From contig CANJQY010000007.1 in NCBI GenBank assembly GCA_947476525.1, positions 1 through 39,066 on the forward strand: a DNA stretch of 39,066 bases. Reading direction: 5' to 3'. The translations under genes and the position numbers were made by a program. Origin of the DNA: Oligoflexales bacterium (GTDB lineage: Bacteria > Bdellovibrionota_B > Oligoflexia > Oligoflexales > RGVZ01). How positions within the stretch are numbered: position 1 is the first letter of the stretch; the number at the start of each line of letters is the position of its first letter. Below the pieces are notes generated by a model. That model searched no databases, was not told the origin of the DNA, and saw only the letters and a list, made by a program, of their open reading frames with translations. Shown piece by piece: positions 1 to 39,066 of the stretch.

Positions 1-149
1 CTTAGGTCAGTTTCCTAATTTAATTGAATTTTTGGTTACTGTCTTCGGCTGATGAAGGTTACGCCACCTTTCTTCTCAAACACAAGATTTAGATATATCT
101 TCAGATTTTCTTAATTAGTGGTATTATTTCCTGCACGGCCCCAAAGGAA

Positions 150-2066
150 TTGAATCATCTCCTCTCAAACAAGGTGAATAGACAAGTGAGTCAACCCATT
201 TCTTCAAGTAAAAATCATATTACTCTTACAATCGCAGCTTTAGGAGTTGTATTTGGCGATATTGGCACGAGCCCGCTCTATGCAATGCGTGAATGCTTTT
301 CTGGAGCCCACGGTGTGGCATTGACGCCAAGCAACATTTTAGGAGTACTGTCGCTCATTCTCTGGTCTTTAATATTCATTGTATCAATCAAGTATTTACT
401 TTTTGTCATGCGCGCAGACAATAAAGGCGAAGGTGGAATCCTTTCGTTGATGGCTCTTTTGATTCCAAAGGAGACCAAGGTCAGAAGGTTTATCGATCCG
501 GTAGTTGCGATGGGTCTATTAGGAGCTGTTTTGCTTTACGGCGATGGTATCATTACACCAGCCATCACCATTCTCAGCGCAATCGAGGGTTTGAAAGTTT
601 TGACCCCGCTGTTTGAGCCTTACATAATTCTAGTATCCCTTGCAATTATTTGCATCTTATTTTTATTTCAGCACAAGGGTACCGCACACATCGGTAAAGT
701 GTTTGGTCCGATCATTTTGGTTTGGTTTTTCGTGTTGACTGCCATGGGAGTGCTGGGAGTCGCTAAGAATTTAGGAGTATTTTCTGCCTTGAATCCAATT
801 CACGGATTTCATTTTTTATTGGACAACGGATTTCACGGTTTCGTGGTATTAGGCAGCGTTTTTCTGGTCGTAACCGGTGGAGAAGCTCTGTACGCCGATA
901 TGGGCCATTTTGGTTTGGTGCCTATTCGACTTGGATGGTTTTATGTCGCGCTTCCTGCGTTGATGATAAATTATTTTGGACAAGGAGCCCTTCTATTGAG
1001 CGATCCTTCTGCGATCAAAAACCCCTTCTTTGCACTCGCCCCGAACTCGCTGCTGTACCCACTCGTGGGCTTGTCCACTGCTGCGGCTGTGATTGCGTCT
1101 CAAGCTCTTATCACAGGTGCGTTCTCGCTGACTCAGCAAGCGGTGAACCTCGGTTTTTTGCCGCGCTTGCAGATCAGACATACATCTGCTGACGAAAGGG
1201 GACAAATTTATATCCCAATCGTCAACTGGGCTCTAATGATCGGAACCATTTTTGTAGTTTTGATGTTTAAGAGTTCTAGTGCACTGGCATCTGCCTACGG
1301 AATCGCTGTCACAGGAACAATGGCCATTACATCGATACTAACTTGCATTGTGGCGCGCAAACTCTGGCACTGGAATCTTGCGGTAGTAGTGTCGATAGGT
1401 ACAGCATTTATTTTGGTCGATCTTGCGTTTCTAGGCGCCAATGCACTTAAGATCGTCGAAGGTGGCTGGTTTCCATTGTTGCTGGGTGCTGTTTTATTCA
1501 CAGTAATGACAACATGGAAACGAGGCCGTCAAATCCTCACAAATAGACTTGTGATGGCGACAAAACCCATCGAACGATTTGTGGCTGAAACAGCTCCCTT
1601 GGCAAGACTCCGAGTTCCTGGCGTTGCTGTTATATTGACAGGAAAATCTGAAGGCACTCCGCTACCATTGATTCATAATTTCAAAATTAATAGTGTGATC
1701 CATGAACATGTCATCCTTCTGACGATAGTCACTGATGAAGTGGCACATACGGATTTAGCAGAGCAGATGTCAGTTGAGTCGTTAGGAGCCAATTTCTACC
1801 GAGTCATTGCGAAGTACGGTTTCATGGATTCACCAAATGTCCCCGAAGTCCTGCGCAAATGTAAAGACAAAGATATCCCCGTGGATCCCACATCCGCTAT
1901 TTACATTATCGGCAGAGAGACGCTCATCGCTACCGAAGTCCCAGGAATGGCTCTGTGGCGCGAACACCTGTTTGCCTTCATGACACGCAACGCTCAGGGC
2001 GCCATGGCCTATTTCCATTTACCACCCAAACAGGTCATTGAAATTGGGGTCCAGGTCAGACTTTAA
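150..2066 (+). CDS. kup: Kup-type low-affinity potassium transporter
   Basis: This is an inner-membrane K+/H+ symporter of the KUP/HAK/KT family that brings potassium into the cell. The protein is 638 residues, close to the usual 620-630. The diagnostic GDIGTSPLY motif sits at about residues 36-44 in the first membrane segment, and about twelve hydrophobic segments run to roughly residue 450. A soluble C-terminal domain of about 180 residues follows, as in the family. The listed start is TTG; an AAGGA stretch lies only 1-2 bases upstream, which is too close. GTG codons at residues 9 and 13 lie downstream and have no better ribosome site, so the exact start is unsettled. The gene stands alone and converges on the lipoprotein gene downstream. 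No riboswitch was recognised in the 149 bases upstream. Family identity is secure. Confidence 0.95.
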   Translation: MNHLLSNKVNRQVSQPISSSKNHITLTIAALGVVFGDIGTSPLYAMRECFSGAHGVALTPSNILGVLSLILWSLIFIVSIKYLLFVMRADNKGEGGILSLMALLIPKETKVRRFIDPVVAMGLLGAVLLYGDGIITPAITILSAIEGLKVLTPLFEPYIILVSLAIICILFLFQHKGTAHIGKVFGPIILVWFFVLTAMGVLGVAKNLGVFSALNPIHGFHFLLDNGFHGFVVLGSVFLVVTGGEALYADMGHFGLVPIRLGWFYVALPALMINYFGQGALLLSDPSAIKNPFFALAPNSLLYPLVGLSTAAAVIASQALITGAFSLTQQAVNLGFLPRLQIRHTSADERGQIYIPIVNWALMIGTIFVVLMFKSSSALASAYGIAVTGTMAITSILTCIVARKLWHWNLAVVVSIGTAFILVDLAFLGANALKIVEGGWFPLLLGAVLFTVMTTWKRGRQILTNRLVMATKPIERFVAETAPLARLRVPGVAVILTGKSEGTPLPLIHNFKINSVIHEHVILLTIVTDEVAHTDLAEQMSVESLGANFYRVIAKYGFMDSPNVPEVLRKCKDKDIPVDPTSAIYIIGRETLIATEVPGMALWREHLFAFMTRNAQGAMAYFHLPPKQVIEIGVQVRL

Positions 2067-2081
2067 TTTACTGACTAATTT

Positions 2082-3290
2082 TTACGGTGTCAAAAAAGAG
2101 GTCACCTTAAACTCGACATCATCTGCAGATTTTAAATACACTTGGGCATTTGCTTGCTCAGTTGACACGACATTTATCATACCGTTTGCGACAACTTGAA
2201 TTGATTTTTTCTCGTGATAATTTCTCACCACTCCGGGAGCTTCTACGGCTTCATCCCAAGCCTTTTTTGCCTTTGCGGAAATGGCCATAAATATTTCCCC
2301 AAACGAATCATCACTGGTAGAAGCGCTTGGAAAGAATGTCATATTGCGCCCAACGCCGTTACCGTCGACGACACGTACCGCATAGACATCGACAGATATT
2401 GCTGGACTTTTATCAAACTTAACCAAATGCCCCACCACAGCACGCGTAGTCCCATGGCAATTAATCAGTGGATCTACGATTGTAATTGCCTGTTCGAAGT
2501 TTTCATCCGTTTGAAAATGGGGTGGTCTCCCCTCTTTTCCTTGAACCACACGAACATTGACATCGACGATGTCACCTTTAAAAAGACCTTTAGCGACTGC
2601 GGAATGTTTGCTTCTCACGGCAATTGGCATCATGAAGTTGTCTTTTTCAAGTACGATTGCATAGCCATAGGTCTCAGATGCTACGAGGGCATGAATTTGA
2701 CCAAACACGCGAAAATTTTTGACGCCTTTTAATGTCGCCGCATCAAAACTATATTCGTTGTCAGTCGACTTATCATAAGGTGTCAGAATGGTGATTTCAG
2801 AAATAATCAGGTGTTTAATCGGGCTTTTGTTATCTAAAAGAGTTCCTCTAAGGCGCACCTTATCATGGCGATTTAGTGTTTCAAATTGCTTCCAAATTTC
2901 TGGGGTTGCGCCAACTAGCGAGAATTGTTCCGCCTGAAAAAATGCCATAGGATTACCGGGTTCCACTTTGCGGTAGGTAAACAGATACTGTTTGTAGGAT
3001 GGCACGGCTCCGTGAATCCACCCAACAAAACCGTCGGCACTGGCGAGTTTGTCACTAATGAACTTATCTTCAAAGGTATAAGGGGGAGTAGGATCTTGCG
3101 CGGTTGCAGGGCGCACGTCGCCACAATATTTTGATTTTGAATAGTCGGACGCATCCACAGACAAATTAAGGCCCATCGGCTTTGTGACGATGTCGCGAAC
3201 TGGCTCTTTCGCCTTACGAAATTTACCACAGCCGACTGAGGCTGCCACTACGGATACTGACACGAGGATTTGAGCTATATTAATACGCAT
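2082..3290 (-). CDS. Predicted lipoprotein of unknown function
   Basis: I do not recognise the family. The 402-residue product starts with a short hydrophobic signal (residues 4-20) ending in a lipobox-like SVGC with Cys21, so it is probably lipid-anchored in the envelope. The rest is soluble, with two stretches that look like related beta-rich modules (about residues 80-180 and 190-270). Both speak of conversion or range limits, for example DKVRLRGTLLD and GDIVDVNVRVVQG, resembling OB-like beta-barrel folds; this is only an impression. It lies tail to tail with kup, 15 bases apart. No operon partner is visible on its strand. Confidence 0.8.
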   Translation of the reverse strand: MRINIAQILVSVSVVAASVGCGKFRKAKEPVRDIVTKPMGLNLSVDASDYSKSKYCGDVRPATAQDPTPPYTFEDKFISDKLASADGFVGWIHGAVPSYKQYLFTYRKVEPGNPMAFFQAEQFSLVGATPEIWKQFETLNRHDKVRLRGTLLDNKSPIKHLIISEITILTPYDKSTDNEYSFDAATLKGVKNFRVFGQIHALVASETYGYAIVLEKDNFMMPIAVRSKHSAVAKGLFKGDIVDVNVRVVQGKEGRPPHFQTDENFEQAITIVDPLINCHGTTRAVVGHLVKFDKSPAISVDVYAVRVVDGNGVGRNMTFFPSASTSDDSFGEIFMAISAKAKKAWDEAVEAPGVVRNYHEKKSIQVVANGMINVVSTEQANAQVYLKSADDVEFKVTSFLTP

Positions 3291-3552
3291 AAAATCTCCA
3301 AAAATTGTTCGTTCGGTCCATTTAAATTTTCCATACTCACAGCAATGTTTAGGAGAGTTATCATCATCCCTAGCAACTTACAAGAAACAAGGTGCAATTA
3401 CTTCTAGAACTATCGCTTGGTGCGTGATTTAATACTAATTTGGTGGCAAGCTACAAGTTTTTATGGATATCACACACCTCGGACACACCATCCACCTTCG
3501 TCTCGATGATATCTATTTTTTGCCTTGAGTTAATTTAGAAAGTGTTGTTTCG

Positions 3553-4053
3553 ATGCCTAATAAAAATCTCAATAGAAAAATACTCCTTCGCGATCTTTTG
3601 CTTGCAGCCCTCGACGAAAATTGCGCCATGTTAGATTTGACGGTTTGTGCTGCCGTCGATGCGGCGACCAACACAGAAAGTAAACCTGAAAACAAGTACG
3701 ATACGCGCGCTCTTGAAGCCTCCTACCTCGCTGGGGCTCAGCGCGAACGCCTCAATGAAGCCAAGGGAATGCGCCGAGTCCTCGCTTCCACTGAACTGAG
3801 ATCTTTTGACGAAGGTACGCCCATTGCCTCCACCGCCGTGGTTGAATTGGAGTGCGACGGCATTCATTCATCGTGTTTCCTACTGCCGTTTGCGGCAGGC
3901 TTCAGTCTGCCGCAAGACTCCACCACGACAGTCCACACAGTGTCGCTTCAATCCCCACTCGGCCAGGGCCTTGTTGGCAAATTTATAGGAGACTCGTTCA
4001 CTATTTCAATTGCTGGCAAAGATAAAATTTACGAAATTATTTTCTGTTATTAG
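3553..4053 (+). CDS. GreA/GreB-family transcription factor-like protein
   Basis: The 166-residue protein resembles stand-alone Gre-factor-like proteins. Residues 47-60 (ENKYDTRALEASYL) match the conserved segment of the Gre-like N-terminal helical region in this subgroup. Residues 134-149 (SPLGQGLVGKFIGDSF) match the GreA/GreB C-terminal FKBP-like domain signature. True GreA has an acidic coiled-coil tip that enters the RNA polymerase secondary channel; here the coiled-coil region is short and Cys-containing, so cleavage stimulation is not assured and the protein may instead only bind polymerase. The ATG start has a weak upstream purine stretch. It is followed by a GGAGA-CCGA-TCTCC hairpin (4072-4085) without a T run. 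Confidence 0.75.
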   Translation: MPNKNLNRKILLRDLLLAALDENCAMLDLTVCAAVDAATNTESKPENKYDTRALEASYLAGAQRERLNEAKGMRRVLASTELRSFDEGTPIASTAVVELECDGIHSSCFLLPFAAGFSLPQDSTTTVHTVSLQSPLGQGLVGKFIGDSFTISIAGKDKIYEIIFCY

Positions 4054-4109
4054 AGACAATGATCCGTCGCCGGAGACCGATCTCCTGACCGGAACCATCT
4101 CACCATTAC

Positions 4110-4128
4110 CTGTCAGGTAAATTGACAG
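4110..4128. promoter_or_regulatory. Dyad CTGTCA-N7-TGACAG, candidate activator site 1
   Basis: Perfect six-base inverted arms, CTGTCA and TGACAG, are separated by seven bases. The dyad lies about 93 bases upstream of the -24 element of the 4220 sigma-54 promoter, where bacterial enhancer-binding proteins usually bind. The same arms with the same spacing occur upstream of the sigma-54 promoter at 14827. The activator is unknown. Confidence 0.5.
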
Positions 4129-4219
4129 TTTGTACGGAAGTCCAACCATAATCCAGCGCATCGTCTGTTTAACAGCCCTATATTACAGGCATTTTAAATG
4201 CATTTGCATCCACCCCGCC

Positions 4220-4236
4220 TTGGCACGGCTCGTGCA
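4220..4236 (+). promoter_or_regulatory. Sigma-54 promoter, no clear target gene
   Basis: TTGGCACGGCTCGTGCA matches the TTGGCACG-N4-TTGCA consensus except for one base. The invariant GG (4222-4223) and GC (4234-4235) are exactly ten bases apart. Transcription should start near 4247 and run rightwards, antisense to the end of the GspE-N gene if it continues past 4459. Confidence 0.75.
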
Positions 4237-4246
4237 TATTGGAACT

Positions 4247-4484
4247 CATCTAATCTTTCAGATTAGTGAAGTAGTTCGGCGGTTTTCACTTTGAATCAAT
4301 AAAAATGACATCCTTTGAAACAGTCAAATTTAGATTCATCTCTTTTCCCCTTTGTTGCCCTTCTGTTGCCGCTCACCCCGCTCCCGTCACTAATCAGCCG
4401 GGCTACTTTCCTCCTCCCTCTCGTCGTCGGTCCATTGTTGGTCCCGACTATTGCCTGCCTAGAGCTTCGGCGAAACACTTCTAA
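4247..4484 (+). ncRNA. Candidate sigma-54-dependent small RNA or 59-codon ORF
   Basis: The predicted transcript from the 4220 promoter begins with a perfect hairpin, CTAATCT-TTC-AGATTAG (4250-4266). An ATG at 4305 opens 59 codons ending at 4484, but it has no Shine-Dalgarno sequence, no recognisable protein character and many Pro, Ser and Arg residues. A non-coding or antisense RNA is therefore as likely as a peptide. No T-run terminator is seen, so the 3' end is arbitrary. Confidence 0.3.
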
Positions 4485-6528
4485 TAACATCCGCAAAACT
4501 TTGCTTTAAGCCATCATGATCACTTGCCCCGGAAAACGAAGCAAAACTTAGGACTATCGTATCTCCATGAGTTCTCGCAAGCACCATCGTCGGTGCATTT
4601 TTTGCGTCTGGCCATGATTTTATTATCGCCACGGCTGATGCTCCAAGCGCCGCGGAAATTGGTGTCCAGGTGGCCTCGTCAGCTGTTTTTTCAGCGAAAA
4701 TCTGTGCCGACTTTAGATCAATTCCCGCAGGAATCTGAGCCTCGCTCGTCGGTCCATCGCCCGCTTGTTGCCACAGTATTCCCTTTGAAAGTTTTCCACC
4801 CTTAATGCTAACTATAGCTCCGGAGCTAATGCCAACTTTTGCCGATACTTCGGCAATCCGCTGCAATGCTTTTTCCGGATCACTCGTCATTTGCATTTGA
4901 ACTAATGCGCGGTTTAACACTGTAATACCTGCGTGGGCGGATACTACTGCTGCTGGCTGAGCGATTGGAGCGATTGGAGCGATTGAAGCTTTTGCAACTT
5001 CAGCAGCACCAGGAACATCATCCATTGGGGTATCTTCTTGCATACCTAATGGTTCGTTATCGAGGCTTGGCAGCATCGAGGCGTCTGAGTCTTCTTGCAA
5101 GCCAGAAAAGTCTAAGGTTGGTTCATCGCCATCTGCTTTCATTTCATCCTCAAAAGCAGGTTGCTCGCCTGAAGCACCAAGACCAAGACCATCAATTCTC
5201 GGTTCATCTGGCTCGAAAAGGTCATCCTCTGATGGGACTTCTAACCCAACGTCTTCCACCCCACCCATGAGATCGTCACCGTCAAGCGCTAAGTTTTCAC
5301 TTGCGCCATCCAAAGCGGTGGTTGGCGTTTCATCATCCATTCCTGCCATGGATTCAAGAGAATTATCCGGCTCAGGATCTGCTTGAATTCCGAGGTCGAT
5401 GTCATCATCAAGTCCATCTGGAAGCGCACTTACAGCGCCAGCTACGCTTATTCCTGGATCAACGTCCACGTCCACGTCTACGTATTCTCCTAGATCGGCA
5501 CTTGCCGCAACGGCTCCGTCCAGACCACCTTCTAGGCCTCCGCCGATATCACTTTCAAGGCCACTGGCAATGTCATCAACGGGAAGTTCGGCAACAGAGA
5601 CTTCAACTTCCGATTCGTCATTTGCAACTGCTGGGGCTGCTACCGCTTTTGGAATCTCATTTCCGTCGTCGTCTAAATCAAAATCGATGGAGTTATCAAT
5701 TCCTGAAAAATCTTCCTCAGGTAAAGCCGCTTTCTGATAGGATACTGCACCTTGCGATTCGTCTTTTACAAACGCTGGTGTTGCTTCCTCTTTGGGGATC
5801 TCATTTCTATCGTCGTCTATATCAAAATCTTGGGAGTGATCAGGCTCAGATGCGGCCGCAGAATCGACCCATTCATCCTCGGAAGATCCTGACTCCTCCG
5901 CTCCACTATTCAACGATTGTTGAACTTCTATTTCTCCAACTTCGTTGGCACCGTCATCAGTATCTTCGGCCAAATCAGTTCCGTCAAAAGTGAATTCATA
6001 CTCTGATTCGTCATTCATGTTACGTTGTACTGGTTTTTGTTTCGTTTGGGACATTCGGCCATGGGTTTTAATAAACGACTCGAATCGGCTGTCGGCAATT
6101 TTCACGACTGCGCCAATCTCTTTTAATCCAAAATTGATCTGTGATTGGGTTGCAATGACAGGTCTAATTTGATAACCCGTAAAAAAGACCATTTGACTTA
6201 TGGCGTCCAGATCCGTGGGATCAACCATTGCTAAAACCAATGTTCCATCCTTTATGTGAAGAGGAAGAACCTCTAGCCAGGAGAGCACATGAAGTGGAGC
6301 AACATCCATAATTCTCAGGTCCAATTCTTGGAGAATATCTTTTTCTGCCTGACGGTAAGAAGTGTTCGACGTAAAAAGTGCGCTAAGTTCGACCTCATCC
6401 AAAAGGCCTAGCGCAAGAATACTTCGCGCAAAACTCCCATGGTGGTTGGCGCTTTCGCGTTTAATTAATTGCCGATCTGACGCCGATAGAATTCCCTCGC
6501 GCACCAACAATGAACCAAGACGAGACAT
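4459..6528 (-). CDS. GspE/PilB N-terminal-domain protein with acidic linker
   Basis: From the ATG at 6528 the protein has 689 residues. Residues 1 to about 140 form a T2SS-ATPase N-terminal domain: the LGSLLVREGILS opening, then the LPLHIKDGTLVLAMVDPTD segment typical of GspE/PilB N-domains. There is no Walker A box, so the ATPase core is absent. A very acidic, low-complexity linker of about 380 residues follows. It holds an internal repeat of the form DFDxDDDxNEIPK at two places. A C-terminal region of about 160 residues looks folded and could be GAF-like, but this is unproven. An upstream in-frame ATG at 6570 would add 14 residues. I prefer 6528 because the run of ten G just upstream can serve as the ribosome site. 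Its role may be as an adaptor or regulator of a pilus or secretion machine. Confidence 0.8.
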   Translation of the reverse strand: MSRLGSLLVREGILSASDRQLIKRESANHHGSFARSILALGLLDEVELSALFTSNTSYRQAEKDILQELDLRIMDVAPLHVLSWLEVLPLHIKDGTLVLAMVDPTDLDAISQMVFFTGYQIRPVIATQSQINFGLKEIGAVVKIADSRFESFIKTHGRMSQTKQKPVQRNMNDESEYEFTFDGTDLAEDTDDGANEVGEIEVQQSLNSGAEESGSSEDEWVDSAAASEPDHSQDFDIDDDRNEIPKEEATPAFVKDESQGAVSYQKAALPEEDFSGIDNSIDFDLDDDGNEIPKAVAAPAVANDESEVEVSVAELPVDDIASGLESDIGGGLEGGLDGAVAASADLGEYVDVDVDVDPGISVAGAVSALPDGLDDDIDLGIQADPEPDNSLESMAGMDDETPTTALDGASENLALDGDDLMGGVEDVGLEVPSEDDLFEPDEPRIDGLGLGASGEQPAFEDEMKADGDEPTLDFSGLQEDSDASMLPSLDNEPLGMQEDTPMDDVPGAAEVAKASIAPIAPIAQPAAVVSAHAGITVLNRALVQMQMTSDPEKALQRIAEVSAKVGISSGAIVSIKGGKLSKGILWQQAGDGPTSEAQIPAGIDLKSAQIFAEKTADEATWTPISAALGASAVAIIKSWPDAKNAPTMVLARTHGDTIVLSFASFSGASDHDGLKQSFADVIRSVSPKL

Positions 6529-6532
6529 GTTG

Positions 6533-6542
6533 CCCCCCCCCC
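6533..6542 (-). repeat. G10 homopolymer at translation start
   Basis: On the coding strand ten consecutive G residues end four bases before the preferred ATG of the GspE-N gene and form its only Shine-Dalgarno-like element. A change in tract length would alter the ribosome site, or shift the frame if the upstream ATG (6570) is used. Confidence 0.85.
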
Positions 6543-6656
6543 TTACTAAATTTGACTGCAAATTAGGCAATACCTGCTATTTGTTTAATTTTATCACATT
6601 GTTGGTCAAAGCTGCTGTTTCTGTATAAAAGTTGTTGTGAATCAGATCATTGACTG

Positions 6657-6691
6657 GCACCATGAAACGGTGCAGCGTCAAAGTACGCTGC
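6657..6691 (+). promoter_or_regulatory. Two adjacent hairpins in yfgM-like leader
   Basis: GCACC (6657-6661) pairs with GGTGC (6669-6673). GCAGCGT (6672-6678) pairs with ACGCTGC (6685-6691). The two stems share bases 6672-6673, so they may be mutually exclusive. They lie 40-75 bases upstream of the yfgM-like ATG, with no T run between them, and could be a leader control element or a terminator for rightward read-through. Confidence 0.4.
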
Positions 6692-6731
6692 TGAATCTAT
6701 TAGTATTTTAATTTATTTTTGAGGTTTCATC

Positions 6732-7559
6732 ATGGCTGGACACAAACAAATTGAACAAGCGCTCAAACGCCCCGACAACTTTCAGGACAACATCCTAAGG
6801 GCCATAGCTTATGTCAAAGAAAATAAGCAGCGAGCCTTTATGATCATGTCACCTCTGCTAGCAGTATGTATCGTTGGATATGCGGTATTCTCATGGAGCA
6901 GCCGGCAGGCGGCGAATCGACGTGGTGAAGTATCTAAAATAGGCGCCGTGCAAGCAAAAGAAGTCGCAAGTTTGGACAAAGCACGCGCAGACCTTCAAAA
7001 ACAAATTGACGATCTGCGCGCGACAAAGCCTAGTGCTGACGGCAAAAAAACTGAGATCTCTGCGGAAGATCTAGTGACCGTTACGAAATTGGAATTGCAA
7101 ATCTCTACCCTCAAACCGGACAAATCAAAATCCACAGCTGAATATAAAAAATTCTACGACGCAAACACATTGAATCAAGAAGGTTGGATGGCTGGACTTT
7201 CTTGGGCCGGCGTACAATTGGAGGAAGGTAAGGCTGCAGACGCACGCACTGTAGCTGAAGCCATTTCAAAAGCCAGCACTTCAAATAATTTCTATCAAAC
7301 CGTGTCACGCATGATGCTTATTGGAATTATGGAAGATGCTTCTGAGTTCGATGCTGCGATTAAAGAAAGCGACGTAATTATTAGCCTAGCCTCTGATGAA
7401 ACTAAACCAATGGCGCTGTTGGCGAAGGGCCGCCTTCAGTATTTTAAAAAGTCTTTTCCTGAAGCTCGCCTGGCGTTGAAAGAACTGATCGAAAAATTCG
7501 CCACCTCGTCCGAAGCCTCGACAGCGCGCAGCCTCATAGCGGCGATGGGTCCCGCTTAA
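6732..7559 (+). CDS. YfgM-like membrane protein with TPR-type domain
   Basis: The 275-residue protein has a cytosolic N-terminus, one membrane segment (about residues 35-55), a charged coiled-coil stretch (about 60-98) and a C-terminal helical TPR-like region (about 150-270, including the pattern MALLAKGRLQYFKKSFPEAR). This is the layout of YfgM/TPR_21 proteins, inner-membrane factors that work with the SecYEG translocon and periplasmic chaperones. The call is supported mainly by the next gene, a BamB-like propeller: yfgM and bamB are neighbours in many proteobacteria. GAGG lies seven bases before the ATG. The sequence is divergent, so equivalence to E. coli YfgM is an inference. Confidence 0.75.
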   Translation: MAGHKQIEQALKRPDNFQDNILRAIAYVKENKQRAFMIMSPLLAVCIVGYAVFSWSSRQAANRRGEVSKIGAVQAKEVASLDKARADLQKQIDDLRATKPSADGKKTEISAEDLVTVTKLELQISTLKPDKSKSTAEYKKFYDANTLNQEGWMAGLSWAGVQLEEGKAADARTVAEAISKASTSNNFYQTVSRMMLIGIMEDASEFDAAIKESDVIISLASDETKPMALLAKGRLQYFKKSFPEARLALKELIEKFATSSEASTARSLIAAMGPA

Positions 7560-7588
7560 GGTCTTTCAACAGTATACTTGGAGCTAAA

Positions 7589-8707
7589 ATGCTTAGGCCA
7601 AAACACATGCACACGATCGCACTTATGATGATAAACCTCTGTTTATCATCATCGCAAAGTGTACTGGGTGCGCCACTGCCGCTTAAGCCGTTTCGGCTTG
7701 GAGTGATCGCCATGAATCGCGAACTGAACCAAGTTAAGCCGCTTGCAGAATCGGACCCAGGTGGCTTTGTCCTTCAAGGCAGCGTCGTCATAGGAAGCTA
7801 CAACGCCTCGACAATTCGCGCTTACAACATCGATTCTCGAAAAAATAAATGGTGGTTTGCCACCGACGGAGAAATGACCGCTCCGCCATTAGTTATCGAA
7901 AACACTCTATTTTTTGCGACTCGGTCTGGCCAATTATCGGCCCTAAACATTAGCACTGGCAAAGCTATTTGGAATACCGAACTTGAATCATACATCGATC
8001 GTCCTTTGACTTTTTCCAATGGAGTTATTTACGCCGTGACCACCGGACAGGTCGCCTACGCCGTCGATGGGCTCACAGGAAAACGTCTTTGGGTACACGA
8101 TGCGGGATTTCCTGACAAGATAACCGTGCGACGGGCCCCGGCCGCGATCGTCCAAGACGGTCGGTTAATCATCGGCCTGACCTCTGGCGACATCCTTGCT
8201 TTAAAACTTGAGGACGGTAAACAAGTTTGGAAGTATAATCCTTTTTATCAAGAAACTCGCTTCAATGACTTTGTCGGTGAATTGATTGTTCACAATGGAA
8301 AGCTGCTTATAAGCCGCTACGACGGCCTCATTGCGCTCGTATCCGTCGGCCAAGAACGTCAGGTTATTTGGCAAGACCGGCAGACATCGGCTTCAACATC
8401 TACGTTTCGGGCAGGGCGATATTACGTCGGTCTAACGAACGGGGAAATCATCGCTTACGACGCAACGTCTGGCCGTGTTAGCTGGCGAACTCAATTGGCG
8501 ACGACACCTGCATTCATGGTAGCTAGTGAAACCGGAGTTTATGTTATCGGTAACAGCGGCCGCATTTCGGCGTTAGACATCGCCACTGGAGTGGCCCTCT
8601 GGTATGACGATCTCGGTAGCCGAATTGCAACCGCACCAATTATTTCTGGGAATAAAATGTTTGTAGCCAGTGGGTTACATAATCTTTACGGTTACTTGAT
8701 TAAATAA
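7589..8707 (+). CDS. bamB: BamB-like PQQ-repeat beta-propeller protein
   Basis: The 372-residue protein has a signal peptide (hydrophobic to about residue 27, likely cleavage after VLG) and repeated propeller blades of the PQQ type, such as SALNISTGKAIWNTEL, YAVDGLTGKRLWVHD, LALKLEDGKQVWKY and IAYDATSGRVSWRTQL. BamB is the propeller subunit of the BAM complex that inserts outer-membrane beta-barrels. E. coli BamB is a lipoprotein; here no proper lipobox is visible, so the protein may be soluble in the periplasm or anchored by partners. It sits 29 bases after the yfgM-like gene with GGAG five bases before the ATG, so the two are probably co-transcribed. The stop codon runs into the first copy of a 35-base repeat. 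Confidence 0.8.
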   Translation: MLRPKHMHTIALMMINLCLSSSQSVLGAPLPLKPFRLGVIAMNRELNQVKPLAESDPGGFVLQGSVVIGSYNASTIRAYNIDSRKNKWWFATDGEMTAPPLVIENTLFFATRSGQLSALNISTGKAIWNTELESYIDRPLTFSNGVIYAVTTGQVAYAVDGLTGKRLWVHDAGFPDKITVRRAPAAIVQDGRLIIGLTSGDILALKLEDGKQVWKYNPFYQETRFNDFVGELIVHNGKLLISRYDGLIALVSVGQERQVIWQDRQTSASTSTFRAGRYYVGLTNGEIIAYDATSGRVSWRTQLATTPAFMVASETGVYVIGNSGRISALDIATGVALWYDDLGSRIATAPIISGNKMFVASGLHNLYGYLIK

Positions 8708-8737
8708 TTAGTCTCTGCCGCGAAAGCGCCAGAGACG
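8703..8737 (+). repeat. 35-base hairpin repeat, copy 1
   Basis: Identical over 35 bases to 9972-10006. The core is a hairpin: GTCTCTG pairs with CAGAGAC, then one C-C mismatch, then CGC pairs with GCG, closed by a GAAA tetraloop. It overlaps the bamB stop codon. It resembles a REP-like element; no associated transposase is seen here. Confidence 0.85.
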
Positions 8738-9183
8738 TGTCCTGAGCCGAAGGCGAAGGATCTCGGCCGATCACCACAGATGCGTAACAAGACATTCGGG
8801 AAATTGGTCGGCCATCATTGGCCGCACTATTTTCCCAAGCTTTGCTGAACCTTTTGAACAATAACCAGAAAAGTCTGTCCAGTAGCTTGATTTTTGGTTT
8901 CGGTTGCTTTCTTTGGTAAACAGCGAGCTGCTACCTCAAGCCCAAGTTTTCGGCTTGAAGTCTAAAAATGCTTCTCACCAACATGTGTGCCCCCTTTTTT
9001 CGGAAGAAGGGGGCGACAATAGCACAAAAACGCCCAGGATTCACCGACGACAAATGAGTGAATAATTTAAAATTGAATGCATCTTCATTAAGAAATTGAA
9101 TTGCTTTGATAGTCGTGGCAATAATTGACGAAGGCGATGAATTCTGTTTGAGCCTTCGTTTGTTACTGTCGGCGAGTGCAATT
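8708..9183. other. Gene-free structured intergenic region
   Basis: No coding region is supported in these 476 bases between the bamB-like gene and the 3' end of the Cys-rich gene. Besides the repeat hairpin it contains CGGCC/GGCCG (8809-8824), TCAAGCC/GGCTTGA (8936-8958) and the strong GCCCCCTT/AAGGGGGC hairpin (8989-9014). The density of stems suggests a REP cluster or structured RNA. Confidence 0.6.
8989..9014. terminator. Strong hairpin, possible bidirectional terminator
   Basis: GCCCCCTT pairs perfectly with AAGGGGGC, and the stem can extend inwards with wobble pairs around TTCGGAA. It lies between convergent genes (bamB-like rightwards and the Cys-rich gene leftwards). No clear T run flanks the stem, so termination is only a suggestion. 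Confidence 0.4.
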
Positions 9184-9819
9184 TTACCGTGGATTTAAAC
9201 AGTCCGTCCGCTCTTTGTCACATCCAGTAGTATCTGCAGCACATCTTTTTTCCTCCTCTTTCGCTTTCTTTTCGGCGGCATCGCGCTTTTCAAATATTAT
9301 CTTAAGCTGCTCTGCGTTTTTATCCTCGCACTTTTTAATTCCTGGTTCCTCACATTTAGCACGAATCGCCGGTAATGTTTTTACACAAGTTTTATTCAAT
9401 TCGCTTAAGCAGTCAACTTTAAGCTTGGCGGGTTTGGCGGGTTTTCTGTCGCAAGCAGGTCGACCATCTTCAATACATTTTTCTCGCGCAGTATATACCG
9501 TTGAGTGACAAGCTGCTTTTGCTACTTGAATACATGTTCGCTTTTCTTCTCCTGCCACATTGACTTCTGCAGTCGACATCATTGTCTCGACCCCTGTATT
9601 TGAAATTCGGCAGAGACGTGGACGTGCTTCTATGCATCCAGTATAATGTTCTTGGCACATAGCTTGCCTTATCTCGGGGCGCATCGTCGTGGTCGAGGGG
9701 GGGGGCGGCGTTGTTGGTTGGCTTGGATTTGTTGACGGATTGAATGGCATTGGGGGTTGAGCATATAAGTAGGGTGTGGCCGCACCTAGGCTAATAAACA
9801 ACAGTAAAGATCGGTTCAT
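9184..9819 (-). CDS. Secreted cysteine-rich protein with poly-C tract
   Basis: I do not recognise the family. The 211-residue product has a signal peptide (about residues 1-20, cleavage near YAQ), a Pro/Thr-rich segment (about 22-46), then a mature part with 14 cysteines spread as widely spaced pairs, which suggests several disulphides. A Lys/Glu-rich helical stretch (about 165-190) precedes the last cysteines. It is probably periplasmic or exported. AGGAG lies a few bases before the ATG, so the start is secure. A run of nine C in the coding strand encodes the Pro stretch, which could make the gene phase-variable by slippage. Confidence 0.8.
   Translation of the reverse strand: MNRSLLLFISLGAATPYLYAQPPMPFNPSTNPSQPTTPPPPSTTTMRPEIRQAMCQEHYTGCIEARPRLCRISNTGVETMMSTAEVNVAGEEKRTCIQVAKAACHSTVYTAREKCIEDGRPACDRKPAKPAKLKVDCLSELNKTCVKTLPAIRAKCEEPGIKKCEDKNAEQLKIIFEKRDAAEKKAKEEEKRCAADTTGCDKERTDCLNPR
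9697..9705 (-). repeat. C9 homopolymer inside Cys-rich gene
   Basis: Nine consecutive C residues on the coding strand encode part of the N-terminal Pro run, before any of the cysteines. Gain or loss of one base would truncate the protein early. Confidence 0.85.
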
Positions 9820-10288
9820 TGGAACTCCTTTTCATAGATTCAACTTAAAATCTGACATTCAGTATCCCACTATTATCCATATCAAAATAGATTCCGCTAT
9901 CGGAAATTTTAAATCCAAATAATATACAATATCATCGCCTTACGGGCATCTCGTCTGCCCTAATTCACCACAATAATTAGTCTCTGCCGCGAAAGCGCCA
10001 GAGACGGTGGTATGGACCTGCTCCCCTCAACGGTTTCTCTATCCATCATTGACAAATAGAGCCAGAATGGATCTTGTTACAAATTTCATTCAAGAGAAGG
10101 AGCGGTCCAAAATAAGATATTTACAACCATGCTCACCAGGAAACGCCTTGCGGAATTGCTGGGTAATCCAGGAAGCATCTGGATTTAAAGTGGCGTTTAC
10201 GTGGCACTGAGATGATTTACTATTTAGGAGGCACAAGATTCAATTATTCTGAAAAAGGCCGAACTCCGCGTTGTTCGTCGCGGCAAAA
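9820..10288. other. Gene-poor region with repeat copy and HTH remnant
   Basis: This 469-base stretch separates the Cys-rich gene from the 3' end of manC. It contains the promoter side of the Cys-rich gene, the second 35-base repeat and a frameshifted HTH gene. A 67-codon GTG-started frame (10007-10210) overlaps the remnant in a different frame and has no recognisable character; I do not call it. Confidence 0.6.
9972..10006 (+). repeat. 35-base hairpin repeat, copy 2
   Basis: A perfect second copy of 8703-8737 in the same orientation, with the same GAAA-capped hairpin. It lies about 120 bases upstream of the HTH remnant. Confidence 0.85.
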
Positions 10289-10300
10289 CTAGATCAAATC
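10129..10300 (+). pseudogene. Frameshifted AlpA/excisionase-type HTH gene remnant
   Basis: Reading from the ATG at 10129 gives LTRKRLAELLGNPGS and then a stop. Shifting frame continues the domain as LKWRLRGTEMIYYLGGTRF, then NYSEK, and a further shift yields AELRVVRRGKTR. Together these follow the order of a short MerR/excisionase-like HTH (HTH_17) domain: a first helix, the WRLRGT turn, the LGG-R-F wing and the final helix. Two frameshifts and an internal stop mean it is not functional as read. Such proteins usually come from mobile elements, so this may be the trace of a lost one. The 3' end overlaps the end of manC and is approximate. Confidence 0.5.
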
Positions 10301-11386
10301 ACTGCGGCCAGACTCCTTTAAGCGATCCACAATCAATTTAACATCCTGCGCGCGACTTTTTGGGCAAACCAAAATAGCACCTTTGGCATGAACAACCACA
10401 AGGTCTCTAACGCCAAGCAAAGCCGTCAGGGGGCCGTCCGTATCTACAGTGCATCCATGGGAATCAATTAACAAGGCATCACCTTGAACAAAATTTCCAG
10501 CACTATCTGTTTTAAAACATTGGGATAACGCGTCCCAAGTACCGACATCCTGCCAGCCAATATCAGCCTCCACGACGCTGACGCGCTTAGATACCTCTAG
10601 TACCGCATGATCAATAGATATCCGCGGAAGCACAGCATATGCACCGGCGAATTTTTCGCTGTCAATCGAAGAAAACGAGGAGGAATCCCCCAACACCTTG
10701 CGCAGACATTGTACGGTTACCGGCAATTTCGCCTCAAGCTCTTGAATCAACGTGGGGACGTGGAACACGAAAATTCCTGCGTTCCAATAGAATTTTCGAC
10801 TCGCCACAAATTCCTCAGCGAGTTTTAGCTCAGGCTTTTCGCGGAATGACGCGACTTTGAAAGCACCCTTTTCAGCTCGCGCGTTGCCCCGCTCAATATA
10901 ACCGTAGCCGGTTTCTGCATACTTGGGAACGATCCCCACTAAACAAATTTCTTTCCCTGCAGCAACCTCTACTGCCGTGCGAATGCTCTCTCGAAACATG
11001 CTCAATTTTTCAATCACATGATCGGCGTGGAGGCTGATCATGATGGCATCGTCCCCCGTCCCTTTTTGGGATATTTCAAGTGCGGCCAATGCCAACGCAT
11101 TAGCTGTATTTCGCGCTTCAGGCTCTGCGATCACGATGGAACATCGGTTACCAACAATTTTTTTTGTGGCCTCTGCTTGATCTTTATGGGTCACAATAAT
11201 GCGCCTAGCAACAGGGACAAATCCATCCAAGCGTCCCAAGGTTGTTTCTAACATTGTCTCGCTGCTTCCACCTAATTCACACAGCTGCTTAGGCCATTTT
11301 TGACGAGATTTCGGCCAAAAACGCGTTCCACTGCCGCCAGCTAAAATAACCGCATAGACATTTAATGGTAGCTCTTGAATGGACAT
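10289..11386 (-). CDS. manC: Mannose-1-phosphate guanylyltransferase
   Basis: The enzyme makes GDP-mannose from mannose-1-phosphate and GTP for surface polysaccharides and glycoconjugates in the cytoplasm. The nucleotidyltransferase signature ILAGGSGTRFWPKSRQKWPK is near the N-terminus (about residues 14-33). The FREKP sugar-binding segment, the WNAGIFVF segment and the IGWQDVGTWDAL segment follow in the family order. At 365 residues it has the guanylyltransferase part only, without the C-terminal isomerase domain of bifunctional ManC. I start it at the ATG at 11386, because an AGGTG site lies seven bases upstream. An in-frame ATG at 11419 would start inside a tetranucleotide repeat. No other sugar-nucleotide genes are next to it. 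Confidence 0.9.
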   Translation of the reverse strand: MSIQELPLNVYAVILAGGSGTRFWPKSRQKWPKQLCELGGSSETMLETTLGRLDGFVPVARRIIVTHKDQAEATKKIVGNRCSIVIAEPEARNTANALALAALEISQKGTGDDAIMISLHADHVIEKLSMFRESIRTAVEVAAGKEICLVGIVPKYAETGYGYIERGNARAEKGAFKVASFREKPELKLAEEFVASRKFYWNAGIFVFHVPTLIQELEAKLPVTVQCLRKVLGDSSSFSSIDSEKFAGAYAVLPRISIDHAVLEVSKRVSVVEADIGWQDVGTWDALSQCFKTDSAGNFVQGDALLIDSHGCTVDTDGPLTALLGVRDLVVVHAKGAILVCPKSRAQDVKLIVDRLKESGRSDLI

Positions 11387-11404
11387 TTTTCTGCACCTCA
11401 CAAC

Positions 11405-11438
11405 CAAATAAATAAACAAACAAATAAATAAAACAAAC
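11405..11438 (-). repeat. Degenerate AAAT/AAAC tetranucleotide tract
   Basis: A run of four-base units of the form AAAT or AAAC covers about 34 bases immediately upstream of the manC ribosome site. Length variation by slippage could change the leader or promoter spacing of manC. Confidence 0.7.
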
Positions 11439-11492
11439 GTATAAAATTATTGTACCTTGACGGTTTTATCCAACAAGCATTTTAGTCACCAC

Positions 11493-12815
11493 TCAATTTT
11501 TGGGATCCCCTTGCCAGAAACCAATGGCCTGCAGGTATCCGGGAGCACCCACACTTGCGCTAAGGGACTTGCCCATCTCGGCGCCAAGTTCAATAAACGC
11601 TTTTTTCTCTTTTGAGTCCACTTCTGCGACTGCAGCTGCGTCCTCGTAAAACATTGACAGCCCTAGTATCGCATATGGTGCAAGCACCGATTTAAGGTTT
11701 GCCGCCGTAAAATCTTGCCACTCAAGCACCCGTTTTTCCCAATCACCGCCCAAAGGCATTGCTAACCATGCCTTTTGCAACGCACTTCCCGCCCCATCCT
11801 GGATAACGGTCATCGAACCTAAAAACTCGGTGTCATGAAATATCGTGTTTTTTGCGACCTCGGCAGGTGGTTGAATATGTTTGATGGATTTATCAAGAAT
11901 AAAAACGTGGAGATTTTTAGGCTGAAAAAACGTTTTGGGGTTCAGCTTTTGTTGCCTAGCCGGAACCATGAAAACGCCGACCTGTGGTGGATTTGTCGCG
12001 CTAACAAAAGAAAGAGCAAGGTACAGTGAATTATGCGCCGAGTTCGGGCCCATGATTGCTTGCTGCTGTTCAAGGGTAAAGAGTTCTTCAGTTTCATCCG
12101 TAAGCAAATCCCACACGTAGAGGCCGTCGGTGTAGCGAGAACTGTGGCTGGCCGTAAACACAATTTTTTGTTGGTTTGGAAGCCAAAAAAACTCCTCTAC
12201 ACGGTCATGAATTGCAACCATATATAGATTTTTCTGCCTCTCGCTGCGGACCACCAGGCGTTTTGTCCCTGTTTGCGGTTCAAGAAAAATCTTAGCCGTC
12301 CATTTTTCCTCATCATCACTCGCTCCAGCCAACAATACCGCCGACGGGCGGCGATGCTCTGCCGCAGCCTGGGAATTATATTTGAGCCCCCGCTCTCCGT
12401 CTGGCCCCCAATGTAGAACGCTGATGTCAGGGGTCTCATTTGGACGATTTTGGACGCCGTCTGCGGCAAAACTTCTAAGGGAGTAATTCTCGCGATCAAG
12501 AGGTAAGTATTCTATCCGCTCTCCCCAAGCGTCATACGCATTCATTCGCTGTCCAAGCTTACGCGCGTGCAAACGCAATTCATTTTGATTTCGTGGCAAC
12601 TCGCGCCACTCCTGCAGAAAATTTTGCACCACAGCATCATCGGCCAAAAGCATTTCCCTGGTGCGTTCGTCTTGGGAGCGTGTCGTGAGGTTGAATTCGA
12701 ACGCAACAATACTAAGCGCTACCGTAGCGGTCGCTGCAACAGGCCCATACAAGAATGCTTTTATGGAGACAGGTGGCAATCTACCACCCCAAAAAATACG
12801 CCGACTAACTTTCAT
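11493..12815 (-). CDS. Membrane-anchored GspG-like / beta-propeller protein
   Basis: The 440-residue protein (from ATG 12815; the longer frame begins with TTG) has a short cytosolic N-terminus and one membrane segment at about residues 22-42. Next comes a region resembling the C-terminal part of major pseudopilins: DAWGERIEY (about 95-103) and SFAADG (about 115-120) match the DPWGNPYxY and SxGADG signatures of GspG. No prepilin peptidase site (G-F-T-x-x-E) is present. From about residue 145 to 330 there are WD40/TolB-like strands, for example WLPNQQKIVFTAS followed by YTDGLYVWDL. The tail is soluble. I know of no named family with this order. It may sense or scaffold something in the periplasm. 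It lies upstream of manC on the same strand. Confidence 0.75.
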   Translation of the reverse strand: MKVSRRIFWGGRLPPVSIKAFLYGPVAATATVALSIVAFEFNLTTRSQDERTREMLLADDAVVQNFLQEWRELPRNQNELRLHARKLGQRMNAYDAWGERIEYLPLDRENYSLRSFAADGVQNRPNETPDISVLHWGPDGERGLKYNSQAAAEHRRPSAVLLAGASDDEEKWTAKIFLEPQTGTKRLVVRSERQKNLYMVAIHDRVEEFFWLPNQQKIVFTASHSSRYTDGLYVWDLLTDETEELFTLEQQQAIMGPNSAHNSLYLALSFVSATNPPQVGVFMVPARQQKLNPKTFFQPKNLHVFILDKSIKHIQPPAEVAKNTIFHDTEFLGSMTVIQDGAGSALQKAWLAMPLGGDWEKRVLEWQDFTAANLKSVLAPYAILGLSMFYEDAAAVAEVDSKEKKAFIELGAEMGKSLSASVGAPGYLQAIGFWQGDPKN

Positions 12816-13071
12816 CAAATTTATCAAAGCGGCGAACCTTTAGTTAAGTCAGGTAGAAACTGGTCGAATAGACCAATTTAAACCTTTTGGTTATTTCCAA
12901 ATTCTACCATATTTTACAGATACAATCATATAGATAGGTCTTGGCCAACAAAAAATCGCGAGTAAATTTTTTGGCAAACAAGCACAAATTAATTAGACCA
13001 TGGTAAAATAATACACAAACTACTAGTTCTAAACATTGAGTTACAGAATCACAAGAATTCGGAGGATATTA

Positions 13072-13659
13072 ATGATGCGTTGTCCTAGACTCACACTTTT
13101 GCAGGCATTTCTCGTCGCTCTTTTTCCGTCGATTGTAATGGGTGGCGCATCTAGCAGCCTCAGCGCAGTAGCGGCTCAAGGGTATTCAAGGGCACCCCAA
13201 GAAGTTTCTGAAACTAAAACGACTCAAAGAGTCAGAATTCCGGTTACGCTTAAGACCTGGCAGCAGGTTTCGGCAGTTGACAGCACTGGTCGAGAAACCA
13301 CCAGCCGAATTGTCGGACAGCCCGTTAGCCAAATTCTGCGAGCTCGGATTGAGCGTAGTAATGAATTCTACTTGGGAAACTTGCGTGTTAAAACTGTGCC
13401 CATGCGTTGGCTGAAAAACAGTCATCAATACCAAGTCCGCCTCGAAGTGTTTCAAAGTGCCGGCCAATCAAAGCAAGCTGAAGAAAGCCTCGGCTCCGTC
13501 ATTTTGACGGGCAACATCAAAAAACAACCCGATGGCCTCTACATCCTAACCGGCACCGCACGCCGATTGTTCCGCAGTAAGTCTGGAGAACCAATTCTAG
13601 ATTTTACGGCAGGACAGCCGCCGGTCGAGGCCAAGTCAACAGATATTTCTCGATTATAA
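13072..13659 (+). CDS. Secreted protein of unknown function
   Basis: I do not recognise the family. The product has about 195 residues from the ATG at 13072; GGAGG lies six bases upstream, so the longer frame from 13036 is not needed. A hydrophobic signal peptide (about residues 8-36) is followed by a region rich in beta-strand patterns and basic residues, ending in a likely short unstructured tail. It is probably periplasmic. It is divergent from the propeller protein across a 256-base AT-rich gap and convergent with hslO. Confidence 0.75.
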   Translation: MMRCPRLTLLQAFLVALFPSIVMGGASSSLSAVAAQGYSRAPQEVSETKTTQRVRIPVTLKTWQQVSAVDSTGRETTSRIVGQPVSQILRARIERSNEFYLGNLRVKTVPMRWLKNSHQYQVRLEVFQSAGQSKQAEESLGSVILTGNIKKQPDGLYILTGTARRLFRSKSGEPILDFTAGQPPVEAKSTDISRL

Positions 13660-13662
13660 TGT

Positions 13663-13697
13663 TCGGGCACTTCCACTGGGCCCAACGGCTCGCCCGA
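13663..13697. terminator. Possible bidirectional terminator
   Basis: TCGGGC (13663-13668) pairs with GCCCGA (13692-13697) between two convergent genes. The loop is long and T-runs are weak, so this is a low-confidence call. Confidence 0.3.
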
Positions 13698-13702
13698 GAA
13701 AT

Positions 13703-14587
13703 TTAATTCATCCTATCGAAGTTGGCGAGCATTTCCCGAAGGCGATCAAATGAGATTGTATAGTGTCTTCCACAAAAGTCGCAGCGAATTTTCGAGCTTT
13801 CAGACTTTGCAATCATTTCTTTAATCTCTTCACGTCCAAGCATATTGATTGAACGCTCTGCACGATCCTGATTGCAACGACATGAATATTTTAAATCAAA
13901 CGGATGTTCCGACGGATTCATCGGAATGGATCCAGTAAGATTTTTGAGTAATTGAATGGCGTTACTGCCGGCAACTAGCATTTCAGCAAGTGGTTTTGCG
14001 GCAGTTACTGCGGCTTCAAGATCGCCAATGGTCGACTCCGTGGCCCCCGGCATTAACTCAATGAGCACGCCGCCGGCGACTTCAACCTGGCCTTGAGAAT
14101 CTAGGACTACGCCTAGAGCAATGACTGATGATGTTTGATGGCTCTGCTGCATGTAATAGGCGATATCGTCGCCAATTTCACTCGTGACAAGCTCCACGGT
14201 TCCGACATGGGGAGCTTTTTCGAATGGTTGACTCCGAATAACATTCAAGAGCCCGATACCGAGCCCTGCCGCCACGTCAATTCGTCCATCTTTAAAAGGG
14301 ACACTCGCATTTGGCTGGTCGCACCATCCGCGGCACTCCCCTTCATAAGAGGCTTCTGCGTACACGGAGCCGAGGGGACCGTTCCCCCGAAAGTGCAAAG
14401 CCACCACTTGTTTGTCACGAAGTTGAGCTGCCATCAATACCGCCCCGGTAACGGCTCGTCCGAGAGCCATCGCCGCGAGGGGGCCTGCCTTTTGAATCGT
14501 ACACATTTCTCGTACAACATCCGTTGATATCACGGCGGTTGCACGCAAAAAAAGATTATCACTATAAAATCGGTGAACACGCTTCAA
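13703..14587 (-). CDS. hslO: Redox-regulated chaperone Hsp33
   Basis: Hsp33 is a cytosolic holdase that binds unfolding proteins under oxidative stress. The protein has 294 residues, as expected. The redox switch is intact: a CxC at residues 236 and 238 and a CxxC at 269 and 272 bind zinc when reduced and form disulphides when oxidised. The N-terminal core shows the family segments around LGRAVTGAVLMAA and YYMQQSHQT. The start is TTG, with GGAGG nine bases upstream. The gene converges on the secreted protein gene and is divergent from a sigma-54-controlled gene. Confidence 0.95.
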   Translation of the reverse strand: MKRVHRFYSDNLFLRATAVISTDVVREMCTIQKAGPLAAMALGRAVTGAVLMAAQLRDKQVVALHFRGNGPLGSVYAEASYEGECRGWCDQPNASVPFKDGRIDVAAGLGIGLLNVIRSQPFEKAPHVGTVELVTSEIGDDIAYYMQQSHQTSSVIALGVVLDSQGQVEVAGGVLIELMPGATESTIGDLEAAVTAAKPLAEMLVAGSNAIQLLKNLTGSIPMNPSEHPFDLKYSCRCNQDRAERSINMLGREEIKEMIAKSESSKIRCDFCGRHYTISFDRLREMLANFDRMN

Positions 14588-14745
14588 ACCTAAAAACCTC
14601 CGCTTGCTAAAAAGACTCCAAGTTCGGATCCCCCGTCAATAGAACCGCACCTCGTAATCTCGACTGTAGGCCCACTTACAGTCTCGCACACGTACGCTGG
14701 GTCATCAACGCAAATAAGGGAAGGATTGTCTCGATCTGTAGACTA

Positions 14746-14764
14746 CTGTCAATACTTTTGACAG
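14746..14764. promoter_or_regulatory. Dyad CTGTCA-N7-TGACAG, candidate activator site 2
   Basis: Same six-base arms and same seven-base spacer as 4110-4128; the last spacer base and the base after the second arm are also T in both. It ends 64 bases upstream of the -24 element, a typical place for an enhancer-binding protein. The spacer bases otherwise differ, which argues for a binding site rather than a copied repeat. Confidence 0.55.
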
Positions 14765-14826
14765 TCGTGGGTGCTTAATACAACTCGTAAACCACCGTAT
14801 TTATGACCAATATCAGCCATCCCCCC

Positions 14827-14843
14827 TTGGCACACAATTTGCT
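14827..14843 (+). promoter_or_regulatory. Sigma-54 promoter of barrel gene
   Basis: TTGGCACACAATTTGCT matches TTGGCAC-N5-TTGCT, with GG (14829-14830) and GC (14841-14842) ten bases apart. The expected transcript start is near 14854, giving a leader of about 73 bases. Confidence 0.85.
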
Positions 14844-14926
14844 TGAAGGGGGTATGGAGATATGTACGACCCTTGTATTTTAAACGCTAAAAGTCAACCT
14901 TCCAAACCCTGCATGGAGAAAATGTG

Positions 14927-15613
14927 ATGTCGAACATGATAAAAACAATGATTAAAATAACCCAACTTTTGGTGACCTTCGGAGCACTATCAATTGGACT
15001 TCATTCGCCCACGGCGTTTGGTCAACCAGGGGCATCCCACAACCTGGTTAACTCATACCGGTCGAGTGCGATCACCCATATTTTCATCTCACAATCAGTT
15101 GAGGGTGAGTTTGGCAATTATGAATTGAGCTCGAATCGAGGTTCAATGGGCCTAACATCAGGTACAGGTAACTCGAAACAGACTAGCAAATGGAAGGGCT
15201 ATAACATTTCGCAGACGTTTGGACTTGAATTACTTAAATTTGTTCAATTTGATGCATCGCACAGTATGATGAATATGCGCTCCGTCAATTCAAGTCTAGA
15301 ACATCTTGGCGGCAGTCGATTTACAGTTGGATCGCGCCTTGTTTTTCTTGCGCCCGTTGCGAATCTTGAAGTCGGAGGCGGGGTTATTGGCAGTCGCTAT
15401 GACTACCAGTACAATCTTAGTACCACTGATTTTTACGGTAGTGGTGTCTATTACACCTTGGGCATCAATTACTTCTTGAGCGAACGTGTCTCATTATTTG
15501 GGCAATTAAAATCAATCGACGAGCACTCAGTCCGGTCTGGCGGCAATAGCGAAACGTCCAGCATAACAGCAAAGACTTCGAATATAGGAACAGGCTTCTC
15601 GCTTTGGCTTTAA
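14927..15613 (+). CDS. Sigma-54-driven outer-membrane beta-barrel candidate
   Basis: No family is recognised. The 228-residue product begins with a signal peptide (hydrophobic from about residue 10, cleavage near AFG). The mature part shows alternating polar and hydrophobic strands, many Ser, Gly and Tyr residues and a hydrophobic C-terminal strand (NIGTGFSLWL), consistent with a small outer-membrane beta-barrel. The ATG at 14927 is favoured over the adjacent GTG because GGAG lies eight bases upstream. A consensus sigma-54 promoter and an activator-type dyad lie upstream, so it is probably expressed only under a specific signal. It is monocistronic and followed by a long palindrome. Confidence 0.75.
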   Translation: MSNMIKTMIKITQLLVTFGALSIGLHSPTAFGQPGASHNLVNSYRSSAITHIFISQSVEGEFGNYELSSNRGSMGLTSGTGNSKQTSKWKGYNISQTFGLELLKFVQFDASHSMMNMRSVNSSLEHLGGSRFTVGSRLVFLAPVANLEVGGGVIGSRYDYQYNLSTTDFYGSGVYYTLGINYFLSERVSLFGQLKSIDEHSVRSGGNSETSSITAKTSNIGTGFSLWL

Positions 15614-15662
15614 GCACGAATAGAGGAATAGAGGAATATAGAACTAAACGAATATGACACCC

Positions 15663-15716
15663 TGTAGTGCCGCAATAATCAATGAATTCATAAACATTGA
15701 ATATTGCGGTACTACA
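15663..15716. repeat. Long imperfect palindrome, possible bidirectional terminator
   Basis: Two 22-base arms separated by ten bases pair with only two mismatches; the arms read TGTAGTGCCGCAATAATCAA... and ...TTGAATATTGCGGTACTACA. It lies between two convergent genes, so it could act as a terminator in both directions. A single arm recurs at 19634-19655, so it is also a dispersed repeat. Confidence 0.7.
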
Positions 15717-15721
15717 CTTCA

Positions 15722-18307
15722 TTAATTTTCGCTCAACAACTGGCTCACACTCTCACGCAACGCGCCACGCGTCGCGAGCCATGAGACAAAAAGAGATAGA
15801 GGCACAATTAGAAAAGTCCAACTTGAAATCATAGTGTCAGTGACGTTCCACGGCGCATCAAATACAAATCGAGCGACCGCTATGCTTTCGAGAATCCCAA
15901 GAAACACGCCAAAAATGACTGCTGCGCTGGAAATCATCAGGTACTCAACTAAGACGCTAAGGGCCGCGTCGGTCACTGAACCACCTAGGGCCATCACCAG
16001 CGCCATATCCCAACGTCGTTGCGTCGATCTTGCATAGGCAATTGCATAAAGCACACCGGCGCCACCCATTAACGCTAACCATGCCACAACACTGATGGCA
16101 ACTCCTACTTTATCGATAAACAAGAGCAGTCGCGACACGGCCGCTTTGATATCGATCACACTGACATTGGAAAACTGGCGGACCAACTCCATTTGAATCT
16201 GGTCCACTTTATCAGAGCCAACACCGCCTGCGCTTGCAACCCAAATTTTCGGTGCATCATTTAATGCACCTGGCTGCACAAGGATCATGAAATTCGGGGC
16301 AAACGACGTCCATCTCACTTTACGGATACTGGTAACGTTTCCCTCAAACTCAACCCCACTGATATCAAAACGCATCTGGTCGCCAATTTTCAAATTCAGT
16401 CTTTTAGCAAAGCCCTCCTCGATCGATAGCCCTGGTACTCCCTGTCCAGAAAATTCCTTACTAAAAAATGCGCCATCAATGATGCTTTCAGCACTACTAA
16501 GTTCACGGCGGTAAGAAAGATTTTGCGTGCGCGCCTGCAAAGCCTCTCGTTGTTTCTGCTCCCGCTCACCCTCAAAATCAACATCTCGCTGATCGATCGG
16601 CAGTCCATTGACGCGCTCCAGCCTAGCCCGCACCATTGGGGCTAAACCGCTCAGGTTTGCGCCAATGGATTGCATATAGGTCTTGAGCGGCACAACCTGT
16701 TCATCTTGGATATCGAACATGAATAATTGCGGAATGATACTTTCTGGTCGTGCCACTTCCTGGGAGACGACTCTTTGCAGCTGCGGAATCAGGCTGATCA
16801 AGGACGCACCAATCGCCAATGCGAGAAAAGTACTAACCGTCGGTACTGGATTGCGACTTAACTGACGGACCGCTAGCCTTCTTGTCCAATGCATCGGTAA
16901 CCAAACCGCAGACCATCTTGCGGCACGCAAAAGCGGCAAGGTCAGAGCCGTGAGTGCAAGCGCTATCACCAAAAAAACCAAAGCAAATGCCGTGCCAGTC
17001 GTCCACGACTTAGACTCGTGCACAGAAGTCAACCACCACAAAAGTAATGCTGGCAAATAATACACCATACCGCGCCACGAGACCCATGACGAAACATCCG
17101 GACCTCCGCGCAGAAGGATTACAGGCTTCACCAGCATCAATTGTCGCAATCTTGGTAGCGACAAGGCCAGCCCACTTAAAACGGCGACTAGTGATGCCCG
17201 CCCAATGGTTTGCCATGGAATCCAAAGTGCTTTAACTGCGCCGGCTACGGGAATCATTGCACGGGCGAGAAATGGCATTCCAAGGTTTCCAAGCATCGCT
17301 GCGATCAAACTCGCACCAAACCCCAAGATCATACATTGCAACACAAACACAAGCGGCCCAATCCAAGGCGGAGCACCGAGTGAGGACAAAATAGCAAATT
17401 CTTTTGTTGTGCGTGAAAGCTGACCATCCATGAGGTAACTTGTACCAACAGCCGCGAGAAATAGTGCGACCAACGCGATCAAAGAAAGGTAATCATTTAG
17501 GTATCCCTGGATTCTCGAAAGATCCTCAGAAACTTCTTTGTGAGAGCGCACGCGAATATCAGCGGACTGATCGCCTGCAGTCAAAGAGCGCCTCAGCACC
17601 TTCAACTCATCGGAGGCAATCTCCGAAGGGTTACTCGAACGAAATCGCTCGATATATAAAACACGGCTACCTAATCCGATTAGATTTGTTCTCTGCAAGT
17701 TGTCCAGCCGCGCGAATATACGCGGCGCAAATGAAAAACCACCGACTCCCGTCGTGGGGTCATCGATCACGACATCTGCAACCGTGAACACGCTATCGCC
17801 AATTTTCAAACGAGATCCAATTTCGATCCCCAGCTGTAGGCGCAGCTCACGAAAAATCCAGACGTCACCGCTCTTAAGCTTGGCCGCATAACCGGTGGCT
17901 ATCGGCCCACCATTTCCGAGAGTGATACCGGGATACAACGGAAACAAATCGTCAATAAACCTAGCTTCTACAAGTCTGGTACCCGAATCGCTAGAGGCCA
18001 TCGTGACAACACTGACCTCAGATGATCTTGAAGATATCTGCAAGCGATCGGATGCGAATTGACTCACGATTTTTTTTTGAGCTTCTGACCAGGCCTGCCT
18101 AGAACTTACGATCATGTCGGCAGAGGCAATTTGCTTGGTCTTAGCTGCTATCTCACGTAAAAAAACACCATTAAATCCATCGACCACCATATAGCCAATG
18201 AGTCCCAGAGCCATATTCACCATCATCGCGACGGTAAATACTCGGTTGAGCCAAAGTTGACGCCATGAGAGTCGAAAGGAAAGTCTTAAATAGTCTGTAT
18301 TGTTCAT
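15722..18307 (-). CDS. FtsX-family ABC transporter permease (YbbP-like)
   Basis: The inner-membrane permease has 861 residues from the ATG at 18307, which overlaps the ATPase stop codon as ATGA; the longer frame would overlap the ATPase gene by 52 bases. It has two FtsX/MacB-type units: a first membrane helix (about residues 12-35), a large periplasmic domain, a bundle of about four helices near 265-400, and further helices about 430-510. A second periplasmic domain and three C-terminal helices (about 735-850) follow. Together with the ATPase and the TesA-like esterase it reproduces the E. coli tesA-ybbA-ybbP order. Such systems act on lipids or proteins at the envelope; the substrate is not known. 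Confidence 0.85.
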   Translation of the reverse strand: MNNTDYLRLSFRLSWRQLWLNRVFTVAMMVNMALGLIGYMVVDGFNGVFLREIAAKTKQIASADMIVSSRQAWSEAQKKIVSQFASDRLQISSRSSEVSVVTMASSDSGTRLVEARFIDDLFPLYPGITLGNGGPIATGYAAKLKSGDVWIFRELRLQLGIEIGSRLKIGDSVFTVADVVIDDPTTGVGGFSFAPRIFARLDNLQRTNLIGLGSRVLYIERFRSSNPSEIASDELKVLRRSLTAGDQSADIRVRSHKEVSEDLSRIQGYLNDYLSLIALVALFLAAVGTSYLMDGQLSRTTKEFAILSSLGAPPWIGPLVFVLQCMILGFGASLIAAMLGNLGMPFLARAMIPVAGAVKALWIPWQTIGRASLVAVLSGLALSLPRLRQLMLVKPVILLRGGPDVSSWVSWRGMVYYLPALLLWWLTSVHESKSWTTGTAFALVFLVIALALTALTLPLLRAARWSAVWLPMHWTRRLAVRQLSRNPVPTVSTFLALAIGASLISLIPQLQRVVSQEVARPESIIPQLFMFDIQDEQVVPLKTYMQSIGANLSGLAPMVRARLERVNGLPIDQRDVDFEGEREQKQREALQARTQNLSYRRELSSAESIIDGAFFSKEFSGQGVPGLSIEEGFAKRLNLKIGDQMRFDISGVEFEGNVTSIRKVRWTSFAPNFMILVQPGALNDAPKIWVASAGGVGSDKVDQIQMELVRQFSNVSVIDIKAAVSRLLLFIDKVGVAISVVAWLALMGGAGVLYAIAYARSTQRRWDMALVMALGGSVTDAALSVLVEYLMISSAAVIFGVFLGILESIAVARFVFDAPWNVTDTMISSWTFLIVPLSLFVSWLATRGALRESVSQLLSEN

Positions 18308-18996
18308 GAAATCGTCTCTAAAAGTCCATGATTCATTCGCAGAATGCGCTGGCAACGACGCGCAATCTCGGGATTATGTGTGACTAGAATCATGGACATT
18401 TTCAATGTTTGCACCATCTCAAAAAGCAAATTTGTGACCTGGTCGCCAGTCTGGGGATCAAGACTTCCACTCGGCTCATCCGCCAGAAGGAGCGAAGGCT
18501 TTGTCACGAGAGCGCGGGCAATGGCAACCCTCTGACACTCCCCACCACTCAGCGCACCAGGGAGATGATTCAATCGGTGATCCATTCCAACGTCACAAAG
18601 GGCCTTTTTCGCCAATGAACTTGCATCGCTTGTGCCGGCAATTTCCAGTGGTAAACTCACATTCTCCAACGCTGTCAATGACGGCATCAAATGAAACTGC
18701 TGAAAAATAATTCCAAGTGACTTACCACGCCACCGAGCCAATTCTTTGTCCGTGAGACTGGTTGTTTGCATTCCATCAATAACTAACGAGCCTGATGTAG
18801 GACGATCCAAAGTTGCAAGCAACGTCAGCAACGTGGATTTTCCAGAACCACTAGGGCCAACAATCGCAACACTTTCTCCAAGCTTTAGGTCAATGTCCAC
18901 ACCGCGTAGCACTTCGATGTCGCCGCTTGGCACCGGCCATAATTTTCGAAGACCTCGGGCGCTTAATATTAATGATGTCGACTGGGAATTTGTCAT
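18304..18996 (-). CDS. ABC transporter ATPase (YbbA/LolD-like)
   Basis: The 230-residue ATPase powers the adjacent FtsX-type permease. Walker A GPSGSGKST is at residues 47-55, the Q-loop at about 99-100, the signature LSGGE at 149-153 and Walker B LLLADEP at 169-175, followed by the H-loop in LVTHN. All catalytic elements are intact. Its length and the SGSLD after Walker B fit the MacB/LolD/YbbA subgroup. ATGA overlaps on both sides couple its translation to the TesA-like gene upstream and the permease downstream. Confidence 0.92.
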   Translation of the reverse strand: MTNSQSTSLILSARGLRKLWPVPSGDIEVLRGVDIDLKLGESVAIVGPSGSGKSTLLTLLATLDRPTSGSLVIDGMQTTSLTDKELARWRGKSLGIIFQQFHLMPSLTALENVSLPLEIAGTSDASSLAKKALCDVGMDHRLNHLPGALSGGECQRVAIARALVTKPSLLLADEPSGSLDPQTGDQVTNLLFEMVQTLKMSMILVTHNPEIARRCQRILRMNHGLLETIS

Positions 18997-19598
18997 AACT
19001 GAGCCTCGATGAATTGAGCAATTTTTTCGGCCATGATTTTGTGGCCCTCAACATTCGGATGAACCGCATCAGGCAGATTATATTTAGGGTCGGCCGCCAC
19101 GCCATCCAACAAAAATGGATAAAAAATCAGGTGCATTTTTTTTGCAAGGCGGGGAAACATTGAATCAAAATCGGCTGTGTATGCTTTTCCAAGACTCGGC
19201 GGAGCCTTAATTCCAGCTAAAATAATTTTTTTGATTCCTCCGGATTTAGCCATTTCAATCGTCCTCTCAAGGCTTTTTTGTGCCGCTTTGACATCTTGAC
19301 CGCGCAGTCCATCGTTTGCTCCGAGCGCAAGGAATAACAAGTCAATCCTGGTGCTTGACTTTAAATGCCATGCCATACGCGAAGGTGCACTGGCTGTCGT
19401 TGATCCGCTAATACCTGCATTGATAAACGTAACATCATGCTTTTTACCCCGCAGGATTTTTTCAGCAACGGTCGGCCATGCTGCTTCTTTGGAAACGCCA
19501 AACCCTTCCGTCAGTGAATCACCTAAGCACAAGATCGTGATTGCATGAGCCTGGCTGGCTAGGGCCAGCGAGAGGGCCATGATTAAATTCTTCGACAT
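18993..19598 (-). CDS. tesA: SGNH/GDSL esterase, TesA-like
   Basis: This is a periplasmic multifunctional esterase/lysophospholipase of the TesA type. From the ATG at 19598 (AAGG six bases upstream; the longer frame starts at GTG 19604) the protein has 201 residues. A signal peptide ends near QAHA. Catalytic Ser lies in GDSLTEG (about residue 28), the oxyanion Gly in block II, Asn in LGAND (about 95), and the Asp and His in DAVHPN (about 177 and 180). All four SGNH blocks are therefore present. The substrate is not predictable. It is the first gene of the coupled ABC operon. Confidence 0.9.
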   Translation of the reverse strand: MSKNLIMALSLALASQAHAITILCLGDSLTEGFGVSKEAAWPTVAEKILRGKKHDVTFINAGISGSTTASAPSRMAWHLKSSTRIDLLFLALGANDGLRGQDVKAAQKSLERTIEMAKSGGIKKIILAGIKAPPSLGKAYTADFDSMFPRLAKKMHLIFYPFLLDGVAADPKYNLPDAVHPNVEGHKIMAEKIAQFIEAQL

Positions 19599-19633
19599 AG
19601 GCACCCTTCAGAATAGTTTTAAGCATTTATAAA

Positions 19634-19655
19634 CATTGATTATTGCGGCAATACA
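19634..19655 (+). repeat. Single arm of the 15663 palindrome
   Basis: This 22-base stretch matches the reverse complement of the left arm of the palindrome at 15663 with one mismatch, and the right arm with a few. No partner arm is present beside it. It lies in the 73-base gap between tatD and tesA. Confidence 0.65.
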
Positions 19656-19671
19656 GTTATTTCTACTACAC

Positions 19672-20475
19672 CTAGACAGCCCCAAAGAGCCGAGTGTAAT
19701 TATCGTAGACTCGTTTTTTAGTGTCCTCATCCGCCCATCCGCGAATCTTGGCCAGTCGCTGGACCGTACCCACAACATTTGCCGGTTCATTGCGTTGCCC
19801 CTTTACGGGCGGCAAATAGGGGGCGTCGGTCTCGGTGAGAATCTGATCGGGCGGAAGCACACTCAACATCTTCTGAAAGGCTTCATTGACGGAGCAATTA
19901 GCGGGAATCGAAAACCACCATCCATACTTTTCGGCCAATTCTTTGGCAAGACTAACACGGCCGCCAAAACAGTGAAAATTCACTTTTTTGATGCCGTGCG
20001 CCGCAAGTATTTCGCCAGCTCGCCGCTCACATTTTCTGGTGTGAATAATAATAGGTAGATTACATTCAATGGCAACGCCAATAAGCGCCTCGAACACCTT
20101 CTCTTGCCCTGGAAGGTACTCCGGCCCGAGATAGTGGCCGTCCAGTCCGCACTCCCCAATGGCCGCCAATCGCCCTGCTAGAGCCTCGCTGCGAATAAAA
20201 GCAATCTCTTCGAAAACGTCAAATTTGTGCACCTCAAAAGGAAAATCCTTAGGAATGCTTTGACACACAGCGTCGAGAGGATAAATGCCTAGGGCCGGCT
20301 TTATGAGTGTATCTGCCTTGGCCATTTCCAAAATCATTCGGTTACTTTTAGGCTCAAGACCGTTGACCACAATGGCTCCGAGTCCAGCGGCTCTAGCCCG
20401 GCTAATGACCTGGTTGCGATCGACGGCAAAATCGTCGTGGGTTAAGTGAGTGTGAACATCAACAAAAAAAGTCAT
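19672..20475 (-). CDS. tatD: TatD-family metal-dependent hydrolase
   Basis: This is a cytoplasmic TatD-type 3'-5' exonuclease/deoxyribonuclease with a TIM-barrel fold, implicated in DNA and tRNA quality control. It has 267 residues. The metal ligands fit the family: H8 and H10 in VHTH, E108 in GECGLD, H145 in IIIHTR, H168 in NFHCFGG and D217 in TETDAPYL. It lies upstream of tesA on the same strand, separated by a repeat arm, so co-transcription is possible but not shown. Confidence 0.93.
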   Translation of the reverse strand: MTFFVDVHTHLTHDDFAVDRNQVISRARAAGLGAIVVNGLEPKSNRMILEMAKADTLIKPALGIYPLDAVCQSIPKDFPFEVHKFDVFEEIAFIRSEALAGRLAAIGECGLDGHYLGPEYLPGQEKVFEALIGVAIECNLPIIIHTRKCERRAGEILAAHGIKKVNFHCFGGRVSLAKELAEKYGWWFSIPANCSVNEAFQKMLSVLPPDQILTETDAPYLPPVKGQRNEPANVVGTVQRLAKIRGWADEDTKKRVYDNYTRLFGAV

Positions 20476-20523
20476 GGAGGATACCCGTCTTTAACATTAA
20501 GAGGATTGACCGGTTAGACCGCA

Positions 20524-21639
20524 TTAATGCGATTCAATGCCCAATTCTTGTTGTTCGTTTGCGGGAACGAACTCAGCCTCGTCCAAGTTCGGAGATGAGG
20601 AGGACTGATTAACAAGTGATTTTATGGCCACGAATGAACCTATTTTTTTTATGTCCCACGACGAATTGAGAACCCGCCATTCTACCACGGAAATGCCAGC
20701 TTGCGCAGCCATTTTATTCGTCATGGTCAGGGCCTCTTTCACAAAATTTTTGGTGTGAAGCAAATCTTCGACGTTAAAAATAATTGGGATTCTAACCACG
20801 CGAGCTTGGTTTTTTGCGGTTTCTAGGGCCTTTTTTATCAGTGATAGTGCTCCGTCCATGTCGCCAATTTCCGCTTGGATTCCATACCGTACGCCGTCAA
20901 GAACGAGCCCCTGGCTTGCGACCTCTTGGAGATTCTGCCATGGATGCTCGAGCAAATTATGCTCATTTTCTATAAACAAGGGAAGCTTCCCCATCATGTC
21001 CTTAAACTGTGTAAGCTCTGCCCCAGACCAATCTTGAGTCAACCCGACCTCTACAGCGGACGCACGAATTTTGCTGTCGACGATACCCTCATCAAAATAG
21101 GCCGCTTTGGGGTCGCCAAAACCAGAATCGAATAAAGCCTTTTTCGCACTAGTGATAACGGCCTTGGTCTCAACGGGCGTAAACGCTCTAAAACTCAAAT
21201 CAAGGCCACAGTCAATGGCACACTCCAGATCCGAGAGCGGGGAACCTAGGGCGGTTGGCTCAAACTTAAAGGGCACTCCAGCCACTCCTGTGAGGCTTTT
21301 CCACGGGGCCAAGTGCATGAGAATGTCGTCGGCCGGGTCTGCACCTTGAGAAAACTCCGTTTGAAATTTTTGGCGCGACTCTTCACCTCGAACGATGAGC
21401 GCTGCGTCAACGGCATGAGCCATGCGGATGCCCGGAAATAACGAACGGATTTCGTGAAGGCTCTCAACCTCATTGGCACGTTCAAATTGACCGAGCCACA
21501 CAGCGATCGGGACTATTTCAATCCCTGCATTTGCAAATAAAGGCGCCGTTGCAAAACAAAAAGAGAGTAATGCCCACGAGACAACGACCCACTGACGGGA
21601 CGTGACTGCTTTCAAAGTATTATATAGCTTCGCGCACAC
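20524..21639 (-). CDS. Secreted NodB-like (polysaccharide deacetylase-fold) protein
   Basis: I start the gene at GTG 21639, where AAGGA lies nine bases upstream and a signal peptide begins directly (about residues 15-38, cleavage near FANA). The longer ATG frame from 21771 would place 44 unlike residues before it. The mature part resembles divergent NodB/CE4-fold proteins: the pattern ILMHLAPWKSLTGVAGVPFK, then an AIDCGLDLS segment and a helix-strand order like that of secreted deacetylases. The usual Asp-Asp and HxxxH metal residues are not clearly present, so activity is doubtful. Total length is 371 residues. The fold call is tentative. Confidence 0.6.
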   Translation of the reverse strand: MCAKLYNTLKAVTSRQWVVVSWALLSFCFATAPLFANAGIEIVPIAVWLGQFERANEVESLHEIRSLFPGIRMAHAVDAALIVRGEESRQKFQTEFSQGADPADDILMHLAPWKSLTGVAGVPFKFEPTALGSPLSDLECAIDCGLDLSFRAFTPVETKAVITSAKKALFDSGFGDPKAAYFDEGIVDSKIRASAVEVGLTQDWSGAELTQFKDMMGKLPLFIENEHNLLEHPWQNLQEVASQGLVLDGVRYGIQAEIGDMDGALSLIKKALETAKNQARVVRIPIIFNVEDLLHTKNFVKEALTMTNKMAAQAGISVVEWRVLNSSWDIKKIGSFVAIKSLVNQSSSSPNLDEAEFVPANEQQELGIESH

Positions 21640-21795
21640 GAATCGTATTCCTTTCTGGAGTCTGCACACACCCGGTGTTTCGGAAGACTTTTCGGATTTA
21701 TAGATAGAAACTAAAGCATCCCCACCTGAATGAGGGCTAACAGGGTCACCAAACCGACTGCAACCTGTCAATTGGGCTTAGCTTTATCGAGATTT

Positions 21796-23784
21796 TTATT
21801 TTTTTGGAACCTTTACCACTACTAGGCGCCGGCTCCGAAGAATCTGGACTGCCACCGGCAGCAGCAACGCAATTACAATCCAAACTGACGACGCTATCGA
21901 GCTCGATTGGGAACCGATGGAACACATCCCAAGAAAAGACTTCTTTTTAGTCGACGATGTGACTGGCGCAGAAGGCGCGCTGGTCTCCGTTGATTTTATT
22001 CCATTAATAGAGGCAACGTCAATCCCAAGAGTGGTCACGCTCATACCTCGTACGTCTGCGGCAGCAAGAATCACAGGCTGATAGGCTTTCGCATAGAGTG
22101 CGAAATCGGCATCCAAAACTCCCACAATCAAATCCTTTATACCCGCGGTAGATGGTAAAAAAGTAATCGCACTGATTAGCAATTTATTTAATTCGGCATC
22201 AGGAATTTTTCCACCTTTGTGGAGGTCCCAAAAAAATCCAGATACGACCTGACCCTGCAAATGGGGAGAAGACTTAAGATCGCTAAAACTCTTTTCACCA
22301 TATTTTATTGTGTTTTCGGCGGTGCGTAAACATTTACCGCTGACCTGGCACAAACCACTCGCCGCAGGGCAAATAGATTCGCCGAGGCACGCATCATTTG
22401 TCCTCAAAAAAGTGAGCGTGTCGGCTAATCCTTCGTGCAAAACGAGGGACTCACCCGCCGTGGTTGTGATGGAGCCAAACACCACGTGATGACCGAATTC
22501 ATGGCTAACAACATCGCTATCTACGGGCAAATTTTTAAGGGTAACGCCATCACCATCCCCAATTTGAATGAACGGGCCTGACGTTCCGTCAAACGGCGTA
22601 TACTGTGCATTATTGACTTTCCCGCCGCTGAAAACCACGTGAGTCTTAACGGTCAATGGCTTTGGCCAGTCTGCTGTAGATGGCCAAACGTAGCCATAGG
22701 TCTCAACAAAGTCTCGCTGCTGGTTCACGTGAGTGAAGGAAGATTGTTCCGGAAAGAATGTAGTTCCTGGCGCACCGGTAAAGGTGTTTGTCGCCGAGTT
22801 GGAGCGACCGATAGGTGTGGCGCTCATGTCGGCTGTTGTAAAATAGGAATTTGTTAAATAGCCATCACCGTTTAACTTAATCGTATAATCTTTGAGAGTC
22901 CCAGAGGTAGGATTTGAGTCATAAGCACGAATTGTGCCGTCAACCGAATCAAAGGACATAATATCTCCCTCGATAACGCCGGTTGGACCAACGTAAAGCA
23001 CATAGGGCGATGTTCCGGCCCGAAGTACAATTTTCCATGTGGGCTGCAGTTCGCCTTGAACAGGAAAAATGCATTTCATTAGTTTCGTTGCGACAATTCC
23101 CTGCACATTCACGCCAGCTTGTAGCATTGACTCCGTGGCCAAATCAATCGCCGAAATTGGCGACGACCATGCGTCATCAGTCATCGCAAAAACGTCGTCT
23201 ACGTTTGGAGCCACTCCCAAAACAAAGGCGTCACCTGCCGGAGTTTCGACCAGTCTAATAGACGATTTACAAACCTCATATTTGCCGGCACGGAGGGTAT
23301 AATTCGTCACTTTTAAAATAGAGTTATTGACTAGACCTACCCCAGTTGGGGACGATTGTCCCACAAGGGAAATTAATGGATGTAGGCCTTGGCTGCGGAG
23401 GTAACCGCGCAGGGCATCGGCAGGAGAATTTTGCCCCAATTGAAAAGGCGCACCGCTACGAATGGATTCCATCATTAGACGAGTGGACCTCAAAACTGAG
23501 TGGGATTCCCACTCTTGTTCAATATATTCTGGTAAACTAGAAAACATGGGACCGGCTAAAACTCGTTGGGCCGGCATTATTGAAGCAAAAATTGAAGCAA
23601 AAACCGAAACAAGAATTGAAATAGGAATGGACGTAAGAGCCGAGGAATGAATTGCCGCAAGAACTCTACTATGACTGCTCGCCACGATCGTGGATGAACT
23701 AGTTACATTCTTTAAAAGAACCATGGGCATAGAAAAATTGCTCCGCGGCCCATTCAACTTTTTTTGCAGACGCCTAAACGCCAT
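21796..23784 (-). CDS. Secreted gluzincin metalloprotease, possible C-terminal sorting tail
   Basis: The 662-residue protein carries HEFGH at residues 428-432 and the third zinc ligand Glu451 in HEGLAD, 19 residues on, the arrangement of M4/M36-type gluzincins. An unusual long N-terminal hydrophobic region (about 43-70, with a repeated SILVSVFASIFAS pattern) is probably the signal peptide. A pro-domain-like part spans about 80-340. The C-terminus has CSIG at 621-624, a membrane segment (about 631-649) and RSRR, which resembles MYXO-CTERM-type sorting signals. It is predicted to be exported and surface-held or released. It lies upstream of the NodB-like gene. Confidence 0.8.
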   Translation of the reverse strand: MAFRRLQKKLNGPRSNFSMPMVLLKNVTSSSTIVASSHSRVLAAIHSSALTSIPISILVSVFASIFASIMPAQRVLAGPMFSSLPEYIEQEWESHSVLRSTRLMMESIRSGAPFQLGQNSPADALRGYLRSQGLHPLISLVGQSSPTGVGLVNNSILKVTNYTLRAGKYEVCKSSIRLVETPAGDAFVLGVAPNVDDVFAMTDDAWSSPISAIDLATESMLQAGVNVQGIVATKLMKCIFPVQGELQPTWKIVLRAGTSPYVLYVGPTGVIEGDIMSFDSVDGTIRAYDSNPTSGTLKDYTIKLNGDGYLTNSYFTTADMSATPIGRSNSATNTFTGAPGTTFFPEQSSFTHVNQQRDFVETYGYVWPSTADWPKPLTVKTHVVFSGGKVNNAQYTPFDGTSGPFIQIGDGDGVTLKNLPVDSDVVSHEFGHHVVFGSITTTAGESLVLHEGLADTLTFLRTNDACLGESICPAASGLCQVSGKCLRTAENTIKYGEKSFSDLKSSPHLQGQVVSGFFWDLHKGGKIPDAELNKLLISAITFLPSTAGIKDLIVGVLDADFALYAKAYQPVILAAADVRGMSVTTLGIDVASINGIKSTETSAPSAPVTSSTKKKSFLGMCSIGSQSSSIASSVWIVIALLLPVAVQILRSRRLVVVKVPKK

Positions 23785-24374
23785 AACTTTGACCTCTTAA
23801 CCCAAGGGCTTTCAAGGCCATCCTTGACCCCCCTGCGCCTATAAGGTACATCGGCAAAATGTGCCTAATACTTGAGATAAAATTTCAAAGTAACAACACA
23901 ACGTGCTGTTTAAATAGACATATTATATTTTCAAGGGCTCCCCCATAGGGGGGGACATCAAAGACCTTAGTTGATTTAACTGCCTCCACCCTAAAAAAAT
24001 CTACGGGCCGAGGCGCACAGAATGAACATCGAGAAAATTTCATCCACAGAGTTTGTGAACAATGTGGGTCGTGATCTGATTCAATGCCGCGACTAGCAAG
24101 CTTTTCACCGATATGCATAGTCATTAGACAACTATCAAACAATGAGCACTGATTGCGATCGTTGCGAATTCGAAGTGACTGACTTTTTACCAGTAATCTT
24201 TCTTTTTTTTTTTGAACAAAAAAAAATATATTTTGTTGAACAAATAATAATTTTTTGCCAATATCTCGTGTTTTGTTGTTAGTTTCCCATGACAATTTGT
24301 TTTAAATTTACTTTTACAGCTTTGTTAAATATTCGAAACTTTCCGGCATCGGCCAAAGAATGGAACGAACTTGA
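23785..24374. other. AT-rich intergenic region
   Basis: This 590-base divergent gap holds the upstream sides of the protease and MBL-fold genes. It contains a CCCCC-ATA-GGGGG hairpin (about 23939-23953) and a very AT-rich part with a T11 run (24203-24213) followed by an A9 run. A minus-strand frame (23885-24295, 136 codons) has no signal, motif or ribosome site and is rich in Cys, Phe and Arg; I do not support it as a gene. Confidence 0.6.
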
Positions 24375-25292
24375 ATGTCTGAAGTCACCGTGACAGCTAT
24401 CGAAGGCAATCGTCAAAAACTTGACGGCGGTGCGATGTTTGGCAACGCGCCTCGCTCCGTTTGGAGCCAATGGATCCAACCAGACGAAAAAAATAGAATT
24501 CCTCTTCACTGCCGAACCATGCTGTTAGAAATTGATGGCAAGAAAATCTTGTGTGAAACCGGTATCGGAGCATTTTTTGAACCAAAACTTGCAGATCGGT
24601 ACGGGGTTTTCGAGACAACTCATAAATTGCTCGAAAACCTGGCAGCAATCCACCTATCAGATTCCGATATCGACTACGTCATTTTGTCACATTTACATTT
24701 TGACCATGCTGGAGGACTGCTCGCCGCTTGGACTGGTCAGCCTGAGCAAAGTCTAAGCCTGTTGTTCCCCAAGGCGAAATATGTTGTTGGCCGTGTCGCT
24801 TTTGAACGCGCAAAAAAACCACATCCACGTGATCGAGCGTCGTTTATTTCCGGCATGCCTGAACTACTTGAGTCCAGCGGCCGCTTGATTCTCGTGGACA
24901 AAGAGCGCCACAAGGACGTCCTCCCCCACGCACTATCTTTTGTCTACACCGACGGTCACACGCCAGGTCAGATGCACACCGTCGCCACCAGCATCCCCGC
25001 AGGTGGCGAGTCTAACGTGACTCCGCACTCTAAAATAGTGTTCGCTGGCGACTTGGTTCCAGGACGGCACTGGGTGCACCTCCCGATCACGATGGGCTAC
25101 GACCGTTTTCCGGAATGTGTGATTGATGAAAAAAAGTCTTTTTACGATCAATTTGCGAACAAACACTCTTGGGTTTTCTATACCCACGACCACGAAGTGG
25201 CTATGAGCCGCATTACATGCGATGACAAGGGCCGGTATCAAATTTACGATGCGGTCCCGACGCCTTCCGCCTTTCAATTAAGCTCAAACTAG
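24375..25292 (+). CDS. MBL-fold metallo-hydrolase
   Basis: The 305-residue cytosolic enzyme has the metallo-beta-lactamase core HLHFDHAGG (H106, H108, D110, H111). The downstream ligands are in DGHTPGQM (His), FAGDLVPG (Asp) and the final YTHDH (His), so the dinuclear zinc site looks complete. This subgroup includes AHL-lactonase-like and related hydrolases, but the substrate cannot be assigned. It has no signal peptide. It converges on the GT51 gene, 18 bases away. The upstream ribosome site is weak. Confidence 0.85.
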   Translation: MSEVTVTAIEGNRQKLDGGAMFGNAPRSVWSQWIQPDEKNRIPLHCRTMLLEIDGKKILCETGIGAFFEPKLADRYGVFETTHKLLENLAAIHLSDSDIDYVILSHLHFDHAGGLLAAWTGQPEQSLSLLFPKAKYVVGRVAFERAKKPHPRDRASFISGMPELLESSGRLILVDKERHKDVLPHALSFVYTDGHTPGQMHTVATSIPAGGESNVTPHSKIVFAGDLVPGRHWVHLPITMGYDRFPECVIDEKKSFYDQFANKHSWVFYTHDHEVAMSRITCDDKGRYQIYDAVPTPSAFQLSSN

Positions 25293-25310
25293 GATTCGCG
25301 TCACCACGGA

Positions 25311-27458
25311 TTAATGCCCTGCCGCTTCCGTGTCATCAGACTCGGGATCGAGCTCAACCTCTTTTTGTCCGGGGGACACTAGAACACCACACGCACTCTG
25401 TCGCTCGACGTCCGAAAACTTTATCGTTTCTGAGGCCGCTTTGGCATAATTTTCTGAGGATATTCTACCGAGACTCAGCATGCGGTCGAGAATCTGTTTG
25501 ACTATTCTTTCATAATTTTTGGTCAATTTTCCATCACAAAAATAGCGATATCTCGGCACGGGTGCCGGCAACAGGGACGCCAGATATACCGACTCCTTGA
25601 GTGTCAATTGCTGAGGTGTTTTACCAAAAAATCTTTGGCTGGCTTGCCCTATTCCGTACAAGCCTGGTCCCAATTCAACCATATTTAAATAGATTTCCAA
25701 AATGCGCTCTTTGGCAACAATTCGCTCAATGTGCCAAGCGAGAAACACTTCTTGAACCTTTCTAGAAATGGTTTTGTCACGAGACAAATACAAATTCTTG
25801 ACCGTTTGCATTGTGATGGTCGACCCCCCGACAACAGCTCGCCCTGCCTCGGAATTTCTCTGAGCTGCGCCGACGATCGACGACATTTCGACACCTTTAT
25901 GCTGATAAAAGCCACTGTCTTCACTCGCCACGAAGGCTGCCCGAGTTTGAGCTGGGATATCGGAATAGGCTGCAAAGTATGGCCGTTGAGGATCCACAGG
26001 AATGTGAATTGGACCGGTATCTGATTCACGCTCAATAATAAATGGCGCATCTAGGTACACTGCTGAATACAACTCAGGAGCCGACAATACCAAACAATCA
26101 AATCCAGCCGAATGAATCGAAATCGTCGAAACACCACTGGCAAACCGCATGTCTCCCTCTAATGAAGCCGTACCTTTGAGCTCAAATTTTCCAAGATCAG
26201 GAATGAAGGATGCGGGAATAGCGCGATAGGCTTCAGCACAATCAACCTCGTGAATTTTCATTTTCATCGCCCCTGTGGGAACTTGCGAACCACCCTCTCT
26301 AGTTTCAAGGGCACCATCCACTTCAATTTGAATCGGAATTCCGCGATCTTCCTCTCGAAGCATACTCATTTCCGACAGCACTACGATCCAAGATTTTGCC
26401 ATTTTTAAAGATTTTTTTTCAAAGTTTACTTGAGCCTCACTGGCTATTTGAACCTTTAGCGGCCCAAATCTTGAGACCGCAAGGGTCGGGTTATTAATAA
26501 CCACATTACTAAATTCTCCTTTCACTCCAACCATCACTCCCGTCTTCAACGATGGAGCTGTAAGTGGTGACAGAGTGATCTCACCGCGAAATCCTGGGGC
26601 AAAATCGGCGCCAAGACGCGGCGTAACCATTCGACTTACTGAGGGGGGAATTTTTTTAGCATCTATTTGGCACACCGCAGATTTTTTAGGAATTTCAAAG
26701 GTACAAAAAGCACTCCATATTGGAATTCCCACGAAATTCGGGCCACTTTGAAGTGACAAGATCGGATTCGCCTTTTTGGGAATTTCGAGCGTCCCCTGGA
26801 CAAAGGTTTCATCTATCCGGTCTAGGACCATTAGGTGCGCAAACTGCAGATTTATCGTGCGTTGAGAAATATTTCCTGACAAACTAATTTTTTCACCGAG
26901 AATTTTGGTTTTTTTGTTGTCAACGAATTCAATTCTAGCTGCGAAAATCTCAAACGCCTCCGGCAACAAACGGCTCCGAGAATTCGCCTCCCCGTCACCA
27001 TCCCCCACGTTCCCGTTTAGCCTCTTCGTGATCAAATCCATTAGGATTGTCATTTCGGCAGGTCTTTTTTCCCGCTGCCACGGAGCTTTTACCACCAGCT
27101 CTCCGATACTTATATTTGTAAGTCGCAAGAAATCGCGCCAGGGAACCAGGGATACCTCGATCTGAACTCGGTCAATCACCGCCCAGCCAGAATGTCCAAT
27201 CGAAACTTGATTCAAGGATATGGAACCTAGGCCCGTACTAAGGGAACCCACAGAAATTGCTATTCCGTATTTGGTCTCTAGAGCTACTAGAGCTAATTTG
27301 ACCCTGCGGTTCATTTCTTGCTCAATGACTTGCGATAAATAGATACCGAACGCGAACATGACCCCACATAAAATGACGATAATGGGAGCCATCAGCAATT
27401 TTTTTTCGTTTCGATGTCGACGCAAATAGTCGATATCAAGCTTTAATTTTGGCCACAT
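25311..27458 (-). CDS. Envelope protein with C-terminal GT51 glycosyltransferase
   Basis: The 715-residue protein has one membrane segment (about residues 23-43), a large periplasmic domain of about 430 residues with AsmA-like character, and a C-terminal peptidoglycan glycosyltransferase of family GT51. The catalytic Glu is in EDSGFYQHKG (E513), followed by GGSTITMQ and the second Glu (E595) in MVELGPGLYGIG. All five GT51 motifs appear intact. There is no penicillin-binding transpeptidase domain, so it is a monofunctional transglycosylase with an unusual front half. It would polymerise lipid II on the outer face of the inner membrane. AAGGAG precedes the ATG. Confidence 0.85.
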   Translation of the reverse strand: MWPKLKLDIDYLRRHRNEKKLLMAPIIVILCGVMFAFGIYLSQVIEQEMNRRVKLALVALETKYGIAISVGSLSTGLGSISLNQVSIGHSGWAVIDRVQIEVSLVPWRDFLRLTNISIGELVVKAPWQREKRPAEMTILMDLITKRLNGNVGDGDGEANSRSRLLPEAFEIFAARIEFVDNKKTKILGEKISLSGNISQRTINLQFAHLMVLDRIDETFVQGTLEIPKKANPILSLQSGPNFVGIPIWSAFCTFEIPKKSAVCQIDAKKIPPSVSRMVTPRLGADFAPGFRGEITLSPLTAPSLKTGVMVGVKGEFSNVVINNPTLAVSRFGPLKVQIASEAQVNFEKKSLKMAKSWIVVLSEMSMLREEDRGIPIQIEVDGALETREGGSQVPTGAMKMKIHEVDCAEAYRAIPASFIPDLGKFELKGTASLEGDMRFASGVSTISIHSAGFDCLVLSAPELYSAVYLDAPFIIERESDTGPIHIPVDPQRPYFAAYSDIPAQTRAAFVASEDSGFYQHKGVEMSSIVGAAQRNSEAGRAVVGGSTITMQTVKNLYLSRDKTISRKVQEVFLAWHIERIVAKERILEIYLNMVELGPGLYGIGQASQRFFGKTPQQLTLKESVYLASLLPAPVPRYRYFCDGKLTKNYERIVKQILDRMLSLGRISSENYAKAASETIKFSDVERQSACGVLVSPGQKEVELDPESDDTEAAGH

Positions 27459-27657
27459 ACCAGAAAACTCCTTGAACGTTTCAATACGCCAATGCCGTCA
27501 CGGCGCAAAAAACACCACGCGCCAACACATCGCAGTCCTTCCACTACGATTCCTACTCTTTATTTTAAACCTGACGATGTTTGCTGATAACAGGCAAAGT
27601 CTGCCTACGATCCAGCCCCCTATGTTTTAATTTGGGAGCACTATTTTGGTGCGAAGA

Positions 27658-28479
27658 CTATAAAAATGAGTCTTGAGCCATAATGTGAGTCAAATAGCTA
27701 ATAAAAAAATCAACTATTAGAATGGTAACAAGAGAAAGTACAACCGCCTCCGTCGTCGCCCGTCCAACGCCTTTTGCACCGCCACGTGCAAAAAAACCCT
27801 TGTAACAACCAAGCGAGGAGAAAATTAGACCAAAAATCATCGCCTTCTTCCATCCTTCCCATATATGTCGCGGCTTAACTATCCACTGAATTTTATCGAA
27901 AAAAACGGCCAAGTCGACGTTGTAAATGACGACTCCGATAATGAACGAACAAAAGACTCCAGAGGCAATAAAAATGATCGTTAATAGGGGCATCATGACC
28001 ACGCTCGCCCAGATTCGTGGAGCTACCAGATAATTGTAAGGATTCACAGCCATCACTCGCATCGCATCAATTTGCTCGTTAACCCTCATAGTTGCAATCT
28101 CCGCAGCCATGGAACTCCCAGATCTAGCCGTCACCAGGAACGATCCGATAACGGGAGCCAACTCTTTGCTTAACGCATATCCGGCCGCCGCACCGATCAT
28201 GCCTTCGGCGCCAAAAATTCGAAAAATTTCGCCAAATTGCAGTCCAAAAACGGCACCGATCATCATCCCTGCTAAAATCATGACAAGGATACTTTGGTTG
28301 CCAACGAACTCACATTGTTTGATGAATAGGGAAAAGGACATCCTAGGACGCACGGTACGAAGTAGTGTATTTCCAATAAACATCATAATAGAGCCGCCAA
28401 AGGTCACGGGCTCTATTATGGCTCCGCTAAGGCCGCCAAAACTGTTTGCTTTATTAGTTACGCCACGCTTATTTGTCAC
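27658..28479 (-). CDS. mlaE: MlaE-family ABC permease
   Basis: MlaE is the inner-membrane permease of the Mla system that moves phospholipids between inner and outer membranes. The protein has 273 residues from the GTG at 28479, which has GAGAGG six bases upstream. A TTG eight codons earlier is the alternative. Five or six hydrophobic segments and the family core (SGSSMAAEIATMRVNEQIDAM, shown shortened as SGSSMAAEIATMRVNEQ) are present, as is the NPYNYLVAPR segment. The partner ATPase MlaF and the MCE protein MlaD are not in the window on either side. Confidence 0.88.
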   Translation of the reverse strand: MTNKRGVTNKANSFGGLSGAIIEPVTFGGSIMMFIGNTLLRTVRPRMSFSLFIKQCEFVGNQSILVMILAGMMIGAVFGLQFGEIFRIFGAEGMIGAAAGYALSKELAPVIGSFLVTARSGSSMAAEIATMRVNEQIDAMRVMAVNPYNYLVAPRIWASVVMMPLLTIIFIASGVFCSFIIGVVIYNVDLAVFFDKIQWIVKPRHIWEGWKKAMIFGLIFSSLGCYKGFFARGGAKGVGRATTEAVVLSLVTILIVDFFISYLTHIMAQDSFL

Positions 28480-28506
28480 GCCATGCCTCTCACTAATTTG
28501 CAATTT

Positions 28507-29187
28507 CTAGTTTTCTGGCGCAGCTTCTGGTGAGCCTTCTTCTGGCATTGCTTCAGGCGCAGCTTCTGGCGCAGCTTCTGGCGCAGCTTCTGGCGTAGCA
28601 TAGACCGATTTTGGTGGCGCATGACTCGTAGCAGCTGGATCCTGTTTTTTTGCGACGGCTGCCTTTTTTTCTTTGTGGCGCGTAACAGATACTCCGCGAG
28701 GACCCGACCATGCTGCCGCCGGTTTTGCTCGTCCTACTCCTTTAGAGCTCAGATTTTTCATGGAAATAAATTTTCCATCGTCGGTTCTTGCCCAATCACC
28801 TTCGACATTTACCAGCATGTGGTCACCTTTTTTAAGCTTTCCGACCACAGACCCGCCACCGGCTTTATCGAAAATTTTTGCACCACCAACTTTGACGTAA
28901 AGCACTCGTCGCGATGAGTTCATTGGTTGTTGCATAGACGGTGATTCCGATGGTGCCCCTACTCCTGATCCTCCGCCTGGAGGTGCTTCTGGAGCCGGTG
29001 CAGCGGCAGAATCAGGCGCTGGAGGGGCGGATGAGTCCGCATGTGTCGCAGCGGCCGCATCAGACGCAGTCTCCTCGCTGCCCTCCTGCTCAGCCGGCGT
29101 CGAAGCGCATGCGGAAATCAATACTGCACTTAAACCTGCAAATAAAATGCTGAGGCATAATTTTTGATAAAAATTGACAAGCTGCAT
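28507..29187 (-). CDS. SH3-domain lipoprotein with PEAA repeats
   Basis: The 226-residue lipoprotein has a signal sequence ending in LISAC (Cys27), a Pro/Ala/Glu-rich spacer (about residues 28-92), a bacterial SH3-like module (about 93-150: VLYVKVGGAKIFDKAGG, KLKKGDHMLV and GDWARTDDGKF) and a low-complexity tail with repeated PEAA units. SH3 modules of this kind often bind peptidoglycan or other envelope partners. It lies 27 bases upstream of the mlaE start on the same strand and is probably co-transcribed, so a role in envelope lipid traffic is possible. Confidence 0.82.
   Translation of the reverse strand: MQLVNFYQKLCLSILFAGLSAVLISACASTPAEQEGSEETASDAAAATHADSSAPPAPDSAAAPAPEAPPGGGSGVGAPSESPSMQQPMNSSRRVLYVKVGGAKIFDKAGGGSVVGKLKKGDHMLVNVEGDWARTDDGKFISMKNLSSKGVGRAKPAAAWSGPRGVSVTRHKEKKAAVAKKQDPAATSHAPPKSVYATPEAAPEAAPEAAPEAMPEEGSPEAAPEN
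28556..28600 (-). repeat. 12-base tandem repeat encoding PEAA units
   Basis: The unit GGCGCAGCTTCT is repeated three times exactly from 28556, with diverged copies on both sides. Each unit adds four codons, so changes in copy number keep the frame and would lengthen or shorten the lipoprotein tail. Confidence 0.75.
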
Positions 29188-29461
29188 GAACCCACTCCCT
29201 TTACTGTTATATTCCGAATTAACCTTAATATTTATTTTAACAAACTTTGCTCTAGGACGTGAGGATTGGGCGCAATAATATTGAAATCCATTAGGCGGGC
29301 GGGCTCAAATGTTTCAGGTGTCGATAATTAAGTTATAAAAACTTAGTGTTATCATATAGATGCAAATGACGGCTCATTTTTTCGGTAGGGCGACCGAATA
29401 CTCTGATCTGGAAATGGCCTCTTGGCCGTTTAACCACATAACTTACTGGAGGACCGCATCT

Positions 29462-30631
29462 ATGGACACACGACACCTATTATTTTTACGAATTTTCATG
29501 GCTGTCAATTTACTATTGCCGTTTACGAGCTGTGGCAGCAAGGCCAATTTCAATTCTGGCGGCAGCACACGGCCAACAGCAAACGGCACCGCAAAAACTG
29601 GCTATTATGGACAAAAAGTAGATAAACTAACTTGGTTTTGGCAATGTGACAGCGCGCCGGCCCCCCCGCCAGAAACCGCCGGCGGTAGTGTGGTTGTCTC
29701 TGGTGCTGGTGATCACAACTTCAAATCAGCATCGTTCAACAAAACGCCGCTTATTTTTAGTGGAAAAGTTTGCCCTCCTGTCACCTACCCTCGCGATATT
29801 ATATTTGTGATCGACGTATCCGGGTCCATGACAGGTGCAGACCCTATTGCAAACGGCTCTTGCGGCCGATTAAAAGCAGTAGAAACCATCATTAATGACA
29901 TCGTGAGTCGAGGTGGAGACACGCGGTTTGGAATCGTCACTTTCTCGTCAGGTTTAGTAGCACGGTCTTCAATGCTCTTTGGTGACCGCACAAATCTTTT
30001 CGCCGACGTAGCAAGGGGGAGCACGATCTCTGATACCATTTGTCGCGCCAGTGGCGGCACGAACTACGGCTCTGCTCTTAGTGGAGCGGAATCTATATTT
30101 ACAGGAAGTCGCGCCCAAGCGATCAAAGAACTTTACTTCGTCTCCGACGGGGCACCAGAAGACACCGCAGGTCCTGCATTAGCCTCTCGCATGAAAAATC
30201 CAGGCATCAGCATTGGTGGCAAAGCCATTCCTGTGACGATTGCGACGGCGATGTTAGGGGCTGGTGATGACTCCGTGCTAAAAAAAGACATTGCAAGTAA
30301 AGACAATAGTGGCGTTGCGCTGCACGTTGGATCGGTGGCAGCATCTCAATTGGCAACCACGCTTAGCAAGCTTGCCGCAAATGAAATTTTAGATAGCGTC
30401 ATGAAATACAGAGCCGTCGGCACAGAGGCCTGGACAGAAATAAATTTGACCGCATCAATAATAGACTATAGTTTCTCAGTTCCTTCAATTACAATTGACA
30501 AATCGGTCGCACCAGAAGGATTAGAGGTACATTTCGAATACCTCGACCAGCACAACAATAAGTACATTAGCGAGGGAAAAATACTGTGGCAAGCAAGCAC
30601 ACCTCAACAAAACACCCCAGCCACAAAATAG
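29462..30631 (+). CDS. VWA-domain lipoprotein
   Basis: From the ATG at 29462 (GGAGG nine bases upstream) the protein has 389 residues and starts with a lipoprotein signal ending in FTSC (Cys24). The longer frame adds 34 residues before the signal. A von Willebrand factor A domain follows, with the metal-ion-dependent adhesion site DVSGS at residues 118-122 and later conserved Thr and Asp segments (GGTNYGSAL and VSDGAPED). The C-terminal part (about 300-370) is a beta-rich segment. VWA domains mediate protein binding. It overlaps the next gene by 46 bases. Confidence 0.87.
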   Translation: MDTRHLLFLRIFMAVNLLLPFTSCGSKANFNSGGSTRPTANGTAKTGYYGQKVDKLTWFWQCDSAPAPPPETAGGSVVVSGAGDHNFKSASFNKTPLIFSGKVCPPVTYPRDIIFVIDVSGSMTGADPIANGSCGRLKAVETIINDIVSRGGDTRFGIVTFSSGLVARSSMLFGDRTNLFADVARGSTISDTICRASGGTNYGSALSGAESIFTGSRAQAIKELYFVSDGAPEDTAGPALASRMKNPGISIGGKAIPVTIATAMLGAGDDSVLKKDIASKDNSGVALHVGSVAASQLATTLSKLAANEILDSVMKYRAVGTEAWTEINLTASIIDYSFSVPSITIDKSVAPEGLEVHFEYLDQHNNKYISEGKILWQASTPQQNTPATK

Positions 30632-31584
30632 CCTTTGCGGCTAAATTTGGCCTTATCGCGACCGCATTCCTGCTGAGCGCACCAGGTATATCGCAGGACA
30701 CTTGCGTCGAGTTAATTAAGGGAAATATCGTTATTGACGTATCATCTTGTGTCTCGTTTACTCCTGCCGCCTTTGACCGCAGTCAACCGGCATTTAAATT
30801 CATTAACAATTTAGACGCCGCAGCCCGACAAAGTCTCTATAAATCTTACAGCGGACTTATCGTAAAGGGTACAATCGTCCATAGCGATGCCGTTCGAACG
30901 GGCCTAAGCACAACCAAAGGAGCTCTCCGAGGTCAAAAGGAGTCTTTTTTTATTAGCGCAGGCTTGACCACATGCGAAGTCATCAAAACAAAAAGAATAT
31001 TCGCATTACTTTCCGAGCAATGCTGCAACGGTAACGCCGATGTCCCCTGTTTACTTGAGTCAGGATATGTTTTGACCAACCTAAAAATGGCGGGTGCGGC
31101 CATAATGGGAAGTTCAAGTCCATCCATTGCTCCTTCGAAAACCCACTCTCAATTATATATCGATGCTGATAAAAAATATTCGGAGCAAAAATACCAGGAC
31201 GCAATCAACCTCTACGAAAAAGCAGAGGCGGAGGGTGACGTCGACATTAACAGTCTTTTCCATATAGGTTTTGCCTATCGTTCCATTGAAAATTGTGCAA
31301 AGGCGATCCCCCCACTAGAAAAAATTTGGGCTAGAAAACAGGCCAATAAAATTTGGACGAATGACGATTTAATTGCACGCCGAGGAGTTTTTTTGTTAGC
31401 ACGCTGTCATGCAAAATCCGGGCACCCGGCAGAAGCCATTTACTATTTAAATTCTTTTCTGCTTGACCCTAAAAAATACCGAAACGAACTTCAACAGTCC
31501 ATATCCCACAAGGATTTTGGCTGGATCCACTCTTCTAAGGAATATATCGAGTACAAGGCCCTTGCAGAACGCCGCCTAAAATAA
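30586..31584 (+). CDS. Secreted TPR-like protein
   Basis: The 332-residue protein starts at GTG 30586, with GAGGG nine bases upstream, inside the end of the VWA gene in another frame. It has a signal peptide (about residues 14-36, cleavage near GIS). A Cys-containing N-terminal domain of about 150 residues follows, then helical TPR-like repeats (about 186-300; YQDAINLYEKAEAEGDVDIN and LARCHAKSGHPAEAIYYLN). Such repeats bind partner proteins. The overlap suggests that it works with the VWA lipoprotein; the two may form a periplasmic complex. Confidence 0.8.
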   Translation: MASKHTSTKHPSHKIAFAAKFGLIATAFLLSAPGISQDTCVELIKGNIVIDVSSCVSFTPAAFDRSQPAFKFINNLDAAARQSLYKSYSGLIVKGTIVHSDAVRTGLSTTKGALRGQKESFFISAGLTTCEVIKTKRIFALLSEQCCNGNADVPCLLESGYVLTNLKMAGAAIMGSSSPSIAPSKTHSQLYIDADKKYSEQKYQDAINLYEKAEAEGDVDINSLFHIGFAYRSIENCAKAIPPLEKIWARKQANKIWTNDDLIARRGVFLLARCHAKSGHPAEAIYYLNSFLLDPKKYRNELQQSISHKDFGWIHSSKEYIEYKALAERRLK

Positions 31585-31645
31585 TGAGTGGTGAATCGTT
31601 ACAAATTTAGTGTACAATCCTTTATCTAAAGGGAGGTCACTTGTT

Positions 31646-32830
31646 ATGTTTTTAAACCAATTTCCGCCAATGGGGGTTTACGAAACCCTATTCAACTTTC
31701 AAGAAGCCACGGGTTTATACATGGGCGATGAGGGCACTCGCCCTTGGGCCCAAGGATTCCCTTTGACCACGCAGATTCCGGGGGGGCCGCCAATGCCTTC
31801 TTCGATCGAATTTGGCCCCAGTGACCTCAAATATCCTGCTGCAACTGGCAATCAACCTCTCAGAAAAGCGATTGCTGATTACTACAATAAATTTTACGGT
31901 TCCTCTATTTCAGAGGAGAATGTCGCAGTCTTTGCCGGCGGTCGTCCAGCTATTTTTGCAGCACTGCTGCACCTTCAATCCGACGTTCACATTTTAATTG
32001 AAGAGACCGAATACACTCCCTATTACGACATGCTTAAAAATTTGAAGCGAGCTCACAGCCTAATTCCAAGCAATCCCACCAACAATTTCCGACCGCAATT
32101 AGCGGACTATGACCTCACTCGAATGAAAACCTCGGACCGCACCTTGATCATTAAAAGCAATCCATGCAACCCTACCGGCGTAACTTGGTCCGGACAGAAA
32201 CTCTCCGATTTAGTGACGTTCGCAAGCCAACAAAAACACGCGGCTATGTTTGACGAGGCCTATGAATTTTTCCATAAAGATGGCCCGATTAGCGCCATGA
32301 AATACATTAAGGACATCGACTCCACAAACATGTTTGTGGTCGGCGCAGCCACAAAAGGCCTGCAAGCTCCAGGCCTCCGCACTGGCTGGATAGTTGCCGC
32401 CCAAAAACACATCGAAATATTCCGAAATTTCTCCTCCATTGCGATGGGCGGCGTGTCGAGACCAGCACAAATTTGCGTGACCAATCTCTTAGATCACGCT
32501 CGCGTGGCCCTCGCCAGAACGGCTGTTGCAGAATTTTACAACAAGCAGCGAGATGCCTACGAACGCGGGCTTTCAAAATGTGGTATCGAACTTTGCACCG
32601 GAGACGGCGGGTTTTATCACTGGGGGCGACTTCCACGAGGCTTGTCGGCCCTTGAATTCAACCAACGTCTTTTCAAGCACAAAGCGGCCATCTTGCCCGG
32701 CACTCTATGCGACATGAATCGCCTGGGAGAAAAGGGCCCGCACGCTAAATTCATTCGATTTTCGTTTGGACCGCTCAGTCCCGAAACAAACGCCGAGAAT
32801 CTCCAAATTATCGAGGCTTGTGTCAAATGA
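31646..32830 (+). CDS. PLP-dependent class I/II aminotransferase
   Basis: From the ATG at 31646 (GGGAGG nine bases upstream) the enzyme has 394 residues. The fold-type I aminotransferase signatures are complete: NPCNPTG at about 172-178, the cofactor Asp and Tyr in FDEAYEFF (Asp203), the Schiff-base Lys237 in ATKGLQAPG and Arg245 in LRTGW. The substrate cannot be read from the sequence. Its stop overlaps the next start as ATGA, and the operon ends with kynB, so kynurenine or an aromatic amino acid is one possibility. It is not a kynureninase-type sequence. Confidence 0.85.
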   Translation: MFLNQFPPMGVYETLFNFQEATGLYMGDEGTRPWAQGFPLTTQIPGGPPMPSSIEFGPSDLKYPAATGNQPLRKAIADYYNKFYGSSISEENVAVFAGGRPAIFAALLHLQSDVHILIEETEYTPYYDMLKNLKRAHSLIPSNPTNNFRPQLADYDLTRMKTSDRTLIIKSNPCNPTGVTWSGQKLSDLVTFASQQKHAAMFDEAYEFFHKDGPISAMKYIKDIDSTNMFVVGAATKGLQAPGLRTGWIVAAQKHIEIFRNFSSIAMGGVSRPAQICVTNLLDHARVALARTAVAEFYNKQRDAYERGLSKCGIELCTGDGGFYHWGRLPRGLSALEFNQRLFKHKAAILPGTLCDMNRLGEKGPHAKFIRFSFGPLSPETNAENLQIIEACVK

Positions 32831-34197
32831 AATTAGCGGCCGATATTCCACGCCATTCAGACGTTCTCATCATTAAAGCCACGATCATCACCGGAGCTTT
32901 TTTGCCAGTGCTGGCCGACGGCGCAATTCTTGTTCGTGCAGGTAAGATCATGGCTACTGGGTCATCAGACGAACTTCTCACCCAGTTTCCTGACGTGAAA
33001 ACACTTGATGCCAGTGGTTATATCATTATGCCGGGACTTTTTAACACCCATACCCATGTCGCGTTAGGTTTTTTCCGAGGACTTGGCCACGGAAAATCTA
33101 ATATGATTGAGTCTTTTTTATTTCCTGCTGAAAAGAGCCTCACCCCAGAACTTTTGGAGCCATTATCACACTCGTATATTTTCGATGGCCTGCGTGCAGG
33201 AGTTACCTCGTTTGTCGATCATTATTATTTCAGTGAGGGAATTGGCCATGCCTTCGAAAAATTCGGGGTTCGCGGTTGGATTGGTGAAACAATTGCCGAT
33301 CTCGGCGGCGCCTTTTCTGGGCGCGATAGTTGGGACAGAGCCAAAAATTTGATCGAAAAATCGTCTTTCGGACCGCTCATTCGCCACGTGGTCTCACCAC
33401 ATGCCGCAGATACGGTATCACCAGCCCTCCTCAAGGAGTGTGCAGATTACGCGAAGGCTAATAATCTAACGTTGCACATGCATCTTTCCCAAACCCAGGG
33501 CGAATTCGACCGAGTCCAAGCAAGGGACCACGTCACCCCTGTGGAAGCTGCCCAAAGGGCTGGAGCCCTTGGCCCGAGATCACTGGTCGTGCACCTCACT
33601 AGTGCGACGAAAAAGGATTTAAAAATCATCAAAGAATCTGGCGCCACCATTGGGTATTGCCCAACCTCAACATTGCTCTATGACCGGCTTGCCGATATTC
33701 AAACAATTCACGACCTAGATATTCCGCTTGCCATCGGCACCGACTGTGCCGCTAGCCACGACTCTGCAGATTCATTGGGAGAGATAAAAATCGCAGGTCT
33801 ATTGGCCCGCCATCAAGGTGTGGCCATAAGCCAATTAAGTCCCGATCATTTACTAGCGATGGCTACGACCATTCCTGCAGCCGTCCTCGGAGTTTCCGCA
33901 GAGCTCGGTACCCTGGAAGTCGGAAAACAAGCCGATCTCATCTTCTTAAAAGAGAGCCTTAGTAGCGAGCCGAAGAAAAACCCACTGGCCAACGTCATAT
34001 ATTCCATGGGGGCACGCGATGTGACTCACGTCATGATCAACGGCAACTGGACTTTATGGAACCGAAACCTGCCAAACCTCGACCACGATGAACTAACGTC
34101 TCAATACCTCGCAGCTGTGAATGAAATTCAAAAACGCATAAGGCACTCCAAACAACCCAACGATGGCAAACCCAACGGAGACAAACTAAACCGATGA
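32827..34197 (+). CDS. Amidohydrolase (ATZ/TRZ-SsnA-type deaminase family)
   Basis: The 456-residue cytosolic enzyme is a metal-dependent hydrolase of the amidohydrolase superfamily. The metal ligands fit: HTH at residues 75 and 77, His219 in LHMHLSQTQGE, His256 in VVHLTSA and Asp306 in GTDCAASHD. The nearest characterised groups are aminohydrolases such as guanine, S-adenosylhomocysteine and chlorotriazine deaminases. The natural substrate is unknown. Start ATG at 32827 overlaps the aminotransferase stop, and its stop overlaps the kynB start, so the three genes are translationally coupled. Confidence 0.85.
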   Translation: MKLAADIPRHSDVLIIKATIITGAFLPVLADGAILVRAGKIMATGSSDELLTQFPDVKTLDASGYIIMPGLFNTHTHVALGFFRGLGHGKSNMIESFLFPAEKSLTPELLEPLSHSYIFDGLRAGVTSFVDHYYFSEGIGHAFEKFGVRGWIGETIADLGGAFSGRDSWDRAKNLIEKSSFGPLIRHVVSPHAADTVSPALLKECADYAKANNLTLHMHLSQTQGEFDRVQARDHVTPVEAAQRAGALGPRSLVVHLTSATKKDLKIIKESGATIGYCPTSTLLYDRLADIQTIHDLDIPLAIGTDCAASHDSADSLGEIKIAGLLARHQGVAISQLSPDHLLAMATTIPAAVLGVSAELGTLEVGKQADLIFLKESLSSEPKKNPLANVIYSMGARDVTHVMINGNWTLWNRNLPNLDHDELTSQYLAAVNEIQKRIRHSKQPNDGKPNGDKLNR

Positions 34198-34811
34198 CCT
34201 ACTGGGATATATCACCCATTATTTCTCCGCGCCTCGCGGTATGGCCGGGCGACACGCCGGTTAGTCGTGAACTCTTGCTCGATATAAGTCACGGCGCCAA
34301 TATTGATCTATCCACGTTACGCACCACCGTGCACGTTGGCGCCCATGCTGATGCGCCTCATCACTATCACCAGCATGGTTTGTCTGTCGAGACTCTGGAC
34401 TTAAATGTTTACATGGGTGAATGTTTTGTCCATACGGTTGCAAATAAGCCATTGATTATGGCCGAAGATTGCAAAGTGCCAATATCTACCGGTACAAAGA
34501 GAGTTCTATTTCGAACAAACAGCTATCCCGACCCAAATTATTTCAACAAAGACTTCTCGGCGTTTCATCCCGAAGCGGTTGCCGCCTTAGGTCAAGCTGG
34601 AGTTATCCTTCTCGGAATTGACACGCCATCGGTCGACCCATTCTCGTCAAAAGACCTGCCGTCCCATCAAAATTTATTTCAGTACAAAATAGCCAATCTC
34701 GAAGGCCTGGTTTTATCCGAGGTTTCTGATGGCCGCTATGAATTAATTGCATTGCCTTTGCGCCTCGAAGGCTTTGATGCGAGCCCTGTAAGGGCGATTT
34801 TGCGCCGTTGA
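34194..34811 (+). CDS. kynB: Kynurenine formamidase (arylformamidase)
   Basis: KynB hydrolyses N-formylkynurenine to kynurenine and formate, the second step of tryptophan breakdown. The 205-residue protein carries the cyclase-family metal motif HVGAHADAPHHY (His47, His51 and Asp53), a substrate-side Trp in VWPGD and the KynB-type segment GIDTPSVDPFSSKDLPSHQ. The ending DASPVRAIL is typical of KynB. The ATG overlaps the amidohydrolase stop. The pathway partners KynA and KynU are not in the window, so it is not certain that N-formylkynurenine is the substrate here. The gene converges on the lipoprotein gene below. Confidence 0.88.
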   Translation: MTYWDISPIISPRLAVWPGDTPVSRELLLDISHGANIDLSTLRTTVHVGAHADAPHHYHQHGLSVETLDLNVYMGECFVHTVANKPLIMAEDCKVPISTGTKRVLFRTNSYPDPNYFNKDFSAFHPEAVAALGQAGVILLGIDTPSVDPFSSKDLPSHQNLFQYKIANLEGLVLSEVSDGRYELIALPLRLEGFDASPVRAILRR

Positions 34812-34828
34812 ATCACCGCGCGCCAAAT

Positions 34829-35395
34829 TTAAGGTATGGAAGCCACCGCACGACGCTTGACCAAAAGCTCACGGCCAGCTAAGTCATACTGCCGGCCAGA
34901 GAATTTCGCAAAACCGCCGCTCAAATTTCTTTGCATAATAATAACTCGGCGATCCGTGCATGCAAATCTCAACGTGTTTCCACGCTGCGATTTATTTTTG
35001 ATGAAACACGCATATTTTTTACTCAAAACTTGCACCATGGGCCAATAGAGCCGATCAAAAGTACCAATATCCGCCTCCCTAGCCACAAACACCGTAGCGT
35101 TTCCAATTTTCCCATAAACCCCGACGTCCAAAATTTCTGGACGCTCGATATCAAAACCCAAAGCTATGTTTGCCCGTCCCGCGTCCCTGCGTAGCTCAGA
35201 GTTTAGGTTGCTTGTGGACCGATCGGTAATATGCTCAGGGACATAATGCAGCCACGAGAGGTCGGAGCGCGCAGTAGGCGATTGCAACGAGTCAGCGCTC
35301 TTATTGCCTCGTAGAAAAATTGAACCACATCCGCAGATTATCGATAAAAACGACAATATGAACACGGCTCGTCTTATTGCAGTTAGATGGATCAT
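34829..35395 (-). CDS. Small lipoprotein coupled to the cyclase gene
   Basis: No family is recognised. From the ATG at 35395 the product has 188 residues and begins with a lipoprotein signal ending at ICGC (Cys21 or Cys23). The frame upstream (to 35536) lacks a signal and overlaps the cyclase gene. An AGGTGAG site lies six bases upstream, and the start overlaps the cyclase stop as ATGA, so the two are translated together. The mature part has a mixed alpha/beta pattern with two cysteines. It is likely an envelope partner or output of the cyclase. Confidence 0.75.
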   Translation of the reverse strand: MIHLTAIRRAVFILSFLSIICGCGSIFLRGNKSADSLQSPTARSDLSWLHYVPEHITDRSTSNLNSELRRDAGRANIALGFDIERPEILDVGVYGKIGNATVFVAREADIGTFDRLYWPMVQVLSKKYACFIKNKSQRGNTLRFACTDRRVIIMQRNLSGGFAKFSGRQYDLAGRELLVKRRAVASIP

Positions 35396-37779
35396 AGACC
35401 ACTCACCTTTTGCATTGGATGATTTAAAAACGCATATTCCGTCAATATTTTCACAAAATATAGTTGCTGCGATTCCGACATTTTGGTGAATTTTAATCCG
35501 TGTGCGAACGCCGATCCGGATGCATAGTTCCAGCAAACATTGGCTTCAATATTCTCAATATTTTTCTCCTTCAACCTTTCTGCCAGCCCCGGCACAAGGC
35601 TTTCGAAATTCACCACCAGGACCTTTGAGATTGCAAGTTTCCGATCGAATAAAACATTGATGCCAGTGGAACTGAAATTAATAATCGAGACGCCTCCTTC
35701 CGACGTCGTGACAATAAGATTCGTGTAATCGGACACCACGATGCGCCCATTACTCCTCCGATATAGTTCCCGTGAGGCCAGAGCCATGGCGACTTCATCC
35801 GTCTCCGTTTTTCTTTTGATAAAGGGATTCAGCTCCCACACCTTGACTGGCTCTGAATAGTGCTTAATTTGAATACTTTTATCCCTCATTGCCGCATCTC
35901 CAAATGAAATGCCATGTAAGAGGCCGGCAGTGGTCGCGCCGATCATCACGCAATTCGTTTCACAAGACGCTTCAAGTCGTTTCGCAAAATTAACACCGTT
36001 GCCAACCACTGTAAATTCGACTCGGTTTCCAAAACCGAGGTTTCCCAAATAGCAAGACGCGGTATTAATTCCAATTCGCAGCGGGTATATTGGTGCAGAT
36101 GTGCGTGCGGCAATCACATTTTCCAAAATCATTGTTTGTTGAATTTCGATCCCACAGCGAACCGCCATTTCAGAGTGTTCCGACAAGGTAACATCCGAAT
36201 CGAAGCGGTAGCCAAAATAGCACAGCAAACCATCTCCAAGCGTTTTATCGACGATTCCCCCGTGTGCGTGCACGATGGCCGACATCTTCCCAAGAAGGTC
36301 CTTCAAACAATCGAAAGCGGCACGCGGAACCATAGACTCAGTCGACATCGAGAATCCTACAATATCGATGAACATGACCGTGACGATTCGCTCTCTCGTA
36401 TCGAAATTTGCCCGTTCTGGACTTCGCAAAACATCATTCATCTGCCCTGGCGAGATAGCGCCGTCGAGCGCAGCGTGCAAAGCGACGGATTTAATCTCTT
36501 CCTTTTGACGACTCATGAGAAATATGCTTGCCCCGGCAATGCCACCTGCGGCCAGTGGTAGCAGGTACGGAACAACAAGCCCGCCGTATGCAAACATGGC
36601 TTGAACCGCAAGGAAATAGGTTGCGCAGGCCGCCGCGAAAAAAAGTAGGTATTGACGCGAATTGTAGGAGAATGCGACGAGTGCAAAAATTGTGGTGAAT
36701 ATCACTATCAGAGCCTCTTCGACCATGACCGGCTGCAACCAATTTCCCGAAATGACGCTATTGACCATGCTTACTATATAAAGCCCTCCGGGAATAAATC
36801 CATAGGCGCTCGGGCGCACATCAACATTTCCAGTGAAGTAAAGTGGAAGGAACACCACCGTATCACCGGCTTCGATTTTTTCGAGGGCATTTGGGCGCGA
36901 AGATTTTTCGATTAATTTTATCATCGGCCATTTGGTGATATTGTCAGGCCGCACAAAATTTACCGGTGTTTCACCGTTGGCACCTAGCGCCACGCGCCGG
37001 CCATTGACCACGAGGCTCTTTTCAAAAAACTTGATTGAATCCGCGGCATACATCGACACATGGGGAACGACCACCTTGTCACTAAGACGAAGAAATGGCT
37101 CAATTTTGTTTTCCGAGAACAGCTGAAAGTGCCCAACATGGTCAAAAATATTTTGGTACAATTGGCTCGGCCCGTATAGATTTCCCCCGCTGCGGTCGCT
37201 CCAACTCGGCATCTGCCGTGCCTGCATCTGCCGGTCCTGGCCTACCAACCTGGAATCGACATAGCTTTCCGCCGCGTATTGGGCACCTGTAGTCTCCCAT
37301 TTAAATCTATTGGCAAGCTCACCATCCTTGACAAAGGATCCGGTCACTACGGGAACGTTAAACTGTTGGAAGTGCGCAAAATATTTTCGCGCTGCCGGTG
37401 AAATGGGGGCGGAATTGTCGCTAAACATGCCATCAATGAGGATTACTTTAGGTTTTTTGGAAGCCACAGCATCAATGACCTCGGTCCATGTGTCAAACGA
37501 GATCTGACCAGCTCCGTACTGAGAAAATGACTTATCGTCGAATGCGAAGACTTTGATCCTAGAGTCCAACTTTTGAGTTTTCCCGACCATGTCCCGCAAT
37601 TTGAAATTGATCGGCTCGGCGATCTTTGCATTTAAGTAGTTACCAATCTCGCCCCTAGAGGCAAAGAGAAAGCACGCCGCGCAAATCACGCCAGCACTGA
37701 AAGCGCTCCAACCGCTTAACCTATAGGAGGTCAGCCAGTGTTTATTTTCACTCGATTTATTTGGAGCTGCATCGTGCAT
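35392..37779 (-). CDS. CHASE2 receptor nucleotide cyclase with C-terminal PilZ domain
   Basis: The 795-residue protein has a membrane segment (about residues 22-42), a CHASE2-type periplasmic sensor (about 50-330, with KVFAFDDKSF and KVILIDGMFSD), about three more membrane segments (353-424) and a class III cyclase domain (about 460-640). Metal-binding Asp472 (FIDIVGFS) and Asp516 (GDGLLCYFG) are present. So are Lys512, which usually selects adenine, and the transition-state Asn597 and Arg601. The second adenine-selecting residue is Glu588, not Asp, so ATP versus GTP preference is not certain. After about residue 670 comes a PilZ-like domain with RxxxR (R675-R679) and NxSxxG (701-706). The combination would let c-di-GMP control cyclic nucleotide synthesis. 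Confidence 0.9.
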   Translation of the reverse strand: MHDAAPNKSSENKHWLTSYRLSGWSAFSAGVICAACFLFASRGEIGNYLNAKIAEPINFKLRDMVGKTQKLDSRIKVFAFDDKSFSQYGAGQISFDTWTEVIDAVASKKPKVILIDGMFSDNSAPISPAARKYFAHFQQFNVPVVTGSFVKDGELANRFKWETTGAQYAAESYVDSRLVGQDRQMQARQMPSWSDRSGGNLYGPSQLYQNIFDHVGHFQLFSENKIEPFLRLSDKVVVPHVSMYAADSIKFFEKSLVVNGRRVALGANGETPVNFVRPDNITKWPMIKLIEKSSRPNALEKIEAGDTVVFLPLYFTGNVDVRPSAYGFIPGGLYIVSMVNSVISGNWLQPVMVEEALIVIFTTIFALVAFSYNSRQYLLFFAAACATYFLAVQAMFAYGGLVVPYLLPLAAGGIAGASIFLMSRQKEEIKSVALHAALDGAISPGQMNDVLRSPERANFDTRERIVTVMFIDIVGFSMSTESMVPRAAFDCLKDLLGKMSAIVHAHGGIVDKTLGDGLLCYFGYRFDSDVTLSEHSEMAVRCGIEIQQTMILENVIAARTSAPIYPLRIGINTASCYLGNLGFGNRVEFTVVGNGVNFAKRLEASCETNCVMIGATTAGLLHGISFGDAAMRDKSIQIKHYSEPVKVWELNPFIKRKTETDEVAMALASRELYRRSNGRIVVSDYTNLIVTTSEGGVSIINFSSTGINVLFDRKLAISKVLVVNFESLVPGLAERLKEKNIENIEANVCWNYASGSAFAHGLKFTKMSESQQLYFVKILTEYAFLNHPMQKVSGL

Positions 37780-38053
37780 CAGATGTTTTCCGCGTTGGTT
37801 TTTGAAGCGCCCGGGTTTTGGGTTTCTAGCACGGGGTTCGTATCGTCATTTTTCTGAAGATCTAGACTGCCAAAATTTGACATTTTGTAAAAAAAATGAA
37901 CAGTTCGTCGATTAATCAGCAGCCTGAGTGATTCTATAACTACCTGTATTATATAGATATACTCGTGATTTTGACCTTTCTTCCCGCAGTGGCACGATCC
38001 TTGCTTAGTTATTTACATACTTAATGCCTGCCGGCCCAAAAGGAGAATTTAAT
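37780..38053. promoter_or_regulatory. Divergent region between cyclase and sigma-54 lipoprotein
   Basis: This 274-base gap holds the promoter of the cyclase operon (leftwards) and the sigma-54 promoter of the lipoprotein (rightwards). A degenerate half-site TTGACA (37877-37882) lies about 110 bases upstream of the -24 element, but the full CTGTCA-N7-TGACAG dyad of the other two sites is absent. Confidence 0.5.
37989..38005 (+). promoter_or_regulatory. Sigma-54 promoter of truncated lipoprotein gene
   Basis: GTGGCACGATCCTTGCT matches the TGGCACG-N4-TTGCT consensus exactly, with GG (37991-37992) and GC (38003-38004) ten bases apart. The expected transcript start near 38016 leaves a 38-base leader. 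Confidence 0.88.
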
Positions 38054-39066
38054 ATGAAAACCAGAATTGTTGCGACTTTGCTTTCAGGACTCATTACCAG
38101 CAGCTGTGTAGTGAAAGTTCAAGTAAAAAAAGAAAATAAGGCCAGTCAATTAAAGAGCACGCCAGCAGATTCTTCGGTGAGTATCGCTGGTCAGGAAGAT
38201 TTTTTAAAGCACTTAGACGGCTTGCGCACTACAGCTGCCGACCTCCTAATCAAAGAATTGGCGCAGCGTGACTATGTAGGTACATTTCGCTCTTCGATTA
38301 GAAAATACCGAGATTTCATCATCGCTAAATCTGGTAAACGAATTATCCTTGCCGACAGCTTCTACAGTGACAGCGCAAACTACTGCCGCAAAACAGGTGT
38401 AGACCTCAACGGTGACAACAGCAGTGAAACCTTAGGGATTTTATTAAAGACTGTTGTCCTTGCAAAACTTAGTGAGACGGACCTTGGAAAAATCAACTCA
38501 TCCTTAGCTAAAGAAGCCCAGTCCGTTGCCCAATTGATCACTAAAGAACTCGGCCTTGAAATCGTTGGCACTAGCACTATGACTGACGAAAACGGACTAC
38601 GCGTCACCAAAGGCAGCGTAACCATCCACCTGACCCCAATCGCTGGCGAAGCGATTGACGAGGCCATGAAGCACCGTGACTCCGTTGAAATTCTATCTCT
38701 CGACTTCGAGCGTACCCTTGGCGCCAATTCAGTTGGTTCCTTTGCATCGACGGTCGCACTTCCCTACGAAAAAGGCACTGACACCTTAGACGCGACTGGA
38801 TCGATTACGGTAAGCCGAGTTAAAGACGGTCTCGACCATGTTCATGAATTACAGATACTATTTGGAACGACTGGTGCAGATCCATCTTACAGCCGTGCAT
38901 TAATTGTTCGTGAAGATCACAGTCAATCTTCTAAGTTCGAAGTCACCGAAATTTTCAACGTCGGATCGAGCAAAGAATCCAGCCACAAGTCTTTCATCGA
39001 TCTAAAGGCGGGAACCCAGTGCAAGGGCTCTGGCACGCCACCAGCTGGAGATCCAGTTGTTTACAC
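38054..39066 (+). CDS. Sigma-54-driven lipoprotein, cut by window end
   Basis: An open frame of 337 codons runs from the ATG at 38054 to the window edge without a stop. AGGAG lies eight bases upstream. The product starts with a lipoprotein signal ending in ITSSC (Cys18). The mature part is rich in Lys, Thr and Ser, with alternating helix and beta patterns and two later cysteines (in NYCRK and TQCKG). I recognise no family. The sigma-54 promoter makes it a likely member of the same control system as the beta-barrel gene at 14927. A minus-strand frame inside it (38380-38727) is a shadow. Confidence 0.85.
   Translation, partial: MKTRIVATLLSGLITSSCVVKVQVKKENKASQLKSTPADSSVSIAGQEDFLKHLDGLRTTAADLLIKELAQRDYVGTFRSSIRKYRDFIIAKSGKRIILADSFYSDSANYCRKTGVDLNGDNSSETLGILLKTVVLAKLSETDLGKINSSLAKEAQSVAQLITKELGLEIVGTSTMTDENGLRVTKGSVTIHLTPIAGEAIDEAMKHRDSVEILSLDFERTLGANSVGSFASTVALPYEKGTDTLDATGSITVSRVKDGLDHVHELQILFGTTGADPSYSRALIVREDHSQSSKFEVTEIFNVGSSKESSHKSFIDLKAGTQCKGSGTPPAGDPVVY

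Follow-up and report, generated by a model that had tools for sequence, protein, structure and literature searches.

Paired TGTC-N9-GACA dyads and sigma-54 promoters point to an activator regulon of envelope genes and a small RNA in the Oligoflexales

Results

The window analyzed here, a 39,066-nucleotide stretch of a draft Oligoflexales assembly (2.74 Mb, 176 contigs, 88% complete), carries two inverted repeats, each upstream of a sigma-54 promoter. Dyad 1 lies at 4110..4128 (CTGTCAGGTAAATTGACAG) and dyad 2 at 14746..14764 (CTGTCAATACTTTTGACAG), with no strand assigned to either. Both have the core TGTC-N9-GACA; a spacer of N9 between these four-base cores equals N7 between the six-base arms. 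Promoter 1 is at 4221..4236 on the plus strand (TGGCACGGCTCGTGCA; GG at 4222-4223, GC at 4234-4235) and promoter 2 at 14828..14843 on the same strand (TGGCACACAATTTGCT). An initial annotation had placed the dyads at these positions, and we find them 92 nt (dyad 1) and 63 nt (dyad 2) before the sigma-54 elements. It had also described identical arms with mostly different spacers, and 6 of the 7 spacer bases indeed differ between the two.

Behind promoter 2 is a plus-strand gene (14927..15613) for an exported protein of ~229 amino acids, probably an outer-membrane beta-barrel, as judged by eye from a signal peptide and a barrel-like pattern. The protein has no Pfam or NCBIfam match, and orthologs occur in 22 of the 43 genomes of the order. 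Our first guess, a PEP-CTERM/PrsR regulon, was rejected because the protein lacks such a family match. Behind promoter 1, the window holds no same-strand protein gene; a structured small RNA gene (4247..4411, plus strand) lies there. A third sigma-54 promoter (37990..38005, plus strand) precedes a predicted lipoprotein. The initial annotation had seen no clear dyad at this promoter and we find no TGTC-N9-GACA copy upstream; therefore, it was left outside the regulon.

The genome contains just two copies of the exact dyad, CTGTCA-N7-TGACAG, both in the window and each upstream of a near-consensus sigma-54 promoter. The reversed control has no copy, and the random expectation is ~0.16. Seven further copies have one mismatch. 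One of these (C123) belongs to an additional sigma-54 promoter and another (C90) falls within the promoter that precedes a gene for an enhancer-binding protein, while the remaining five lie within open frames and are therefore read as chance. When up to two mismatches are allowed, 102 copies are found versus 66 in the control, a modest excess that is expected because the arms are so short. The initial annotation had proposed this genome scan and would have yielded to a dyad equally common in coding DNA. The scan placed the exact dyad at sigma-54 promoters alone, and since the five one-mismatch copies are read as chance, the dyad is not equally common in coding DNA.

The element TGGCAC-N5-TTGCW, which contains GG-N10-GC, has 16 copies in the whole genome versus 2 in the control, indicating that sigma-54 is in real use in this organism. 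We took these 16 consensus promoters, picked blind to dyads, and searched 35-170 bp upstream for TGTC-Nk-GACA with at most one mismatch. A spacer of N9 was found at 7 of the 16 promoters, whereas each other spacer from 2 to 17 was found at 0-3. In 1000 shufflings of the upstream regions, the N9 count averaged 0.6 and reached a maximum of 5. These data suggest that TGTC-N9-GACA is the core of the site and acts like an upstream activating sequence. Base counts at each position of 44 sites give a fuller consensus of approximately cTGTCaa...tTGACAgt.

We investigated the arrangement in 43 metagenome-assembled genomes of the Oligoflexales, searching for TGTC-N9-GACA followed ~60-120 bp on by GGCAY-N6-TGCW. 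This pattern matched 58 times, and once in the reversed control. A few matches (for example L084, L102 and L105) lie within coding DNA and are probably chance, and the dyads L019 and L020, also in coding DNA of relatives, were counted as such. The exact arms of dyad 1 are preserved in one relative (L021 in G004), where the spacer is different and the distance to the sigma-54 element is 112 bp versus 111 bp. The gene behind promoter 2 has dyad and promoter at 81-83 bp in all six genomes of the genus, two of them with one mismatch. In other families its dyad stands at 81, 70-73 or 61 bp, i.e. at helical steps.

Dyads lie 61-136 bp upstream of their promoters, and over 48 sites the distances repeat with a period near 10.25 bp (Rayleigh R 0.51). 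With unique distances only (n = 33), R is 0.41 with a peak at 10.3 bp and P ~0.004, although simple P values overstate significance because orthologous sites are related and not fully independent. The initial annotation had remarked that the two distances in the window differ by ~29 bases, or about three helical turns. Since distances recur at ~10.3 bp and the sites of promoter 2 orthologs shift in helical steps, that remark is borne out.

Besides the RNA and the promoter 2 barrel, the regulon of this genome includes another barrel-like protein (C49), a predicted lipoprotein (C40), an M14 carboxypeptidase that bears a signal peptide (C145) and two small cytosolic proteins that form a pair (C123). 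Members in relatives include lipoproteins, thioredoxin-like lipoproteins and an exported DNA/RNA non-specific endonuclease. With lipoproteins and signal peptides assigned by eye from N-termini, the regulon appears to consist mainly of envelope proteins plus the RNA.

The RNA has a predicted start at ~4247 and a covariance model match at 4243-4411. Covariance models and independent folds agree on a 5' hairpin (4250-4266) and a long closing helix of 16 bp (4270-4285 with 4392-4407), both on the plus strand. An inner hairpin is also present, as is an unpaired, C/U-rich stretch that carries UGUUGCY repeats. Homologs in three relatives (G002, G004 and G005) share all four elements. A covariance model built from four sequences picked up another, in G001 (E = 3e-7), as the fifth; its stem sequences are almost wholly different and it starts 7 nt after an independently found dyad-promoter match. 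In an alignment of 10 sequences fitted to the model, two-sided changes occur at 24 of 28 base pairs and 96.7% of cells are paired; most members also form these helices when folded independently. The covariation score is 0.75, versus 0.18 in shuffled and at most 0.13 in slid controls, indicating compensatory change. Two members, G025 and G028, have a different fold around the closing helix, without excess stability.

A second covariance model found 17 copies of the RNA in 16 genomes (families f1, f5, f7 and f11). Matches in G048 and G014, where the promoter is absent, look like chance. TGGCAY-N6-TGCA stands just upstream of all 17 copies. Seven of them were found by RNA models alone (in G023, G024, G027, G040 and G008, and two in G029), and 7/7 have TGGCAC-N6-TGCA 17-24 nt upstream, thus independently confirming the RNA family. 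Where found, the dyads upstream of RNA copies are at 90-92, 103, 110-113, 122-125 or 133 bp. No recognizable dyad is present at two copies (the second in G029 and that in G008), and the copies in G024 and G027 have TGAC-N9-GTCA in its place.

The RNA has no Rfam match, even at E ≤ 1. A riboswitch or leader was considered and rejected, as the downstream gene is not conserved: it is parA in two genomes and another gene in f7, and in the window there is no same-strand gene. Because what lies downstream varies, we regard the RNA as stand-alone. Together, these features suggest that promoter 1 drives an unannotated, stand-alone structured RNA absent from Rfam.

The genome encodes eight enhancer-binding proteins, at least five with receiver domains. 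The initial annotation had proposed seeking an orphan sigma-54 activator gene, and we found one whose own promoter bears the dyad (CTGTCAAATAGTCAGACAG). This gene (contig C90:1845-3404) adjoins lolA and encodes a 519-aa PocR-AAA+-Fis protein (PocR, Sigma54_activat and HTH_8, a Fis-type HTH), with an intact GSFTGA motif in the GAFTGA loop and intact Walker motifs, including Walker A. A lolA-like gene is upstream of the activator in 19 of 24 loci examined. Activator orthologs are present in 40 of the 43 genomes, with a nearly invariant recognition helix. Three genomes (G014, G015 and G017) have only activator paralogs and no dyad-promoter matches; among the 43 genomes, several activator-holding ones also gave no detected match.

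In all six genomes of the genus, a perfect TGTC-N9-GACA starts 10 nt after the CCGATA (-10) of a sigma-28-like promoter at the activator gene, and its spacer differs in each. This position near +1 is limited to the genus. In the sister genus, 3 of 4 genomes have a copy farther upstream, and in other families the sigma-28-like promoter is present and the dyad absent. The promoter is seen in most activator orthologs; its sigma-28 label is a consensus match. Because the dyad is placed just after this promoter, the activator probably represses its own gene.

These observations make the orphan PocR-type protein the most likely activator for the dyad. A different enhancer-binding protein, of the response-regulator type, could instead own the site, with the dyad at the PocR gene reflecting cross-regulation between activators. 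Receiver domains are common among the eight proteins and the dyad near +1 is confined to one genus, yet no TGTC-N9-GACA lies within 400 bp of any of the other seven genes (0/7), and the presence of the PocR protein in 40/43 genomes matches the order-wide site. Conservation was measured in this way for the PocR protein alone, and we consider the response-regulator reading unlikely. We give still less weight to a regulator that does not act on sigma-54, a repressor or co-activator, binding the dyad beside another enhancer-binding protein. Dyads alone cannot name the protein that binds them, and a site right after the start of the activator gene is repressor-like. However, the 61-136 bp positions and the 10.3-bp phasing are consistent with an enhancer-binding protein that loops the DNA, and an unsystematic look turned up no other shared motif.

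Discussion

We propose, with a probability of roughly 78%, that the dyad is the site of one enhancer-binding protein, likely the PocR-type protein, driving envelope genes and an RNA. The N9 enrichment, the conservation across 43 genomes, the phasing and the orthologous sites give good support to a sigma-54 activator regulon. The evidence is computational throughout and comes from draft genomes: it establishes the sites, their spacing and phasing, their conservation, the fold and covariation of the RNA and the dyad at the activator promoter, and from these we infer binding, activation, autorepression and a regulatory role for the RNA. The regulon proposed by the initial annotation thus stands, although that account had neither the RNA behind promoter 1 nor the TGTC-N9-GACA core, nor QseF/GlrR as the nearest known site. 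On sensing its presumed signal, an activator dimer would bind TGTC-N9-GACA ~60-135 bp upstream of a promoter and loop to the sigma-54 holoenzyme, which its AAA+ ATPase would open. The targets switched on would be outer-membrane proteins, lipoproteins, other exported proteins and the small RNA from ~4247. The sigma-28-like promoter would make the activator, and the dyad ~10 nt past its -10 would allow self-repression.

A regulon of the QseF/GlrR (QseEF-GlmY) type in a distant bacterium is very improbable. The QseF/GlrR site is TGTCN10GACA (PMC8745638), with an upstream activating sequence given as TGTN12ACA (PMC6075780), and the regulator drives the small RNA GlmY and rpoE. The resemblance is clear: in Enterobacteriaceae, as here, a TGTC...GACA dyad precedes sigma-54 promoters for a small RNA and envelope functions. 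However, the spacer here is N9 and N10 is unenriched, so identity with the QseF site is ruled out by spacing. QseF/GlrR is also a two-component receiver, whereas the candidate activator is an orphan with a PocR domain and no receiver. Since the RNA has no Rfam match, it is not GlmY/GlmZ as modeled there, and the present system differs further in having the dyad in the activator's own sigma-28-like promoter. A chance coincidence or copied repeat element, raised by the choice of the pattern by eye in the initial annotation, is refuted by genome-wide uniqueness, spacing specificity and cross-genome conservation with freely varying spacers.

Our reading of a PocR-type activator regulon may extend further. 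Tentatively, and with somewhat more doubt than belief, we suggest an order-wide cascade in which a sigma-28-like promoter, possibly motility-linked, leads to the PocR activator and then to sigma-54-driven surface proteins and an RNA whose UGUUGCU-repeat loop regulates or sequesters further presumed targets. The genes that follow this genome's other sigma-28-like promoters show no obvious flagellar role, so we offer the motility link as a suggestion. If true, the cascade would be a new global switch for envelope remodeling in relatives of predatory bacteria.

Qrr/LuxO and CrcZ/CbrB are stand-alone small RNA systems driven by sigma-54, some with repeated unpaired motifs in the RNA. The present system resembles them in that a sigma-54 activator would control a small RNA that stands alone, but differs in activator site, in fold and in the RNA matching no Rfam family. 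FlrA-like boxes are GTCA-N6-TGAC (PMC4641369). The FleQ/FlrA box, yGTCA-N6-TGACr, is likewise an inverted repeat (GTCA...TGAC) used by a sigma-54 activator, whereas the site here is GTCA-N7-TGAC, N8 between TGTC and GACA is unenriched and the candidate activator carries PocR at its N-terminus; identity with the FleQ box is ruled out by spacing. Desulfovibrio enhancer-binding-protein motifs include TGT/ACA half sites separated by 9, 11 or 12 bp (PMC4641369). TGTC-N9-GACA includes TGT-N11-ACA, a comparison made at TGT/ACA only, but those motifs belong to other regulators with other targets.

In the literature searched, we found no paper mentioning Oligoflexales together with sigma-54. In this order, whose members are little studied and related to Bdellovibrio, the sequences delineate a regulon, name a candidate activator for it and provide a covarying small-RNA family that Rfam does not contain. 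The system could be tested in a cultured relative (Pseudobacteriovorax or Oligoflexus) if that relative has it. By analogy, it may work like QseF/GlrR-GlmY while differing in spacing, sensor domain and RNA. Far from enterobacterial GlmY, TGTC...GACA dyads and sigma-54 are seen alongside a small RNA with an envelope link, with a different sensor and a different spacing.

The dyad upstream of the structured RNA departs from the usual TGTC-N9-GACA in two genomes of the order, G027 (locus L150) and G024 (locus L151), where it takes the form TGAC-N9-GTCA. Both half-sites are altered symmetrically and the phased position is kept. At both loci the dyad (CTGACTAAACTTTTGTCAG) precedes the RNA promoter by 122 bp. 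G029 carries two copies of the RNA in tandem (L271/L278; contig C13, 22408-22548 and 22815-22955), each with its own sigma-54 promoter; a dyad is recognisable at the first only.

We also observed dyad-like repeats at other positions. Upstream of the third sigma-54 promoter, the repeat at window 37867-37886 (CTGCCAAAATTTGACAT) is half-similar but wrongly spaced. Open frames of the source genome contain several near-dyads that match (C/A)TGTCAAT-N3-(A/C)TTGACCG, at C29:702, C45:9526 and C1:43026.

The gene for the PocR-type activator (L130, 1845-3404) has a lolA-like gene upstream (868-1590), as in most genomes examined in the order.

Six sigma-28-consensus promoters were found in the source genome (contigs C3, C15, C72, C116 and C122), compared with none in the control. 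The genes behind them mostly encode lipoproteins or exported proteins and are not obviously flagellar.

In G005, a 6S RNA (Rfam RF00013; L022 2657-2844, minus strand) and a perfect dyad are separated by about 1.1 kb. This 6S RNA and the new structured RNA are distinct genes.
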